A DNA stretch of 64,000 nucleotides from NCBI RefSeq assembly GCF_030053835.1, contig NZ_CP125655.1, forward strand, positions 682,001-746,000. Direction: 5' to 3'. A program made the translations under genes and the position numbers. Below the pieces are notes generated by a model. It made no database searches, was not told where the DNA came from, and saw only the letters and a list, made by a program, of their open reading frames with translations. Positions 1 through 64,000 of the stretch are shown one piece after another. This DNA comes from Cellulomonas sp. ES6 (lineage in GTDB: Bacteria; Actinomycetota; Actinomycetes; Actinomycetales; Cellulomonadaceae). Position 1 is the stretch's first letter. Every line of letters begins with the position of its first letter.

Positions 1-996
1 ATCTCCTGGTTCCTCGCCCTGGCGATGGAGCCGATGATCCTGTGGCTCGGCCGGCGCGGCGTGAAGCGCCCGCTCGCCACCGGCATCACGATGCTCGGCT
101 CCCTGGTGGTAGGGATCGGCGTGCTCGCGCTGCTGGGCGGCCTGTTCGTCAACCAGCTCGTCGCGCTCGTCCAGTCCATCCCCGGCTACTACGCCGACCT
201 GCGCGGGTTCCTCGACGACCGGTTCGAGGTCACGCTGCCGCGCACCGACGAGCTGCTCACCAACGCCGGCGACTACGTGGACGACATCGCCCCGGGCGTC
301 ATCGGCGTCGGCACGTCCATCGCCGGCGGCCTGTTCACCGCCACCGCCGTGCTGCTCGTCGTGTACTACATGGCCAGCGCCGGCCCCCGGTTCCGCGCGT
401 CCGTGTGCCGCTACCTGGCGCCCGACCGGCAGCGCGAGGTGCTGCGGCTCTGGGAGGTCTCGCAGGACAAGGTCGCCGGCTTCATCACCTCGCGGATCGC
501 CCTCGCGGCCATCTCGACCGCCGCGACCTGGGTGTTCCTCGCCGTGCTCGGCATCCCGTACGCGCTGCCCCTGGCGACGTTCACCGGGCTCGTCTCGCAG
601 TTCGTCCCGACGGTCGGCACGTACATCGGCGGCGCCCTGCCGGTGCTCGTGGCGCTGTCGGTGTCCCCGCTGCGGTCGCTCGCCGTGCTGGCGTTCATCA
701 TCGCCTACCAGCAGGTCGAGAACCTGTTCCTCACCCCGAAGGTCTCGCAGCGCTCGCTCGCGCTGAACCCCGCCGTGGCGTTCCTGTCGGTGATCGCGTT
801 CGGGGCGGTCTTCGGGCCGCTCGGGGCGTTCCTGTCGCTGCCGGTGGTCGCGACCGTGCAGGCCGTCGCCTCGACGTACGTGCGTCGGCACGAGCTCGTG
901 GACTCCGCGCTGCTCCAGGACGAGCAGCCCGGCCGCACCCGGGCCCCGGAGGCGGAGCTGCGGCCCCCGGTCGCGCCGCCCTCCGACCCGGCCTAG
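1..996 (+). CDS. AI-2E family transporter (5'-truncated by window edge)
   Basis: The reading frame is open from base 1, so the N-terminus lies outside the window. About 331 residues are visible, strongly hydrophobic, with several membrane segments. The C-terminal half shows the family pattern: a hydrophilic loop, then helices around FTGLVSQFVPTVGTYIGG and the EN-LFLTPKV stretch typical of PermM/YdiK/TqsA-like proteins. The family comprises roughly eight-helix inner-membrane permeases; substrates vary (AI-2 export, Na+/H+ exchange), so no substrate is assigned. The C-terminal tail is Pro/Arg rich. The stop codon TAG overlaps the -10 box of the next small gene. Confidence 0.9.
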   Translation: MSWFLALAMEPMILWLGRRGVKRPLATGITMLGSLVVGIGVLALLGGLFVNQLVALVQSIPGYYADLRGFLDDRFEVTLPRTDELLTNAGDYVDDIAPGVIGVGTSIAGGLFTATAVLLVVYYMASAGPRFRASVCRYLAPDRQREVLRLWEVSQDKVAGFITSRIALAAISTAATWVFLAVLGIPYALPLATFTGLVSQFVPTVGTYIGGALPVLVALSVSPLRSLAVLAFIIAYQQVENLFLTPKVSQRSLALNPAVAFLSVIAFGAVFGPLGAFLSLPVVATVQAVASTYVRRHELVDSALLQDEQPGRTRAPEAELRPPVAPPSDPA

Positions 997-999
997 CGT
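994..999 (+). promoter_or_regulatory. -10 box, leaderless promoter of the small acidic protein gene
   Basis: TAGCGT followed by a 6-nt spacer and the ATG at 1006, with no Shine-Dalgarno. A transcript would begin at or near the start codon. The box contains the stop codon of the upstream permease gene. Confidence 0.5.
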
Positions 1000-1005
1000 C
1001 GAGGC

Positions 1006-1197
1006 ATGACCGACGGCACCGACGACTGGATCCCCGACTCCCCCGCCGACGACCCGGACGCGGTCGACGGCCCCGACGCCCCCGACCTCGGCGGGGTGGA
1101 CCGCGGCGACGACGTCGCGCAGGACCTCCAGGAGAACCTCGAGGACGGCGCGCTCGGCCGCAGCCCGGTCCCGGACCCGGTCGAGCCCCCGGACTGA
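1006..1197 (+). CDS. Small acidic hypothetical protein
   Basis: A 63-residue protein, very rich in Asp and Pro, with no hydrophobic segment, cysteine or recognisable domain. It is probably cytoplasmic and poorly structured. Codon third positions are almost all G/C, as in neighbouring genes, which supports coding. The start is the ATG at 1006, placed 6 nt after a TAGCGT box. It sits between the permease gene and the convergent glnE gene. No function can be assigned. Confidence 0.6.
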   Translation: MTDGTDDWIPDSPADDPDAVDGPDAPDLGGVDRGDDVAQDLQENLEDGALGRSPVPDPVEPPD

Positions 1198-1248
1198 CGG
1201 GCTGACGGGGCCGGGCCCCCTCGGGCGCGACCCGACGCCCCCAGGCCG

Positions 1249-4200
1249 TCAGGCGTAGAACACGGCCTCGACCACCGCCCGGGCGCGGCGCGACGCCCGC
1301 AGCCACGCGTCCTCCAGCTCCTGCGCGGAGCCCGACGGGTAGCCGACCACCGCCGCGAGCCCCGTCATCACGCGCCGGTCGTGCGGCAGCACGTCGGCGT
1401 GCGCGCCGCCCGTCCGCCCGGTCCACAGCACCAGCGCGTCCCGCAGCCGGGACGCCAGCTCCCACGCCTCGACGAGCACCGCGGTGTCGTCCTCGCCGAG
1501 CAGCCCCGCGTCGCGCGCGGCCGCCAGCGCCTCGAGCGTCGACGGCGTGCGCAGGGCGGGGTGCTCGTGCGCGTGGCGGAGCTGCAGCAGCTGTGCCGTC
1601 CACTCGACGTCCGCGATGCCGCCCCGCCCGAGCTTGAGGTGCCGCGTGGGGTCGACGCCGCGCGGCAGCCGCTCGGACTCGACGCGGGCCTTGATGCGCC
1701 GCACCTCGCGGACGCCGGCCGGGTCCAGCCCGCCCTCGGGGTACCGCAGCGGGTCGACGAGGGCCACGAAGCGCTCCCCGAGCGCCGCGTCGCCCGCCAC
1801 CGGCCGCGCGCGCAGCAGCGCCTGGCTCTCCCAGACCAGCGACCAGCGCGCGTAGTACTCGGCGTAGGCGTCGAACGAGCGCACCAGCGGACCGTTGCGC
1901 CCCTCGGGCCGCAGGTCCGCGTCGACCTCGAGCGCCGGCTCCGGGCCGACCGCCCCGAGCAGCGCCCGCAGCCGCGTCGCCACCCCGGTCGCGAACGCCT
2001 GCGCGAGCTGCGGGTCCGCGTCCGGCACGGGGTCGTGCACGAACAGCACGTCCGCGTCGGACGTGTAGCCCATCTCGCGCCCGCCGAGCCGCCCCATCGC
2101 GACCACCAGCAGCGCCGTCGGGTCCGCGTCCAGGTGCCGCGCGGCGCGCTCCTCCCACGCCGCCACCCGCAGCGCGCCGGCGAGCAGCACCTCCGCCGTG
2201 ACGGTCAGGCTGCGCGAGGCGCGCGTGCCCGTCACGACGCCGAGCACGTCGGCGACCGCGGTGCGCGCCAGCTCGCGGCGCCGCATCGCCCGCAGCGCGC
2301 CGACGGCCTGCACCGGCTCGTCCGCGCGGGTGAGGATCGCGTCCGCCTCCGCCACGAGGCGCTCGTGGCTGCGCGGCTCCAGCTCGGCGTCCTCGTCCAG
2401 CCACACGACGGACTCGGGCGACCGGCCGAGCGCGTCGGCCACGTAGCGCGACGTCGAGAGCGCCCGCGCGAGCCGCTCGGCGGCCGTGCCGGAGTCGCGC
2501 AGCAGCTTGAGGTACCAGTGCGTGCCGCCGAGCGTCTCGGAGAGGCGGCGGAACGCCAGCAGCCCGCCGTCGGGGTCCGGCCCGTCGGCGAACCAGCCGA
2601 TCATCACCGGCAGCAGCTGGCGCTGGATCGCCGCCCGCCGGGACACCCCCTCCGTGAGCGCCGCGATGTGCCGCAGGGCGCCCGCCGGGTCGCGGTAGCC
2701 GATCGCCGCGAGCCGCTCCCGCGCGGCCTCCGGGGCGAGCGCGGCCTCCTCCGTCGAGAGCTGCGCGGTGGCCGGCAGCAGCGGGCGGTAGAACAGCGCC
2801 TCGTGCAGGTGCCGCACGTCGCGGCGCACCTGCCGCCACCGCTCGAGCAGGCCCGCGGCCCCCTCCGTGCGCATCCCCACCGACCGGGCGAGGCGGCGCA
2901 GGTCCGCCTCCGCGGTCGGCATCAGGTGGGTGCGCCGCAGCCGGTGCAGCTGGATGCGGTGCTCGACCGCGCGCAGGAACCGGTAGCAGACCGCGAGCTG
3001 CGCGGCGTGCTCCCGGCCGACGTAGCCACCGGCGGACAGGGCGGCGAGGGCGGTGAGCGTGTTGCCGCTGCGGATCTCCGGGTCGGACCGCCCGTGGACG
3101 AGCTGCAGCAGCTGCACCGTGAACTCCACGTCCCGCAGGCCGCCGACGCCGAGCTTGATCTGCCGGTCCGCCTCCGCCGCGGGCACGTGCCGCTCGACGC
3201 GCCGCCGCATGGCCTGCGAGTCCTCGACGAAGTTCTCCCGCCGCACCGCCTGCCAGACCAGCGGGTTCAGCGCCGCGACGTAGGCGTCCCCCAGCTCCCG
3301 GTCCCCCGCGAGGGGGCGCGCCTTGAGCAGCGCCTGGAACTCCCAGGTCTTCGCCCAGCGCCCGTAGTAGGACACGTGGGAGTCGAGCGTGCGGACCAGC
3401 GGCCCGTCCTTGCCCTCCGGCCGCAGCGCCGCGTCCACCGGCCACAGCTCCGGCTCCCCCGACGGCCCGGCGCACGCGCGCGCCAGCGCGGTCGCCAGGC
3501 GGGTGCCGGCGGCCAGGGCCTCGGCCTCGTCGACCCCCGCGACGGGCTCCGCGACGTATACGACGTCCACGTCGCTGACGTAGTTGAGCTCCCGGCCGCC
3601 CGTCTTGCCCATGCCGATCACCGCGAGCCGGACCGACCGGCCGTGGTCGTCGAGCTCGGCGCGCGCCAGCGCCAGGGCGGCCTCGAGCGCGGCCGCCGCC
3701 AGGTCCGCGAGCGCGGCCGCGACGCCCGGCAGCCGGGTGAGCGGCTCCCCGCTCGTCAGGTCGGTCGCGGCGATGCGCTGCAGCCGCGCCCGGTACGCCC
3801 GGCGCATCGCGTCGACGCCCCCGGGGCCGCCCGGGTCCGCGACCGGGACGTCCGCGTCGGGGTCCGCGCCGACGGCGAGCAGCAGCTCCGCGCGCACCTC
3901 GGCCGCCGGGACGCCGGTCCCGGGCTCCTCGTCCAGCACCACGTCCAGGTGCTCGGGGTGCGCGCACAGGTCGTCCCCGAGCGCCACCGAGGCGCCGAGC
4001 ACGGCGAGCAGGCGGGCTCGCGGCGCGCCGTCCTCGGTGAGCACGGCACGGAGCCGCTCGCGGCGCGCGGCGTCGTCGAGCACGGCGCCCGCGATCTTCG
4101 CCAGCGACAGCAGCGCCTGGTCGGGGTCCGCGGCCTCGGCGAGCGCCGGCACCAGCGCGGCGGGCTCGACCGGGCCGTCGGGCGCGGCACCCGGGCCGGA

Positions 4201-4410
4201 CGACGCCGACGGGGACGTCTCCCGCGCGCCGGCCTCCCCGGCGTCCGCGTCCCGCGCGGGGTCGTCCGCGCCGGCGTCCGGGTCGCCGCCCAGCAGCCGC
4301 ACGAGCGCGGCGTCGGCGAGCAGCCGCTCCGCGCGCGCGGCGTCCGCGAACCCGGCGCGGGTCAGGCGACCCGCCAGCGTGCTGCCCCGACCGACCGACG
4401 TGCTGCTCAC
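1249..4410 (-). CDS. glnE: Bifunctional glutamine synthetase adenylyltransferase/adenylyl-removing enzyme
   Basis: A 1053-residue protein, as expected for actinobacterial GlnE. It has two nucleotidyltransferase modules. The N-terminal (adenylyl-removing) one carries GMGKTGGRELNYVSDVDVV near residues 263-282 and the C-terminal (adenylylating) one AMGRLGGREMGYTSDADVL near 767-786. Both keep the SDxD metal-binding pair. GlnE adjusts class I glutamine synthetase by AMP transfer to a tyrosine, under PII control. The GTG start at 4410 is 6 nt after TAGCGT, so the mRNA is probably leaderless. It lies just downstream of glnA2, the arrangement also known in mycobacteria. Residues about 60-85 are an acidic low-complexity insert (DPDAGADDPARDADAGEAG). 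Confidence 0.97.
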   Translation of the reverse strand: MSSTSVGRGSTLAGRLTRAGFADAARAERLLADAALVRLLGGDPDAGADDPARDADAGEAGARETSPSASSGPGAAPDGPVEPAALVPALAEAADPDQALLSLAKIAGAVLDDAARRERLRAVLTEDGAPRARLLAVLGASVALGDDLCAHPEHLDVVLDEEPGTGVPAAEVRAELLLAVGADPDADVPVADPGGPGGVDAMRRAYRARLQRIAATDLTSGEPLTRLPGVAAALADLAAAALEAALALARAELDDHGRSVRLAVIGMGKTGGRELNYVSDVDVVYVAEPVAGVDEAEALAAGTRLATALARACAGPSGEPELWPVDAALRPEGKDGPLVRTLDSHVSYYGRWAKTWEFQALLKARPLAGDRELGDAYVAALNPLVWQAVRRENFVEDSQAMRRRVERHVPAAEADRQIKLGVGGLRDVEFTVQLLQLVHGRSDPEIRSGNTLTALAALSAGGYVGREHAAQLAVCYRFLRAVEHRIQLHRLRRTHLMPTAEADLRRLARSVGMRTEGAAGLLERWRQVRRDVRHLHEALFYRPLLPATAQLSTEEAALAPEAARERLAAIGYRDPAGALRHIAALTEGVSRRAAIQRQLLPVMIGWFADGPDPDGGLLAFRRLSETLGGTHWYLKLLRDSGTAAERLARALSTSRYVADALGRSPESVVWLDEDAELEPRSHERLVAEADAILTRADEPVQAVGALRAMRRRELARTAVADVLGVVTGTRASRSLTVTAEVLLAGALRVAAWEERAARHLDADPTALLVVAMGRLGGREMGYTSDADVLFVHDPVPDADPQLAQAFATGVATRLRALLGAVGPEPALEVDADLRPEGRNGPLVRSFDAYAEYYARWSLVWESQALLRARPVAGDAALGERFVALVDPLRYPEGGLDPAGVREVRRIKARVESERLPRGVDPTRHLKLGRGGIADVEWTAQLLQLRHAHEHPALRTPSTLEALAAARDAGLLGEDDTAVLVEAWELASRLRDALVLWTGRTGGAHADVLPHDRRVMTGLAAVVGYPSGSAQELEDAWLRASRRARAVVEAVFYA

Positions 4411-4416
4411 GCGCTC

Positions 4417-4422
4417 ACGCTA
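4417..4422 (-). promoter_or_regulatory. -10 box, leaderless promoter of glnE
   Basis: On the minus strand TAGCGT is followed by six bases (GAGCGC) and the GTG start of glnE at 4410. No ribosome binding site is visible. Confidence 0.5.
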
Positions 4423-4479
4423 CCCAGCGGCAGCGCCCCCGCGCGCCGACCGTCCACGGCCCGCCCGCGTACCCGCGGG

Positions 4480-5817
4480 TCAGAGCATCGGCAGGAAGCG
4501 GCGCAGCTCGTACGGCGTGACCTGCGCGCGGTACTCCTCCCACTCCTGGCGCTTGTTGCGCAGGACGTAGTCGAAGACGTGCTCGCCCAGCGCCTCGGCC
4601 ACCAGCTCGGACTTCTCCATCACGGCGATCGCGGCCTCGAGCGAGGCGGGCAGGGGCTCGATGCCCAGCGCGCGGCGCTCGGAGTCGGTCAGCTCCCACA
4701 CGTCGTCGTCGGCGCCCTCGGGCAGCTCGTAGCCCTCCTCGACGCCCTTGAGGCCGGCGGCGAGCAGCAGCGCGAACGCCAGGTACGGGTTGGTCGCCGA
4801 GTCCACGCCGCGGTACTCGATGCGCGAGGAGTTGGACTTGCCGGGCTTGTACATCGGCACCCGCACCAGCGCGGACCGGTTGTTGTGGCCCCAGCAGATG
4901 TACGACGGCGCCTCGGAGCCGCCCCACAGCCGCTTGTAGGAGTTCGTGAACTGGTTCGTCACGGCCGTGATCTCGGCGGCGTGCCGCAGCAGGCCCGCGA
5001 TGAACGAGCGGGCCGTCTTGGACAGGTCCAGGTGCGCGCCGGGCTCGTGGAACGCGTTGCGGTCGCCCTCGAAGAGCGACAGGTGCGTGTGCATCCCGGA
5101 GCCCGGCTGGTCGGCCAGCGGCTTCGGCATGAAGGACGCGAAGACGCCCTGCTCCAGGGCGACCTCCTTCACGACCGTCCGGAACGTCATGATGTTGTCG
5201 GCCGTGGTCAGCGCGTCGGCGTACCGCAGGTCGATCTCGTTCTGGCCCGGGCCGGCCTCGTGGTGGGAGAACTCCACCGAGATGCCCATCGACTCGAGCA
5301 TCGTGATCGCGGCGCGCCGGAAGTCGTGCGCGGTGCCGCGCGGCACGTGGTCGAAGTAGCCGCCCTGGTCGACGGGGACCAGCGGCTGCGCCGGGTCGGC
5401 GGGCGCCTCGAACAGGTAGAACTCGACCTCGGGGTGCGTGTAGAAGGTGAAGCCCTTCTCGCTCGCCCGGGCCAGCGCGCGCTTGAGCACGTTACGGGAG
5501 TCGGCCAGCGACGGCTCGCCCTCGGGCGTGAGGATGTCGCAGAACATCCGCGCGGTGCCGTGCCGCTCCCCGCGCCAGGGCAGCACCTGGAACGTCGTCG
5601 GGTCGGGCTTGGCGATCATGTCCGCCTCGTACACCCGGGTCAGGCCCTCGATCGAGGAGCCGTCGAACCCGATGCCCTCCGAGAACGCCGCCTCCAGCTC
5701 CGCGGGCGCGACGGCCACCGACTTGAGGGTCCCGAGCACGTCGGTGAACCAGAGCCGGATGAATCGGATGTCGCGCTCCTCCACCGTGCGGAGGACGAAC
5801 TCCTGCTGCCTGTCCAT
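4480..5817 (-). CDS. glnA2: Glutamine synthetase-like protein, GlnA2 type
   Basis: A 445-residue class I glutamine synthetase fold with the beta-grasp N-domain and catalytic domain. Visible motifs are GFDGSSIEGL, the metal ligands in HPEVEFYLFE, PGSGMHTHLSLF for ATP, and WGGSEAPSYICWGHNNRSAL. The usual adenylylation motif NLYxLPPEE is not present; the corresponding stretch reads GYELPEGADDD, so this protein is probably not a GlnE target although it is the neighbour of glnE. GlnA2 homologues of actinobacteria are known either as accessory glutamine synthetases or as gamma-glutamylpolyamine synthetases; the sequence alone does not decide. ATG at 5817 was chosen because a purine-rich AGGA lies 8-9 nt upstream; ATG at 5826 is the alternative. 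Confidence 0.92.
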   Translation of the reverse strand: MDRQQEFVLRTVEERDIRFIRLWFTDVLGTLKSVAVAPAELEAAFSEGIGFDGSSIEGLTRVYEADMIAKPDPTTFQVLPWRGERHGTARMFCDILTPEGEPSLADSRNVLKRALARASEKGFTFYTHPEVEFYLFEAPADPAQPLVPVDQGGYFDHVPRGTAHDFRRAAITMLESMGISVEFSHHEAGPGQNEIDLRYADALTTADNIMTFRTVVKEVALEQGVFASFMPKPLADQPGSGMHTHLSLFEGDRNAFHEPGAHLDLSKTARSFIAGLLRHAAEITAVTNQFTNSYKRLWGGSEAPSYICWGHNNRSALVRVPMYKPGKSNSSRIEYRGVDSATNPYLAFALLLAAGLKGVEEGYELPEGADDDVWELTDSERRALGIEPLPASLEAAIAVMEKSELVAEALGEHVFDYVLRNKRQEWEEYRAQVTPYELRRFLPML

Positions 5818-5901
5818 GCGGTACATCCTGCCTGATCCGGGGCCGCCGTGGCCGCCGCACCACGCCGCCGGGGGCCGCTGGCTGCGCCCGGTCCACCCGA
5901 A

Positions 5902-5907
5902 TAGGCT
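5902..5907 (+). promoter_or_regulatory. -10 box, leaderless promoter of nadE
   Basis: TAGGCT, a 6-nt spacer, then the ATG of nadE at 5914. No Shine-Dalgarno is seen. The -35 region is GC rich and not recognisable. Confidence 0.5.
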
Positions 5908-5913
5908 CGCGGC

Positions 5914-7659
5914 ATGCCCGACCAGCACGACACCCGCGCGCTGCGCGTCGCCCTCGCCCAGATCGACACCTGCGTCGGCGACCTCGCCGGCAACGTCGAC
6001 GCGGTCCTCACGTGGGCGCGCCGCGCGGCCGACGCCGGGGCCGACCTCGTCGCGTTCCCGGAGATGACCGTGACGGGCTACCCCATCGAGGACCTGGCGC
6101 TGCGCGCGTCGTTCCGGCGGGGCGCGGAGCGGGCGCTGGCCGGGCTCGCGGCGTCCCTCGCGGACGCCGGCCTGGGCGAGCTGACGGTGGTCGTGGGCAC
6201 GGTCGGCGAGCGCACGACGCGCGAGCACGACGGCGCCCCGGCCCGCCCGACCAACCAGGCCGTCGTCCTGCGCGGCGGGGCCGTGCTGCAGCGCTACGAC
6301 AAGCACCACCTCCCGAACTACGGCGTGTTCGACGAGTTCCGCATCTTCGCGCCGGGCGGCGAGCCGTCCGTCGTGGACGTCGCGGGGCGCCGCGTGGGCC
6401 TGCTGATCTGCGAGGACATCTGGCAGGACGGGCCGGTCGCGGAGCTGTCCGACGACGACCTGGACCTGCTCGTCGTCATCAACGGCTCGCCGTTCGAGGA
6501 GGGCAAGGGCCACATCCGCGCCGAGCTCGCCGCCCGCCGCGCCGCCGAGGTCGCCGCGCCGGTCGCCTACGTCAACATGGTGGGCGGGCAGGACGACCTG
6601 GTGTTCGACGGCGGCTCGTTCGTCGTCGCGCCCGACGGGCAGCTGCTGGCGTCGGCGCCGCAGTTCGTCGAGCACCTGCTGGTGTGGGACGTCCCGGCGC
6701 CCGGCACCGCGCCGTCGCGGGGCGAGGTCGCTGCCCCGCTGCACCCGGACGAGGAGATCTACCGCGCCCTGGAGACCGGGCTGGCCGGCTACGTCCGCAA
6801 GAACGGCTTCCGGTCCGTCGTGCTCGGCATGTCCGGCGGTATCGACTCGGCGCTCGTGGCGGCCGTCGCCGCGGACGCGCTGGGCGGCGACCGGGTGGTG
6901 GGCGTGTCGATGCCGTCGCGCTGGTCCTCGGACCACTCGAAGGACGACGCCGCCGACCTGGCGCAGCGGATCGGCGCGGACTACCGCGTGCAGCCCATCA
7001 AGCCGATGGTCGACGCGTTCGAGGGCGAGATGGCCCTGGACGGCGTCGCGGCCGAGAACCTCCAGGCCCGGGTCCGCGGCGTGATCCTCATGGCCCTGTC
7101 GAACGCGGAGGGCCACCTGGTGCTGGCGACCGGCAACAAGACGGAGCTGGCGGTCGGCTACTCGACCATCTACGGCGACGCCGTCGGCGGCTACGCCCCG
7201 CTGAAGGACGTCGACAAGTCGCGCGTCTGGGCGCTGGCCAGGTGGCGCAACCACCACGCCGTCGACCGCGGCGAGCTCCCCCCGATCCCGGAGAGCTCCA
7301 TCACCAAGCCGCCGTCCGCGGAGCTGCGGCCCGGCCAGGTCGACCAGGACTCGCTGCCGCCGTACGACCTCCTGGACCAGGTGCTCGACGCGTACGTGGA
7401 GCACGCCGAGGGCCGCGCCGAGCTGCTGGAACGCGGGTTCGACCCGGCGATCGTCGACAAGGTGCTCTCGCTGGTGGACCGGGCCGAGTGGAAGCGGCGG
7501 CAGTACCCGCTCGGACCGAAGGTCACGGCCCTGGCGTTCGGGCGGGACCGTAGGCTGCCGATCACGACGCGCTGGCGCGAGCCGGTCGACGAGACCGCCT
7601 CCCCGGAGGCCGCCGCGCGCACCACCGGCACCACCAGCGACCCCGTGGAGCAGCACTGA
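5914..7659 (+). CDS. nadE: Glutamine-dependent NAD+ synthetase
   Basis: A 581-residue two-domain enzyme that makes NAD+ from deamido-NAD+, ATP and glutamine in the cytoplasm. The N-terminal nitrilase-type glutaminase domain keeps the Glu-Lys-Cys triad ([28 protein letters not shown]). The C-terminal synthetase domain starts near residue 300 with the PP-loop [10 protein letters not shown] and has the [18 protein letters not shown] stretch. The length suits the shorter bacterial two-domain form rather than the 680-residue mycobacterial one. The stop codon overlaps the start of panB (TGATG), so the two are cotranscribed and both supply cofactor biosynthesis. Confidence 0.96.
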
Positions 7660-8486
7660 TGTCCCAGCACCCCGCCCCCTCACCGGTCCGCCGCGTGCGG
7701 GTGCACCACCTCGCGGAGGCCAAGCAGCGCGGCGAGAAGCTGACGATGCTGACGGCCTACGACTTCGCGACCGCGCGGATCTTCGACGACGCCGGCATCG
7801 ACGTGCTGCTGGTGGGCGACTCCATCGGCAACACGATGCTCGGGCACGCCTCGCCCATCCCGGTGACCGTCGACGAGATGATCCCGCCGACGCGTGCCGT
7901 CGTGCGGGCCACGCAGCGCGCCCTCGTGGTCGCCGACCTGCCGTTCGGGTCCTACGAGTCCGGCCCGGCCCAGGCGCTCGCCACGGCCACCCGGTACCTC
8001 AAGGAGGCCGGCGCGCACGCGGTGAAGTTCGAGGGCGGCACGCGCGTCGCGCCGCAGATCCGCGCGCTCACCGAGGCGGGCGTCCCGGTGGTCGCGCACC
8101 TCGGCTTCACCCCGCAGTCCGAGAACACCCTCGGCGGGCACCGGGTGCAGGGCCGCGGCGACGAGGCGGCCGAGCGGCTCGCCGAGGACGCCGTCGCCGT
8201 GCAGGAGGCCGGGGCCGTCGCCGTGGTGCTCGAGATGGTGCCCGCGCCGGTCGCCGCCCGGATCACCGAGGTGCTCACGATCCCGACCATCGGCATCGGC
8301 GCCGGGCCGGACTGCGACGGGCAGGTCCTGGTCTGGACCGACATGGCCGGCATGTCCGACTGGTCGCCCCGGTTCGCGAAGGTGTTCGCGCCGGTCGGCG
8401 AGCTGCTCGGGCAGGCGGCCCGCGCGTACGCCGCCGAGGTGCGCGGCGGGCAGTTCCCCGACGCCGACCACTCGTTCCTCAGCTGA
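7659..8486 (+). CDS. panB: 3-methyl-2-oxobutanoate hydroxymethyltransferase
   Basis: A 275-residue TIM-barrel enzyme catalysing the first committed step of pantothenate (coenzyme A) synthesis, transferring a hydroxymethyl group from 5,10-methylene-tetrahydrofolate to 2-oxoisovalerate. Family signatures are [30 protein letters not shown] with the metal-binding Asp, [14 protein letters not shown] and [16 protein letters not shown]. The ATG overlaps the nadE stop by one base, so it is translationally coupled to nadE. Nothing is missing from the active site as far as can be seen. Confidence 0.96.
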
Positions 8487-8602
8487 GCGGGACCGCGCCC
8501 GGAAGCGCACCCCGGCGACCGCGGGACGACGTCGACGCGTCGGACGCCCCGGCGGCGGGCGGGCGCCCGGACCCGGCAGGCGCCCCGCGGGCGCTCCGGC
8601 GG

Positions 8603-9696
8603 GTGCTCGGTGCGGTGGCCTGCGTCCTGGTCGCGGGCCTCGTCGTCGCGCTCCTCGCCCCGGACCGGCTCGGGATCGCCGGCCGGTCGCCGTGGGTGCA
8701 GCTCGTGGCCCTGCGCGGGCTGGTCGCGGTCGCGCTCGTGCTGGCCGCGGCGGTGCTGCTCGCCGCGGTCGCGGGCTGGGCCCGGGTCGCCGAGAGGACG
8801 GGGCTGCGCCCGCCCGGCAGGCGGCTGCCGCTCGTGCTGGCCGCCCTGATGGTCGCGGGCGCCGTGGGTCAGGGCGCGGTGCTGGCCGGACGCGGCCTCG
8901 AGGGCGGCGGGCCCGGCACCGCGCGTGCGGACGAGCTGGTCGTGCTGTCGTTCAACACGTTCGGCACTGTGACGGCCGACGAGCTGGCCGCCCTGGTGCA
9001 GGAGCAGGACGCCGACGTGGCCGTGCTCGCCGAGACGTCCGGGCGGACCGCGCGTGAGGCCGCGCGCCTGCTCACCGACGCGGGGCGGCCCACCACCGCC
9101 CTCGCCGAGGACGCGGTGGGCTCGCGGGCCGACGGGGTCGCCGTGCTGCTGCGGGACGCGCTGGGCGGGTACCGCAGCGCGACGCAGGGGCTGCCGCGAC
9201 GGACCTCGGCACGTTCGCGGCCGTCGCGACGGGCACGGGCGCGGGCTCCGGAGCGGGCGCGGGCTCCGGCACGGGCTCCGGTGCCGACGCGGGCACAGGC
9301 ACCGAGGCTCGCCGCGTCCCGCCCGCACCCGGGGTCGTCGTGGCCGTCCACACCCGCGCACCGTCGGCCCGGGGCTCGATGCCGCAGTGGGTCGCGCACG
9401 TCCAGGGAGTCGCCGACGTCTGCCGCAGCACCCCCGGCGCGGTCGTCGCGGGCGACCTCAACGCCACGCTCGACCACCCCGGCCTGGCCGACCTGGGCCC
9501 GTGCGTGGACGCGGCCGCGGCGACGGGCGCCGCCGGGCTCGGCACCTGGCCCGCCGACGTGCCCCGGGTGCTCGGCGCGCCGATCGACCACGTGCTCGTC
9601 GACGCCCGCGTCTGGCGCGTCACCGGGTTCGGCGTGCTGCCGCGCACCGGCACGAGCGACCACCGCCCGGTCGTCGCGCACCTCGCGCGGCGCTGA
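8603..9696 (+). pseudogene. Endonuclease/exonuclease/phosphatase family membrane protein, frameshifted
   Basis: The gene reads in one frame from GTG 8603 to about 9190, then continues only in the -1 frame to TGA 9696. The N-terminal part has three hydrophobic segments and the first EEP beta-strand (LVVLSFNTFGTVTADEL; ALVQEQDADVAVLAET). The C-terminal part has GDLNATLDHPGLADL and the catalytic SDHRPVVAHL. The break falls at the GGGG run 9187-9190; one extra G there would restore a single frame. A Gly/Thr/Ser/Ala low-complexity linker (about 9228-9305) follows. It may be a true inactivating deletion or an assembly error in a homopolymer; family substrates range from DNA to phospholipids. Confidence 0.75.
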
Positions 9697-9826
9697 GCCC
9701 GGCACCCGCCGCGGGGCGCCGGGGTACCAGGTCGGAGGTCCCGGGCGCGGGCCCCCGGGGGCGTCGGACGCCGCGGCACGCCGCACCGGGGCCCCGGGGT
9801 TCACGCCGGGGACGCGTCCCGCCCTC

Positions 9827-9832
9827 TAGCCT
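9827..9832 (+). promoter_or_regulatory. -10 box, leaderless promoter of the M15 peptidase gene
   Basis: TAGCCT, 7-nt spacer, ATG at 9840. No ribosome binding site precedes the start. Confidence 0.45.
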
Positions 9833-9839
9833 CGTCCGC

Positions 9840-10610
9840 ATGCGCCGCGACACCGCCGTCGACCCCTCGGGGGCGGCTCGCTCCCCCGCGGGCGCACGGA
9901 CCGCCGACCGCCCGGGCGCACCCTCGGCCCAGCGGGGGCCCGGCGCACCCGCCCCGGGCCGCCGGCCCCCGGGGCCGCCGCCGCTGCGCCTCACGCGCCG
10001 CGGCCTCGTCGTGCTGGGCGTGCTGGCGCTGGCGGTCGTCGGCCTGGTGGTCGCCCTCGTGGTCGCGGTCGTGCGGATCGCGGGCGGCAGCGAGCCCGCC
10101 CCGCCGGCCGCGGTGGTCGCGCCGTCGTGCGTGCCGGACCAGACCGAGTCGCTCAACTGCTGGCCGGCCGTCGACGAGGGCGACGACCCGAGCCTGGAGG
10201 TCTCGCCCTGGGTGACCGGCCGCCTGCTGGCGGGCGACGTGCGGACCGTCCTGGACCACGTCGCGCAGCGGTTCGACGCCGAGGTGGAACCCGTCGACGT
10301 GGCGAGCTCGTGGGGCTGGGCCTACCGGCCCGTGCGGGGCGAGGACGGCGAGGAGGACCGGCTGTCGAACCACGCCTCCGGGACGTCCATCGACCTGAAC
10401 GCCACGGAGCACCCGCTCGGCGCCACCGGCACGTTCACCGCGGAGCAGGTCGAGGCGATCCGGTCGATCCTCGCGGAGGTCGCGCCCGTCGTCGCGTGGG
10501 GCGGGGACTTCGACGGGCGGGTCGACGAGATGCACTTCGAGATCGTGGGCGACGCCGAGGCGGTCGCCGAGGTGGCCGCGCGGCTGACCGGCGCGGCCCC
10601 GGAGGGCTGA
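9840..10610 (+). CDS. Membrane-anchored M15-family D-Ala-D-Ala carboxypeptidase-like protein
   Basis: A 256-residue protein. A Pro/Gly/Arg-rich cytoplasmic stretch of about 55 residues precedes one membrane helix ([20 protein letters not shown]), then an extracytoplasmic domain. The zinc ligands of the VanY/M15 peptidase fold are visible: [12 protein letters not shown] (His and Asp) and DEMHFEI (His), with general-base Glu in the loop before. Such enzymes trim the terminal D-Ala of peptidoglycan stem peptides or act as related cell-wall peptidases. It is transcribed alone. Two cysteines flanking the helix-proximal region ([13 protein letters not shown]) probably form a disulfide. Confidence 0.85.
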
Positions 10611-10656
10611 GCCGCCGGCGGGACGCGCGCGACCCGTCGGCGTCCCCGCTGCCGGG

Positions 10657-10833
10657 TCAGGACCGCTCGCGGCGGTCCTCCTCGTCCCACGCCTCGGAGC
10701 GGGCGCGCGCCTTCTCGAGCGCGTGCTGCGCGGCGTCGCGCGTCGGGTAGGGGCCCATGAGGTGCGCCCACGTCGACTGCTTGCCCTGCTCGACCTGGCC
10801 GGTCTGGGTGTTGTAGTAGAACTCGTCGGCCAC
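10657..10833 (-). CDS. Small SPOR-domain-like protein
   Basis: A 58-residue soluble protein beginning [20 protein letters not shown] and ending in a charged helix ([20 protein letters not shown]). Very similar short proteins, annotated as SPOR-domain-containing, are common in actinobacteria next to map. The GTG start at 10833 has a good GGGAGG ribosome binding site 7 nt upstream. The protein is divergent from map. There is no signal peptide, so the peptidoglycan-binding role of true SPOR domains is doubtful here. Confidence 0.8.
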
Positions 10834-10886
10834 GGCGGCCTCCCTCGGTGCGCGGGCCCGCGGTCGGCGTGCGGGCCGTCGCTTCG

Positions 10887-10892
10887 TAGACT
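10887..10892 (+). promoter_or_regulatory. -10 box, leaderless promoter of map
   Basis: TAGACT, 7-nt spacer, ATG at 10900; no Shine-Dalgarno. Confidence 0.5.
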
Positions 10893-10899
10893 GCCAGGC

Positions 10900-11772
10900 A
10901 TGACGTCCGTCCACGCGCCGAGGCCGGCGCTCGTCCCGGGCCGCGTCGGCCCGCGGCGCCCGGTCCCCGCGTCCCTCCCGCGCCCCGAGTACGTCGACCG
11001 CCCGGCCCCCGAGCCCTACACGGGCAGCGACGTCGTCGCCCCGGAGGTCGTCGAGAGGATCCGGGTGGCCGCCCGCATCGCGGCGCAGGCGCTCGCCGAG
11101 GTCGGCCGGCACGTCGCCCCCGGCGTCACGACGGACGAGCTCGACCGCGTCGGGCACGAGTTCCTGCTCGACCACCACGCCTACCCGTCGACGCTCGGCT
11201 ACCGCGGCTTCCCGAAGTCGCTGTGCACCTCGGTGAACGAGGTCATCTGCCACGGCATCCCCGACTCGACCGTCCTCGAGGACGGCGACATCGTCAACGT
11301 CGACATCACCGCGTACACCGGCGGGGTGCACGGGGACAACAACGCGACGTTCCTGGTCGGGGACGTCGACGAGGAGTCGCGGCTGCTGGTCGAGCGCACG
11401 CAGGAGGCCCTGGCCCGGGCGATCAAGGCCGTCCGCCCCGGGCGCGAGGTCAACGTCATCGGCCGCGTCATCGAGAAGTACGCGGCCCGCTTCGGGTACG
11501 GGGTGGTGCGCGACTACACCGGGCACGGCGTCGGCGAGGCGTTCCACTCCGGGCTGGTCATCCCGCACTACGACGCCGCCCCGCAGTACGACCGGGTCAT
11601 CGAGCCCGGGATGGTCTTCACCATCGAGCCGATGCTCAACCTCGGCACCCCCGACTGGACGACGTGGGACGACGGGTGGACGGTGGTCACCGCCGACCTG
11701 CGCCGCAGCGCCCAGTTCGAGCACACCCTGCTGGTCACCGACACCGGAGCGGAGATCCTCACACTCCCATGA
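10900..11772 (+). CDS. map: Type I methionyl aminopeptidase
   Basis: A 290-residue pita-bread-fold metalloprotease that removes the initiator methionine from new proteins. The five metal ligands are visible: [12 protein letters not shown] (Asp), [11 protein letters not shown] (Asp), [11 protein letters not shown] (His), FTIEPML (Glu) and the C-terminal [10 protein letters not shown] (Glu). The N-terminal 45-residue extension with several Pro ([17 protein letters not shown]) is the SH3-ligand-like extension typical of actinobacterial MapB rather than MapA. The stop overlaps the start of ppgK (ATGA), which implies cotranscription. Confidence 0.95.
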
Positions 11773-12566
11773 GCGCGCACACCTCCTCCCACGCCCCGAG
11801 GGCGTTCGGCATCGACATCGGCGGCTCGGGGATCAAGGGCGCCCCCGTCGACCTGACGACCGGCGAGTTCGCCGCCGACCGGGTCCGCATCCCCACCCCG
11901 CAGCCCGCGACCCCCGCCGCCGTGGCGGAGACGGTCGCCGAGCTGGTCGGCCGGTTCGACCTGCCGGACGACACCCCGGTCGGCGTGACGTTCCCGGCCG
12001 TCGTGCAGCACGGCGTCGCGCGGTCCGCCGCCAACGTCGACGTCTCGTGGATCGGCACGAACATCGAGCACGTGCTCGGCGAGGCCGTCGGCCGCCCGGT
12101 GCTCGCCGTGAACGACGCCGACGCCGCCGGGTACGCCGAGACGCTGTACGGCGCCGCGCGGTCCACGTCCGGCGTGACGTTCATCTGCACGCTCGGCACC
12201 GGCATCGGGACCGCGATGGTCGTGGACGGGGTGCTCGTGCCGAACCTCGAGCTGGGGCACCTCGAGATCGACGGGCACGACGCCGAGACCCGCGCCTCGG
12301 ACGCGGCGCGCGACCGCGAGGGCCTCGACTTCGAGCAGTGGGCCGAGCGGCTGCAGCGCTACTTCGGCGTCATCGAGGACCTGTTCTGGCCGGACCTCAT
12401 CGTCGTCGGCGGCGGCGTCAGCAAGCACCACGAGAAGTTCCTGCCGCTGCTGCACCTGCGCGCCCCGATCGTGCCCGCGCAGCTGCGCAACGCCGCCGGC
12501 ATCGTCGGTGCCGCGGCGCTCGCCTCCCGCGCCGCCCGGGCCGCGGCCGGCGCCGCCGCCTCCTGA
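11769..12566 (+). CDS. ppgK: Polyphosphate glucokinase (ROK family)
   Basis: A 265-residue ROK-fold sugar kinase using inorganic polyphosphate (and ATP) to phosphorylate glucose, an actinobacterial speciality. Motifs: the phosphate-binding [17 protein letters not shown] near residue 14, [11 protein letters not shown], the catalytic [20 protein letters not shown], and the PpgK-type loop [14 protein letters not shown] in place of the zinc-binding Cys cluster of other ROK proteins. The start overlaps the map stop by four bases. A strong hairpin 9 nt after the stop ends the operon. Confidence 0.93.
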
Positions 12567-12574
12567 GCCACCCG

Positions 12575-12607
12575 CCCCGGCCCCCGCACCACGTGCGCGG
12601 GCCGGGG
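12575..12607 (+). terminator. Rho-independent-like hairpin after ppgK
   Basis: Arms 12575-12589 and 12593-12607 pair over 15 bp with one mismatch around a 3-nt loop, directly after the ppgK stop. There is no T run, as is usual in high-GC actinobacteria. Confidence 0.6.
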
Positions 12608-12615
12608 CCCGGCCG

Positions 12616-12621
12616 TACCGT
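12616..12621 (+). promoter_or_regulatory. -10 box, leaderless promoter of the VOC-protein gene
   Basis: TACCGT, 6-nt spacer, ATG at 12628; no Shine-Dalgarno. It lies directly after the ppgK terminator. Confidence 0.45.
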
Positions 12622-12627
12622 CCCCGC

Positions 12628-13053
12628 ATGGGACTCGTGGTGAGCCAGCTCTGCATCGACGCGCGCGACCCGGTCGCCCTCGCCCGCTGGTGGCAGCAGG
12701 TGCTGGGCTGGCGCGTCGACGAGGACGAGGACGAGGTGGCGCTGGAGCCGCCGGACGCCGCCACCCCGGCGTGGCTGTTCCTCCGCGTCCCCGAGGACAA
12801 GCAGGTCAAGAACCGGCTGCACGTCGACCTGCGGCCGCCGGACGGCTCCGACCAGGCCACCGAGCTGGACCGCCTGCTGCGCCTCGGTGCCGTCCCGGTC
12901 GACGTCGGTCAGGGCCCCGACGTCACCTGGCACGTGCTCGCCGACCCGGAGGGCAACGAGTTCTGCCTGCTGCGCAGCACGCCGTCACAGCTCGCCGCGC
13001 TGCTCGCCGCGGAGGACGCCGCTCGGGATGCGGGCGGAGCGGACCCGGCTTAA
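12628..13053 (+). CDS. VOC/glyoxalase-like domain protein
   Basis: A 141-residue protein with the vicinal-oxygen-chelate beta-alpha-beta-beta-beta pattern: [22 protein letters not shown] at the start, [10 protein letters not shown] in the middle and [13 protein letters not shown] at the end. This belongs to the glyoxalase_6-like subgroup common in actinobacteria, whose substrates are mostly unknown. No signal peptide is present. It may act on a small metabolite or bind an antibiotic; neither can be decided here. Confidence 0.85.
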
Positions 13054-13092
13054 CGTCGAAGGGCCAGGTCACCGCAGCGCAAGGAGGATCTC

Positions 13093-13266
13093 ATGGGACT
13101 CGACGACAAGATCGCGAACGCCGCGGAGAAGGTGTCCGGCAAGGCCAAGGAGGCCGCCGGCCGCGCGAGCGACGACGAGCGTCTCGAGGCCGAGGGCCGG
13201 ACCGACCAGTCGAAGGCGGACCTCAAGGACGCCGGCGAGAAGGTCAAGGACGCCTTCAAGCACTGA
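13093..13266 (+). CDS. CsbD family stress-response protein
   Basis: A 57-residue, highly charged protein beginning MGLDDKIANAAEKVSGKAKE and rich in Lys, Ala, Glu and Asp, the CsbD pattern. CsbD-like proteins are small, abundant, general-stress-induced and of unknown mechanism. A strong AAGGAGG ribosome binding site lies 5-6 nt before the ATG, in contrast to the leaderless neighbours. A hairpin follows the stop by 17 nt. Confidence 0.9.
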   Translation: MGLDDKIANAAEKVSGKAKEAAGRASDDERLEAEGRTDQSKADLKDAGEKVKDAFKH

Positions 13267-13283
13267 CCCCCGCGCCGTGACAG

Positions 13284-13315
13284 GTGCCCCGCCCCGGTCC
13301 CCGGGCGCGGGGCAC
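13284..13315 (+). terminator. Hairpin terminator after csbD-like gene
   Basis: GTGCCCCGC (13284-13292) pairs with GCGGGGCAC (13307-13315), with three further pairs after a bulge. It lies 17 nt past the CsbD stop. Confidence 0.5.
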
Positions 13316-13342
13316 CGTCGTACCCGGCCCGCGGCCCGGGAC

Positions 13343-13675
13343 TCAGACCGGGTCGTCGCGCAGAGCGGCGGGGCGCACCGGCGTGCGGAACCGCGGGGCG
13401 CCGTCCTCGCTCGGCTCCGGCGTCCACCGCCCCGTCGCGCTGAGCCCGACGACGTCGAGGTGCACCTGGGCGATGTCCTCCAGCGGGAGCGGGTAGTTCG
13501 GCGCCGAGGTGCGGCTCTCCGCGAGCGGCACGTCGTCCTCCGCGAGCAGCGTCAGGGTCCACGTCACGGCGTCCGCGCCGGCGTGCACGGGCGAGTGCAC
13601 CAGCAGGTGCCGTGCGCGGCCCGCCTCGGGTCCGCTCAGTGCCGCGATGCGCGGCAGCCGCCGTCCGGTCGTCAT
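13343..13675 (-). CDS. Hypothetical protein
   Basis: A 110-residue soluble protein (MTTGRRLPRIAALSGPEAG...). The middle segment LLVHSPVHAGADAVTWTLTLL and HLDVVGLSATGRWTPEP look beta-rich. There is no signal peptide, membrane helix or cysteine. ATG at 13675 was chosen because a purine-rich AGGGGGC lies 7 nt upstream. It is not a family I recognise. It is convergent with the CsbD gene and on the same strand as the downstream acetyltransferase gene, which lies 133 bp further upstream. Confidence 0.6.
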   Translation of the reverse strand: MTTGRRLPRIAALSGPEAGRARHLLVHSPVHAGADAVTWTLTLLAEDDVPLAESRTSAPNYPLPLEDIAQVHLDVVGLSATGRWTPEPSEDGAPRFRTPVRPAALRDDPV

Positions 13676-13808
13676 CGGTGCCCCCTGCTCGCTCGAGGCC
13701 CGGGATTCTCCAGCCCGGTCCAGGGTGGGTCCCGCTGCGGCGCGCCGCCGGGACCTCCGTCCCTGGTGCACCCGCCGGACGGGTGGGTGGGCGGGCGCCG
13801 ACCTCGCG

Positions 13809-14330
13809 CTACAGCCGCTTCTCGAGCAGCAGCACGTCCCGCCACTGCCCCGCCAGCGGCCCGTGGGACATCAGCCCGAGCCGCTCGCGCCGCCCGACGA
13901 CGCGGAACCCGGCGGCCTCGTGGAGAGCGAGGCTCGCGGCGTTCTCGGGGAACACGCCGGACTGCGCGGTCCAGACCCCGGCCGCCGCCGCGGCCTGCAG
14001 CAGCGCGTCCATCAGCAGCCTCCCGACGCCGCGCCCGCGGGCCGCCGACGCGACGTACAGCGAGACCTCCACGACTCCCGCGTAGACGCACCGCCCGGAC
14101 ACGGGGCTCGCGGCCACCCAGCCCAGGACGGACCCGGAGTCGTCGACGGCGACCAGGCGGAGGTCCTCCCGGTGGCCCGTGTCGAACTCCTCCCACGTCG
14201 GGGGCTCCGCCTGGAACGTCGCGTGACCCGTCGCAATCCCCTCGGCGAACACCGCCAGCACGGCGTCGGCGTGGTCGCCGGTCATCGGCTCGACGTGCAC
14301 GGTCGCAGCGAGGTGGGTGGCGTTGCCCAT
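13809..14330 (-). CDS. GNAT family N-acetyltransferase (phosphinothricin acetyltransferase-like)
   Basis: A 173-residue GNAT protein. The acetyl-CoA-binding motif is VEVSLYVASAARGRGVGRLL near residues 91-110, preceded by VLGWVAASPVSGRCVYAGV and followed by NAASLALHEAAGFRVVGRR, the order seen in the phosphinothricin/methionine-sulfoximine acetyltransferase subfamily. These enzymes acetylate amino groups of small amino-acid analogues. The ATG at 14330 was chosen from the conserved N-terminal strand; an upstream GGAGG-like sequence is nearby. Physiological substrate unknown. Confidence 0.88.
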   Translation of the reverse strand: MGNATHLAATVHVEPMTGDHADAVLAVFAEGIATGHATFQAEPPTWEEFDTGHREDLRLVAVDDSGSVLGWVAASPVSGRCVYAGVVEVSLYVASAARGRGVGRLLMDALLQAAAAAGVWTAQSGVFPENAASLALHEAAGFRVVGRRERLGLMSHGPLAGQWRDVLLLEKRL

Positions 14331-14441
14331 GCGGTCCTCCGGTCGTGGTCGTGGCGCGTCCCCATGGTGCCACCGGAGTTCACCCGCACGCCGACGGCGC
14401 CCCGCCGTGCCGCCCCGGACCGCGTGCCGGACACTGCCGCC

Positions 14442-14744
14442 GTGGACCTCGCGCAGACCGTGCCGGGCGGGCTGTCCCTGCTCCGCGCCGCCGTCCCCCT
14501 GCTGAACGCGCTGCCCGTGCCTCCCGGCGAGCACCACGACGTCGACCGGCCCGTCCCCGTGACCGTGACGCTGCGCTGGGCGACCGGGGCAGAGCGGCTC
14601 GACACGGTCGCCGTGGAGTGGACGCGGACGCTGGTGCGGGTGCGGATCGCCGACCTGCGCGTGATGACGGGGGCGGTGTGGGTGCCGGCCTCGGACGTGC
14701 GGCGGCGGGCGTGCGCGGGAGGGCGCGGCTCACGCGCGGGCTGA
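14442..14744 (+). CDS. Hypothetical protein, probable short coding gene
   Basis: A 100-residue protein from GTG 14442 (DLAQTVPGGLSLLRAAVPLL...) or 126 residues from ATG 14364. Almost every codon from 14442 ends in G or C, which supports real coding. The core PVPVTVTLRWATGAERLDTV and VRVRIADLRVM suggests a small beta-rich fold. No known family is recognised. The stop codon lies inside the first copy of a 31-bp tandem repeat that runs past the end of the gene. Confidence 0.5.
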   Translation: MDLAQTVPGGLSLLRAAVPLLNALPVPPGEHHDVDRPVPVTVTLRWATGAERLDTVAVEWTRTLVRVRIADLRVMTGAVWVPASDVRRRACAGGRGSRAG

Positions 14745-14848
14745 GGCCGGCGGGTGCGGCTCACGCGCGGGCCCAGGCCGGCGGGCGCGGCTCACGCACC
14801 GGCCGAGGCGCATGGGTGCGGCTCACGCGCGGGCCGGCCGCGGCCACT
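14725..14848. repeat. 31-bp tandem repeat, four copies
   Basis: Copies begin at 14725, 14756, 14787 and 14818, each starting GCGGCTCACGC. Copies 1 and 2 are nearly identical, copy 3 is diverged and copy 4 is partial. The unit length is not a multiple of three. The array starts in the last codons of the upstream gene and fills most of the space to the next gene. Confidence 0.85.
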
Positions 14849-14879
14849 GCTCAGCGCGCCGGCCGGGCGTCGGCCCCGC

Positions 14880-15107
14880 TCAGGACAGGCGTTCCAGCGT
14901 CACGGCCGCGTGGTGCTCGCGCGGCGAGCCCGGACGGGCGCCCCACGACAGCACCCCGCGCTCGACGGCTCCCACGGTGTCCGGCACGGCGCCCTCGTAG
15001 CGCGCGCTCGGGTCGTGGGCGAGCCGCTCCGCGAGCTCCGCGACGCCACGGGCGTCCGCCGCCTCGTCCGCCGCGATCCGGGTCATCCGGAAGAGTGTGT
15101 CGGTCAT
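14880..15107 (-). CDS. Small hypothetical protein
   Basis: A 75-residue protein (MTDTLFRMTRIAADEAADARG...). The first half is helical and acidic; the second half GAVERGVLSWGARPGSPREH resembles the middle of small actinobacterial proteins of unknown function. The ATG at 15107 has a good AAGGAG ribosome binding site 6 nt upstream. It has no membrane segment and is divergent from the CAP-domain gene. Confidence 0.65.
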   Translation of the reverse strand: MTDTLFRMTRIAADEAADARGVAELAERLAHDPSARYEGAVPDTVGAVERGVLSWGARPGSPREHHAAVTLERLS

Positions 15108-15279
15108 CACAGCTCCTTCGTCGGGCCGGTCAGCCCAGGCTACGATCCGGGCGGGCCGGCCGCTCGGTGGCAGCCCCCGCCGGGCGCACCACACCGGCAC
15201 GTCCCACCGCACCGCCCCAGCAGACCCCGACCGCCGGCGACCGCCCGGTCGTGCGACCGCCGTCCCGGGAGGACCCCCG

Positions 15280-15789
15280 TTGCGCCAGCGCCTGCGGCTC
15301 ACCAGCACCCTCGCCCTCGCGGGCCTGCTCGCGGCCACCGGCCCCGCGGCCGCCCTGCCCGCGGTCGCCGCCACGGCCCCGGCGGTGACGGCCGTGCCCG
15401 CCGCGACGAAGCCCCCCGTCACCAACGCCGACGCGTCCGAGAAGACCATCCTCCAGCGCACCAACGCGCTGCGCTCCGGAGCCGGCAAGCGCCCGCTGGT
15501 CCGCAGCGCGAAGATGGACGCCGTGGCCGCCGCGTGGGCCACCCGCATGGCGACCACGGGCGACTTCCGCCACAACCCGAGCTTCTCCCGGCAGATCCCG
15601 TCCGGCTGGCGCATGGCGGGCGAGAACATCGCGATGAACTCCACGAGCGGCGTCACCCTCTACACGCAGTGGAAGAACTCCGCACCGCACCGCGCGAACA
15701 TGCTCAACGCGTCGTACAACCGCATCGGCATCGGCGCGGTGAAGGTCGGCAACCGGTACTACGGCGTGCAGGTGTTCGGGGCGTACTGA
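15280..15789 (+). CDS. Secreted CAP (SCP/PR1)-domain protein
   Basis: A 169-residue protein. I chose the TTG at 15280 because GGGAGGA lies 6 nt upstream and the product then starts with a typical Sec signal peptide (LRQRLRLTSTLALAGLLAAT, cleavage near Ala-Leu-Pro-Ala). The mature domain shows the CAP fold: ILQRTNALRSGAGKRPL, ATRMATTGDFRHNPSF (His) and GENIAMNST, ending GVQVFGAY. CAP proteins are extracellular, of varied function (lipid binding, protease-like, cell-wall). It is convergent with the GAF gene through a shared hairpin. Confidence 0.88.
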   Translation: MRQRLRLTSTLALAGLLAATGPAAALPAVAATAPAVTAVPAATKPPVTNADASEKTILQRTNALRSGAGKRPLVRSAKMDAVAAAWATRMATTGDFRHNPSFSRQIPSGWRMAGENIAMNSTSGVTLYTQWKNSAPHRANMLNASYNRIGIGAVKVGNRYYGVQVFGAY

Positions 15790-15801
15790 CGTCGCCGCCG
15801 T

Positions 15802-15837
15802 CCGGGACGCCGCACCGGGCGTCCCCGGGCGTCCCGG
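15802..15837. terminator. Shared hairpin between convergent CAP and GAF genes
   Basis: CCGGGACGCC (15802-15811) pairs perfectly with GGCGTCCCGG (15828-15837) around a 16-nt loop. It sits between the convergent stops and can serve both. Confidence 0.55.
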
Positions 15838-16326
15838 TCAGGGCAGGCGGTCGGGCTCCTGCACCGGGAGCACGAGGCCCCGGGTCCGCACGGCCTCCGC
15901 GATCTCCTGGGCGAACCGGTCCATCGCGACCAGCGTGTCCCGGTCCCACGGGTCGACGACGTCCGCGTACAGGTTCAGCGCGAGCGTCGAGTCGGCGTCG
16001 ACCTGCGCCGGCAGCGCCGCCGCCGACCGGAAGCCCCGCTCGAGCGCGACCGTCCGCCACGCCGGCCAGCGCTCGTCCGCGGCGATGTCCAGCACCAGCT
16101 CCCCGCGCAGCTGCTGCAGGGCCGACACGCAGGGCCCGTCGGCCTCCTCGACCTCCACCCGGTCACACTCCGCGGCCCGCTCGCCGCTGCTCGCGACGTA
16201 CTGCAGCAGGTCGCGCTGGCGCAGGATGATGCTGCACTCGGTCGGCACCCCGACACGCTCCGCGGCCTGGCGGGCGAACGCGTCCAGGAACGCGAACGTC
16301 TCGTCGCGGTCGTCCATCTCGGGCAC
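15838..16326 (-). CDS. GAF-domain protein
   Basis: A 162-residue protein made almost entirely of one GAF domain: RQAAERVGVPTECSIILRQR, then ADGPCVSALQQLRGELVLDI, AWRTVALERGFRSAAALP and LNLYADVVDPWDRDTL. The pattern is that of GAF-ANTAR regulators, but no ANTAR or output domain follows, so it is a stand-alone sensor. The start is probably GTG 16326, with GGAGG six bases upstream; ATG 16317 is the alternative. The ligand is unknown. Confidence 0.85.
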   Translation of the reverse strand: MPEMDDRDETFAFLDAFARQAAERVGVPTECSIILRQRDLLQYVASSGERAAECDRVEVEEADGPCVSALQQLRGELVLDIAADERWPAWRTVALERGFRSAAALPAQVDADSTLALNLYADVVDPWDRDTLVAMDRFAQEIAEAVRTRGLVLPVQEPDRLP

Positions 16327-16526
16327 GGGGCACCTCCAGTCGGGGAGAGGAGTCTCCCACGGCTGCGGAGGGCCGGATGACACGGTCGGCGGCGACGCGG
16401 CGACACCACGCCCTCCCGCGCCGTCGCCGCCCGCGCCCGCGCCCGGGCGCGGGCGGACGTGCGAGGCGACGACGGCGCTCCCTGGGACGGGGGGCCGCCC
16501 GCGCAGCGCCGCGGACGGTCGGCCGG

Positions 16527-16703
16527 TCAGCGCCGCGACAACGCCGCCGTCGCGACCAGGACGATGCCGACGGGAACCGCGAGCGCCGCTGCCACAAGGC
16601 CGACGACGAGCGTGATCGTCGGGGCCACCGCCCACCCGATCGCGAGCAGCAGCACGACCACGAGGGTGATCGCCCACGGTCGTCCCGTGCCTCGCCGCTC
16701 CAT
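16527..16703 (-). CDS. Small two-helix membrane protein
   Basis: A 58-residue protein: MERRGTGRPW, a first helix around AITLVVVLLLAIGWAV, a short turn (APT), a second helix around GLVVGL-type residues to ALAVPVGIVLVATAAL, and the tail SRR. Third codon positions are mostly G/C, and the start ATG at 16703 follows a weak GGCGGG. The flanks (16327-16526 and 16704-16819) hold no other coding signal. No family is recognised. Confidence 0.6.
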   Translation of the reverse strand: MERRGTGRPWAITLVVVLLLAIGWAVAPTITLVVGLVAAALAVPVGIVLVATAALSRR

Positions 16704-16819
16704 CCCGCCATCGTCGCAGAGTCGTCACGTGGGCGTGCGTGTTCCGGCGCGTCCGGTCGGGTTGAGCGCCGACCCGACGGCTGCCACGGTCGCCGCGCGG
16801 GTCGGCGACCGGACGGTGC

Positions 16820-17210
16820 GGATGAGCTGGCCGGTACGCCGGGTTCTGTCCCCGTGCGCGGTTGCCCCCGCACGGGTGGCGGCCATCCATCTACGACGCA
16901 CGTCGCCGTGCGCCTCCAGCGGCCTACCCGGGAGCTCGGGCGGGCAGCCCTCGAACGCTCCCTGTCTGGCCTTGCTCCGGGTGGGGTTTACCGAGCCGTG
17001 CCGGTCACCCGGCACGCTGGTGGTCTCTTACACCACCGTTTCACCCTTACCCCCTCACGGCCCGGAGGTCGTGCGGGGGCGGTCTGTTCTCTGTGGCACT
17101 GTCCCGCGGGTCACCCCGGGTGGGTGTTACCCACCACCCTGCCCTGTGGAGCCCGGACGTTCCTCGGCGAGCCTTCCGGCTCGACGCGGCCGCCTGGCCA
17201 GCTCATCCGC
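16820..17210 (-). ncRNA. rnpB: RNase P RNA component, bacterial type A
   Basis: On the minus strand the RNA begins and ends with complementary GCGGATGAGCTGGCC/GGCCAGCTCATCCGC (helix P1). The universally conserved core is present: GAGGAACGTCCGGGCTCC near the 5' end, ACAGAGAACAGACCGCC, GTAAGGGTGAAACGGTG, AGAGACCACC, and ACAGAACCCGGCGTACCGGC near the 3' end. RNase P RNA is the catalytic subunit that cuts the 5' leader from tRNA precursors. The length of about 390 nt is normal for actinobacteria. Ends are placed by the P1 pairing. Confidence 0.96.
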
Positions 17211-17251
17211 GGCCCCAGCCTACCCGGTCCGCGGACCCGCCGAGCGCCGCC

Positions 17252-17257
17252 TACAGT
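17252..17257 (+). promoter_or_regulatory. -10 box, leaderless promoter of yaaA
   Basis: TACAGT, 7-nt spacer, GTG at 17265; no ribosome binding site. Confidence 0.5.
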
Positions 17258-17264
17258 GCGGGGC

Positions 17265-18050
17265 GTGCTGATCCTCCTGCCGCCCTCCGAGGGCAAGACC
17301 GCTCCCGTGCGGGGCGACCGCCTGGACCTGTCCGCCCTGTCGGAGCCGGTGCTCACGCCGGTGCGGGAGCGGGTGCTGGACGCGCTGGTCGCGGTGAGCG
17401 CGCGGCCGGACGCGGCGGAGGTGCTGGGCGTGGGTGCGGGGATCGCGGACGAGGTCGCCCGCAACACCGCCCTGCGGGAGGCTCCGACGGCGGCGGCGAA
17501 GCGGGTGTACACCGGCGTGCTGTACGCGGCGGCGGGGCTGGACCGGCTGACGCCGGCGGCGCGGCGGCGCGCGGCCGCGTCGGTCGGGGTGGTGTCGGGG
17601 CTGTGGGGGCTGGTCGGCCCGGAGGACCCGATCCCGGCGTACCGGTTGTCGATGGGCGTCGACCTGCCCGGTGCCGGGCCGCTCGCGGCGACCTGGCGGG
17701 AGCCGCTTCGGGGGGTGCTGGACCCGCGCGCGGCGTCCGGGGAGCTGGTCGTGGACTGCCGGTCGGCGACCTACCTCGCGGCATGGCGGCCGGCACGGGA
17801 CGTGCACCGGACGTGGGTGCAGGTGCGGGTGCTGCGTGAGGTCGCGGGGCACCGCTCGGTGGTGTCGCACCACGCGAAGCACACCCGCGGGGTGCTGACC
17901 CGCCACCTGGTGACGCGCCGCGGGCGCGAGCCACGGACGGCCCAGGAGCTCGCCCGGGCGGCGTCCGAGCTGGTCGGGACCGAGCTGCTCGCGGTGGAGC
18001 TGGACGCGCCGGCGACGGGCGCGGCGACGCTGTCGCTCGTCGTCGCCTGA
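17265..18050 (+). CDS. yaaA: Peroxide stress protein YaaA (DUF328/UPF0246)
   Basis: A 261-residue protein. The start LILLPPSEGKT and the C-terminal SHHAKHTRGVLTRHLV stretch are signatures of the YaaA family, which in E. coli lowers free intracellular iron during peroxide stress and binds DNA. Other family marks are VYTGVLYAAAGLD and GLWGLVGPEDPIPAYRLSMG. It is cytoplasmic and monocistronic. The GTG start directly begins the conserved N-terminus, and a TACAGT box 7 nt upstream supports it. It is convergent with the histidine phosphatase gene. Confidence 0.93.
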   Translation: MLILLPPSEGKTAPVRGDRLDLSALSEPVLTPVRERVLDALVAVSARPDAAEVLGVGAGIADEVARNTALREAPTAAAKRVYTGVLYAAAGLDRLTPAARRRAAASVGVVSGLWGLVGPEDPIPAYRLSMGVDLPGAGPLAATWREPLRGVLDPRAASGELVVDCRSATYLAAWRPARDVHRTWVQVRVLREVAGHRSVVSHHAKHTRGVLTRHLVTRRGREPRTAQELARAASELVGTELLAVELDAPATGAATLSLVVA

Positions 18051-18074
18051 CGCGGCGCGCAGGGAGCGCCCGGC

Positions 18075-18851
18075 TCAGCCCCGCCCGGTCCACCCCTCGC
18101 TCGGCGCACCGGCCACGGCGACCTCGTCCCGCTTGTCCTCGAACAGCCGGATGATGCTGACCGACGCCGGGGCGACGCGGAGCTGGCTCCACGAGCCGGG
18201 CTGCGCGCCCATGGTGCGACCGAGCGCCGCGCGGATCGCCACGGCGTGCGAGACGACCACGACGGTCCGGTCGGTGCCCGCGGCGAGCAGCCCGTCGAGC
18301 CCCGCGCCGATGCGCCGCCCGACGTCCGCGATGGACTCGCCGCCCTCGGGCCGCACGTCCGCGCGGGTGTGCCACGGCTCGAGCTGCCCGGGCCAGCGCT
18401 CCTCGATCTGCTCGGCGGTGAGCCCCTGCCAGGCGCCGAAGTCGGCCTCCTGGAACGCGGCGTCGACCCGCGGCGTGAGGCCGAGCTTCTGCCCGATCAC
18501 GGCCGCCGTCTCCTGCGTCCGGACCATCGGCGAGGCGATCAGCTCGGTGGGGAACGGGATGTCGCCCCACAGGTCGTGACCGACGCGGCAGACCAGCTCC
18601 CCCGCCGCCGCAGCCTGCTCCCGGCCGCGGTCCGTCAGCGACGGGCCGGGCTCCGACGAGCCGGAGTACCCGCGCGAGACCGTCATCTCGGTCTCGCCGT
18701 GCCGGACGAGGATGACCGTCGTCGGCAGCGCGTCGTCGAACCGCACGCCGGCGCCGGACGGCCGGACGGGCCGCCGCGACGGCGCGGGGCTGCCGGCCCC
18801 GGGCTCCAGCGGCGCGGACGTGCTGCCCGGGCCCGGTCCGTCGGCCGCCAT
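18075..18851 (-). CDS. Histidine phosphatase family protein
   Basis: A 258-residue protein. After a Pro/Ser/Gly-rich N-terminal extension of about 40 residues comes the phosphoglycerate-mutase-like domain with the catalytic VILVRHGETEMT (phospho-His), SPMVRTQETAAVIG, EADFGAWQGLT and VVVVSHAVAIRAALG. Family members of this actinobacterial subgroup act on small phosphorylated metabolites. In mycobacteria the homologous position holds an RNase HI-CobC fusion; here the RNase H part is absent. It overlaps the upstream zinc-ribbon-type gene by one base. Confidence 0.9.
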   Translation of the reverse strand: MAADGPGPGSTSAPLEPGAGSPAPSRRPVRPSGAGVRFDDALPTTVILVRHGETEMTVSRGYSGSSEPGPSLTDRGREQAAAAGELVCRVGHDLWGDIPFPTELIASPMVRTQETAAVIGQKLGLTPRVDAAFQEADFGAWQGLTAEQIEERWPGQLEPWHTRADVRPEGGESIADVGRRIGAGLDGLLAAGTDRTVVVVSHAVAIRAALGRTMGAQPGSWSQLRVAPASVSIIRLFEDKRDEVAVAGAPSEGWTGRG

Positions 18852-19591
18852 CAGTACGCGTCCTCGCCGCGCACGAGGATGCGGCCGGAGTCCTCGCAGT
18901 ACACGATCTCGTCCTCGGGGGTGGCCTTGATCTTGGCCAGCTCGGTGGCGGGGACCGGCAGGCCGCTGCCCTCGGACCGGCCCCGGCGCAGCGCGGCCAC
19001 GGCGACCCCGCCGAGCCGCGAGCGCAGCCGGTCGTACAGCTGGATCAGCCGCTCCTCCAGGGGCGCGGCCATCGCGTCGCGCTCGGCCCGCACCTGCACG
19101 GCCTGCTGGTCGAGCACCTCGACCTCGGCGTCCCGCTCGGCGGCGACCCCGGCCCGCTCGTTGAGCAGCGCGGCGTGGGCGGTGGTGAGCTCGCCGAGCG
19201 CCGCCTCGTGGGCCTCGAGCCGCTCCATCGCCTCCAGCTCGACGTCCTCCAGGTCGCCCTGACGGCGGGCCAGCGACGCCAGCTCGCTCTGCAGCGCCTG
19301 GAGGTCCTTCGCGGAGCCCGCGCCGGAGTCGAGCCGGGCCTGGTCCCGTGCGGCGCGGTCGCGCACCTGCTGGACGTCCGCCTCGGCCTTGGTGACCTCG
19401 CGGCGGATGTCGCCGACGGCGGTGCGGGAGGCGGCGATGGCGGTGTCCAGGTCGGCGAGCTGGGCGTCGAGCTCGGCGATCCTCGCGTGCTTCATCAGCG
19501 CGGCCCGCTTGTGCGCGATCTGGTCGAGCCGGGTGTCGAGCGCCTGGAGGTCGAGCAGCCGCTTCTGGTCCTGCGGGGTCGCCTTGGTCAC
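18851..19591 (-). CDS. Coiled-coil protein of the C4 zinc-ribbon family with degenerate zinc site
   Basis: A 246-residue protein. Residues about 1-190 form a long antiparallel coiled coil (LLDLQALDTRLDQIAHKRA, ELDAQLADLDTAIAASR, LQSELASLARRQGDLED). The C-terminal tail aligns with the CxxC...CxxC zinc ribbon of the family, but reads SEGS and CEDS, so three of four cysteines are Ser. A zinc site is therefore unlikely. Homologues lie between a histidine phosphatase and Nif3 in many actinobacteria. The GTG start overlaps the Nif3 stop by four bases. Confidence 0.9.
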   Translation of the reverse strand: MTKATPQDQKRLLDLQALDTRLDQIAHKRAALMKHARIAELDAQLADLDTAIAASRTAVGDIRREVTKAEADVQQVRDRAARDQARLDSGAGSAKDLQALQSELASLARRQGDLEDVELEAMERLEAHEAALGELTTAHAALLNERAGVAAERDAEVEVLDQQAVQVRAERDAMAAPLEERLIQLYDRLRSRLGGVAVAALRRGRSEGSGLPVPATELAKIKATPEDEIVYCEDSGRILVRGEDAY

Positions 19592-20850
19592 GGGTGGTGT
19601 CCTTCCGACGGGTCGGTGCTGCGGGGGTCCGCCGGGACGCGGCCGGTCCACGGGTCGGTGCGCACGGTGCTGACGCGCGTGTCCACCGTAGTGCCGTGCG
19701 CGGCCAGGTCGGCGCGCAGGTCACGCTCCGCCCCGGGCAGCCACGGCCACTCCGACGCGAAGTGCGCGGCGTCGACGAGGTACGGCGGGCTGGCGGCGGC
19801 GCCGCGGGCGGCGAACTCGGCCTGCTCGCGCAGCTCGGACGCGGGGTGGTGGCGCAGGTCGGCGGTGACGTAGACGTCGGCGCCGGACGCGCGCACCGCG
19901 TCGAACAGCGAGTCGCCCGCGCCGCCGACGACGGCGACCGTGCGGACCGTCGCGTCGCGCGGCCCGGCGTACCGGATGCCCTGGACGGTGGCGGGCAGCG
20001 CCGCGGCGACGCGCTCGGCGAACCGGTGCAGCGTGAGCGGCTCGGGGAGGTGCCCGACGCGCCCCGTGCCGGTGGCACCGTCCCGGCGCGCGAGCTCCAG
20101 CACGTCGAACGCCGGCTCCTCGTACGGGTGGGCGGCCCGCATCGCCGCCACGACGGCCGCCCGCGACCGGCGCGGGGCGACCATCTCGACGCGCGCCTCG
20201 ACGACGTGCGCGACCTCGCCCGCCCGGCCGATCGCGGGCGACGCCCCCTCGGTCGGCGTGAACGTCCCCTCGCCGGTGGCGGTCCACGCGCACCGGCGGT
20301 ACTCCCCCAGCGCGCCGGCGCCCGCGGCGGCCAGCGCGTCCACGAGCCGCTCCGCGTCGGCCGCGGGGACGAAGACGACGTGCTTGTCCAGCGCCTGCGC
20401 CGGCGCGGGGACCAGCGGGCGCGCGTCCTGGAGGCCCAGCAGCCGGGCGAGCTCGTCCGCGACCCCGCCGACCGCCGCGTCCGCGTTGGTGTGCGCGGCG
20501 TACAGCGCGATGCCGGCGCGGATCAGCCGGTGCAGCAGCGCGCCCTTCGCGGTGGTCGCCGCGACGGAGTGCACGCCGCGCAGCAGCAGCGGGTGGTGCA
20601 CGACGACGAGGTCCGCACCCCACGCGACGGCCTCGTCGACGACCGCCGCGACCGGGTCGACCGCCAGCAGCACCTTGCGCACCGGCTGGTCGGGGTCGCC
20701 GGTGACGAGGCCGACGCGGTCCCAGGACTCGGCGGAGCCCGGCGGGTACCGGCGCTCCAGCAGCCGCACGACGTCGGCGAGCGTCGCGACGGGCGCGCTC
20801 GCGGCGCCGGAGGTCGGGGTGGGAGGGCTGTCGTGCTCGGGCTGGTCCAC
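19588..20850 (-). CDS. Nif3-like dinuclear metal-centre protein
   Basis: A 420-residue Nif3/YbgI family protein. The metal ligands are in ADLVVVHHPLLLRG (HH) and YAAHTNADAAVGGVADELA, and near the end RHHPASELREQAEF and DAAHFASEWPWL. The central insert (about residues 130-270) is the PII-like domain seen in longer Nif3 proteins. The family forms hexameric toroids and is linked to GTP cyclohydrolase-like or metal-related functions that are not settled. It is first in the three-gene operon with the coiled-coil and phosphatase genes. Confidence 0.92.
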   Translation of the reverse strand: MDQPEHDSPPTPTSGAASAPVATLADVVRLLERRYPPGSAESWDRVGLVTGDPDQPVRKVLLAVDPVAAVVDEAVAWGADLVVVHHPLLLRGVHSVAATTAKGALLHRLIRAGIALYAAHTNADAAVGGVADELARLLGLQDARPLVPAPAQALDKHVVFVPAADAERLVDALAAAGAGALGEYRRCAWTATGEGTFTPTEGASPAIGRAGEVAHVVEARVEMVAPRRSRAAVVAAMRAAHPYEEPAFDVLELARRDGATGTGRVGHLPEPLTLHRFAERVAAALPATVQGIRYAGPRDATVRTVAVVGGAGDSLFDAVRASGADVYVTADLRHHPASELREQAEFAARGAAASPPYLVDAAHFASEWPWLPGAERDLRADLAAHGTTVDTRVSTVRTDPWTGRVPADPRSTDPSEGHHP

Positions 20851-20857
20851 GTCGCCG

Positions 20858-20863
20858 AACCTA
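20858..20863 (-). promoter_or_regulatory. -10 box, leaderless promoter of the Nif3 operon
   Basis: On the minus strand TAGGTT, 7-nt spacer, GTG at 20850; no Shine-Dalgarno. Confidence 0.45.
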
Positions 20864-20904
20864 CCCGCGGACGCGGGCCCGCGGCGCGTGGTCCCCAGGG
20901 CGGG

Positions 20905-21954
20905 TCAGGGCAGCAGCATCGACTTGATCGCGCGCCGCTCGTCCATCGCCGCGTAGCCCTCGGCCACCTGGTCCAGCGGGAGCACCAGGTCGAAGACCCT
21001 CCCCGGCGTGATCGCCCCGGACCAGACGTCGCGCGCGAGCTCCTCCAGGTGCGCACGCACCGGGGCGACACCGCCGCAGACGCCGACGTTGGTCCCGAAC
21101 ATCTGCTGCACGGGCAGCTCCGGTCCGCCGGCGGGGACGCCGACGAACCCGACTCGCCCGCCCGGCCGCGCCGTGTCGAGCGCCTGCTGCATGGACTCCT
21201 TGGTCCCGACGCACTCGAGCACCTGGTCCGGGCCCACGCCGCCGAGCAGGTCCAGGACCGCCGCCGCGCCCTCGTCGCCGCGCTCCGCGACCACGTCGGT
21301 CGCGCCGAACTCGCGCGCCAGCGCCTGCCGCGGGGCGTGCCGGGACATCGCGACCACCCGCTCCGCACCGAGCCGGCGCGCCGCGAGCACGGCGCACAGA
21401 CCGACCGCGCCGTCCCCGACCACCGCGACCGTCGAGCCCGGCCGCACGCCCGCCGACAGGGCCGCGTGGTGCCCCGTGCCCATCACGTCGGTCAGCGCCA
21501 GGACGCTGGGCAGCAGGTCGTCGTCCGGGTGGTCGGGCATCGCGACGAGGGTGCCGTCGGCGAGCGGCACGCGGACGTACTCGCCCTGGCCCGCGTCCGT
21601 GAACACGCCCTCGGCGTCCGGCCCGCCCCAGCCGCTCGACCGCTCGCACGACGTGTGCACGCCGTTGCGGCAGTGCACGCAGGTGTTGTCCGAGACCATG
21701 AACGGCGCGACCACGAACTGCCCGGGCCGCAGGGTCCGGACGTCCGCGCCGACCTCCTCGACCACGCCGACGAACTCGTGCCCGATGCGGCGCGGCTCGC
21801 GCGTCGGGCGGACGCCCCGGTAGGGCCACAGGTCGGAGCCGCACACGCAGGCCGCGACGACGCGCACGAGGGCGTCGGTGGGGCGCTGCAGCGTCGGGTC
21901 GGGGACCTGCTCGAGGCGGACGTCGTGGGGGCCGTGGATGAGGGTCGCGCGCAC
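20905..21954 (-). CDS. Zinc-dependent medium-chain dehydrogenase/reductase
   Basis: A 349-residue MDR-superfamily oxidoreductase. Catalytic zinc ligands are CVCGSDLWPYRG, GHEFVGVVEEVG and the downstream acidic residue. The structural-zinc lobe is NTCVHCRNGVHTSCE, where the first Cys of the classic four is missing, as in a known subgroup. The Rossmann motif is VAVVGDGAVGLCAVLAARRL near residue 175, binding NAD(P). The natural substrate cannot be inferred. The gene is monocistronic with a leaderless GTG start. Confidence 0.9.
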   Translation of the reverse strand: MRATLIHGPHDVRLEQVPDPTLQRPTDALVRVVAACVCGSDLWPYRGVRPTREPRRIGHEFVGVVEEVGADVRTLRPGQFVVAPFMVSDNTCVHCRNGVHTSCERSSGWGGPDAEGVFTDAGQGEYVRVPLADGTLVAMPDHPDDDLLPSVLALTDVMGTGHHAALSAGVRPGSTVAVVGDGAVGLCAVLAARRLGAERVVAMSRHAPRQALAREFGATDVVAERGDEGAAAVLDLLGGVGPDQVLECVGTKESMQQALDTARPGGRVGFVGVPAGGPELPVQQMFGTNVGVCGGVAPVRAHLEELARDVWSGAITPGRVFDLVLPLDQVAEGYAAMDERRAIKSMLLP

Positions 21955-21960
21955 GAGCGC

Positions 21961-21966
21961 AGCCTA
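21961..21966 (-). promoter_or_regulatory. -10 box, leaderless promoter of the MDR dehydrogenase gene
   Basis: On the minus strand TAGGCT, 6-nt spacer, GTG at 21954. Confidence 0.45.
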
Positions 21967-22002
21967 CGACCGGTGCGGTGGCCGCGTGTCGGTGGCGGGC
22001 CG

Positions 22003-22008
22003 CACACT
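22003..22008 (+). promoter_or_regulatory. Probable -10 box, leaderless promoter of the SRAP gene
   Basis: CACACT (one base from the TAnnnT pattern), 6-nt spacer, ATG at 22015. Weaker than the other cases. Confidence 0.3.
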
Positions 22009-22014
22009 GGCCCC

Positions 22015-22722
22015 ATGTGTGGCCGCTACGCGCAGACCCGCGCCGCCGACCAGCTCGAGCGCGACCTCGCCGTCGACAGGATCCTCGGCGAGCACCGCGG
22101 CCCGTCCTGGAACGTCGCGCCGACGCAGGACGTCCCCGTGGTGCTCGAGCGCGTCGAGGACGACCGGCCGCAGCGCCAGCTGCGCACCGCCCGCTGGGGC
22201 CTGGTGCCGTCGTGGGCGAAGGACGTGTCGATCGGCTCCCGCATGATCAACGCGCGCTCCGAGACGGTCCTGGAGAAGCCGGCGTTCCGGAAGGCCGCCG
22301 CGCGCCGGCGGGCGCTCGTGCCGATGGACGGGTACTACGAGTGGCAGGCGCATGAGCGCGGCCCGAAGACGCCGTACTTCCTGCACGGGGCCGAGCCGCT
22401 CGCGGCCGCCGGGCTGTACGAGCTGTGGCGGGACCACACCAAGGCGGACGACGACCCCGACCGCTGGCTGTGGTCCGTCACCATCATCACGCGGCCCGCG
22501 GCCGACACCCTCGGGCACATCCACGACCGCTGCCCCGTGCTGCTCCCCCGCCCGCTGTGGGACGACTGGCTGGACCCGTCGACCACCGCGGCGGACGAGG
22601 TCGGCGCGATGCTCGTCCACGTCCCCGAGCCGCACCTGACGCCGCGCGAGGTCGGGCGCGCGGTGGGGAACGTCGCGAACGACGGCCCGGAGCTGGTGGA
22701 GCCCGTGCACCCCGGGGAGTGA
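22015..22722 (+). CDS. SOS response-associated peptidase (SRAP/HMCES family)
   Basis: A 235-residue protein starting MCGRYAQT, where Cys2 becomes the new N-terminus and crosslinks to abasic sites in single-stranded DNA. Other conserved parts are WNVAPTQDVPVV, RWGLVPSWAKD, MINARSETVLEKPAF, RRALVPMDGYYEW (catalytic Glu) and HDRCPVLLP. The family (YedK in E. coli, HMCES in humans) protects stalled forks. The start is fixed by the required Met-Cys. Monocistronic. Confidence 0.95.
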   Translation: MCGRYAQTRAADQLERDLAVDRILGEHRGPSWNVAPTQDVPVVLERVEDDRPQRQLRTARWGLVPSWAKDVSIGSRMINARSETVLEKPAFRKAAARRRALVPMDGYYEWQAHERGPKTPYFLHGAEPLAAAGLYELWRDHTKADDDPDRWLWSVTIITRPAADTLGHIHDRCPVLLPRPLWDDWLDPSTTAADEVGAMLVHVPEPHLTPREVGRAVGNVANDGPELVEPVHPGE

Positions 22723-22833
22723 GCGCACCGGGCCGCCGGCAGCGCCTGGTCGCCCGGGGCACCCGGGCCGCCGGCGGCACCCTGGGCCCTGGGTCCGTGG
22801 CGCGCGCAGGGCGGCGTGTGGCGGGATGGACGG

Positions 22834-23415
22834 GTGGACGACCTCGCCATCGAGCTCGCGTGGATCCCGCTCGGCGCGGGCGGCTCCCCCGTCGTCCGCG
22901 CGAGCGGTCGCGCGTACGAGGCGCTGCTCGCGCGCCGGGACCACCGGGCGCCGTGCGCGCTGGTGCACGCAGCGCTGCTGCTGACGCACGACGGCGGCAC
23001 CACCGTCGTGGAGGTGACCCCCGTCTGGGGCCAGCCGCCCGGCGACCGCGGTGTCGTGGCGCAGGGGCCGGTCGGCGCGCGGGTCCTGGGCCGCAGCAGG
23101 TGGTTCCGCTACGAGGTCCGGTGCTGGCGCGGCGGCACGGTGCCCGACCTCGCGTGGGCCGTGGAGCGCCGCACCGTCGCGTCCGGGGAGGTGCCCGTCC
23201 GCGCCCTGCTCGCCGCCGCCCCGGCGGTGCCGCGGCACGTGTGGGGTCGCGACGCCCTGCGCTGCGGCGACATGTGGAACTCGAACTCCGTCGTCGCGTG
23301 GCTGCTCGCGGCCGCCGGCGTGGACCCCGCCCCGCTCGTCCCGCCGCGCGGACGGCGCGCCCCGGGCTGGGCCGCCGGGATCGCCGCCTCGGTCCCGGCC
23401 CGCGCGGCCGGGTGA
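22834..23415 (+). CDS. Hypothetical protein
   Basis: A 193-residue protein from GTG 22834 (GTG 22816 is an in-frame alternative). The N-terminal half IELAWIPLGAGGSPVVRASG and VVEVTPVWGQPPGDRGVVAQG looks like a small papain-like or NlpC-like scaffold with a later RCGDMWNSNSVVAWLLAAAG stretch containing a Cys, typical of actinobacterial proteins of unknown function. It has no signal peptide. Whether the Cys is catalytic cannot be decided. Confidence 0.7.
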   Translation: MDDLAIELAWIPLGAGGSPVVRASGRAYEALLARRDHRAPCALVHAALLLTHDGGTTVVEVTPVWGQPPGDRGVVAQGPVGARVLGRSRWFRYEVRCWRGGTVPDLAWAVERRTVASGEVPVRALLAAAPAVPRHVWGRDALRCGDMWNSNSVVAWLLAAAGVDPAPLVPPRGRRAPGWAAGIAASVPARAAG

Positions 23416-23484
23416 CGGGCCCTTGACCGGCGCCGACGCCACGCGGGACGCTGGCCGGACCACGACGACGTGAAGGGGGCAGCC

Positions 23485-23661
23485 ATGCGATCTCTGAGGT
23501 GCCGGTTCGGACGGCATGCGTGGCTCGTCGAGCGCAACCCCGACCAGGGCGGGCCGGAGGCGGTCACCGAGGTGTGCGCGCGCTGCGGCGCGGACCGGCG
23601 GGTGTACGAGCCGACGTCCGGGACGTGGATGGCCACGGGGATGATGCGCGGGCCGAGCTGA
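23485..23661 (+). CDS. Small hypothetical protein with CxxC
   Basis: A 58-residue protein (MRSLRCRFGRHAWLVERNPD...). CRFGRH near residues 6-11 and CARCGADR near 32-39 could together form a small zinc site. An AAGGGGG ribosome binding site lies about 8 nt upstream of the ATG. Function unknown. Confidence 0.65.
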   Translation: MRSLRCRFGRHAWLVERNPDQGGPEAVTEVCARCGADRRVYEPTSGTWMATGMMRGPS

Positions 23662-23754
23662 GCCCGGCGGGCGCCCGGCCGTGGCGCCGCCAGGATCGTG
23701 GTCGGCCACGCCGCCGGGCACGTGTCGGACCGCCCGGTGCCCCCGCGGCGCGCG

Positions 23755-24513
23755 TCAGGCGTACGGCTGGCCCGGCCGGTCCGAGGGCGGCACCCCCGGG
23801 GTGCCGTACGGCGGCTGCGTCGCGGCGTCGAACGGCTGCTGCGCGAGCGGCTTGCCGTGCTTGAGGGTCGCGCCGCCGAAGATCGTGACCGCGTGCACCT
23901 CCAGCACCGGCGCGTCGGGCGCGAGCGGCGCCACGGTCTTGTCGTCCGTGCCGCCGAAGACGGGCAGCGTCACCATCTGCACCCGCCAGGTCGGCGGCAC
24001 CTTGATCTCGACGCCGCCGAACATGGTGAAGATGTCGACGCGCGCCCGGCCCTGGACGGCCGCGGCCCGCAGGTCGAGGTCGATGCCGCCGAACACCGCC
24101 GTGAGCGACGCCGACCGGAACTGCTGGGACAGCGACCGACGGTCCCCGCCCCAGAAGAACACGAACAGCCGCACCCGGTCCGCGTCGTCGCCCCCGGCGG
24201 TCGACGCCAGCAGGATCGACAGCCCCAGGACGGCGACCGCCACCGGGAGCGCGAAGGTCCACGGGCTCTCCTGCACGACGTCCAGGGCGTCGAGCAGCCA
24301 GAGCCCACCGGCGGCGATGACGATCACCGGCCCGAACCACGCCCGCGGCACGAGCGCCAGGGCGGCGGCGCCGACCGCGACCACGGCCGTCGGCACGAGC
24401 ACCGACCACACGTTCGACGCCCGCAGGACGTCGAGCCGGTCGAGCAGCAGCACCGCGCCGGCGAGCACGAGCAGGGCACCGACGAGGACCTGACCACCGG
24501 AACGTCGCGACAT
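23755..24513 (-). CDS. LiaF-like membrane protein
   Basis: A 252-residue protein with four membrane segments in the first 110 residues (VLVGALLVLAGAVLLLDRL, VWSVLVPTAVVAVGAAALAL, WFGPVIVIAAGGLWLLDAL, FALPVAVAVLGLSILLAS). A cytoplasmic beta-helix-like domain with repeated FGGxD/E motifs (AVFGGIDLDLRAA, TMFGGVEIKVPP, PVFGGTDDK, TIFGGATLKHG) follows. This is the LiaF-type C-terminal domain (DUF2154), known as a regulator of cell-envelope stress two-component systems; no partner histidine kinase lies nearby. Monocistronic, leaderless ATG start. Confidence 0.85.
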   Translation of the reverse strand: MSRRSGGQVLVGALLVLAGAVLLLDRLDVLRASNVWSVLVPTAVVAVGAAALALVPRAWFGPVIVIAAGGLWLLDALDVVQESPWTFALPVAVAVLGLSILLASTAGGDDADRVRLFVFFWGGDRRSLSQQFRSASLTAVFGGIDLDLRAAAVQGRARVDIFTMFGGVEIKVPPTWRVQMVTLPVFGGTDDKTVAPLAPDAPVLEVHAVTIFGGATLKHGKPLAQQPFDAATQPPYGTPGVPPSDRPGQPYA

Positions 24514-24519
24514 GGCCCC

Positions 24520-24525
24520 ACCGTA
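24520..24525 (-). promoter_or_regulatory. -10 box, leaderless promoter of the LiaF-like gene
   Basis: On the minus strand TACGGT, 6-nt spacer, ATG at 24513. Confidence 0.45.
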
Positions 24526-24631
24526 GCGACGCAGGGGGTGGCGGGTCCGGCGGTTCCGGGGCCTGTGTCGTCGCGTTCCCGCGTCGCCCCGGGCGTGCGC
24601 TCACGGTCCTCGCGGTGTCGGACCCCGCGCC

Positions 24632-24637
24632 TACGGT
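24632..24637 (+). promoter_or_regulatory. -10 box, leaderless promoter of the HTH_42 gene
   Basis: TACGGT, 7-nt spacer, ATG at 24645. It is divergent from the identical box of the LiaF-like gene about 110 bp away. Confidence 0.45.
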
Positions 24638-24644
24638 GCTGCGC

Positions 24645-25748
24645 ATGACGATCACGTCCGCGCAGGCGCTGGCGTGGCGCCTGCACCGGCAGCACCTGGT
24701 GTCCGGTGCGGCGTCCGCCGTGGACGTCGTGCGCCGGCTGGGCGCCGTCCCTGCGTGGTCCGGCGACGCCGAGCTCGCCGTCCGTCGGCGGCTCGCCGAC
24801 CCGGTGCCCGGCGCCGTCGCGGACGCGGTGCGCGACGGCGACCTCCTGCGCACGTTCGCCTTCCGGGGCTCGTCGCACCTGCTCGCGGCCGCCGACGCCG
24901 GCGTGTCCCTGCGCGTGCGCACCGCGAGCCGGCAGTGGGCGCTGCGGTCCTGGCAGGAGCACTACGACCTCGCACCGGAGGACTGGCCGGCGCTGCTCGA
25001 CGCCGTGCACGCGGCGCTCGTCGACGGCCCCCTCACCCGGGAGGCGTTCGCGGACGCCGTCGCCGCCGCCCCGCGGTTCGCACACCTGCGGGGGCCGCTG
25101 CTGCACCCGAGCATGACCCTGCTCAAGCCGATCGCGTGGCACGGCGAGCTGTGCTTCGGGCCGGTCGTGGACGGGACACCGACGATCGCGTCCCCGTCGG
25201 CGAGCCCGGCGTGGGGCGGGCTGCCCGAGCTGGACGACGCCGGCCGCCGCGCGGTGGTCGCGTACCTCGGGGCGTACGGCCCGGCCACGCGGGCGAACCT
25301 GCGCTACTGGCTCGCGGACGGTCTCAGCGCGGGACGCGCTCGGGTGGAGCGCTGGACGGACGACGTGCTGCGCGACGCCGCCACGGAGGTCGACCTGGAC
25401 GGCGGGCCCGCGCTGCTGCTGCGCGAGCACGTCGCCGAGGTCGAGGCGGCCGAGCCGTCGGACACCGTGACGCTGCTGGCGGGGCACGACCAGTGGGTGC
25501 TGGGCCCCGGGACCTCGGACACCCGGGTCGTCCCGCCGGAGCGCCGGGCGGGCGTGACCCGCGGGGCGGCGCTGGTGCTCCGCGGCGGCGTCGTCACCGG
25601 CACCTGGGCCGCCCGGCCGGACGTGCTCGACGTGACGTGGTTCGCGGAGGCGGGGTCGCCGCCGCACGACGAGCTGACCGCGGAGGCCGGGCGTCTCGCG
25701 CGGCTGCTCGGCCGGACCTGGGCGGAGGTGCGCGTCACGACGTCATGA
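24645..25748 (+). CDS. Winged-helix DNA-binding domain protein (HTH_42/AlkZ-like family)
   Basis: A 367-residue protein with the AlkZ-like tandem winged-helix architecture: LAWRLHRQHLVSGAASAVDVV at the N-terminus, RTFAFRGSSHLLAAAD in the middle, YGPATRANLRYWLADGL and a C-terminal LLAGHDQWVLGPG. The family includes DNA interstrand-crosslink glycosylases of Streptomyces (AlkZ/YcaQ). The catalytic QxQ or QxD motif of those enzymes is not evident here, so the biochemical role is uncertain. It is cytoplasmic and monocistronic. Confidence 0.82.
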   Translation: MTITSAQALAWRLHRQHLVSGAASAVDVVRRLGAVPAWSGDAELAVRRRLADPVPGAVADAVRDGDLLRTFAFRGSSHLLAAADAGVSLRVRTASRQWALRSWQEHYDLAPEDWPALLDAVHAALVDGPLTREAFADAVAAAPRFAHLRGPLLHPSMTLLKPIAWHGELCFGPVVDGTPTIASPSASPAWGGLPELDDAGRRAVVAYLGAYGPATRANLRYWLADGLSAGRARVERWTDDVLRDAATEVDLDGGPALLLREHVAEVEAAEPSDTVTLLAGHDQWVLGPGTSDTRVVPPERRAGVTRGAALVLRGGVVTGTWAARPDVLDVTWFAEAGSPPHDELTAEAGRLARLLGRTWAEVRVTTS

Positions 25749-26017
25749 CACGCACCCGGCCCCGGTGGGGATCGGCCGTGGCGAACGCGTCAGGACCGGG
25801 AGCGCCACGCCCGCCGTGCGAGCAGCAGCACGCCCACCACGGGACCGCGACAGGCGTGGACGCCCGCGCCCGCGGCGAGCACCCGGGGTGACGGGGTGCC
25901 CCGCCGGTGACGGTGGCCCGGAGAGTCTCGCACCGGCTCCCGCCGGTCGGGCGCCGGACGTCCGTGCGGCGGGCCCCGGCCATGCACCGGGACCCGCCGC
26001 ACGCGCGCTCGGGCGCC
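25749..26017. other. Non-coding stretch between convergent genes
   Basis: About 270 bases between the HTH_42 gene and the lipoprotein gene. Open frames here show neither ribosome binding site nor a protein-like composition. I see no hairpin strong enough to name. Confidence 0.4.
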
Positions 26018-27949
26018 CTACACCAGGTCGGCCTCGCTGAACTGCTCCGCCGCCGGGCCCACCAGCACCGGCGGCCCCGCGTGCTGCTCGCCCGTGCCGG
26101 GCTGCCCCGCAGTGTCGCCGCGCGGACCACCGCCGAGGACCGGCAGCTCCGCCGCCGGTGCGGCGGCCGCGCGTGCGGCGGCCTTCTCCGCACGCCGCGC
26201 GACCCGCACGTCGATCCACGCACCGACGCGCTGCCGGAAGACCACGAGCGCCACCACGACCACGAGCCCCAGCACCAGCAGCACGCCGACCAGGATCAGC
26301 ACCGCGAGCGTCGGACCGGAGACGGCGATCGAGGAGACCGGGTCCGAGGCGCCCAGCCCGACGGCGGTCGCGACGCGGCCGTCGACGGTGCCCGCGTCCC
26401 CGACCGCGGAGTCCTGCTCGGAGATCGTGTAGCCGAACGGCACCCGGGTCTCGTAGCTGATCGGGCTCGCGACCCCTCCGGAGGCCACCGACCCCGCGAG
26501 ATCCAGGTCGAGGTGCACCCGGTACCGCGACCACCAGAACCCGTCGCCCTCGGCCGGGGACAGGTCGAGAGAGGCCCCTGGCGAGAGCGACGCGATCTGG
26601 GTGTTGTAGTCGTCCACGTCCTGCGCGCTGAACACCAGCACGTAGCTCGTCGTGCCGTCCGCGCTGCTGGTCGTGAGCTCGCCGGCGCCGTCCGCGGGGG
26701 TGAGCAGACGCTCGAACCCGTCGCCCGCCGCCGCGACGTCCTCGTCGGAGACGTCGAACGTGAGCGTCTGCTCGACGGACCGGTCGAACCCGATCGTGGT
26801 CGAGACGTGGATCGACTCGAACGGGATCGCGTGGTCGAACGCCACCGGCGTCGACGTCGGCCGGTGCGTGACCGCCACGCCCTCGTCGGTCACCTCGACC
26901 GTCGCGTCCGCGGAGGTGCTGCCGACCTCCCACCCGGACGGGGCGACGAGGGTGCTCACCACCGGGGCCGCCTCGGGCGAGCAGATCGCGTCGCAGCTGA
27001 CGACGTCGACGACCTCGGTGTGCCGCCGGGTGGGGTTCTGGGCGTCCTGCTCCTCGGTGACCGAGAACTCGGTCCCGTCCGACCCGAGCACCTGGTCGGT
27101 CATGGTCGCGAGCGTGGCGGCGTCGTCCGCGGCGAACGTCACGACCCAGCCGTACGACGAGCCGTCGGAGTCGGCGACAGTCAGCTCCCCGCCGTCCGGG
27201 ACGACCCCGGCGACGTACGCGTCGAACGCCTCGGGGTCCGACGCGTACGCGGCTTCCGGCATCCGGATGTCCACCGCCCGCCGGTACCCGCCGTCACCGC
27301 CGAGCCACGTGGTGAGCTGCACCTGCGTCACGCCGTTGTCGGTGATGTCCGCGAACGAGATCGGCTGGTAGGCGGACGTGGTCTCGCCGCGGTACACGAC
27401 CTGGGTGTCGCCGGACTCCAGGATGTTGCCCTCGTTGTCCGCGGACACGGTCCCGTCCGCGACCAACCCGTCGGCCAGCCACTGCAGCAGCTCGAGCGAC
27501 GTGAAGTCCTCCTCGATCGCCGCACCCCGCAGGAACAGCGAGTCCTCGGTGGTCAGGCCGATGGTCGGCGGCTCGGTCCGCCCGCCGGCCGCGAGCACCG
27601 CGGCGACCTTCTCACGGTAGGCGTCCGCCGAGTCGAAGGTCAGGGTGAACGTCGCGGTCGCGGCCTCCTCGGTCACGGTGGTGCCCGCGTAGTCGAGCTC
27701 CGCCGGCTTGTGGTTCTGGATGCTGGCCTCGAGCGCCGCCACCCCGCCGCTGACGTACTGGTCCAGGTCGGACCGCGACAGCGTCAGGGTCATCACGCGC
27801 GACCCCGACGGGCCGTCGTCGAGCGTGAACACGGTGTCGACCCGTGCGCCGCACGCGGACAGGACCGCGACCAGCGCGACGACCAGCACCGCCAGCACAG
27901 GCGTCCTGCGGCGCGAACGGGCGCGCGCCGTCGCCGGGAGGGCGCTCAT
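26018..27949 (-). CDS. Large lipoprotein with C-terminal membrane helix (LppM-like)
   Basis: A 643-residue protein. A signal peptide ends in the lipobox LSAC (Cys at about residue 33), so it is a lipoprotein. The exported part repeats an LppM-like (DUF3153) pattern: VDTVFTLDDGPSGSRVMTLTL near the start and a similar module near residues 350-500 (HVSTTIGFDRSVEQTLTFDV). A membrane helix (LAVLILVGVLLVLGLVVVVA) near residue 560 is followed by a basic, Ala-rich cytoplasmic tail. The stop/start overlap with the upstream membrane gene (ATGA) makes a two-gene operon. Function unknown; mycobacterial LppM is involved in phagosome interactions. Confidence 0.8.
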   Translation of the reverse strand: MSALPATARARSRRRTPVLAVLVVALVAVLSACGARVDTVFTLDDGPSGSRVMTLTLSRSDLDQYVSGGVAALEASIQNHKPAELDYAGTTVTEEAATATFTLTFDSADAYREKVAAVLAAGGRTEPPTIGLTTEDSLFLRGAAIEEDFTSLELLQWLADGLVADGTVSADNEGNILESGDTQVVYRGETTSAYQPISFADITDNGVTQVQLTTWLGGDGGYRRAVDIRMPEAAYASDPEAFDAYVAGVVPDGGELTVADSDGSSYGWVVTFAADDAATLATMTDQVLGSDGTEFSVTEEQDAQNPTRRHTEVVDVVSCDAICSPEAAPVVSTLVAPSGWEVGSTSADATVEVTDEGVAVTHRPTSTPVAFDHAIPFESIHVSTTIGFDRSVEQTLTFDVSDEDVAAAGDGFERLLTPADGAGELTTSSADGTTSYVLVFSAQDVDDYNTQIASLSPGASLDLSPAEGDGFWWSRYRVHLDLDLAGSVASGGVASPISYETRVPFGYTISEQDSAVGDAGTVDGRVATAVGLGASDPVSSIAVSGPTLAVLILVGVLLVLGLVVVVALVVFRQRVGAWIDVRVARRAEKAAARAAAAPAAELPVLGGGPRGDTAGQPGTGEQHAGPPVLVGPAAEQFSEADLV

Positions 27950-28749
27950 CCGAGCAGCGACGCGAGCGCGACGACGTTGGCGATCCCGAACAGCGTCATG
28001 CACAGCGCCACGTGGGCGACGGTCAGCGACGCGTGCGGGACGAGCGGGCTCTTCGTGAACCGCACCGTGCGGTTCAGCCCGACGTACACGAGGGCCTCGG
28101 AGACCACGGCCAGCCCCAGTCCGCCGACCGCGAGCACGGCCAGCGCGAGCAGGGCGCCACCGGCCCCGGGGATCAGCGAGAGCACCCAGGCGACGGCCAG
28201 GAGCACGGGCGTGGCCGACGCGGAGGTCGCGACCACGGCCGCCGCGTCCCGGAAGCGGCCCCGGGCACCGCGCACCCCGAACGTCCAGAACACCGTCACC
28301 GTCCGCAGCACGAGGACCGCGACGACCAGGAGCGCGACCGTCACGATCACGCCGAGCAGCGTGGAGACCGGGACGGAGAACGCGTCGTCGACGTACGACG
28401 AGGTGTACCCGCCGGTGAAGGGGTCGAGCAGGCTGTTCGTCACCGACGCGGCGCCCTGGGCGGACTTCGCGACGAACGACGCGACGAGCATCCCCGCGAG
28501 GACCCCGTTGGCGAGCAGGACCAGCCACCACAGCAGGAGGCTGCGGGCGCTGTGGTGCGCGGCGATCCGCAGCGAGGTGACCGGGTCGCCCTGCCAGATG
28601 CCGGCGAGGACGGCGCGCAGCGCGCGGAGGGCGGTGGGCAGGGGTCCCGGGGCGGTGGGGCCGGGAACGGGTTGCGCCGCCGGTGCCGCAGGTGCGGCCG
28701 GGTCGGGGGCGGGCTCGACGACGGGGTACTGGGGTCCGGAGGAGGACAT
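27946..28749 (-). CDS. Polytopic membrane protein
   Basis: A 267-residue protein. A Pro/Ala-rich cytoplasmic N-terminus of about 60 residues is followed by five membrane segments (LLLWWLVLLANGVLAGMLVA, LLGVIVTVALLVVAVLVLR, ATPVLLAVAWVLSLIPGA, ALLALAVLAVGGLGLAVV, VAHVALCMTLFGIANVVAL). The ATG at 28749 has an AGGAG site 7 nt upstream. It precedes and overlaps the LppM-like lipoprotein gene, so the two probably act together at the membrane. No family recognised. Confidence 0.75.
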   Translation of the reverse strand: MSSSGPQYPVVEPAPDPAAPAAPAAQPVPGPTAPGPLPTALRALRAVLAGIWQGDPVTSLRIAAHHSARSLLLWWLVLLANGVLAGMLVASFVAKSAQGAASVTNSLLDPFTGGYTSSYVDDAFSVPVSTLLGVIVTVALLVVAVLVLRTVTVFWTFGVRGARGRFRDAAAVVATSASATPVLLAVAWVLSLIPGAGGALLALAVLAVGGLGLAVVSEALVYVGLNRTVRFTKSPLVPHASLTVAHVALCMTLFGIANVVALASLLG

Positions 28750-28812
28750 GGAGAGGCTCCTGAGGAAGCGCGGAGGGACGCCCGCGCAGGTCACGGCGCT
28801 GCGGGCGGCTCA

Positions 28813-28837
28813 GACGCTAGCGTCGTACAGGGTTGCC
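28813..28837 (-). promoter_or_regulatory. Possible ECF-sigma-type promoter of the membrane protein/lipoprotein operon
   Basis: On the minus strand GGCAAC (28837-28832) and CGTC (28816-28813) are 15 nt apart, close to the GGAAC-N16-CGT pattern of extracytoplasmic-function sigma factors. It would give a leader of about 60 nt. The rest of the 28750-29063 gap holds several GGGAC-containing inverted repeats but no gene. Confidence 0.3.
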
Positions 28838-29063
28838 ACAGGCACACTTCAGGGACAAACCAGGCAACGCCCTGGGACATCACCCGATTGCCACGCGACC
28901 CGCCGGGGCAATTCGGGACAAGACGGGACGATCCCGAACCGGGACGTGCGTCCCTTGCCCTGACCTGGGGGATCGACGTGCACGAGTGAGCCGACGCCGG
29001 GTCGTGACGAGCGAGCCGTCCGGGATCGGGTGGGAGGGGGCGGGCGGTAGGTCGGTCGGTCGG

Positions 29064-29137
29064 TGGGCCCGGCCGGTCTCGAACCGGCGACCTCCGCGGT
29101 GTAAGCGCGGCGCTCTGACCAACTGAGCTACAGGCCC
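29064..29137 (-). tRNA. tRNA-Val (anticodon UAC)
   Basis: A 74-nt cloverleaf on the minus strand: acceptor GGGCCTG/CGGGCCC, D-arm GCTC...GAGC, anticodon arm CCGCG-CTTACAC-CGCGG with UAC reading GUA/GUG valine codons, T-arm GCCGG-TTCGAGA-CCGGC, discriminator A. No CCA is encoded. Confidence 0.97.
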
Positions 29138-29318
29138 CTCGTGTGCGGTGCGTCAGCCTACCGGTGCCGTCCTCGACGACCCTCCCCGGCGGCCGCCCCA
29201 GCGGCCGACGGCGCCGAGAGGCCAGCAGCCGGGCGTCGCGCGCGACCGGGCACCCCGGGAGGTGGCCTCTCGCCGCGCGCCTCCGGCGCGCCCGCCCGCC
29301 GCACGCCCCCGGCGCGGG

Positions 29319-29783
29319 TCAGAGCCCCGCGACCGCCTCGCGGTACGCCGCGAACGGCCGCGCCTGCCCCCCGGGGTGCACGAGCGTCCACCGCACCACC
29401 CCGTCGGCGTCGAGCAGGAACGACCCGCGCCGCGCGAAGCCCTGCGCGTCGTCGAACACCCCGTACGCGCGGGCGGCGGCGCCGTGCGGCCAGAAGTCCG
29501 ACAGCAGGTCGAACCGGTACCCGTCCTGCTCGGCCCAGGCGCGCAGCGCGAACACCGGGTCGCAGGACGCCGCGAGCACGCGCACGCCCGCGCCGCGCAG
29601 TTCCTCGAGCCCGTCCTGCAGCTCCGTCAGCTCCGCCGTGCAGGTGCGCGAGAACGCGAACGGCACGAAGACCAGCAGAGTCGCCGACGCAGCCGGCCCG
29701 CCCACGGTCACGGACGCGCCGTGGGTGTCGGGCAGCGTGACGACCGGCGCGACCGCGCCCTCGGGGAGCGGACCGCCGGTCAC
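29319..29783 (-). CDS. ahpE: Peroxiredoxin, AhpE type
   Basis: A 154-residue thioredoxin-fold peroxidase. The catalytic Cys48 is in PFAFSRTCTAEL, with the conserved Arg later. The stretch LLSDFWPHGAAARAYGVFDD matches the AhpE subfamily, known in mycobacteria as a one-Cys peroxiredoxin reducing organic hydroperoxides and peroxynitrite. Other Cys (SCDPVF) could serve as a resolving residue. It lies 4 nt downstream of the DUF3052 gene; this pair before aceE is conserved in actinobacteria. Confidence 0.93.
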   Translation of the reverse strand: MTGGPLPEGAVAPVVTLPDTHGASVTVGGPAASATLLVFVPFAFSRTCTAELTELQDGLEELRGAGVRVLAASCDPVFALRAWAEQDGYRFDLLSDFWPHGAAARAYGVFDDAQGFARRGSFLLDADGVVRWTLVHPGGQARPFAAYREAVAGL

Positions 29784-29787
29784 GACG

Positions 29788-30207
29788 TCAGCGACCGCGG
29801 CCGCGGCTGCCCAGCCGGGTGGCGGACCAGTCCCCCGCGATGGAGAACGTGCTGGTCGCGTGCAGGCCGGCCGTGGTGGCGGCCTCCTCGATGTCGTCGT
29901 GGCCGACGTGGCCGCCGCGCCCGGGCTTCGGCGTGAGCACCCACATGACGCCGCCGTCGTCCAGGACGGTCATGGCGTCCATGAGGGTGTCGGCCAGGTC
30001 GCCGTCCTCGTCGCGGAACCAGATGACCACGCCGTCGACCACGTCGTCGTAGTCCTCGTCGACCAGCTCGGCGCCGGTGATGTCCTCCAGTCCGGAGCGC
30101 AGGTCCTCGTCGACGTCGTCGTCGTACCCGAACTCCTGGACCACCTGCCCCGAGGTGAACCCGAGACGACCCGCCCCCTGGGAGGCGTCGTCCGTGCTGG
30201 ATGCCAC
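29788..30207 (-). CDS. DUF3052 family protein
   Basis: A 139-residue acidic cytoplasmic protein: [40 protein letters not shown] and [20 protein letters not shown] are typical of DUF3052, an actinobacterial family next to ahpE and aceE. Function is not known; the conserved neighbourhood suggests a role in central or redox metabolism. The GTG start at 30207 has AAGGA 12 nt upstream. Confidence 0.92.
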
Positions 30208-30557
30208 GTCCCGACCCGTTCCTTCCGTCCGGGCCGCCGTCCCGTGGGAGCGGCGGCCTGCCGTTCGATCACCGAACGGTAGCCCACCGCACCGCCGCCG
30301 CGCCTGGCAACCCCGGCGCGCCGCCCTGGGGACGACGTGAGGTGACCGGCGCCACGTCGGCGGGCCTGGTCAGGCACGATTGTCACGGACGTCACGCAAC
30401 CCGGGGTGTGGACGGGGAGACTTTCACCTCCCGGGGGGCGGACAATGGTCCTACTACCCGCCCGGTGGCGAGGCGCACCGAACGTCGCGCGCACACCGGC
30501 GGGCCGAGATGCGCACCGGGGCCGACCGGCCCCCGCGTGGAGAGGCGAGGAGCACTG
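30208..30557. promoter_or_regulatory. Divergent control region between DUF3052 and aceE
   Basis: 350 bases without a gene. It contains the inverted repeat CCGTTCG-N5-CGAACGG (30261-30279), which overlaps a TACCGT -10-like box facing the DUF3052 gene (30281-30276). Towards aceE, GACAAT (30449-30454 region) is a possible -10, with no clear -35. The aceE leader would be about 100 nt. Confidence 0.35.
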
Positions 30558-33299
30558 GTGGCTTCGAAGGACGAGCGCGGGCCGCTCATCAACGGCCTGC
30601 TGAGCCAGGTACCGGACGTGGACCCCGAGGAGACCTCCGAGTGGGTCGAGTCCATCGACGGGCTCATCGACGACAAGGGCGGTCCCCGGGCGCGGTACGT
30701 CCTGCTCAGCATGCTGAAGCGGGCGCGCGAGCGGAACGTGGCCATCCCGGCCGACCTCAACACCCCGTACGTCAACACCATCGGCGTGCACGAGGAGCCG
30801 TACTTCCCCGGTGACGAGGTGCTGGAGCGCAAGTTCCGGTCCTGGAACCGCTGGAACGCCGCCGTCATGGTGACGCGCGCGCAGCGGCCGGGCGTGGCGG
30901 TCGGCGGGCACATCTCCTCCTACGCGTCGGTGGCGACGCTGTACGAGGTGGGCCTCAACCACTTCTTCCGCGGCAAGGACCACCCGGGCGGCGGCGACCA
31001 GGTCTACTTCCAGGGTCACGCCTCCCCCGGCGTCTACTCCCGCGCGTTCCTCGAGGGCCGGCTGACCGAGCACCAGCTCGACGGCTTCCGCCAGGAGGTG
31101 TCGCACCCGGGTGGCGGCCTGCCGTCGTACCCGCACCCGCGGCTGATGCCGGACTTCTGGGAGTTCCCGACCGTGTCGATGGGCCTCGGCCCGTCCTCGG
31201 CGATCTACCAGGCGTGGACCAACAAGTACCTGCACCTGCGGGGCATCAAGGACACCAGCCAGCAGGACGTCTGGGCGTTCCTCGGCGACGGCGAGATGGA
31301 CGAGCCGGAGTCCCGCGGCATGCTGCAGCACGCGGCGCAGCAGGGCCTCGACAACCTGACGTTCGTCGTCAACTGCAACCTGCAGCGGCTCGACGGCCCG
31401 GTGCGCGGCAACGGCAAGATCATCCAGGAGCTCGAGGCGCAGTTCCGCGGCGCCGGCTGGAACGTCATCAAGGTCATCTGGGGCCGCGAGTGGGACGCCC
31501 TGCTCAACGCGGACAAGGACCGCGCCCTGGTGCACCTGATGAACACGACGCCGGACGGCGACTTCCAGACGTACCGGGCCGAGAACGGCGCGTTCATCCG
31601 GGAGAACTTCTTCGGGCGCGACCCGCGCACCAAGGCCCTCGTCGAGCGCATGACGGACGACGAGATCTGGGCGCTCAAGCGCGGCGGCCACGACTACCGC
31701 AAGATCTTCGCGGCCTACAAGGCGGCGCGGGAGCACACCGGCCAGCCGACCGTCATCCTCGCGCACACCATCAAGGGCTACGGCCTGGGCTCGGGCTTCG
31801 CCGGGCGCAACGCCACGCACCAGATGAAGAAGCTCAAGGCCGACGAGCTCAAGACGCTGCGCGACTCGCTGCACATCCCGATCACGGACGAGCAGATCGA
31901 CGCGAACCCGTACCTGCCGCCGTACTACCACCCCGGCCAGGACGACCCGGCGATCCAGTACCTGCAGGAGCGCCGCCGAGCGCTCGGCGGGTACGTGCCG
32001 GAGCGCCGCACCACGCACAAGCCGCTGACCCTCCCCGGTGAGAAGTCCTACGAGCTGCTGAAGAAGGGCTCGGGGCACCAGGAGGTCGCCACGACGATGG
32101 CCCTCGTGCGGCTGTTCAAGGACCTCATCAAGGACAAGGAGATCGGGCCGCGCCTGGTCCCGATCATCCCCGACGAGGCCCGCACGTTCGGCCTGGACTC
32201 GATCTTCCCGAGCGCGAAGATCTTCAACACCAACGGGCAGAACTACCTCGCCGTCGACCGCGACCTCATGCTCTCCTACAAGGAGTCCGAGGCCGGCCAG
32301 ATCATGCACACCGGCATCAACGAGGCCGGGTCGGCGTCCGCGTTCCAGGCGGTCGGCACGTCCTACGCCACGCACGGCGAGCCGCTGATCCCGTTCTACT
32401 TCTACTACTCGATGTTCGGGTTCCAGCGGACGGGCGACCAGTTCTGGGCGGCCGGCGACCAGATGACCCGCGGGTTCCTGGTCGGCGCCACCGCCGGTCG
32501 CACGACGCTGACCGGCGAGGGCCTGCAGCACGCCGACGGCCACTCCCCGCTGCTCGCCGGGACCATGCCGCACGTCGTGCACTACGACCCGGCGTACGGG
32601 TACGAGATCCGGCACATCGTCAAGGACGGCATCCAGCGGATGTACGGCGAGGACGGCCGCGACCCCGACGTCATCTACTACCTGACGGTCTACAACGAGC
32701 CGATCGTCCAGCCGGCCGAGCCGGAGGACGTCGACGTCGAGGGGATCCTCAAGGGCATCTACCTGCTGTCCCCGGCGGAGGGCGACGGGCCGCGCGCCCA
32801 GATCCTCGCGTCCGGCGTGGCGGTGCCGTGGGCACTCGAGGCGAAGAAGCTGCTCGCGGAGGACTGGGGCGTCCAGGCCGCGGTGTGGTCCGTGACCTCC
32901 TGGAACGAGCTGCGTCGCGACGCGCTCGCTGCCGAGGAGCACGCGTTCCTGCACCCGGGCGAGGAGGAGCCGGTGCCGTACCTCACGGCGAAGCTCCAGG
33001 GCGCCGAGGGCCCGTTCGTCGCGACCACGGACTACGACCACCTCGTGGCCGACCAGGTGCGGCAGTGGGTCCCGGGCCGGTACGCCACGCTCGGCGCCGA
33101 CGGGTTCGGGTTCTCCGACACCCGCGCTGCCGCCCGCCGGCACTTCAAGATCGACGGCCCGTCGACCGTGGTCCGCGTCCTGCAGCAGCTCGTCCGCGAG
33201 GGGAAGGTCGCGCCGGAGGCCCCGGCGCAGGCCATCGAGCGGTACCGGCTGTACGACGTCACCGCCGGCACGTCCGGCAACGCGGGCGGCGAGTCCTGA
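30558..33299 (+). CDS. aceE: Pyruvate dehydrogenase E1 component, homodimeric type
   Basis: A 913-residue thiamine-diphosphate enzyme that decarboxylates pyruvate and passes acetyl to the E2 lipoyl domain. The TPP/Mg motif [17 protein letters not shown] starts near residue 242 and ends at [18 protein letters not shown]. Further marks are [33 protein letters not shown] and [16 protein letters not shown]. Length and order are those of the alpha2-type (E. coli-like) E1, usual in actinobacteria. GTG 30558 follows AGGCGAGGAG. A strong hairpin follows. E2 and E3 genes are not in the window. Confidence 0.97.
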
Positions 33300-33314
33300 C
33301 CGAGCCGCCCGGCA

Positions 33315-33364
33315 CACGCACGAGGGGCCCCGCACCGGATCCGGTGCGGGGCCCCTCGTGCGTG
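33315..33364 (+). terminator. Strong hairpin terminator after aceE
   Basis: A perfect 25-bp inverted repeat with no loop (centre between 33339 and 33340; arms such as GAGGGGCCCCGCACCGGA). It begins 15 nt past the aceE stop and, being symmetrical, may also work for the opposite strand. Confidence 0.8.
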
Positions 33365-33404
33365 CGGGACCGGTGAGGTGCGGTGCCCCGGCAGGTCCGG
33401 GGTC

Positions 33405-33530
33405 GACGCCGCCGCGCGGTTCGGGCGCCGGCACTCCGGCCGGGCCGACGCCGCCGCGCGGGTCGGGCGCCGGCGCTGCGGTCGGGCGGACGCCGCCGCG
33501 CGGGTCAGGCGCCAGCGCTGCGCTCCGCCT
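33405..33530. repeat. 42-bp tandem repeat, three copies
   Basis: Copies begin at 33405, 33447 and 33489, each starting GACGCCGCCGCGCGG. The third copy contains the stop and last codons of the minus-strand TPR-like gene; the first two lie downstream of that gene. Confidence 0.8.
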
Positions 33531-34185
33531 GCTCCACCAGCCGCGTCAGCTCGCGCCGCAGGTGCGCGATCTCGTCCTGCTTCGGGTAGAGGTCCAGCGA
33601 GGCCAGGTGCTGCTTGGCGTCCATCGGACGACCGGCCTCGACGGCGGCGAGCACCAGCTCGCGACCCACCTCGGGGTCGTGCTCGCGCGGGTGCCAGTGG
33701 CCCGTCCCGAGCGAGAGGGCGTCGACCGGCAGCCCCGCCTCGCGCAGGAGCCGCAGGCCGGCCACGAGCGCCTGACCGGAGGGGTCGCGCTCCGCGGCGG
33801 TCGTGAGCCGGCGGATCGTGCCCTCCAGGTCGTCGCGCACGGACAGCCGGGCGACCTCGACCAGCGGGTACCAGGCGCGCGGGTTGCCGGCGAGCTCCTC
33901 GCCGAGGGACCAGACGGCCAGGTCGGCCGCACGCTGCTTCTCGGCGTCGTCGGCCTCGGCCGTCAGGGGGTCGTCGTCGGAGCCCGTCACCGCGTGGCGG
34001 CGGACGATCTCGGCCAGCGCGGCGAACGCGCGCTCGTCGTTGGGGTCGTCCCCCAGGCGCGAGCGCAGGGCGTCCTCCTGGGGCACGTCGCCGTGCCGCT
34101 GGGTGGTGGACGGACGACGGGCGCCGACACGGGATGCGGGCGCGGGCCGGCCCAGCAGGCGGCGCAGTCGGGACAGCAGAGCCAT
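33505..34185 (-). CDS. TPR-like hypothetical protein
   Basis: A 226-residue protein, mostly helical, with tetratricopeptide-like pairs (DERAFAALAEIVRRHAVTG, PRAWYPLVEVARLSVRDD, GTIRRLTTAAERDPSGQALV, ELVLAAVEAGRPMDAKQHLA). The N-terminus MALLSRLRRLLGRPAPASR is basic and amphipathic but has no signal peptide. The ATG start is leaderless. It is divergent from fasR. Function unknown; helical-repeat proteins of this kind usually bind partners. Confidence 0.75.
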   Translation of the reverse strand: MALLSRLRRLLGRPAPASRVGARRPSTTQRHGDVPQEDALRSRLGDDPNDERAFAALAEIVRRHAVTGSDDDPLTAEADDAEKQRAADLAVWSLGEELAGNPRAWYPLVEVARLSVRDDLEGTIRRLTTAAERDPSGQALVAGLRLLREAGLPVDALSLGTGHWHPREHDPEVGRELVLAAVEAGRPMDAKQHLASLDLYPKQDEIAHLRRELTRLVEQAERSAGA

Positions 34186-34191
34186 GACGCG

Positions 34192-34197
34192 ACACTA
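34192..34197 (-). promoter_or_regulatory. -10 box, leaderless promoter of the TPR-like gene
   Basis: On the minus strand TAGTGT, 6-nt spacer, ATG at 34185. Confidence 0.45.
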
Positions 34198-34287
34198 TCC
34201 GCTAGGCCCGCGACGCACTGGTCGAACGGTCGGCCGGCGGCTGCGACGCGTGCGCACGCTTTGTCGGGTCCCCACAAGCCGTCCCCG

Positions 34288-34293
34288 TATGCT
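34288..34293 (+). promoter_or_regulatory. -10 box, leaderless promoter of fasR
   Basis: TATGCT, 6-nt spacer, ATG at 34300; the purine run in the spacer (GGGGG) touches the start and cannot act as a spaced ribosome binding site. Confidence 0.5.
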
Positions 34294-34299
34294 CGGGGG

Positions 34300-35649
34300 A
34301 TGGCCGAGCCCCGCCGGACGTCCGCGGCACCCGCGACGACCTCCTCGACGACGACCGCGACACGACCGCAGGACGCACCAGCCGGCAAGGGCGCCCCCGC
34401 CGACGCCGCACCCGCGCCGGCGCCCGCGCCGGCACCCGCGCCGGAGGGGCTCTCCCCCGCCCGCACCCGCACGCGCGCCGGCCGCATCGCCACGGCGCCC
34501 GACGCCACCAACGGCGAGACGCTGCGTCGCGTGCGCGAGGGCGGCGGCGTGCTCGCGGCGGCGGCGATGCGGCGGCTCGACGAGGACCTGGACTGGTACC
34601 GGGCGCTGCCGGCCGACGACCGGTCGTGGGTCGGGCTCGTCGCGCAGGCCGGCATCACGGCGTTCGTGACGTGGTTCGCCGATCCCTCCAAGCCGCCGCA
34701 CGGCGTCGGCGAGATCTTCGCGACCGCCCCGCCGGAGCTGACCCGCTCCATCTCCCTGCAGCACACCCTCCAGCTCGTGCGCGTCGTCGTGGACGTCGTC
34801 GAGGAGCACGCGAACCGGCTGGCGGCACCCGGCGGCGAGCGCGACCTGCTGGAGGCGGTGCTGCGGTACTCCCGCGAGGTCGCGTTCTCCGCGGCGGAGG
34901 TCTACGCCCGGGCCGCCGAGATGCGCGGGGCGTGGGACGCCCGGCTCGAGGCGCTGGTCGTGGACGCGCTGCTGCGCGGGGACGTGGACGACTCGCTGCG
35001 CTCCCGCGTCGCGGCGCTCGGCTGGAGCGGCCGCGGTCGCACCCTGGTCGTCGTCGGGACCACGGCGTCCCCGCTGGACGACGTCCGGACCTCGGACCTG
35101 CGGCGCGCCACCCGGCGGGCCGCCGACGACGCGCTGGTCGGCATCCAGGGCGACCGGCTCGTGGTGTTCCTCGGCGGCACGGGCGACCTGCGGGAGGCCG
35201 CGACGTCGCTCATCCCGCGGTTCGGCCCCGGTCCCGTGGTGCTCGGGCCCACGGGCGACGACCTGGCCGACGCCGCGCGCTCCGCCCGGGCCGCGCTCGC
35301 CGGCCTCGCCGCGGTCGCCGCCTGGCCGCAGGCGCCGCGTCCGGTGCTCGCCGACGACCTGCTGCCGGAGCGGGTGCTCGTCGGGGACGCGTCCGCGCGG
35401 GAGGTGCTGGTGCGGCAGGCGTACGTCCCGCTGCTCGCCAGCACCGGGTCGCTGCTGGAGACGCTGACGGCGTACCTGGCGGCCGGCCGGTCGCTGGAGG
35501 CCGCCGCGCGCACCCTCTACGTGCACCCCAACACGGTCCGGTACCGCCTCCGTCGCGTCGCGGAGGTCACCGGATGGGACCCGCTCGACCCCCGCGAGGC
35601 GTACGTCCTGCAGCAGGCCCTGGCGGTCGGCCGCCTCGACCACCCCTGA
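34300..35649 (+). CDS. fasR: PucR-type regulator of fatty-acid synthesis, FasR-like
   Basis: A 449-residue regulator. An Ala/Pro-rich N-terminus (PAPAPAPAPAPEG) precedes an unannotated helical domain (GVLAAAAMRRLDEDLDWYRA), a GGDEF-like/CdaR middle domain and the C-terminal PucR helix-turn-helix (LTAYLAAGRSLEAAARTLYV, HPNTVRYRLRRVAEVTGWD). Position immediately before fabD is that of FasR (SCO2386) of Streptomyces, a known activator of the fabDHPF operon. I infer the same role. An intergenic nested hairpin separates it from fabD. Confidence 0.88.
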   Translation: MAEPRRTSAAPATTSSTTTATRPQDAPAGKGAPADAAPAPAPAPAPAPEGLSPARTRTRAGRIATAPDATNGETLRRVREGGGVLAAAAMRRLDEDLDWYRALPADDRSWVGLVAQAGITAFVTWFADPSKPPHGVGEIFATAPPELTRSISLQHTLQLVRVVVDVVEEHANRLAAPGGERDLLEAVLRYSREVAFSAAEVYARAAEMRGAWDARLEALVVDALLRGDVDDSLRSRVAALGWSGRGRTLVVVGTTASPLDDVRTSDLRRATRRAADDALVGIQGDRLVVFLGGTGDLREAATSLIPRFGPGPVVLGPTGDDLADAARSARAALAGLAAVAAWPQAPRPVLADDLLPERVLVGDASAREVLVRQAYVPLLASTGSLLETLTAYLAAGRSLEAAARTLYVHPNTVRYRLRRVAEVTGWDPLDPREAYVLQQALAVGRLDHP

Positions 35650-35663
35650 CCCACCCCCACCCC

Positions 35664-35750
35664 GGCGCCCGCCGAGTTCGGCAGTCCCAGGCGAGCTCGG
35701 CAGTCCCAGCTGCCGAACTCGCACAGGAAGTGCCGAACTCGGCGCCGGGG
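35664..35750. repeat. Nested inverted/direct repeat between fasR and fabD
   Basis: CGAGTTCGGCAGTCCCAG (35673-35690) is repeated as CGAGCTCGGCAGTCCCAG (35693-35710). Reverse complements CTGCCGAACTCG (35710-35721) and TGCCGAACTCGGCGCC (35731-35746) follow. The RNA can form an inner hairpin (12-bp arms, one mismatch) inside an outer one (13 bp). It may end fasR transcription, form an operator, or be a dispersed REP-like element. Confidence 0.8.
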
Positions 35751-35837
35751 GGCGGCGCCGCGGAGTTGTGGGAGGGGTACAAGCCCGGGTCGGCATCCTG
35801 GTGCGGGTCGTGGGCGGGCAGGCCCGGCCGCACCCGG

Positions 35838-35843
35838 CAGAGT
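35838..35843 (+). promoter_or_regulatory. Probable -10 box, leaderless promoter of fabD
   Basis: CAGAGT (one base from TAnnnT), 6-nt spacer, GTG at 35850. Confidence 0.35.
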
Positions 35844-35849
35844 GGTCGG

Positions 35850-36848
35850 GTGCTCGCGATCGTCTGCCCCGGACAGGGCGCCCAGACCCCCGGCATGCTC
35901 GCCCCCTGGCTCGAGCTGCCCGGCACCGCCGACCGCCTCGCGGTCCTGTCGGAGGCCGCCGACGTCGACCTGGCGTCCCACGGCACGACGTCGGACGCCG
36001 ACACCATCCGGGACACGGCGGTCGCCCAGCCGCTGATCGTCTCCGCCTCGCTGCTCGCGCTGCGGGCGCTGGAGGACGAGGCGGGCGCCCCGGTGCTGCC
36101 GGACGCGACCGCCGGCCACTCCGTCGGCGAGTTCGCCGCCGCGGCCGTGGCGGGCGTGTTCGACGACGCCGGCGCCGTGGGCCTGGTGTCGCACCGCGCG
36201 CGGTTCATGGCGGAGGCCGCGGCCGCCGAGCGGACGGGCATGACCGCGGTGCTGGGCGGCGACCCGGACGAGGTCGCCGCGGCGATCGAGGCCGCGGGCC
36301 TGTGGCCGGCGAACGTCAACGGCGGCGGCCAGACGGTCGCCGCGGGGTCGCTCGAGGCCATCGCCCGGTTCCAGGAGAACCCGCCGGCCCGGGCACGCGT
36401 CGTGCCGCTGCAGGTCGCCGGCGCGTTCCACACCCCCTACATGCAGAGCGCGCTCGACGCGTTCGGCGCGGTCGCCGCCGGCTGGACGAGCGCGGCGCCC
36501 CGCACCGCCCTGCTGAGCAACGCCGACGGCACGGCGTACGGCCCGGACGCCACGGGCGCCGACGTCGTGGCGCGCCTGGTGTCGCAGATCGCCTCGCCGG
36601 TCCGCTGGGACCTGTGCCAGGCGACGCTCGCGGAGCTCGGGGTCACCGGCCTGCTGGAGCTCGCCCCGGGAGGTGTGCTCAAGGGCCTGGCCCGGCGTAG
36701 CCTGCCCGGGGTGGAGACGGTCGCGATCACGTCGCCGGCCGACCTGCCCGCCGCCCGCGACCTCGTGGCCCGCCACCTGACGGCCGCCGGTGGCCCGGTG
36801 CCCGACCAGCCCGCACCGTCCGACGACTCCCGGGAGAACGCCCAGTGA
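35850..36848 (+). CDS. fabD: [Acyl-carrier-protein] S-malonyltransferase
   Basis: A 332-residue malonyl-CoA:ACP transacylase that loads malonate for fatty-acid elongation. Signatures are CPGQGAQTPGM (oxyanion hole), the nucleophile in AGHSVGEFAAAAVAG (Ser91), RARFMAEA (Arg for the malonyl carboxylate) and VAGAFHTPYM (catalytic His). GTG 35850 begins the conserved N-terminus. It overlaps fabH by four bases (GTGA) and opens the fabD-fabH-acpP-fabF operon. Confidence 0.95.
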   Translation: MLAIVCPGQGAQTPGMLAPWLELPGTADRLAVLSEAADVDLASHGTTSDADTIRDTAVAQPLIVSASLLALRALEDEAGAPVLPDATAGHSVGEFAAAAVAGVFDDAGAVGLVSHRARFMAEAAAAERTGMTAVLGGDPDEVAAAIEAAGLWPANVNGGGQTVAAGSLEAIARFQENPPARARVVPLQVAGAFHTPYMQSALDAFGAVAAGWTSAAPRTALLSNADGTAYGPDATGADVVARLVSQIASPVRWDLCQATLAELGVTGLLELAPGGVLKGLARRSLPGVETVAITSPADLPAARDLVARHLTAAGGPVPDQPAPSDDSRENAQ

Positions 36849-37849
36849 CCCGCCCCACCCTGACCCAGGCCACCGGCCCCGCCCACACGCGGATCCTCGG
36901 CCTGGGCGCCGCGCGCGGCGAGAACGTCGTGCCGAACGACGACCTCGTCGGCCCGATCGACTCCTCCGACGAGTGGATCCGGCAGCGCACCGGCATCGTC
37001 ACGCGGACCCGCGCGGGCGCCGACACCGACGTGCTGGACCTCGCGGAGCGCGCCGGCCGGCAGGCCATCGAGAACGCCGGCCTGCAGGGCTCCGACATCG
37101 ACGCCGTCATCCTGGCGACGGTCACGTACTTCCACCAGACCCCGTCGGGCGCCGCGATCCTCGCGGACCGGCTGGGCGCGACGCCCGCCGCGGCGTTCGA
37201 CGTCTCGGCCGCCTGCGCCGGCTACTGCTACGGCATCGGCCAGGCTGACGCCCTCGTGCGCGCGGGCGCGGCCCGCCACGTGCTCGTCATCGGCGCGGAG
37301 AAGATGAGCGACTTCATCGACCCGACCGACCGCAGCATCTCGTTCCTGCTGGGCGACGGCGCCGGCGCGGTCGTGATCGGCCCGTCCGACACCCCCGGCA
37401 TCGGCCCGACCGTGTGGGGCTCCGACGGCGCGCAGGCGCAGGCCATCCGCCAGACGCACTCCTGGATCGACGTCCGGGACAACGGCGCCGGCTGGCCGAC
37501 GCTGCGCCAGGAGGGCCCGAGCGTCTTCAAGTGGGCGGTGTGGCAGATGGCCCCCGTCGCGCAGAAGGCCCTGGACGCCGCCGGCGTGACCGCCGACCAG
37601 ATCGACGCGTTCATCCCGCACCAGGCGAACATGCGGATCATCGACCAGATGATCAAGCAGCTCAAGCTCCCCGAGACCGTGGCCGTGGCCCGCGACATCG
37701 CGGACACCGGCAACACCTCGGCGGCGTCGATCCCCCTCGCGACGGAGCGCCTCCTGCGCGAGGGCCAGGTGTCGAGCGGCGCGCTCGCCCTGCAGATCGG
37801 CTTCGGCGCGGGCCTCGTCTACGCCGCCCAGGTGGTCGTGCTGCCCTGA
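36845..37849 (+). CDS. fabH: Beta-ketoacyl-ACP synthase III
   Basis: A 334-residue thiolase-fold enzyme that starts fatty-acid synthesis by condensing an acyl-CoA with malonyl-ACP. The catalytic triad is visible: Cys124 in DVSAACAGYCYG, His259 in IPHQANMRIID, Asn290 in TGNTSAASIP. GTG 36845 overlaps the fabD stop. In high-GC actinobacteria FabH usually prefers branched primers; the sequence does not prove that here. Confidence 0.96.
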   Translation: MTRPTLTQATGPAHTRILGLGAARGENVVPNDDLVGPIDSSDEWIRQRTGIVTRTRAGADTDVLDLAERAGRQAIENAGLQGSDIDAVILATVTYFHQTPSGAAILADRLGATPAAAFDVSAACAGYCYGIGQADALVRAGAARHVLVIGAEKMSDFIDPTDRSISFLLGDGAGAVVIGPSDTPGIGPTVWGSDGAQAQAIRQTHSWIDVRDNGAGWPTLRQEGPSVFKWAVWQMAPVAQKALDAAGVTADQIDAFIPHQANMRIIDQMIKQLKLPETVAVARDIADTGNTSAASIPLATERLLREGQVSSGALALQIGFGAGLVYAAQVVVLP

Positions 37850-37937
37850 GCGGGCGCCCGGCCGCAGTACCGTTCATCGACCGCACGACCGTCGCCGCAC
37901 CCCCGGTGCGGCGCAGCACACACCCAAGGAGACACCG

Positions 37938-38186
37938 ATGGCGCACAGCGAGCAGGAGATCCTGGCCGGTCTGGCCGAGATCGTCAGCGAGGAGACCGGC
38001 CTGCCGACCGACTCGGTCCTGCCCGAGAAGTCGTTCACGGACGACCTCGACATCGACTCGCTGTCGATGATGACGATCGTCACGCTGGCCGAGGAGAAGT
38101 TCGAGGTCCGCATCCCCGACGACGAGGTCAAGAACCTCGCGACCGTCGGCGACGCGGTGTCGTTCATCTCGAACGCCCAGGCCTGA
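37938..38186 (+). CDS. acpP: Acyl carrier protein
   Basis: An 82-residue acidic four-helix protein. The phosphopantetheine attachment site is Ser41 in DLDIDSLSMM. A good AAGGAG site lies 8 nt before the ATG. It carries growing acyl chains between the enzymes encoded around it. A long hairpin lies in the gap to fabF, which could raise acpP message above fabF. Confidence 0.96.
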   Translation: MAHSEQEILAGLAEIVSEETGLPTDSVLPEKSFTDDLDIDSLSMMTIVTLAEEKFEVRIPDDEVKNLATVGDAVSFISNAQA

Positions 38187-38196
38187 GGCTCACCGA

Positions 38197-38272
38197 CCGG
38201 GGTCCGCGCCGCGCGCCGGCCACGCGCCGGCGTCGTGGGAGCCGTCCAGGCACCCGCGGCGCGGACCCCGGT
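38197..38272 (+). promoter_or_regulatory. Long inverted repeat between acpP and fabF
   Basis: ACCGGGGTCCGCGCCGCG (38197-38214) pairs perfectly with 38255-38272 over 18 bp; the 40-nt loop holds a smaller GCGCCGG/CCGGCGC pairing. Located in mid-operon, it fits an attenuator or an RNA-stabilising structure downstream of acpP. Confidence 0.6.
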
Positions 38273-38325
38273 CGCGTCCCGGCACACCCGTCACCCCCGT
38301 CACCCGACACCCACAGGAGCACCCG

Positions 38326-39576
<1,251 letters not shown>

Positions 39577-39592
39577 GCCCGGCAGGCTCCCG

Positions 39593-39625
39593 CCGGGCCG
39601 CCGCGCCACGGACGCGGCGGCCCGG
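39593..39625 (+). terminator. Terminator of the fab operon
   Basis: CCGGGCCGCCGCG (39593-39605) and its perfect complement (39613-39625) around a 7-nt loop, directly after fabF. Confidence 0.75.
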
Positions 39626-39831
39626 TACTCACCGACCGACCCTCCGGCACCCCGTCCGTGGCCGCGGACCCTCGATCCGGGCCGTCGCCGCCCCTGATCC
39701 TGCCCGGCGACCACCCTGACCTGCCGTCGGTCGTTGCCCCGCCCAGCCACGCACCACAGCGTGGGGTCAGTGCCCGCACTGCGGCACGGCCGGTTGACGG
39801 CGACCGGCCCGGGACGGACGGGGAGGTCACC

Positions 39832-40335
39832 ATGGCACACCGCTCACTCGCACGAGTCGCCCGGTACCGCGCGGCGTCGGCCGTGGCGACGGGGGTCATC
39901 GCGCTCGTCCTCGGCTCGGCCGCGGGCGCGGCGGCGCTGAGCACGGGGACGCTGGAGGTGCGGTCCGGGAGCTCGGTCGTGGCCTCGGGGAGCGCGACCG
40001 TGTTCCGGGGCTGGTCCGCCGCGGCGGGAAGCAACCTGCACTCGGCGTCCTTCACCGTGCGGGACCGGTCGGCGTCGGACGGTCGGGCCGCGTACGGGCA
40101 GATCACGGGGTCGCACCAGCAGCAGGTCTGGCGGGCCTACCCGGGTGGGAAGTCGCTCCTGGTGATGACGACGGTCGCGGACGGGTCCGCGCAGACATCG
40201 CGGACCACGTCGACACTGACCGGGGGCGTGTCGGTCCGGGCGTCGGCGAACAACACGGGCATCTGGTCCACGCACGCGAAGATCTGCGTCGACATCGCAT
40301 GGGCTCCGGACGCCTGCACGGGCACGACGTTCTGA
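39832..40335 (+). CDS. Secreted beta-rich protein, first gene of an ABC-transporter operon
   Basis: A 167-residue protein. The start ATG has GGGAGGT 6 nt upstream. A long Sec signal peptide (SAVATGVIALVLGSAAGAAA) precedes a mature part of about 130 residues, rich in Ser, Thr, Val and Gly (GTLEVRSGSSVVASGSATV, ASFTVRDRSASDGRAAYGQ), ending with a two-cysteine segment KICVDIAWAPDACTGTTF. No known family is recognised. It overlaps the ABC ATPase gene by one base, so the transporter may export, sense or give immunity to it. A toxin/bacteriocin-like role is a guess only. Confidence 0.75.
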   Translation: MAHRSLARVARYRAASAVATGVIALVLGSAAGAAALSTGTLEVRSGSSVVASGSATVFRGWSAAAGSNLHSASFTVRDRSASDGRAAYGQITGSHQQQVWRAYPGGKSLLVMTTVADGSAQTSRTTSTLTGGVSVRASANNTGIWSTHAKICVDIAWAPDACTGTTF

Positions 40336-41147
40336 TGTCCGGCGGCCAGCCCCTCGCCGCCCGCGGCCTCGGGCGCGAGTACCGCGGGGTGACGGCGCTC
40401 GCGCCCCTCGACCACGAGTGGGGACCGGGCGTGCATGGCGTCCTCGGGCCGAACGGTGCCGGGAAGAGCACGCTGCTCGGCATGCTCGCCGGCACGGTCC
40501 GACCCAGCACGGGATACGTGGCGCGCGGAGGCGTGGAGCTGAGCACGACCCGGCTGAGAGCCGCGCTGCGGCGCGACGTGGGCCTCCTGCCGCAGGAGCC
40601 CGGATGGCCCGGAGAGTTCACGGCCTCCGAGCTCGTGTCCTACGTGGCCCGGCTGCGCGGCCTGGGGCGTCGGCGAGCCGCGGAACGCACCGCCGAGGTG
40701 CTCGACGAGGTGGGGCTGGCGGCGAAGGCCGGCGTCCCGATCGGGCGGCTGTCCGGGGGCGAGCGGCGCCGGGCATTCCTCGCCCAGGCCGTCGTGCACG
40801 ACCCCGGTCTGGTGATCCTCGACGAGCCGACGTCCGGCCTCGATCCCGTGCAGCGGCTGCGCGTGCGGCAGCTCGTGGTCAGGCTGGCGCAGCACCGCAC
40901 GGTGCTGCTGTCGACGCACCTGGTGGAGGACGTGGTCCGGTGCGCGGGCTCCGTCCTGGTGCTGGACGCCGGCCGTCGGGTGTGGTCCGGCACCCCGGAC
41001 GACCTCGTCGGGCGCTCCTCGGCAGGCGTGGCAGGCGACGGAGCCCGTGGTGCCACCGGCATCCTGTCAGCAGCGGAGGCCGCGCTGCTCGCGCTGCTCG
41101 ACGGCGCTCCGGTGACCGGCGACCCCGACGCCGGGGCGGTGCCGTGA
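40335..41147 (+). CDS. ABC transporter ATP-binding protein
   Basis: A 270-residue ABC ATPase. Walker A GPNGAGKST, Q-loop LLPQEPGWPGEFT, signature LSGGERRRAFLAQ, Walker B LVILDEPTSGLD and switch His in LLSTHLVEDV are all intact. It is the drug/bacteriocin-type (CcmA-like) ATPase that pairs with multi-helix permeases. Start overlaps the secreted-protein gene; stop overlaps the next permease gene. Confidence 0.93.
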   Translation: MSGGQPLAARGLGREYRGVTALAPLDHEWGPGVHGVLGPNGAGKSTLLGMLAGTVRPSTGYVARGGVELSTTRLRAALRRDVGLLPQEPGWPGEFTASELVSYVARLRGLGRRRAAERTAEVLDEVGLAAKAGVPIGRLSGGERRRAFLAQAVVHDPGLVILDEPTSGLDPVQRLRVRQLVVRLAQHRTVLLSTHLVEDVVRCAGSVLVLDAGRRVWSGTPDDLVGRSSAGVAGDGARGATGILSAAEAALLALLDGAPVTGDPDAGAVP

Positions 41148-42382
41148 GACGCGGGTGGGCGGTCGCGCTCCTCCCGGTCAGCCTGGCCGGTGTCCTCGTC
41201 CTGTCCTCCCGCTTCCCCGTGCGCGACAGCGCCCTGTGGGCCGTCGACGCCGCCCTGACGCAGGTCATCGTGCTGTGGCCGGTGGTCGCCGGGCTCGCGG
41301 CGGCGGACGCGATCCGGCTCCGCCGCAGCGGCGCCGAGGAGCTGCTGAGGTCGGCACCCGTCGCCGCCCGCGCGCGGCTGCTGCTGGGACGCAGCGCCGG
41401 GGTCGCTGCGTGGGCGTGCCTCGGGCTGCTGCTGAGCGTGCTGGGAGCGGCCTCGCTGGCGGCTGCCGGGTCCCCGCCGCCCTGGTCGGCGTGGCGCGAT
41501 GTGCTCCTCGCCCTGGCGGGGGTCGGAGCCGCGGCGGCGGTCGGGACCGCGCTGGGCTCCGCGCCGGGCCTGCGGGGTCAGTGGGTGGTACCCCCGCTCG
41601 TCGCCGCGATCGGCTACGCCGCGCTCGCGCTCGACCTCGGCGGCGCGTCGCGCCTCGTCGCGTTCACGGGGGCGACGGACGCGTCGGTCACGGCGATCGA
41701 GGTCCGCACGAGCGTGCTCGTCGCCCAGCTGGTCGTGCTGCTCGTCGGCGCCGTCGTCGCGATCGCCGCCGTGGTCGCGTCCTGCGGCGGCGGGGTCCCC
41801 GCGGTGGCGGCGGCCCTGGCGGCCGTGCTCCTGGCGGTCCCCGCGGCGAGCGCCTGGCGCGACCAGGTCGACGCCGGTGTCCACGCCTGGTCGGACGCGG
41901 CCGGGTGGCCGTGCGCGGAGGCGGGTGATGACGCCCGCGTCTGCCTGCCGCCGGACCAGTCGCGCGACCTCCGCCGGCTCGCCGCCGAGGTAGCCCTGCT
42001 CGACGCCCGGTTGCGCGAGCTGGACCCGACGACCGGCGCGCTCCGGTACCAGCCGGGCGACCCGGGCGCGCCCCGGCCCGGCGCCGTCGTGGTCGGTCCT
42101 CCGATCGGCGGCGCCGCCCGCCCCGACGGCCTCACGTGGGACGTCGTGCTCGGGGCATCGGGCTGCGCGGACGAGGGCGGGCGCGCGTGGACGGACGGCG
42201 ACCTGACCGTCCGGGTGCAGGCCGAGGTGACCGTCGCGCGGTGGCTCTCGCCGTCGGTCGACGTCTCCGGCCTCGTCGGCGCGTCGGCCCGGGCCGGAGC
42301 GGCGCCCGTCGGGACGTCGCCCGGCCTCGAGGAGGCCCGCGCCGCCCTCGTCGTGCTGAGGTCGTGCCGGGGCGCCTGGTGA
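41144..42382 (+). CDS. ABC transporter membrane protein with exported domain
   Basis: A 412-residue protein. About six to seven membrane segments fill residues 5-255 (VALLPVSLAGVLVL, VIVLWPVVAGLAA, WACLGLLLSVLGAASLA, VLLALAGVGAAAAVG, VVPPLVAAIGYAALAL, LVAQLVVLLVGAVVAIAAV, VAAALAAVLLAVPAASAW). The remaining 155 residues lie probably outside, with four cysteines (WPCAEAGDDARVCLPP, ASGCADEGG, RSCRGAW) suggesting disulfides. GTG start, four-base overlap on both sides. Probably a permease or sensor partner of the ATPase. Confidence 0.8.
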   Translation: MRRGWAVALLPVSLAGVLVLSSRFPVRDSALWAVDAALTQVIVLWPVVAGLAAADAIRLRRSGAEELLRSAPVAARARLLLGRSAGVAAWACLGLLLSVLGAASLAAAGSPPPWSAWRDVLLALAGVGAAAAVGTALGSAPGLRGQWVVPPLVAAIGYAALALDLGGASRLVAFTGATDASVTAIEVRTSVLVAQLVVLLVGAVVAIAAVVASCGGGVPAVAAALAAVLLAVPAASAWRDQVDAGVHAWSDAAGWPCAEAGDDARVCLPPDQSRDLRRLAAEVALLDARLRELDPTTGALRYQPGDPGAPRPGAVVVGPPIGGAARPDGLTWDVVLGASGCADEGGRAWTDGDLTVRVQAEVTVARWLSPSVDVSGLVGASARAGAAPVGTSPGLEEARAALVVLRSCRGAW

Positions 42383-42996
42383 CCGCCCGGCAGAGGTCGC
42401 TGCCGGCGCTGTTCGTGGTGTCCCGCGGCGGCGCGCGCCCGGTCGTCGCCGCGGTCGCCACCGCCGCGCTCGTGGTGGGCTGGGTGCCGCTCGGCCTGCG
42501 GGACGTCCCGCTGGCCGACGGCGTCGCCCTCGTGACGCTCGGGGTCTGCTCCGTCCTTCCCGCCCTCTGCTGCCTCGGCTCGCTCGTCCCACCGGGACGC
42601 GGCGTGGAGGCGACGCTGCCGCGCGGCCGGCTCGCCGGGCTCCGCGCATCGTGGGCACTCGCGCTGACGGTCGCCGTCCTCGGCACCGGAGCCGCGGTGG
42701 GCGCGGTCCGGGGTCTGGACCCCGACAGCACCGTCCTCGTGCTGCGCAGTGGCCTGCTCGGGCTCGGGGCGATGCTCGTCAGCGCCGTGCTGCTCCCCCC
42801 GGCCGCCGCGTGGCTGCCGCTCGCCCTGTTCGCGATGGTGAGCTGGCTCGCGGGCTCCCGTGACCTGGCCGGGACCGCGCGGTGGTGGGCGGTGCTGAGC
42901 CACCACCCGGGCAGCACCCCGGCCGCCGGCCTCGCCCTTGCCCTGTGGCTCGCCGGCGTCGCCGCGTACTCGCGGTGGGACGCTCGCGGGAGATGA
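42379..42996 (+). CDS. Membrane protein, third component of the ABC cassette
   Basis: A 205-residue protein with about five to six membrane segments (VVAAVATAALVVGWVPLGL, GVALVTLGVCSVLPALCCL, LALTVAVLGTGAAVGAV, LLGLGAMLVSAVLLPPAA, LALALWLAGVAAYS). It resembles the C-terminal half of small ABC-2-like permeases. GTG start overlaps the preceding gene. Together with the 41.1-kb gene it would make a heteromeric membrane unit. Confidence 0.75.
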   Translation: MTARQRSLPALFVVSRGGARPVVAAVATAALVVGWVPLGLRDVPLADGVALVTLGVCSVLPALCCLGSLVPPGRGVEATLPRGRLAGLRASWALALTVAVLGTGAAVGAVRGLDPDSTVLVLRSGLLGLGAMLVSAVLLPPAAAWLPLALFAMVSWLAGSRDLAGTARWWAVLSHHPGSTPAAGLALALWLAGVAAYSRWDARGR

Positions 42997-43021
42997 CGCG
43001 GCCGGGTGCCGCCGTCGGCCG

Positions 43022-44530
43022 TCAGTACCCGCTGAACGCGTCCGTCCGCACGCGCCGCACCCCGGCCCGGCGCAGCAGCGCGCGGGTGTCGTCGACCATC
43101 GCCGGCGGGCCGGAGACGTAGGCGTCGCGCTGGTCGAGGTCGGGTACCGCCTCGGTGAGCACGTCGGCCGAGAGCCGGCGCTCTCCGAGGTGCCGCCAGC
43201 CGTCGGGCAGCCCGTCGAGCTCCGGCGTCGGGGACAGCACGAGGACGCGCGCACCGGCGGCGCGGGCGGCGTCCGCGTACGCGAGGTCGGCGTGGTCGGA
43301 CACGGAGTAGAGCAGCACGACGTCGCGGCGCTCGCCCGCGGCGGCGGCAGCGGCGAGCTGCGCGGCGAACGGGGTGATGCCGATGCCCCCGGCGACGAGC
43401 AGCAGCGGCCGCGTCGGGTCGGCCGGCAGGACGAAGTCGCCCCCCAGGCCGGTCGCGCGGACCCGGGAACCGACGGGGAGGGCGACGAGCGCGCGCTTGA
43501 ACGTGCTGGCGCGCTCGGGGACGGTGAGGGCCACGGTCAGCTCGCCGGCGGCCGGCGCGGACGACACGCTGAACACCCGGCGGCTGCCGCGGGCGTCCGG
43601 GCGGGGGTGCGGGACGGTCAGCTCCACGTACTGGCCCGGCACGTACCGCACCGGCCGGTCCGCGCGGAACGCGAGCTCGACGGTGCGCGGGGTCAGCCGT
43701 GTCTGCCGGGTCAGCGTGAGCCGCACGGCGCCGCGCTGCCCCCACGCGAACGCCAGCAGGTTGCCGACCACGAGGGCGGCCTCGGGCGTCGAGTACAGCG
43801 GCCCGACGTGGTACGACACCGCCAGCAGCGCCCCGACGACGCCGGCCTCCACGAGCTGCTGCCAGCGCCGCGGCGGCAGCGTGAGCGGCTCGGTCAGCAT
43901 CACGCCGCCGAGGAACAGGATCGGGTAGGACACGAACGCGGTGCTCAGCGCGTCGGTGACCGCGGCGCCCTCCACGACCTGGCGCAGGGTGACGGCGAGG
44001 ACGGCGACGACCACGAAGGTCCCGACGAGGGCGTAGCGACGCGTCCGCACGACGACGACGAGCGTCAGCAGCAGGACGGGCACCAGCAGCCACCGGTCCG
44101 CGACCCACCACGTCGTCGCGTCCCAGCCGGTGAGCCCGGCGAGCAGCGCGCCCGCGGCGGCGGGGTTCAGCACGTGCCGGCCGCGCCAGGCGAGCAGGTA
44201 CTTGGAGGCGTTCGCCAGCAGGGCTGCGAGCGCGAGCGTCCCGAGCGAGCGGGCCTCGAGCGCCGGCCAGAACAGGAACAGCAGGATCAGCCCGGTGATG
44301 ACCGCCGACTCGGTGTGCGGGCGGGTCCGGAACGCCGCCGCCAGCCCCCAGGCGCTCGCCACGGACACCGCGACGGCGACGACGGCGCTGACGAGGATCG
44401 GCAGCGGCTCGACGAACAGCCGGCCGGTGAGGGAGAGCACGAGCGCGCAGACGGCCAGCGCCGTCAGGCCGAGCGTCAGGAGCCGGTACATCGTCACGCG
44501 GCCGAGCCGCTCCTCCACGACGCCGATCAC
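43022..44530 (-). CDS. Fused membrane (RnfD/NqrB-like) and ferredoxin-NADP reductase-like flavoenzyme
   Basis: A 502-residue protein. The first 270 residues contain about eight membrane helices with RnfD/NqrB-like stretches (HVLNPAAAGALLAGLTGW, ILFLGGVMLTEPLTLPP). The rest is an FAD/NAD(P)H oxidoreductase domain: RPVRYVPGQYVELTVPHP and SRRVFSVSSAP (FAD), GLGGDFVLP, LLLVAGGIGITPFAAQL (NAD) and DAYVSGPPAMVDDTRALL. It would move electrons from NAD(P)H through the membrane to an extracytoplasmic flavin. GTG start overlaps the ApbE gene by four bases. Confidence 0.85.
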   Translation of the reverse strand: MIGVVEERLGRVTMYRLLTLGLTALAVCALVLSLTGRLFVEPLPILVSAVVAVAVSVASAWGLAAAFRTRPHTESAVITGLILLFLFWPALEARSLGTLALAALLANASKYLLAWRGRHVLNPAAAGALLAGLTGWDATTWWVADRWLLVPVLLLTLVVVVRTRRYALVGTFVVVAVLAVTLRQVVEGAAVTDALSTAFVSYPILFLGGVMLTEPLTLPPRRWQQLVEAGVVGALLAVSYHVGPLYSTPEAALVVGNLLAFAWGQRGAVRLTLTRQTRLTPRTVELAFRADRPVRYVPGQYVELTVPHPRPDARGSRRVFSVSSAPAAGELTVALTVPERASTFKRALVALPVGSRVRATGLGGDFVLPADPTRPLLLVAGGIGITPFAAQLAAAAAAGERRDVVLLYSVSDHADLAYADAARAAGARVLVLSPTPELDGLPDGWRHLGERRLSADVLTEAVPDLDQRDAYVSGPPAMVDDTRALLRRAGVRRVRTDAFSGY

Positions 44531-45411
44531 GCGAACACCTCCCCGTCCAGGTCGAGCGACCACCGCACGCTCCCGTCGCCGCGCAGCACGACGTAGCGCA
44601 CGCCGAAGCGCGAGGCGACCAGGTCGGGCTCGGCGAAGAACAGCGCGGTGGCGGCCAGGTCGGCGGCCAGCGCGGTCGGTCCGAGCGCCCACGTGGCGCG
44701 GACGTCCGAGGTCGGGGCGCCGGTCCGGGCGTCGACGACGTGGTGCACGCCCTCGCCCCACGCCCGGCGGTTGGTGGCGGAACCGCACAGCGCGCCGTCG
44801 GCGAGCCGCACCACCCCGATCGCCCGCGTCGGGTCGCGGGGGTCCTCCAGCGCGACGGTCAGCGCCTCGGGGACGGCCGCCCGCAGGTCACCGCCGGCGT
44901 CGACGACGTGCTCGGTGACTCCGTGCTCGGCGAGCACGCCGGCGACGAGGTCGACGAGGTAGCCCTTGCCGCCCGCGCCCACGTCGATCAGCGCGGGCGC
45001 CCCGAGCGTGAGGGTGCTGCCGTCGCGGCGGGCGGTGCTCCGCCACGGCGGGGCGGGCGTGGTGAGCAGCGCGCCCTCGGCGTCCCGGCGCGGCCGCAGC
45101 GAGTACGACGCGTCGTAGCCGAGCTCCTCGAGCGAGCGGCCGACCAGCGGGTCGACGGCCCCGGCGGTGCAGCGCTCGGCGACGTCGTACGCGTCGAGCA
45201 GCGGACCCGCGTCGTCGGGCAGCCGGTACGTCCCCGCGCCGCCCCGCGCGACCTCGCTGACCCAGGAGTCGTCGCGGAACCGGGACCAGTCGCAGTCGAA
45301 CCGCGCGATCCGCGCGTGCACCGCCGCGAGGACGTCCGCCCCGAGCGGCTCCGGGGTGTCGAGCTGCCAGTGCGTCCCGATCGCCTGGAAGGCGACGCTA
45401 GGCCGCGGCAT
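44527..45411 (-). CDS. apbE: FAD:protein FMN transferase
   Basis: A 294-residue ApbE-family enzyme that splits FAD and attaches FMN to a threonine of exported proteins. Motifs: GTHWQLDTPEPL and FDCDWSRFRDDSWVS at the start, VDPLVGRSLEELGYD, the metal-binding ALIDVGAGGKGYLVDLVAG, HVVDAGGDLRAA and GVHHVVDARTGAP. No clear signal peptide is seen. It overlaps the FMN-binding lipoprotein gene by 14 bases, and that protein is its likely substrate. Confidence 0.93.
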   Translation of the reverse strand: MPRPSVAFQAIGTHWQLDTPEPLGADVLAAVHARIARFDCDWSRFRDDSWVSEVARGGAGTYRLPDDAGPLLDAYDVAERCTAGAVDPLVGRSLEELGYDASYSLRPRRDAEGALLTTPAPPWRSTARRDGSTLTLGAPALIDVGAGGKGYLVDLVAGVLAEHGVTEHVVDAGGDLRAAVPEALTVALEDPRDPTRAIGVVRLADGALCGSATNRRAWGEGVHHVVDARTGAPTSDVRATWALGPTALAADLAATALFFAEPDLVASRFGVRYVVLRGDGSVRWSLDLDGEVFA

Positions 45412-45859
45412 CGGCGCGGATCTCGTCGAGCGCCGCGTTGAAGCCGTCGCCGGTCAGCGACGAGCCCGAGACCTTGTCGACCGACAGGCCGGCGAGCTCC
45501 TGGCCGACGACGACGTCCGCGATCCCCGAGGCGAACTCCTCCTGGAACCGCGCGGCGTTGCCGCCGGTGGCCTCCGGCGTGACGCTGACGTCGGTGACGA
45601 CGCCGTCCGCGACGGTGAGCTCGACCTGGATCGACTCCTGACCGCCGGGGGTGCTGTACGAGCCCTCGGCGTCGTAGGTGCCGTCGGCGAGGTCGCCGGA
45701 GGCGGTGGACGAGCCGCCCGCTCCCGTGCCCGCGCTCGCGTCGGCGGCGGGGGCGTCGTCCTCGGTGGCGGCGTCGGCGTCACCGCACGCGGCGAGCGCC
45801 ACGACGACGGAGAGTCCGGACAGCAGGCCGAGCGTGCGGCGTCGGACGGAAGGCGCCAT
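45398..45859 (-). CDS. FMN-binding lipoprotein
   Basis: A 153-residue lipoprotein: signal peptide with lipobox LAAC (Cys near 25), an Asp/Ala/Ser/Gly linker, then an FMN_bind domain (DGTYDAEGSYSTPGGQESIQ, VADGVVTDVSVTPEATG, FASGIADVVVGQEL). The C-terminal SGSSLTGDGFNAALDEI matches the region where ApbE attaches FMN; the Thr in LTGD is the candidate residue. It is first in the operon with apbE and the membrane flavoreductase, and has an AGGAGG ribosome binding site. Confidence 0.92.
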   Translation of the reverse strand: MAPSVRRRTLGLLSGLSVVVALAACGDADAATEDDAPAADASAGTGAGGSSTASGDLADGTYDAEGSYSTPGGQESIQVELTVADGVVTDVSVTPEATGGNAARFQEEFASGIADVVVGQELAGLSVDKVSGSSLTGDGFNAALDEIRADAAA

Positions 45860-45922
45860 GGTCGTGACCTCCTGGAGCGGGCCCGGTCCCCCGGGCTGGT
45901 TGAAACCGAACGGATCGGCGAG

Positions 45923-45947
45923 GACGTCCGACGCTAGGCACGGTTCC
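45923..45947 (-). promoter_or_regulatory. Possible ECF-sigma-type promoter of the FMN-lipoprotein operon
   Basis: On the minus strand GGAACC (45947-45942) and CGTC (45926-45923) are separated by 15 nt, close to the ECF-sigma GGAAC-N16-CGT pattern, with a leader of about 60 nt. A TAGCGT within the spacer could also be a sigma-A -10. Confidence 0.3.
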
Positions 45948-46022
45948 TGCGAACCGCCTGGGAACGGGCACGGCGTTCGACGGGAGGACGCGCCACGCCG
46001 TCGGCCCCGAACCGAGCAGGTC

Positions 46023-46520
46023 TCAGCCGACGCGGTGCAGCCAGCGCACGGGCGCGCCGGCCCCGGCGTACCGGAACGGCTCCAGCTCGTCGTCCCACGA
46101 CTGCCCGAGGGCGAGCGCGAGCTCCTCGCGCAGCAGCCGGGCGTCGCCCTGGTCGAGCGCGGCGCGGATCCGGTCCTCCGGGACGACGACGTTGCCGTGC
46201 ACGTCGGTCTGCGCGTGGAAGATGCCGAGCTCCGGCGTGTGGCTCCAGCGGGCGCCGTCGCTGCCGTGGCTGGCGTCCTCGGTCACCTCGTAGCGCAGGT
46301 GCGTCCAGCCGCGCAGCGCCGAGGCGAGGCGCGCGCCCGTGCCCTGGGCGCCCTGCCACGAGTGCTCGGCGCGGAACATGCCCGGAGCAGCCGGCTGCTC
46401 CGTCCAGTCCATGGACACGCGCGAGCCCAGCACGTTGCCCGCCGCCCACTCGAGGTGCGGGCAGAGCGCGCGCGGCGCTGAGTGCACGAAAAGAACACCG
46501 CGGGTGATCGCACCTGCCAT
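46023..46520 (-). CDS. DUF3145 family protein
   Basis: A 165-residue actinobacterial protein: RGVLFVHSAPRALCPHLEWA, DWTEQPAAPGMFRAEHSWQG and QSWDDELEPFRYAGAGAPVR are DUF3145 signatures. Function unknown. In Streptomyces the homologue directly follows fabF, which suggests that the 6.4 kb between fabF and this gene here is inserted. ATG 46520 has GGGAGGG 6 nt upstream. Confidence 0.92.
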   Translation of the reverse strand: MAGAITRGVLFVHSAPRALCPHLEWAAGNVLGSRVSMDWTEQPAAPGMFRAEHSWQGAQGTGARLASALRGWTHLRYEVTEDASHGSDGARWSHTPELGIFHAQTDVHGNVVVPEDRIRAALDQGDARLLREELALALGQSWDDELEPFRYAGAGAPVRWLHRVG

Positions 46521-46673
46521 GTCATCCCTCCCGGATCGGCTCGAGGTTCGCCTTCCCCAACGACCTCGTCCCGCCCGGTGACGCACGGTTCGGTGCACGG
46601 CTCTCGCGGCGTGCAGTGCCCAGCATGCCCGATGCGGGGCGCCCGCACCAGCATCCGCCCCGCCCCGGGAGTG

Positions 46674-47159
46674 TCAGAGCGTCTCGCGGATGGCCCGCAT
46701 GGCCTTCTTGCGGACGGACCGGTCGAGCCGGTCGATGTAGAGGTGCCCGTCCAGGTGGTCGACCTCGTGCTGCAGGCAGCGGGCCATGAGCTCGACGCCC
46801 TCGACGACGACCTCCTTGCCGTCCAGGTCGGTGCCGACGACGCGGGCGTACCAGGCGCGGCGCGTCGGGAACCACAGGTCCGGCACGGACAGGCAGCCCT
46901 CGTCGCCGTCCTGGTAGTCCTCGGAGAGCTCGACGATCGTCGGGTTGAGCACGTAGCCGAGCTCGTCGTCGATGTTCCAGGAGAACGCGCGCAGGCCGAC
47001 GCCGATCTGGTTGGCGGCGAGCCCGGCGCGGCCGTCGTGGTCGACGGTCTCGAGGAGGTCCTCGACCAGGCCCTTCACCCGGGCGTCGATCGTGGTCACC
47101 GGCTCGCACGGGGTGCGCAGCACCGGGTCGCCCACCACGCGGATCTCTCTCATCGCCAT
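46674..47159 (-). CDS. def: Peptide deformylase
   Basis: A 161-residue metalloprotease that removes the N-formyl group from nascent proteins. The three motifs are [17 protein letters not shown] (metal Cys) and [14 protein letters not shown] (two His and catalytic Glu). The second residue of motif 1 differs from the common GVGLAAPQIG, as in type-III/actinobacterial forms. Start ATG 47159 (or 47153) follows GGAAG. Divergent from the YhgE/Pip operon. Confidence 0.95.
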
Positions 47160-47209
47160 GCCGCGATTCTTCCATGCCCGCGCTGTGATCCGCGGAACAG
47201 GCGGCCGCC

Positions 47210-47239
47210 GTGACACGGGCCACCCTGTCGTCCTATCTT
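47210..47239 (+). promoter_or_regulatory. Sigma-A-type promoter of the ATPase-YhgE/Pip-tetR operon
   Basis: -35 GTGACA (47210-47215), 18-nt spacer, -10 TATCTT (47234-47239). The -10 overlaps the TetR palindrome, so a bound repressor would block initiation. Confidence 0.6.
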
Positions 47240-47261
47240 TGCACTGACCGGTCAGTGCAAA
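47238..47261. promoter_or_regulatory. 24-bp perfect palindrome, probable TetR operator
   Basis: Half-site TTTGCACTGACC followed directly by its exact reverse complement. The ACTGACCGGTCAGT core is a typical TetR/AcrR site. It covers the -10 and start region of the operon that ends with a tetR gene, implying autoregulation. Confidence 0.8.
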
Positions 47262-47298
47262 CGACACCGACCGCGCGGCACGACCGACCGGAGGACCC

Positions 47299-48177
47299 GT
47301 GACCACCCCGCACGACCACCCGCAGCGCGCAGCCGGCGCACCGCGGCGCCACCGCACGACGCCGCCGTCGCCGACCACCGCGCCCACCCCGGCGCCCGGT
47401 CCGGCGCCCGCGCCCGCCGCGACGGCCACCGCCGTGGACGCGACCCCCGCCGGCGCCCCCGGCGCGGACCACGCGACCACCGTCCTGGCGGTGCACGCCG
47501 AGCAGCTGCGGCTGCACGGGCGGCGCGGCGTCGTCTACGGGCCGGTCGACCTCGAGGTGCCGACCGGCACGCTCGCGGTCGTGCAGGGCCCGCAGGGCGG
47601 CGGCCGCTCCAGCCTGCTGCTCACGCTGGCCGGCCGGATGGTGCCCGACGAGGGCTCCCGCCTGACCGTGCTCGGCGAGCCGCTCCCCCGCCGCCGGACG
47701 GCCGTGCAGCGGCGCGCCGCGCTGGCCGGGTTCGCGGGCATCGACGACCTCGACGAGTCCGTCACCGTCGGCGACGTCGTGCGCGAGCGCCTCGCGTGGC
47801 TGAGCCCGTGGTACCGCCGGACGCCGCGCGTCGACCAGCGGACGTTCGCGCGCCTCGCCGGCCCGGTGTTCGGCGAGCGGCCGCTGCCGCGCACCGGCAC
47901 GCTCGTCTGGGACCTCGACGAGGTCGACGCGATGCTGCTGCGGGTCACCCTCGCGACCGCCCAGCACCCGGACCTGCTCGTCGTGGACGACGTGGACCAG
48001 GTGCACGACTCCCGGCGCCGGCAGACCGTGTGGACCCGGCTCGAGGCGCTCGCCGCCGCCGGCACCACCGTCGTGGCCTCGGTCGCCTCCCTCGACGAGG
48101 TCGCCCGCATGCAGTGGGCCACCCTCCCCCAGCAGATCACCCTCGCCACCGGGCCCCACGCGGTGCCCGCCGCCTGA
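47299..48177 (+). CDS. ABC-type ATPase with degenerate motifs, partner of YhgE/Pip
   Basis: A 292-residue protein. The first 55 residues are Pro/Ala/Thr rich and disordered. The ABC fold follows, but Walker A is GPQGGGRSS (Arg instead of Lys), no LSGGQ signature is visible in the expected place ([19 protein letters not shown]), and Walker B is LLVVDDVD with Asp instead of the catalytic Glu. ATP hydrolysis may be weak. GTG start. It precedes the YhgE/Pip gene by 16 nt. Confidence 0.75.
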
Positions 48178-48193
48178 AGCAGGACGTCACCCC

Positions 48194-50359
48194 ATGCTCT
48201 CGTTCACCTCCACCGGCACCGAGCTGCGCCGGTTCCGCCGCGGGCTGCTGCCCCGCCTCGCCGTCGGCGCGATGGTCCTCGTGCCGCTGCTCTACGGCGC
48301 CCTCTACCTCTGGGCGTTCTGGGACCCGACCGGCAACCTCGACCGCCTGCCGGTCGCGCTGGTCGACGCCGACGAGGGGTCGACCCTCGGGGACGAGCCG
48401 CTGCACGCCGGTGCGCAGGTCACCGACGAGCTGCTCGACTCGGACGACCTGGACTGGCGGGTCACCGACGCCGACGCGGCCGCCGCCGGGGTCGCCGACG
48501 GCACCTACTACTTCGCCGTGACGATCCCGTCGGACTTCTCCGCGGACATCGCGTCCGCCGGGGGCGACGACCCGACCGACGCGCGCATCGAGGTCACCTA
48601 CAACGACGCGAACTCGTTCCTCGCCTCGACGCTCGGCCGCACCGCCATGGCGCAGGTGCAGTCCGCGGTGTCGACCTCCATCGGGGAGCAGGCCGTCGAC
48701 CGGGTGCTCGTCGGGCTGGGGTCCGCCCGCGACGGGTTCGCCACCGCCGCGGACGGCGCCCTGACGCTGCGCGCGGCCAGCGGCGACCTGTCCAGCGGCG
48801 CCCACCAGGTGGCCGACGGCGCGGTCTCCGCCGCCGACGGCGCCTCCCGCCTCGCGGACGGCTCGCAGACCCTCGCCGCCGGGACGGACTCGCTGGCCGG
48901 CGGCGCCACGCAGCTCGCCTCCGGGGCGGCCACGCTGTCGGACGGCGCGGGTCAGGCCGCCACCGGGGCGGCCTCGCTCGCGGACGGCGCCGGGCGGCTC
49001 GCGCAGGGCGCGCAGGACGCGGTCACCTCGACCGTCCCGCTCGTGGACGGGGCGAAGGCCGTCAGCGACGGCGTCGACGAGCTCGCCGCGTCGACCCGGA
49101 CGAGCGCCGCCGCGTCGCAGACGCTGACGGCCGCGATCAAGACCCTCCAGGAGTCACTCACCGCCGTCGCCCAGCAGAACGTGGCTGACGGCGACATGGC
49201 CACCGCCGGAGGGATCCAGCAGGCACTGACCGCGCTGGGCACCACCGCGGAGGGGCTCGACCTCCCCACGGCCGCGGAGCAGCAGGCCGCCCTCGCCCGC
49301 CTCGCGCCGCTCGAGCAGGGCGCGCACGACCTCAGCGCCGGCGCCTCCGACCTGCACGCGGGCCTCGGCACGCTCGCCGGCAAGGCGGGCGAGCTCGCGT
49401 CGGGCGCCTCCCAGGTGGCCGACGGCACGCAGCAGGTCTCCGCCGGGGCGTCCCAGCTCGCGGCCGGCGCGGGCACGCTGGCCGGGGGCGCCACGCAGCT
49501 GCAGAGCGGGTCGCACGACCTCGCGGACGGCGCCGCGGAGCTCGCCGGCGGGACCAGCACGCTCGCCCAGGGCGCCGGGCAGGTCGCCGACGGCACCGAC
49601 CAGGTCGGCGACGGCGCGCAGCAGCTCGCCGACGGACTGGAGGACGGGGCCTCGCAGATCCCCGACGACTCCGACGCCACCCGCACCGACCGGGCCGAGG
49701 TGCTGGCCGCCCCGGTCGCGCTGGACTCCTCGGACGTGGCCCGCGCGGAGGGCTTCGGCGAGGGCTTCGCGCCGTTCTTCATCCCGCTCGCCCTGTTCGT
49801 CGGCGCGCTCATCACGTGGCTGCTGCTGCGGCCCGTGCCCACGCGCGCCCTCGGGACGCCCGTCGCCGGGTGGCGCACCGCGGCCGCCGGGTTCCTGCCG
49901 GCGCTCGCCATCGGCGTCGCCCAGGTCGCCGTCATGCTCGGCGTCATCCACTGGGGCGTCGGCCTCCAGCTCGACACCGCGGTCGGCACGATCGGGTTCA
50001 CCGTGCTCGTCGCCGCGACGTTCCTCGCCCTGCAGCAGATGCTCATGGCGGTGCTCGGCCCGGCCGCCGGCAAGGTCGCGGTGCTGGCCCTGCTCATGCT
50101 GCAGCTCGCGTCGTCCGGCGGCACGTACCCGGTGGAGACCACGCCGGCGTTCTTCCGGGCCATCCACCCGCTGCTGCCCATGAGCTACGCGGTGACCGGC
50201 CTGCGCCAGACGATCACCGGCGGCGCCGACGGGCGGCTGTGGCTGTCCGTCGCGGTGCTGGGGGCCGTGCTCGTCGGGTCGCTCGCGATCACCTCGTGGC
50301 GCGCCGGGCGGCTGCGGACGTGGACGCTCTCCCGCCTGCACCCCGCACTGTCGATCTGA
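48194..50359 (+). CDS. YhgE/Pip family membrane protein
   Basis: A 721-residue protein. One N-terminal helix (LAVGAMVLVPLLYGALYLW), an extracytoplasmic region of about 480 residues, and five or six C-terminal helices (FFIPLALFVGALITWLLL, AGFLPALAIGVAQVAVMLG, FTVLVAATFLALQQML, VLALLMLQLASSGGTY, LWLSVAVLGAVLVGSLAI). From about residue 200 the exported part is built of seven-residue units of the form LAxGAxx, predicted as a long coiled coil. Homologues include the Lactococcus phage-infection protein and ESX/efflux-linked transporters. Substrate unknown. Confidence 0.9.
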   Translation: MLSFTSTGTELRRFRRGLLPRLAVGAMVLVPLLYGALYLWAFWDPTGNLDRLPVALVDADEGSTLGDEPLHAGAQVTDELLDSDDLDWRVTDADAAAAGVADGTYYFAVTIPSDFSADIASAGGDDPTDARIEVTYNDANSFLASTLGRTAMAQVQSAVSTSIGEQAVDRVLVGLGSARDGFATAADGALTLRAASGDLSSGAHQVADGAVSAADGASRLADGSQTLAAGTDSLAGGATQLASGAATLSDGAGQAATGAASLADGAGRLAQGAQDAVTSTVPLVDGAKAVSDGVDELAASTRTSAAASQTLTAAIKTLQESLTAVAQQNVADGDMATAGGIQQALTALGTTAEGLDLPTAAEQQAALARLAPLEQGAHDLSAGASDLHAGLGTLAGKAGELASGASQVADGTQQVSAGASQLAAGAGTLAGGATQLQSGSHDLADGAAELAGGTSTLAQGAGQVADGTDQVGDGAQQLADGLEDGASQIPDDSDATRTDRAEVLAAPVALDSSDVARAEGFGEGFAPFFIPLALFVGALITWLLLRPVPTRALGTPVAGWRTAAAGFLPALAIGVAQVAVMLGVIHWGVGLQLDTAVGTIGFTVLVAATFLALQQMLMAVLGPAAGKVAVLALLMLQLASSGGTYPVETTPAFFRAIHPLLPMSYAVTGLRQTITGGADGRLWLSVAVLGAVLVGSLAITSWRAGRLRTWTLSRLHPALSI

Positions 50360-50365
50360 CAGGCT
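50360..50365 (+). promoter_or_regulatory. Possible internal -10 box before tetR
   Basis: CAGGCT, 7-nt spacer, ATG at 50373. It deviates by one base from TAnnnT, so it is weak evidence for a second, leaderless tetR transcript. Confidence 0.25.
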
Positions 50366-50372
50366 GGGCACC

Positions 50373-50984
50373 ATGAGCACCACGCCCGGCCCGGCCGACC
50401 CGCGAGCGTCGGCCGGGCCGCGGCGCGTCGACGACCCGCGCCGCGGCACCCGCGACGCCATCATCGACTCGACGGTCGCCCTCATCGCCGACCGCGGGTT
50501 CTCCGCCACGTCGGTCGACGACATCGCGGCTCACGCCGGCGTCGCCAAGGGCAGCGTGTACTACAACTTCGGGTCCAAGGCCGCGCTGTTCGAGGCGGTC
50601 ATCGTCGAGGGCGTCGAGCGCCTGACCGCCGACCTGCGCGGCGCCGCGGATGGCCGCACCGGCCGGGACGCCGTCGGCGCGCTCGTGCACGAGCTGCTCG
50701 CGCAGATCCAGGCCCACCCCGACTTCGCGAAGCTGCTGGTGGCCGAGGTGTTCCGCACCGGCCGCGACTGGCAGGACGCCGTCCGGCAGGTGCGTGACCA
50801 GTCGTTCGCGGTGTTCGCGGAGGTCGTGGCCGCGTCCTGGCCGCACCGTGACCCCTCGATGACCGCGGCGGCCATGTTCGGCGCGACGCTCGTCGCGGGG
50901 CTGGAGTGGCTGGCGTTCCAGCCCGAGCGCACCGTCGCGGACGTCCGGCGGGCCGTGCTGGCCACGCTGCTCGACCCGCTGTAG
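50373..50984 (+). CDS. TetR/AcrR family transcriptional regulator
   Basis: A 203-residue repressor. The N-terminal HTH is TRDAIIDSTVALIADRGFSA, TSVDDIAAHAGVAKGSVYYN, FGSKAALFEAVI (residues about 25-70). The C-terminal ligand domain has the TetR_C helices HELLAQIQAHPDFAKLLVAE and AAMFGATLVAGLEWLAF. Third gene of the operon whose promoter carries the 24-bp palindrome; I infer that it binds there and is induced by a substrate of YhgE/Pip. Confidence 0.92.
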   Translation: MSTTPGPADPRASAGPRRVDDPRRGTRDAIIDSTVALIADRGFSATSVDDIAAHAGVAKGSVYYNFGSKAALFEAVIVEGVERLTADLRGAADGRTGRDAVGALVHELLAQIQAHPDFAKLLVAEVFRTGRDWQDAVRQVRDQSFAVFAEVVAASWPHRDPSMTAAAMFGATLVAGLEWLAFQPERTVADVRRAVLATLLDPL

Positions 50985-51025
50985 CCGCGGCCGCCCGGCT
51001 CGCCTGGCGTGCGGGCCACGAACGG

Positions 51026-51061
51026 CGACGGGCCCCCGAGCTGCTGCTCGGGGGCCCGTCG
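51026..51061. terminator. Bidirectional terminator between tetR and bldC
   Basis: CGACGGGCCCCCGAG (51026-51040) pairs perfectly with 51047-51061 around a CTGCTG loop, between convergent tetR and bldC. Confidence 0.8.
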
Positions 51062-51078
51062 GTGTCAGGGGTGGCGGC

Positions 51079-51303
51079 TCAGAAGCGGCCGGCCTGCTGC
51101 GGGACCGCGCCCAGCAGCTCCATCACCTCGGACTCGAGGAACCGGCGGTGGCCGCCGAGGGTGCGGACGGCGGACAGCTTGCCCGCCTGCGCCCAGCGCG
51201 TGACCGTCTTCGGGTCCACGCGGAACATCACCGCGACCTCGCCCGGCGTGAGCAGGGAGGACGTCGCCTGCGTGGGGAGCTGGGCCTCGAGGGGGTACGT
51301 CAT
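51079..51303 (-). CDS. bldC: BldC-family MerR-type DNA-binding protein
   Basis: A 74-residue protein that is nearly all winged helix-turn-helix: LLTPGEVAVMFRVDPKTVTR, WAQAGKLSAVRTLGGHRRFL, ESEVMELLGAVPQ. It closely matches BldC of Streptomyces, which binds DNA as asymmetric head-to-tail oligomers and delays sporulation. The start ATG 51303 has AAGGAG 7 nt upstream. Its leader contains a cyclic-di-GMP-I riboswitch, so translation is probably under c-di-GMP control. Confidence 0.95.
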   Translation of the reverse strand: MTYPLEAQLPTQATSSLLTPGEVAVMFRVDPKTVTRWAQAGKLSAVRTLGGHRRFLESEVMELLGAVPQQAGRF

Positions 51304-51317
51304 GATGACTCCTTGTC

Positions 51318-51390
51318 GGTTCGGTAGCCCGGCTGACCCCAGGGGTCCCGTGGCTTTGCGTCCCTGCCTCGCAGCAGGTTTGCCGTTGTC
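51318..51390 (-). promoter_or_regulatory. Cyclic-di-GMP-I (GEMM-I) riboswitch in the bldC leader
   Basis: On the minus strand the consensus elements follow in order: GGCAAACC (51385-51378); hairpin CCTGCT-GCGA-GGCAGG with GNRA tetraloop; GGGACGCAAAGCCACGGG (51364-51347); a second hairpin GACCCC/GGGGTC; and AGCCGGGCTACCGA (51334-51321), the receptor and closing strand. The ribosome binding site begins about 10 nt after it, suggesting control of translation. The match to the known GEMM-I core is essentially complete. Confidence 0.93.
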
Positions 51391-51404
51391 GCTCAACGGG
51401 GAGA

Positions 51405-51432
51405 ACTATACAGAAACCGGACAGAACGGCAA
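51405..51432 (-). promoter_or_regulatory. bldC promoter
   Basis: On the minus strand -35 TTGCCG (51432-51427), 16-nt spacer, -10 TATAGT (51410-51405). The transcript would start near 51398, just ahead of the riboswitch, giving a leader of about 95 nt. Confidence 0.75.
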
Positions 51433-51502
51433 GTACCGCCCGAGTTCGGACAGTCGCAGCAGGTCACGCGTGTGCACGCTCACATGCTGGACACCTCACC
51501 GG

Positions 51503-52207
51503 TCAGGCGGCCCCGCCGGATGGGTCGAACCGGTAGCCCATCCCCGGCTCCGTGAGCAGGTACCGCGGCGCCGAGGGGTCCGGCTCCAGCTTCTTGCGCA
51601 GCTGCGACAGGTACAGGCGCAGGTACCCGGTGTCCGTGACGTGCTCCGAGCCCCAGATCTCCCGCAGCAGGGTCTGCCGCGTCACCAGGCGACCCGCGTG
51701 GCGCACGAGGATCTCCAGGATCCGCCACTCCGTCGGCGTCAGCCGCACCGGCTCCGGCGGGCTGCCGTCCCGGGTGGCCGTCGTGGCCGTCAGGTCGATC
51801 GTCACCGCACCGAGGCGCACGAGCGGCTCCGCGTCGCCTCCCGCCGGGGCCGTGGCGCGCCGCGTCAGGGCGCGGATGCGCGCCAGCAGCTCGTCGACGC
51901 CGAAGGGCTTGGTCACGTAGTCGTCGGCGCCCGCGTCCAGCGCCTCGACCTTGTCGGCCGACCCGGTGCGCCCGGAGAGCACCAGGATCGGCGCGCTCGT
52001 CCAGCCCCGCAGCCCCGCGATCACCTCCACGCCGTCCAGGCGCGGCATGCCCAGGTCCAGCAGGTACAGGTCCGGCTTGTGCTCGATCGCCTGGTTCAGG
52101 GCGCTCGTGCCGTCCGTGGCCGTGAGGATCTCGTAGCCCCGGGCGCGCAACGTGATGCGCAGTGCGCGCAGGATCTGCGGGTCGTCGTCGGCGATGAGGA
52201 TCTTCAC
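51503..52207 (-). CDS. kdpE: Response regulator KdpE
   Basis: A 234-residue OmpR-type regulator. Receiver domain: acidic pocket DDD (7-9), phospho-acceptor Asp51 in LYLLDLGMPRLDG, Thr/Ser in VLSGRTG and Lys in YVTKPFGVDELLARIR. Winged helix: LTPTEWRILEILVRHAGRLV, TDTGYLRLYLSQLRKKLE and YLLTEPGMGYRFDP. KdpE activates the kdpFABC potassium pump genes in other bacteria; none are seen here. It overlaps kdpD by four bases. Confidence 0.95.
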   Translation of the reverse strand: MKILIADDDPQILRALRITLRARGYEILTATDGTSALNQAIEHKPDLYLLDLGMPRLDGVEVIAGLRGWTSAPILVLSGRTGSADKVEALDAGADDYVTKPFGVDELLARIRALTRRATAPAGGDAEPLVRLGAVTIDLTATTATRDGSPPEPVRLTPTEWRILEILVRHAGRLVTRQTLLREIWGSEHVTDTGYLRLYLSQLRKKLEPDPSAPRYLLTEPGMGYRFDPSGGAA

Positions 52208-54828
52208 GCGGTGCCCTCCTGCGCGGTGCGGGCGTCGGACGCGGCGACCTGCCGCAGCGCGACCACCATGGTGAGACCGCCGCCCGGTGTGTCCTCCGGG
52301 ACGAGCGTGCCGCCCATCCCCTCGGCGAAGCCCCGCGACAGCGCGAGGCCCAGGCCCAGGCCGGTCGTGTTGTCGGTGTCCCCCAGGCGCTGGAAGGGCA
52401 CGAACAGGTCGGCCCGCCGGTCGGGCGGCACACCCGGGCCGTGGTCGACGACCCGGACCTCGACCCGGTCGGCGAACGCGCTCGTCTGCACGCGGACCGG
52501 CGTGCGCGGCGGGCTGGCGTGCACCGCGTTCGCCAGCACGTTCACCAGCACCCGCCGCAGCAGCGCCGGGTCCGCCGACACGGCGGGCAGCGCGGGGTCG
52601 AGCTCGAGGTGCACGACGTCCGGGCCCAGCGCGAGCTCGTCCAGGGCGGCCAGCACCACGTCGTCCACGTCAGTCGGCCGGCACTCGACGCCCAGCGCGC
52701 CCGCCTGCAGCCGGCTCGCGTCCAGCAGGTCGGTCACCAGCCCGGTCAGCGTCGCCAGGCTCTCCTCCGCGGTCGCGAGCAGCTCCTCCCGGTCGGCCGG
52801 CGACCAGTCGACGTCCCGCGCGCGCAGGCTGCTCACGGCGGTCGTGGCGGCCGTGAGGGGGCGGCGCAGGTCGTGGCTCACGGCCGAGAGCAGGGCGCTG
52901 CGCACCTGGTCCGTCTCGCGCAGCGGGCCGATCGCGTCGGCCGTGCGGCTGAGCCGCTGGTGCTCGAGGGCCGCCGCGATCTGCGTGACGACGACGCCCA
53001 GCAGGCGGTTGCCGGAGCCGTCGACGTCGGGGACGGCTGCTGGGGTCCGGGCCGGGGCCGCGGAGCCGCCCGCGGCGGGGGCGGGCGCGGACGGGACCTC
53101 GCCGGGGGTGGACCCTCCGCGCGGGTCGCGCGGCTCGCCGGGGTCGAGGTCCAGGACGGTGTGCTCGTCCACGGGGAGGTGCGGCGACCCGGGACGCACC
53201 GTGCCGGACTGCGCGAGCACGTCGTCCCCGGACCGGAGGCGCACCCCGGCCAGCCCGAAAGCCTCCTGCGCGCGCTCGACCAGGGCCCGCAGGGTGTCCT
53301 GCCCGCGCAGCACGCCCCCGGCGACCGTCGCGATGAGCTCGGACTCCGCGCGGGCGCGCTGCGCGGCACGGGTGCGGCGCGCGGCGAGGTCCACGACCGA
53401 GCTGACCAGGAGGCCGTTCGCGACGTAGAGCGCCAGCGCGAGCGCGTGCACCGGCTCGCTGACCGTCACCGTGTGCGTCGGCTCGACGAACAGGTAGTTC
53501 AGCGTCAGCCCGGACAGCAGCGCGGTCAGCAGGGCGGGCCACAGCCCACCGACCAGTGCCGTCACCACGACGAGCAGCTGGTAGGCCAGGACGTCGCTCG
53601 CCAGCGACGCGTCGCTGCGGCCCGCCACCAGGACGGCCGTGAGCAGCGGCCCGAGCACCACCGAGAGCGCGAAGCCGAGCACCCGGCGTCGCGCGGTCAG
53701 CGCCCCCGAGAACGCCCCCGCGACGCGCGGCAGCGGCAGCCGGCGCCCGGCGGCGGCGTGGTTGACCAGGTGCACGTCGATCGCACCGGCTCTCCGGATG
53801 ACCGTCGACCCGGTGCCGGGTCCGGTGAGCGCCGCCTTGAGCCAGCTGCGGCGGCTGAGACCGATGACGAGCTGGGTGGCGTCGTGGTCCCGCGCGAACT
53901 GGACCAGCGCGGTCGCGACGTCCTCCCCCACCACCTGGTGGAACGTGCCGCCGAGCTGCTCGGTGAGCGCCGCCTGCTCCGTGAGCGCGCCCGGGTCGCC
54001 GTCCCGCAGACCGGTCTGCGCGCTGACGTGCACCGCCAGCAGCTCACCACCCGCGGACCTCGCCGCGATGCGCGCGCCGCGCCGCAGGAGCGTCTCGCCC
54101 TCGGCACCGCCCGTCAGCGCGACGACGACCCGCTCGCGTGCCTCCCACGGCGCGTCGATGGCGTGCTCGGCGCGGTACGTGCGCAGGGCCGAGTCGACCT
54201 CGTCGGCCAGCCACAGCAGGGCGAGCTCCCGCAGGGCCGTGAGGTTCCCGAGCCGGAAGTAGTTCGACAGCGCCGCGTCCACGCGCTCGGCGGGGTAGAC
54301 GTTGCCCTCGGCCAGGCGGTCGCGCAGGGACTGCGGGGCGAGGTCGACGAGCTCCACGTCGTCAGCGGCCCGCAGCACCGCGTCGGGCACGGTCTCCCGC
54401 TGCGGGACGCCCGTGATGGTGCGCACCACGTCGTTGAGCGACTCGATGTGCTGGATGTTGACGGTGGTCACGACGTGGATCCCGGCGGCCAGCAGCTCCG
54501 AGACGTCCTGCCAGCGCTTCGCGTGGCGCGACCCGGGTGCGTTGGTGTGCGCGAGCTCGTCGACCAGCGCGACCTGCGGGCGGCGTGCCAGCACGGCGTC
54601 CAGGTCCATCTCGGACAGCCGGACGCCGCGGTGCTCGACGACGGTCCGCGGCACGACCTCGAGCCCGCCCAGCAGGCCCGCCGTCGCGGCGCGGCCGTGG
54701 GTCTCGACGACCGCCACCACGACGTCCTTGCCGTCGGCGCGCATGTCGTGCCCCGCCTCGAGCATCGCGTACGTCTTGCCGACGCCCGGGGCAGCGCCCA
54801 GCAGGACCCGCAACCGACCCCGCGCCAT
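52204..54828 (-). CDS. kdpD: Sensor histidine kinase KdpD
   Basis: An 874-residue sensor. N-terminal KdpD domain with Walker A GAAPGVGKT (11-19) and VDELAHTNAPGSRHAKRW; USP-like domain near 240-370; four helices (DUF4118) near 385-490; GAF-like region; HisKA with His652 in LLSAVSHDLRRPLTAA; and the ATPase boxes NVLANAVHASP, DHGPGVPPD and GLGLGLALSRGF. It senses potassium and ionic stress and phosphorylates KdpE. ATG 54828 has GGAGG about 8 nt upstream. The frame remains open upstream through a Val-Pro-Gly repeat that I do not include. Confidence 0.95.
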   Translation of the reverse strand: MARGRLRVLLGAAPGVGKTYAMLEAGHDMRADGKDVVVAVVETHGRAATAGLLGGLEVVPRTVVEHRGVRLSEMDLDAVLARRPQVALVDELAHTNAPGSRHAKRWQDVSELLAAGIHVVTTVNIQHIESLNDVVRTITGVPQRETVPDAVLRAADDVELVDLAPQSLRDRLAEGNVYPAERVDAALSNYFRLGNLTALRELALLWLADEVDSALRTYRAEHAIDAPWEARERVVVALTGGAEGETLLRRGARIAARSAGGELLAVHVSAQTGLRDGDPGALTEQAALTEQLGGTFHQVVGEDVATALVQFARDHDATQLVIGLSRRSWLKAALTGPGTGSTVIRRAGAIDVHLVNHAAAGRRLPLPRVAGAFSGALTARRRVLGFALSVVLGPLLTAVLVAGRSDASLASDVLAYQLLVVVTALVGGLWPALLTALLSGLTLNYLFVEPTHTVTVSEPVHALALALYVANGLLVSSVVDLAARRTRAAQRARAESELIATVAGGVLRGQDTLRALVERAQEAFGLAGVRLRSGDDVLAQSGTVRPGSPHLPVDEHTVLDLDPGEPRDPRGGSTPGEVPSAPAPAAGGSAAPARTPAAVPDVDGSGNRLLGVVVTQIAAALEHQRLSRTADAIGPLRETDQVRSALLSAVSHDLRRPLTAATTAVSSLRARDVDWSPADREELLATAEESLATLTGLVTDLLDASRLQAGALGVECRPTDVDDVVLAALDELALGPDVVHLELDPALPAVSADPALLRRVLVNVLANAVHASPPRTPVRVQTSAFADRVEVRVVDHGPGVPPDRRADLFVPFQRLGDTDNTTGLGLGLALSRGFAEGMGGTLVPEDTPGGGLTMVVALRQVAASDARTAQEGTA

Positions 54829-54954
54829 CCGTCCGTCCTCCGGTCCTGCGCGCCGAGGGCGGGTGCCGGCCCTGCGGCCGCGCGGGGCGCCCAGGTCCCC
54901 GCGGGGATCGTAGTCGCGTGGGCCGGGAGGTGGCGCAGCCGGCGCGTCCGGGAC

Positions 54955-55030
54955 GGCCGGGGCGCCCGGCACGCCCGGCGCACCCGGCACGCCCGGCACG
55001 CCCGGCACGGCCGGCACGGCCGGCACGCGA
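54955..55030. repeat. 9-bp tandem repeat tract
   Basis: About eight units related to CCCGGCACG between kdpD and the LAxTG gene. In one frame it would spell a Val-Pro-Gly/Ala repeat, but the family alignment places the kdpD start downstream. Confidence 0.7.
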
Positions 55031-55085
55031 CGCGATGCCGCCGGTCGGCCCGTCGCGGTGGTGCGACGGGCCGGCCGGTGCTGCC

Positions 55086-57686
55086 TCACGCCGCCGCGTC
55101 GAGGGCGCGCCGCACACGTGCCCGGTGCACCAGCGCCACCGCCCCGCCGGTCACGAGGAGCAGCGCCGCCGCTCCGGCGGTCACCGCGTCGGCCCCGGTC
55201 ACGGCGAGCGGCGGTGCGTCCGCCACCGGCGTGCCCGGCGGGGGCGGCGCGGCGGGCGGGGACGTCGGCGTGGCCGGGGGCGGACCCACGGTCAGCGTCT
55301 CGGACTCCTCGCCGCAGCGCCCGGCGGACAGCTCGGTCCCGTCGGGCGCGGTGGTGCGCTCCACGAAGCCGTAGGTGCCCGGCTCGGTGGTGCGGTAGGC
55401 GTCCGTCCGGTACTCGCCGGCCCCGTCGGACAGCGGCACCGTGGCTGTCCACACCGGTTCCCGGCAGACGAGGTCCTCCCCCGGCGGCGCGTGGAAGAGG
55501 TCGACCGTCGCCAGCGTGCCGTCGGGCACGGTCCCGCGGACCGTGAGGACGTCCCACACCTCGGTGCCGGCGACGGGGTCCTCGGCCGCCGCCAGGGCGG
55601 TGGTGCGGACCGTCACGTCCTCGGTGACCGTCGTCGTCTCGGCCGGCGCCCCGCACTCGCCGCGGTCCAGCACGGTGCCGTCGGCGCGGGCCAGCGTCTC
55701 GACCCAGTACACGAGCCCGGCCCGGTCGGGCGCGGGCGCGTCGCCCGAGTCGTAGTACCCCGCGCCACGGACCTCGACCGGCTCGGAGGTCCACAGCAGC
55801 GTGCCGGCGTCGCAGACCGGGACCGCTCCCGGCTCCTGCGGACCGTACGCCTCGAACACGAGGTGGTCGCCGGGCTGGGTGGTGCCCGTGACCAGGGCGG
55901 TGTCCCGCATCGTCCCGCCGGCCGGCGCCGCGTCCTGGGCCTGCGTCACGGCCTGCGGCGGGACGACGACCTCCGGGGACCCGGGGACGTAGAAGACCTC
56001 GCGCAGGTCGTCGAACGGGCTGACGAACGGCGCCACGCGGGCGTCGCCGGCGAACGCGTACACGAACACGAAGTAGTCGCCGCCCGGGTGGGTCGCCGTG
56101 GCCGGGGCGACGATCGGCCGGGCCGGGTCGTAGCCCACGTCGTAGCGGCCGTCGACCGCCGCGACCGTTCCCTGCCAGTGCACGGGGGCGTCCTGCGGGA
56201 CCACCGGTCCGTCGGGCAGCGCCGGCAGCGGTCCGTACACGGTGACCGTCGCCTCGCCCAGGTCGGGCTGCCACGGCCCGAGGCCGCCGAACCCGCCGTG
56301 GTCGTCCGGGTAGCCCGAGACGGTGATCCGGTCGAACGCCCGGCCTCCCGGCGCCACGTTGAACTCGCGCGTCTGCGACTCGTGGCGCAGCTCGAACGGG
56401 TTGACGGAGGTCTCGACCGCCTCGAAGAACGGCGCCCGGAAGTCCTCGCGCACGTGCTGCGCGAACCGGCCGGCGTCGGCCTTCCGGATGGTCACCACGG
56501 CCGTGTAGAAGCCGGCGCGGGTCGCCCTGACGGTGCCCGGGGTCGTCACCGTGCCCGGGCCGTCCGCCACGACCCGCACCGTCCCGGCCACGGGAGCACC
56601 CGCCGGGGGCGCGGCGGACTGCGGCAGCGGCGCGTCGAAGGGGCCGTACCAGGTCACCTCGGCGGGGACGTCCACGGGGTCGCCGTCGATCTCGACCCAC
56701 CAGTCGCCCGGTGCCGCGCTGAACTCGACGCGGTCGACCAGTGGGTCCCCGTCCGCCACGCGGACCTCCTGGACCGTCGTGGTCGCGCGCGGCCGGAAGT
56801 CGTCGACGACGGGGAACGACGGCCCTGGCACGACCACCTCCCGGGGGTCGCTGCCGGGGCGGTTGCCGTAGGTGAGCTGGTCCTGCCGGTCGCCCGCCAT
56901 GTCGAGGACCGTGATCGTCGTGCGCCACAGGTCTGCGAACTCGACGCGGTACCCGACGTCGCCGGTGCCGGTCGCCGTCCACGTGAGCGTGACCGGGTCG
57001 GCGGTCGTGGTGCCCTCGTACGTCCGCGTCCCGCTCGCGTCGAGCACCGCCGGGCCGGTCAGGGTCACCGTGAACCGCGCCCCGACGACCGGCTGCCCGG
57101 ACGCCGACCGCAGCGCGATGCCGGTGATCGAGCCGGTGCGCCGGCCCTCACCGGTCACCGCGCCCGCCTGGCCCGCGAACGGCCCGGCGGACGCCGACGC
57201 CTCGGCCAGCAGGGCGTCCGCGCGGTCCTTCACCGCCTGCGGGGTCGCCGCCGCGATGAGCGCGCGGGCCGCGGTCGCGTCGCCGCCCGCGAGCACGCCG
57301 GGCCGCTCGTGGCGCTGGTGCGCGGCGTACCCGATCGCGGCCTGCGTCAGGTCGTCGGCGTCGAACCGGTGCCGGGCGAGGAGCGCGGCGAGCACCGGGT
57401 CGTGGACGTGGTCGGTGCCGACCGGCACGTCGGCCGGACCGGAGGCGAGGACGCGGCCCTGCAGGCAGTAGCCGTGCTCGTCCGAGACGGCCGTGCCCTC
57501 GAGCGGCCCGAGGCGGACGGGTCCGTGGCCGTCCGGGTGGATGACGACGCCGTGCGCCGGGACGGCGGCGGAGGCGGCGGGCGGGACCGCCACGGTGGCG
57601 GACGCGGCCAGCGCGGCGACGGCGAGGGCGGCGCCGAGCAGCGCGGCCGGCCGTCTCGGGGCGTGCCAGGATGGACGTGCTTGCAT
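55086..57686 (-). CDS. LAxTG-anchored surface protein with putative thioester domain
   Basis: An 866-residue exported protein. Signal peptide (AALLGAALAVAALAASATVA, Ala-X-Ala near 40). Residues about 45-180 resemble bacterial thioester domains: Cys74 in EHGYCLQG and Gln115 in DDLTQAAIGYAAHQ could form the intramolecular bond. Four or more beta-sandwich modules follow, several with Trp-Tyr-Gly-Pro strands. The C-terminus has LAVTG (827-831), a helix (AAALLLVTGGAVALVH) and Arg tail, a class-E-sortase-type sorting signal. Start ATG 57686 follows GGAG by 7 nt. No sortase gene is in the window. Confidence 0.82.
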   Translation of the reverse strand: MQARPSWHAPRRPAALLGAALAVAALAASATVAVPPAASAAVPAHGVVIHPDGHGPVRLGPLEGTAVSDEHGYCLQGRVLASGPADVPVGTDHVHDPVLAALLARHRFDADDLTQAAIGYAAHQRHERPGVLAGGDATAARALIAAATPQAVKDRADALLAEASASAGPFAGQAGAVTGEGRRTGSITGIALRSASGQPVVGARFTVTLTGPAVLDASGTRTYEGTTTADPVTLTWTATGTGDVGYRVEFADLWRTTITVLDMAGDRQDQLTYGNRPGSDPREVVVPGPSFPVVDDFRPRATTTVQEVRVADGDPLVDRVEFSAAPGDWWVEIDGDPVDVPAEVTWYGPFDAPLPQSAAPPAGAPVAGTVRVVADGPGTVTTPGTVRATRAGFYTAVVTIRKADAGRFAQHVREDFRAPFFEAVETSVNPFELRHESQTREFNVAPGGRAFDRITVSGYPDDHGGFGGLGPWQPDLGEATVTVYGPLPALPDGPVVPQDAPVHWQGTVAAVDGRYDVGYDPARPIVAPATATHPGGDYFVFVYAFAGDARVAPFVSPFDDLREVFYVPGSPEVVVPPQAVTQAQDAAPAGGTMRDTALVTGTTQPGDHLVFEAYGPQEPGAVPVCDAGTLLWTSEPVEVRGAGYYDSGDAPAPDRAGLVYWVETLARADGTVLDRGECGAPAETTTVTEDVTVRTTALAAAEDPVAGTEVWDVLTVRGTVPDGTLATVDLFHAPPGEDLVCREPVWTATVPLSDGAGEYRTDAYRTTEPGTYGFVERTTAPDGTELSAGRCGEESETLTVGPPPATPTSPPAAPPPPGTPVADAPPLAVTGADAVTAGAAALLLVTGGAVALVHRARVRRALDAAA

Positions 57687-57718
57687 GTCAGGTCTCCAGA
57701 AGGGCTGTCGAGCGGGCA

Positions 57719-57750
57719 GAGGGGTCCGGTGTGCCAGCACCGGGCCCCTC
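57719..57750 (-). terminator. Hairpin between the coiled-coil gene and the LAxTG gene
   Basis: GAGGGGTCCGGTG (57719-57731) pairs with 57738-57750 with one mismatch. On the minus strand it follows the coiled-coil gene and precedes the surface-protein gene, so it is a terminator or attenuator. Confidence 0.5.
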
Positions 57751-57866
57751 ACGGACGAGGGGGGAGGTCGGCGGTCAGGTCACGGCGCCTCCTCGTCCAG
57801 GGGCGGCGGCCGACGACGGCCCCGACCTCGCCCGGCCGGAGGCGTGGGCGCGACGTCGTCGCGGTG

Positions 57867-59033
57867 TCAGCACTCCCACGACGCACCGAACTCGTCGCCG
57901 CACCACGCACCGCCCTCGGTCTCCACGACCGTCGTCCAGCCCGGAGGCAGCGCCGGGGTGGTCGACGGCGTCCCGGACGCCGGGGCGCCGCCCGTGGCGT
58001 CCGCGACGCCGGCCGCCCCGCCCCCGCCGCCGCCACGCCCGGCCGCCGACCCGGATCCGCCCCCGGCCGGCCGGGCCGGGACCCGCGCCGCGCGCTCCGC
58101 CGCCTCGAGCTCCGCCGCACGACGGTCCTGCTCCACCTGCCAGGCGCTCTCGGACGCCGCGACTGCGGCGCGCGCCGTCGTGAGCCGCTCGACGTGCGAG
58201 CGCAGGGCGGCGGTCTCCTCCCGGAGCACCGTCGCGCGCGCCTCCGCCGCGGCGAGCACGGCCCGGGCACGGCCGCCGACGCGCGGTGCGGGACGAGCGG
58301 CAGCCGGCCGCCCCGCGGACGCTGCGACGACGCGGGCGCCCCCGGAGCTCTGCTGCCGGGCGGCGCCGGCCTCGTCGACCGCCGCCCGCAGGGCCGCTCG
58401 TGGCGTGTCGTCCAGCACCCTGCCCTCGGAGGCGGTGAGTGCCGTCCCCGCCTCCGCGACGGCGGCACCGAGGCTCGCGTGGGCCGCCATGCGCTCGGCG
58501 GTCGCGGTGGCGAGGAGCCAGCGCGCGTGCCCCGCCCGCACCGCCGCCGTCGCCTCCGTGAGCGCCGCGCCGCGCGCGCGGACGGCACCTGCACGCATCG
58601 CGGCCTGCTCCGCCCGCGCCTGCCGCGACCCGTCCTCCGGGGGGTCCGACGGCGGCAGCCCGACCAGGAGCGCGGCCAGGTCGCGCCGCAGTCGCCCGTC
58701 GTCCACCCGCCCGGCCGAGGCCGCGAGCGCCCCGCTGCCGTCCCGCCGGGCGACGGCGAGCGAGGCCGCCGCGCGGTCGAGCTCGGTGAGCGCGGTCTCG
58801 AGCCCGCGTGTCCGGCCGGCGTCCCAGCGGACCAGCGCGACCGTCGCGACGAGGACCGCCGCGAGGAGGACCGCCAGGGCCACGGCGGCGCGGCGGCGCC
58901 CCGGCGGTGGTGACGACGCGCCGCGCTGCGGCAGGGCCCGACCGGGGCGGTCGGCACCGTCCGCCCGGTCGGGGACGGCACGGGGGTCGGGTGCGTCCAC
59001 GTGCCCGGACGGCACGGGGTGGGGTGCGCTCAA
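57867..59033 (-). CDS. Coiled-coil membrane protein
   Basis: A 388-residue protein. A short cytoplasmic part, a helix (AAVALAVLLAAVLVATVALV) near residue 55, then about 250 residues of Ala/Arg/Glu-rich coiled coil (TELDRAAASLAVARRDG, RAVLAAAEARATVLREETAA, DRRAAELEAAERAARV), a Gly/Ser linker and the C-terminal GGAWCGDEFGASWEC with two Cys. The TTG at 59033 was chosen because GGAGCG lies 5-9 nt upstream; GTG 59000 is possible. No family recognised. Divergent from the SipW operon, possibly a partner. Confidence 0.65.
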   Translation of the reverse strand: MSAPHPVPSGHVDAPDPRAVPDRADGADRPGRALPQRGASSPPPGRRRAAVALAVLLAAVLVATVALVRWDAGRTRGLETALTELDRAAASLAVARRDGSGALAASAGRVDDGRLRRDLAALLVGLPPSDPPEDGSRQARAEQAAMRAGAVRARGAALTEATAAVRAGHARWLLATATAERMAAHASLGAAVAEAGTALTASEGRVLDDTPRAALRAAVDEAGAARQQSSGGARVVAASAGRPAAARPAPRVGGRARAVLAAAEARATVLREETAALRSHVERLTTARAAVAASESAWQVEQDRRAAELEAAERAARVPARPAGGGSGSAAGRGGGGGGAAGVADATGGAPASGTPSTTPALPPGWTTVVETEGGAWCGDEFGASWEC

Positions 59034-59396
59034 GGATCGCTCCGAGGTCGAGGTCGGGTGAGCGCGGCTGAGGTCCCGACAGTACCCACCGCCCCCCGAA
59101 CCACCCCAGCGGGGGCCTCGCGCCTGTGGACCACGGCCACCCGCGCGGTCCGCAGCCGGACCGCGCGGCACCACGGAGACCGGCCCGGCACCACTGAGCA
59201 GGAGCCCCTGCCCCGCGCGGCCGACCCGCCGGCCGGGCGCCGCCCGGCGCTCCGACCTGCGGGGACGCCACCCGCCGCTCGTCGCGATGGCCCGTCTACC
59301 TACGCATGACGCGGGTCACACGGGGCAGCACCGCCCCCGACGGGCCTACTGGAGTCGACCCCGGAACGACCGGGACGGATCCCCCAGGAGGACCCC
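59034..59396. promoter_or_regulatory. Divergent region ahead of the SipW operon
   Basis: 363 bases without a gene. It holds a perfect 12-bp hairpin (CCGCGCGGTCCG at 59141-59152, complement 59157-59168, CAGC loop). A TACCTACGCAT stretch near 59300 may include a -10 towards the operon. I looked for riboswitch cores and saw none. Confidence 0.35.
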
Positions 59397-60038
59397 ATGA
59401 CCGCACAGAGCACCGACGACCGCTCGCGCCGCCGCAAGGCCCTCGTGGCCTGGGGCGCCCTCGCCGGCGTCGCCGCCCTCGCCACCACCGCCGCGTTCAC
59501 CGACGTGGCCCGCCTGCAGATCGGCAGCAACGGCCTCGGCGGCGCGGACAGCAGCTACAACATCCAGGTCGGTGCCACCGACGCCCAGGGGCAGTTCGTC
59601 CCGGGCTGGCAGGAGGCGTCCGGCACGGCCGTGCCGATCGCGCTCGACGGTGCCGAGTCGCTGTTCCCGGGCTCCGGGCCGATCAGCGTCGACATCCCCG
59701 TCCGGAACGACTCCCCGACGTACCCGTCGACGCTCGCTCTCGAGCTGGCGGACCTGCCCGGCGGCGGCGCGACCGACGCCGACTACCTGTCGAGCCTGCG
59801 GTTCGACGTGCACATGCCGGCCACCTCGCGCGAGGCGGCGCAGGTCAGCGCGACCAGCATGACGTTCGGCGAGCTCTCCCACCTCGTCCTGAACCAGCTG
59901 GCGCCGGGCGAGGAGAGCACCGTGAAGCTCAGCGTCAGCCTGCTGACGCAGGCCGAGTCGGGTGCCTCGTTCGACGACAACTCCCTGTCCGGGAAGGGCG
60001 CCTACCTGCAGGCGTCGCTGAACGGCTCGTCCATCTGA
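59397..60038 (+). CDS. SipW-dependent-type exported protein, TasA/camelysin-like
   Basis: A 213-residue protein. The signal peptide (LVAWGALAGVAALATTAAFTD) ends in the A-A-F-T-D motif characteristic of SipW substrates. The mature beta-sandwich shows VPIALDGAESLFPGSGPISV, VDIPVRNDSPTYPSTLALEL and LNQLAPGEESTVKLSVSL, the layout of TasA/CalY fibre proteins. No cysteine. AGGAGG 5 nt before the ATG. First of five co-directional genes that end in a SipW-like peptidase. Confidence 0.85.
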   Translation: MTAQSTDDRSRRRKALVAWGALAGVAALATTAAFTDVARLQIGSNGLGGADSSYNIQVGATDAQGQFVPGWQEASGTAVPIALDGAESLFPGSGPISVDIPVRNDSPTYPSTLALELADLPGGGATDADYLSSLRFDVHMPATSREAAQVSATSMTFGELSHLVLNQLAPGEESTVKLSVSLLTQAESGASFDDNSLSGKGAYLQASLNGSSI

Positions 60039-60122
60039 CGCCCGCCCCGCCGGCGGCCCGGGCACCCGACCCGGCCGCCGGCGCGGCCCGCACCCCGACC
60101 CGACGCCCCAGGAGGAGGACAG

Positions 60123-60806
60123 ATGCGCACCACGGCCCCTCGCCGCACCGCGGCCCCGGCGCGTTCCGGCCCCTCCCGCCCGGCGCCCGCCACCGCACGT
60201 CCCGCCGGCGGGGCCCGGCACCGTGCACCCGGCCCCGCGCGACGTCCCCGCCGCGCGCTGCTCGCCCTCGGCGGCCTCGCCGGCGCCGTCGCGCTCGCCG
60301 CCGGGACGTCGATCACGCACGCCGCGTTCACCGACGCCGCGGAGGCCGACCTGGGCACCGTGGGCGGCGCGTACGACATCGCGCTCGTCGACGGCACCGG
60401 GGCGACCGTCCAGGGCGACGACCACCCGCTCGTGGTGGACACCGTCGTGCCGGGGCCCGACGGGGCGACGGCGATCGAGGTGGACGTGGTGACCACCACC
60501 GCCGCGACCGGCACCGTGACGCTGACCGTCGAGAACGCCCGCCCGGCACCCCTGCCGGCCGACCCGGGCGTCCCCGGCCCGGGCGCCGACCCGTACGACG
60601 TCGCCCGGTTCACCGTGTCGGTGGACGGCCGGGTCGTCGCGTCGGAGCCCGCCGCAGGCCTCGGCGCCCTCACGATCACCGGCTTCGAGACCGGTGTCCC
60701 CCGCCGCGTCCAGGTGGCCGCGACGCTCGAGCCCGCGCTCGGCAACCCCTACTACTCCGGCCGGGCGATGGTGCTCGGCCTCCGGTTCGACGGGACGACC
60801 GGCTGA
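60123..60806 (+). CDS. SipW-dependent-type exported protein
   Basis: A 227-residue protein. A 45-residue Arg/Pro/Ala-rich cytoplasmic extension precedes the helix (LGGLAGAVALAAGTSITHAA) and the A-A-F-T-D motif near 70. The mature domain (YDIALVDGTGATVQGDDHPL, ATAIEVDVVTTTAATGTV, VARFTVSVDGRVVASEP) is a TasA-like beta-sandwich. Strong AGGAGGAGG site. 84 nt after the first operon gene. Confidence 0.82.
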   Translation: MRTTAPRRTAAPARSGPSRPAPATARPAGGARHRAPGPARRPRRALLALGGLAGAVALAAGTSITHAAFTDAAEADLGTVGGAYDIALVDGTGATVQGDDHPLVVDTVVPGPDGATAIEVDVVTTTAATGTVTLTVENARPAPLPADPGVPGPGADPYDVARFTVSVDGRVVASEPAAGLGALTITGFETGVPRRVQVAATLEPALGNPYYSGRAMVLGLRFDGTTG

Positions 60807-60898
60807 CGGGCGTCTCCGCGGCCGCCGGCCGCCCGCACCGCCCCGCACGCCGCCACGCCACGCCCGACCACCCCGCCCGCACGCCCGAAGGAGGAACC

Positions 60899-62353
60899 GT
60901 GACCCACCGCCGCATCCGCCGCGCCCTGGCCGCCGTCGCCGGTCTCGCCGTCGTCGTGCCCGCCGTCGCCGTCGGCACCACCACCGCCGCCTACGTCGAC
61001 CGCGCCGAGGCGGTCACCGAGGTGTTCCGCTCCCCCACCACCCGCTTCGTCCCGCAGCAGACGTTCCTCGCCGGCACCGCGACCGCGCTCCAGGACGACG
61101 GCACCGTCGCCGTCTGGGGCTACCGCGGCGGCGGCCTGGCCGGCACCGGCGTCGCGACCGTCGACTCCGCGGCGCCCGTGAGCCTCGTGACGCTGCCCTC
61201 CGACGGGCACCCCGACGGCGCGCGCCGCGCGGTGAAGCTCGCCGGCGTGAGCCTCGACAACTACTTCGCCGCGGACGCCGCCTACACCGGCCTGGCCGCG
61301 CTCTCCGACGACGGCCGCGTCTACACGTGGGGCGGGAACCAGACGGTGCACGTCATGGGCCGCACCGGCGGCGCCGTGCCGTTCACGAAGCCGGGGCAGG
61401 TCGCGATCCCGGGCACCGTGGTGGACCTGGTGTCCTCCGCGTCCGTGTTCATGGCCCTGACCTCGACGGGCGACCTGTACACCTGGGGCTACCCGCAGGC
61501 GCGCGGCGTCACCGGTCAGGGCTCGCTGACGGCGTCGTCGGCCACGCCCGCCCGCATCCTGACGGGCGTGCACTCGATCGGCGCCGGCGTCTGGAACGGC
61601 TGGGCCGTGCGCGGCAACACCGTCGCGGGCGACCCGTCGACGGGCGTGCTGTGGTGGGGCTGGGCCAACAGCGCCGCGTCCTACGCCGGTTCGCCGTCGG
61701 GCGACGACGTCCAGGTGAGCCACGGGACCCCGACGCAGTCGGTCGCCCTGTCGCAGCACACCACCAGCGGCTGCGAGGCCGTGGGCGTGGTCGCCGGCTC
61801 GCCGCAGGACACGTGCGGCATCCGGTCGCTGACGGGGCACTACTACGGCAGCCAGGCCGTGCTGGCCGACGGCACCCTGCTGACGTGGGGCAACCACGTC
61901 GAGTGGGGCACCGCCCGCGCGGACGGCGGCCTCGTCGCCAACAACCGCCCCACCGCCGTGACGCTGGCCCCGGGCGTCACCGCCGTGCAGGTCGCGGCGA
62001 CCGAGGACTACGTGCTCGTCCGCGGCAGCGACAGCCTCGTGTACGTCTGGGGCCGGTACTCCTACGCCTGGGGCCCGCACCCCACGACCGGCGCGACCTC
62101 CGCGGCGAACATCCGCGTCCCCACCCGCATCGCCGCGCTCGGCCCCGTCGAGCACGTCGTGGGCTTCGGGTACTCCGGTGCGGCGCTGCGCGGCGACGGG
62201 ACGATCGTGCTGTGGGGCGGCACCACCCAGGGCGGCAGCCACAACACCTACCACCTGGTGCGCGACGGCTTCGCGTCCCCCCGGCCGTCCGCGGCCACGT
62301 CGCACGGCCTGACCGAGCTGGTCATGCCGGGCACCGAGCGGGCCGCCGCATGA
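60899..62353 (+). CDS. RCC1-like beta-propeller with SipW-type signal
   Basis: A 484-residue protein. The signal peptide ends A-A-Y-V-D near residue 34, the SipW pattern. Seven blades are marked by V-x-x-WG motifs: TVAVWGYRGGG, RVYTWGGNQT, DLYTWGYPQ, GVLWWGWANS, TLLTWGNHVEWG, LVYVWGRYSYAWG, TIVLWGGTTQGG. Two Cys (SGCEAVG, DTCGIR) may form a disulfide. GTG 60899 follows GAAGGAGG. Propeller proteins are not usual SipW cargo. It overlaps the next gene (ATGA). Confidence 0.85.
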   Translation: MTHRRIRRALAAVAGLAVVVPAVAVGTTTAAYVDRAEAVTEVFRSPTTRFVPQQTFLAGTATALQDDGTVAVWGYRGGGLAGTGVATVDSAAPVSLVTLPSDGHPDGARRAVKLAGVSLDNYFAADAAYTGLAALSDDGRVYTWGGNQTVHVMGRTGGAVPFTKPGQVAIPGTVVDLVSSASVFMALTSTGDLYTWGYPQARGVTGQGSLTASSATPARILTGVHSIGAGVWNGWAVRGNTVAGDPSTGVLWWGWANSAASYAGSPSGDDVQVSHGTPTQSVALSQHTTSGCEAVGVVAGSPQDTCGIRSLTGHYYGSQAVLADGTLLTWGNHVEWGTARADGGLVANNRPTAVTLAPGVTAVQVAATEDYVLVRGSDSLVYVWGRYSYAWGPHPTTGATSAANIRVPTRIAALGPVEHVVGFGYSGAALRGDGTIVLWGGTTQGGSHNTYHLVRDGFASPRPSAATSHGLTELVMPGTERAAA

Positions 62354-63042
62354 GCCGCCACGTCGCACCCCGCCGCCGCGACCGTCGGGCCGCCCGCCGC
62401 ACCGGCCTGATCGCGCTCGTCGCCACGACGGTCGTCACGGCGGCCGTGCTCGGCACCACCGCGCTCACGGCCGCGTCGTACACCGACGAGGCGCACCTGG
62501 GCCTCGGGACGGCGGGCGTCGGCTCGGCCGAGCCGTTCGACGTCGTGCTGCTCGCGGCCGACGGGACGGTCCACCAGGCCGCCCCGGGGACGCCGCTGCC
62601 GCTGGATCTGCCGGATCACGACCAGCTCGTGCCCGGGCGCACCGTCGGTGCGACGCTCCGGGTCGCGAACAACCACCCCGACATCGCCGCCGCGGTCTCC
62701 GCGACGCTCGCCGCGGAGCCCGTGCCGGGCACCCCGGACATCACCCCGTTCCTGCGGGTGACGGTGCTGGCCGAGGACGGGACCGTGCTGCTCGGCTCCG
62801 GCGCCGACCGGCCCCAGGACGGCGCCCGGCCGGGTGCCGCCGCCGACCTGGGCACGCTCGCCCCGCGCGGCGCCGAGCCGCTGCCGGACGCCGGCGCGTG
62901 GCTCGACGCGGAGCCCCGCTCCGTCACCAGCCTGACCGTCCACGTGCACCTGCTGGACGACCCCGCCACCGAGGCCCTCAACGGGGGCCAGGCGCACCTG
63001 ACCGCCCGTCTCGACGCCACGTCCACCGAGGAGGACGCGTGA
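62350..63042 (+). CDS. SipW-dependent-type exported protein
   Basis: A 230-residue protein. Signal peptide (GLIALVATTVVTAAVLGTTA) ending A-A-S-Y-T-D. The mature part (VVLLAADGTVHQAAPGTPLP, VGATLRVANNHPDIAAAVSA, VTSLTVHVHLLDDPATEALN) is a TasA-like beta-sandwich. Four-base overlaps with the propeller gene and with the peptidase gene. Confidence 0.82.
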   Translation: MSRHVAPRRRDRRAARRTGLIALVATTVVTAAVLGTTALTAASYTDEAHLGLGTAGVGSAEPFDVVLLAADGTVHQAAPGTPLPLDLPDHDQLVPGRTVGATLRVANNHPDIAAAVSATLAAEPVPGTPDITPFLRVTVLAEDGTVLLGSGADRPQDGARPGAAADLGTLAPRGAEPLPDAGAWLDAEPRSVTSLTVHVHLLDDPATEALNGGQAHLTARLDATSTEEDA

Positions 63043-63629
63043 CCACCGCCGCCATCACCCCCGCCCCCCTGCCGACGACCCGCCGCGCGCGGCGCGCGAC
63101 CGCCGCGACCCGCCGCCCGGGCCTCGCCACCCGCCTGGCGGTGCGGGCCCAGCGCCTGCTGCTGAACCTCGCCGCCGCCGTCGGCGTGCTGAGCCTGCTC
63201 GCCGTCGCCGCCTGCCTGGCCCTGGGCGTGCGGCCCGCGGTCGTCGTCTCCGGCTCGATGGCCCCCGGCATCCCCGTCGGTGCCGTCACCCTCGCGCGCT
63301 CCGTCCCCGCGGACTCGGTGGCCGTCGGCGACGTCGTCACCGTGCCCCGCACCGACGGCCGCGGGCTCGTCACCCACCGCGTCATCGAGACGACTCCCCT
63401 GCCCGGCGGCGTCGCGGGCGCCACCGAGCTGCGGCTGCAGGGCGACGCGAACACCGAGCCCGACGCCCAGCCGTACGCGGTCGTGGAGGTCGGGCAGGTG
63501 CTCGGCTCTGTGCCGCACGTCGGGTACGCGGTCGTCGCCCTGCAGGAGAACCTGGTGGCCGTCGTGGCCGGGCTGCTCGCGCTGACCGCGCTCGTGACGT
63601 TCCCGGCACGGGCGGCGGCGCGGCGCTGA
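63039..63629 (+). CDS. sipW: Signal peptidase I, SipW/ER type
   Basis: A 196-residue membrane protease. N-terminal helix (LNLAAAVGVLSLLAVAACLA), catalytic Ser in VVSGSMAPGIPVGAV, His in VTHRVIETT (the ER/archaeal/SipW type uses His instead of Lys), and Asp in LQGDANTEPDAQPY, then a C-terminal helix (LVAVVAGLLALTALVTF). It overlaps the preceding gene (GTGA) and is probably dedicated to the four exported proteins before it. Confidence 0.93.
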   Translation: MTTAAITPAPLPTTRRARRATAATRRPGLATRLAVRAQRLLLNLAAAVGVLSLLAVAACLALGVRPAVVVSGSMAPGIPVGAVTLARSVPADSVAVGDVVTVPRTDGRGLVTHRVIETTPLPGGVAGATELRLQGDANTEPDAQPYAVVEVGQVLGSVPHVGYAVVALQENLVAVVAGLLALTALVTFPARAAARR

Positions 63630-63672
63630 CGTGCACGGTCGTCGCCCGGGACGACGGCCCGGAGACGCAGGA

Positions 63673-63703
63673 GACCCCCGCCAGCGGCTCGCTGACGGGG
63701 GTC
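63673..63703 (+). terminator. Terminator of the SipW operon
   Basis: GACCCCCGCCAGCG (63673-63686) pairs with 63690-63703 with one mismatch, GCT loop, between sipW and the convergent tRNA-Asn. Confidence 0.7.
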
Positions 63704-63708
63704 GGGTG

Positions 63709-63781
<73 letters not shown>

Positions 63782-63868
63782 TCGCGCGGGAAGAACTCTA
63801 GCAGCCCGCCGGGGGTGCTCCGGACACCGGCGACGGCGTCCCGCGGGCACCCGCGCGGAGGTCCGGGG

Positions 63869-64000
63869 TCAGCCCCGCAGGCCCGCCTCCGCCCGGACGC
63901 GGGCCTCCGCGGCCTCGAGGAGGTCGGCCACCGCCGGGTCGTGCAGGTCCACGCGCCCCGTGCCGATGACCTGCGTGAACAGCTCGTCGCCGTCACCACG
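63869..64000 (-). CDS. C-terminal fragment of an unidentified protein (cut by window edge)
   Basis: The minus-strand frame is open from the window edge to TGA at 63869 and codes for 43 residues: ...GDGDELFTQVIGTGRVDLHD, then PAVADLLEAAEARVRAEAGL and RG. Third codon positions are nearly all G/C and the helical, acidic composition looks like a real protein end. It is too short to assign a family. The start lies outside the window. Confidence 0.6.
   Translation of the reverse strand, partial: RGDGDELFTQVIGTGRVDLHDPAVADLLEAAEARVRAEAGLRG

Follow-up and report, generated by a model that had tools for sequence, protein, structure and literature searches.

A BldC-family gene behind an aptamer leader

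The window, by which we mean the whole stretch of 64,000 nucleotides of Cellulomonas sp. ES6 analysed here, carries on its minus strand a small BldC-family gene whose leader holds a c-di-GMP-I aptamer. The features of the locus, in window coordinates, are:

51503-52207, minus strand: OmpR-type response regulator (domain match), upstream of bldC2 and on the same strand
51405-51432, minus strand: sigma-70-type promoter, with -35 TTGCCG at 51432-51427, a 16-nt spacer and -10 TATAGT at 51410-51405
51394-51397, minus strand: 5' strand of the outer P1 stem, GUUG, with the predicted transcription start (from -10 spacing and kept pairing)
51319-51394, minus strand: c-di-GMP-I aptamer (RF01051 match at 51320-51394, RF03167 match at 51319-51393)
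51315-51318, minus strand: 3' strand of outer P1, CGAC, abutting the Shine-Dalgarno (pairing across 70 leaders)
51309-51314, minus strand: Shine-Dalgarno AAGGAG (from sequence), 5 bases from the ATG at 51303
51079-51303, minus strand: bldC2 (name coined here), 74 aa, ATG start, NF033787 match, read as a BldC-family paralogue
51026-51061, minus strand: 16-bp GC-rich hairpin 3' of the stop (from folding), without a U tract

The promoter, TTGCCG-N16-TATAGT, had been picked out in a preliminary description of this DNA and is the sole sigma-70-type match in 50900-51600; shuffled sequences give a mean of 0.0. A scan of the same interval, 50900-51600, found no terminator-like site and gave the hairpin no terminator score; by its predicted fold, the hairpin is a possible transcription end of bldC2. 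The AATTNNNNC repeat is absent from the 199-nt region upstream, so self-regulation of bldC2 is not suggested. KdpE is the top NCBIfam match of the OmpR-type regulator, under the cut-off of the KdpE model. Elsewhere in the window lie an RNase P class A RNA (16819-17205, minus strand, 291.1 bits), a tRNA-Val (tac; 29062-29137, minus strand), a tRNA-Asn (gtt; 63708-63781, minus strand) and, on the plus strand, an ABC-2-type membrane protein (PF12698, 48194-50359) followed by a TetR-family regulator (PF00440, 50373-50984), likely an efflux pair.

The aptamer has the ordinary c-di-GMP-I pocket

The Infernal search with RF01051 (c-di-GMP-I), proposed as a check in the preliminary description, gives 68.2 bits, well over the cut-off of 35 (E 4.6e-13 over the whole genome), and 14 control genomes gave zero matches to RF01051 or to RF03167 (c-di-GMP-I-GGC). 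Of the GEMM-I core elements, the two named there can be seen: the P2 hairpin, whose GNRA loop reads GCGA, and the GACGCAAAGCC block. The aptamer itself thus stands, with its position mended to approximately 51319-51394 and its outer stem extending to 51397 on the 5' side and 51315 on the 3' side. The pair at the ends of the Rfam model (1-80) is non-standard in the window aptamer.

The window aptamer also scores over the cut-off of RF03167 (66.6 bits against 59), and cmscan keeps this model as the clan's best, reporting it alone because clan overlaps get resolved there. Could the ligand then be c-AMP-GMP, or whichever compound 'GGC' variants bind, rather than c-di-GMP? We consider this unlikely: RF01051 outscores RF03167 (68.2 vs 66.6 bits), and the window aptamer carries G20, A47 and C92 in Vc2 numbering, a mapping that we take to hold for these aptamers. 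The RF03167 consensus has a G at the site that matches A47; we take 'GGC' to mean A47G, and what the RF03167 class binds is likewise our presumption. A47 is present in 70/70 bldC2 leaders, and the G47 by which RF03167 would be recognised was found in none of them. More broadly, positions 20/47/48/49/92 read G/A/A/A/C in 66 of the 70 distinct leaders, the exceptions being two A48G (L083 and L086), one C92U (L089) and one G20A (L240). This last change also favours another ligand to some extent, since it recurs in three related leaders (L240, L298 and L301) and a passage of a review states that a G20A mutant of c-di-GMP-I can bind cGAMP (PMC7288161). The three G20A aptamers precede one bldC2 and two mini-protein genes (see below). 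Given the standard pocket bases, the RNA is treated as an ordinary c-di-GMP-I aptamer, and its reading as a c-di-GMP-I riboswitch is supported at the level of sequence.

A conserved outer stem links promoter, aptamer and Shine-Dalgarno

The aptamer makes up nearly the whole bldC2 5' leader. In 70/73 leaders the G that opens the P1 5' strand (GUC or GUUG) lies 6-8 nt past the end of a -10-like hexamer; the last five bases of this hexamer are ATAGT in 63 of these 70, and the other 7 are looser variants that were listed by hand after inspection of the alignment. From this spacing, transcription would be expected to start at the P1 G or within about one base of it. When the 70 leaders were given to RNAalifold, the outer P1, a stem of three or four pairs, was placed unprompted, together with one short pairing foreign to the known fold. 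Across the alignment 209/210 cells of the outer P1 pair, and all three pairs form in 69/70 leaders; slid by up to 4 columns, the stem is complete in 0/70, a comparison in which the true register has the advantage of having been chosen on the same sequences as those tested. In the clade of the window GUUG/CGAC replaces GUC/GAC, so that both strands have changed, which may represent one evolutionary event. On the 3' side, P1 is followed by GGAG (or GGAC, GGAT) after a gap of 0-3 nt in 73/75 leaders; in the window AAGGAG (51314-51309) abuts the P1 3' strand, in agreement with the ribosome binding site that the preliminary description had put just past the aptamer.

Conservation of this region might have another origin: an in-frame 105-aa ORF (51079-51396) spans the aptamer, its frame running without a stop from a TTG at 51396, and what is conserved could be a longer BldC N-terminus. 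This is highly improbable, because the distance from aptamer core to ATG varies among leaders (79-95 nt) and not by multiples of three, the stems are kept across leaders, and a good Shine-Dalgarno and ATG come after the aptamer.

BldC2 is a family member but apparently not the conserved BldC

The 74-aa product belongs to the BldC family: it scores 100.9 bits against the NCBIfam BldC model NF033787 (cut-off 77), matches PF12728 and PF00376 (both over cut-off) and is linked by phmmer to the BldC structures 6ama and 6amk. Among named records, its nearest relatives are in a MAG labelled Micrococcales (100%) and next in Cellulomonas species. Family membership fits the view, put forward in the preliminary description, that c-di-GMP directly controls the conserved regulator, the aptamer lying in the leader of a bldC orthologue. 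We now find this very unlikely, because at G000:C1:3103423-3103608 the same genome has a further BldC-like gene, whose product resembles S. coelicolor BldC more than BldC2 does (85% against 74% identity over 54 residues) and which lies beside purM, with no aptamer that we could find. An AIRS (purM-type) neighbour is present at 20/20 aptamer-less Cellulomonas loci fetched (the query locus and 19/19 others) and at 0/25 aptamer-BldC loci, as scanned over approximately 3 kb on either side, with shorter flanks in 4 of the 25. Outside this lineage the same neighbour occurs in merely 4/14 loci (two Georgenia, one Helcobacillus and one MAG labelled Streptomycetaceae), so the synteny argument is a local one.

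Two diagnostic residues split the sets in the same manner. In S. coelicolor numbering, position 33 is Q in 49/51 proteins of the aptamer set and K in 19/19 canonical ones, and position 40 is V in 51/51 and I in 19/19; the published structural analysis, as far as its excerpts go, has position 33 touching a DNA phosphate and position 40 in the head-to-tail interface (PMC5859096). A BldC tree (59 columns) keeps the aptamer set mostly together, but on one side of a split in just 14% of 200 bootstrap trees and with its deep forks open; since it resolves little, the case for paralogy is carried by synteny, diagnostic residues and copy number. By these three measures the window gene is a bldC paralogue, and the orthologue is the aptamer-less second gene beside purM. 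It follows that c-di-GMP would be wired to an extra BldC and not to the conserved one. That some BldC matches may be laterally acquired paralogues is a point raised in a passage of PMC4255298.

Judged against the head-to-tail and DNA-contact residues given in excerpts of the published work, BldC2 keeps E16, F21, R22, V23, R30, W31, T42, L43, G44, H46, R47 and R48 and departs at K33Q, I40V and A15G (A15 makes a backbone contact). With its contact residues kept apart from these three, BldC2 probably binds BldC-type repeats. A search of the genome with PF21179 (BldD) gave no match, and the controls were equally silent.

The aptamer-bldC2 pair is nearly universal in the genus

The genus sample comprised 70 genomes, among them a 'same species' genome (G915), and was searched for aptamers under Infernal's stricter filters. 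Aptamers occur in 68/70 genomes (146 in total) and BldC-like genes in 70/70 (148 in total); exactly one aptamer stands directly before a BldC-like gene in 66/70, with 17-59 nt from aptamer end to the start of the BldC match. Together with the covariance score, this pairing excludes chance. Two genomes have an aptamer and no BldC pair (G930 and G932, 67% and 78% complete), and the search found no aptamer in two others (G176, approximately 100% complete, and G926, 61% complete). BldC-like genes before which no aptamer was found number 82 and are spread over 67/70 genomes.

In the family sample (200 genomes), aptamers are present in 96 genomes, spread over 7 of 25 genera, and aptamer-BldC pairs in at least 6 of these 7 (Cellulomonas itself; L050-L054; L021; L175; and, by position, G001 with G026, and G008). 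Matches become sparse beyond the family, with 41/396 genomes in the order sample and 43/394 in the class sample. Of 39 loci inspected outside the family, in sets of 13 and 26, 35 were correctly located (L198, L203, L205 and L206, all of the second set, were mis-located and are not counted), and a BldC motif was seen in none of the 35 within the 2-3 downstream ORFs listed for each locus (L186 had no ORF listed). At class level, 22 located aptamers precede 11 type IV pilin-like, 4 CAP-like, 5 other probably secreted and 2 unassigned proteins, as assigned by a look at the sequences. The pilin-like loci (FTLIELLVV...; L189, L192-L196, L199, L202, L204, L209 and L210) have 124-162 nt between aptamer core and start codon, against 79-95 in bldC2 leaders.

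A second target: mini-proteins

The genome has one other aptamer (C1:2470269), which lies before a 57-aa ORF (C1 approximately 2470359-2470532, equivalent to L005:4360-4533). This is a general arrangement in the genus: among the 80 aptamers that do not precede a BldC gene, 74 were examined and 67 of them are followed by a small protein. These mini-proteins have 36-60 residues, a tryptophan and a P-x-Q type tail (MDQRG...W...VPAQR), and 69 distinct members were collected, including some outside Cellulomonas but within the family. One representative has no Pfam or NCBIfam match, and another has 28 relatives among 5.8 billion proteins, the organism-named ones all being Cellulomonas 'hypothetical protein' entries; the two behave as an uncharacterised family. 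An AlphaFold model gives one helix (residues 16-42, pLDDT 76.5, pTM 0.41) and no HTH. The outer P1 was seen in merely 9/78 mini-protein leaders by a strict pattern, which may undercount it.

A shared RWA core and P-x-Q-R tail had raised the suspicion that mini-proteins and BldC are homologous; it is not supported, hhalign giving probabilities of 3.3% for the local and 0.4% for the global comparison. Profile searches between the two sets reach E values down to 0.0014 when restricted to those sets alone, with domain scores of approximately 7 bits, and are not counted as evidence.

Mechanism and sign of control

We propose that the bldC2 transcript would start at the 5' stem of the aptamer, or within about one base of it, and that the aptamer, to judge from its pocket bases, would bind c-di-GMP. 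Binding would lock the outer P1, which leaves 0-3 nt between its 3' strand and the Shine-Dalgarno GGA, and the locked stem would most likely hinder 30S binding, so that translation of bldC2 would fall at high c-di-GMP. The ligand is probably made, as the genome encodes 13 GGDEF domains. Translational control, which the preliminary description had suggested, is most likely because the aptamer is almost the entire leader; with the ribosome binding site directly after the aptamer and the interval 50900-51600 free of terminator-like sites, P1 control of translation initiation is the simplest mechanism. Passages of PMC12452182 likewise describe Actinomycetota riboswitches as tending to be translational. 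Taken as a whole, a c-di-GMP-I riboswitch that exerts P1-based translational OFF control on bldC2 in Cellulomonas is, in our judgement, the probable explanation of this locus.

The sign of control is the more delicate part, and we lean only slightly towards OFF at high c-di-GMP, provided that the switch works as proposed. The lean comes from the leaders themselves: an ON switch would need a conserved alternative structure, and none was found. In such a switch, the GGAG would pair in the free state with the CU-A-CC of the aptamer 3' core, including the ligand-pairing C, and the ligand would release the Shine-Dalgarno. There are hints of this: in the ligand-free folding ensemble of the 73 leaders the CU and CC columns of the conserved element are the commonest partners of GGAG, and the free-state unpaired probability of the Shine-Dalgarno averages 0.32 against a slightly higher 0.41 when the upstream sequence is shuffled (lower in 50/70). 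However, these columns hold just approximately 0.29 pairing probability per Shine-Dalgarno base, and enforcing the aptamer leaves the Shine-Dalgarno no freer in the thermodynamic model (mean unpaired probability 0.28 against 0.32 free, n = 70; more open in 26/70). Covariation cannot test the complementarity either, since GGAG and CU-A-CC are each fixed for other reasons. ON control is thus possible though rather doubtful. By the same token, the modelling of these 70 leaders does not establish that P1 masks the Shine-Dalgarno, and folding models could not call ON versus OFF.

In the favoured explanation, BldC2 would probably act beside the aptamer-less canonical BldC on BldC-type repeats. A bolder scheme, which we offer as speculation with little chance of being right in full, is that the riboswitch doses a K33Q/I40V variant that co-assembles head-to-tail with the housekeeping BldC, while a helical mini-protein, dosed by the second riboswitch, tunes or caps the filament; c-di-GMP would then set the make-up of BldC filaments through RNA and not through a protein.

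Comparison with known systems

Cellulomonas is not known to have a Streptomyces-like sporulation cycle. In nearly the whole genus, an RNA sensor of c-di-GMP appears to be placed before a BldC-type regulator, and the locus would show how the gain of a riboswitch can bring a duplicated regulator under the control of a second messenger. What BldC does in non-sporulating actinomycetes becomes testable through two defined target genes.

The aptamer is a member of the known c-di-GMP-I class; the new part, apparently unreported, is its BldC-type target gene. The open literature of PubMed Central yielded no paper joining c-di-GMP, riboswitch and bldC, nor one joining a c-di-GMP riboswitch, a developmental regulator and Actinobacteria, subscription papers being outside the scope of the search; by their titles, the papers returned for Cellulomonas, riboswitch and c-di-GMP concern other subjects and those for BldC and riboswitch are Streptomyces studies. 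Excerpts of PMC7266159, PMC9481103, PMC5859096, PMC6428758, PMC3766115, PMC7288161 and PMC12452182 make no mention of an aptamer-bldC pairing.

With riboswitches of RF01051, the window RNA shares sequence, fold, pocket bases and position in a 5' leader, but its target is a BldC-family transcription factor, its leader is almost the aptamer alone, and its outer P1 comes as close as 0-3 nt to the Shine-Dalgarno. The c-di-GMP-I loci found at class level precede type IV pilin-like (11/22) or other probably secreted proteins (9/22) instead. The overall architecture, and a score over cut-off, are shared with RF03167, from which the window differs by having A47 where the consensus has G. As for the protein, BldC2 resembles Streptomyces BldC (structures 6ama and 6amk; PMC5859096) in being a one-domain winged HTH, and differs from it as a paralogue that has a promoter and riboswitch to itself, in a set where K33Q and I40V are nearly fixed. 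Finally, in Streptomyces development c-di-GMP acts via the protein BldD, as stated in passages of PMC5859096 and PMC6428758: the same second messenger feeds into a Bld regulator in both cases, through a protein effector there and, as we propose, through a leader RNA here.
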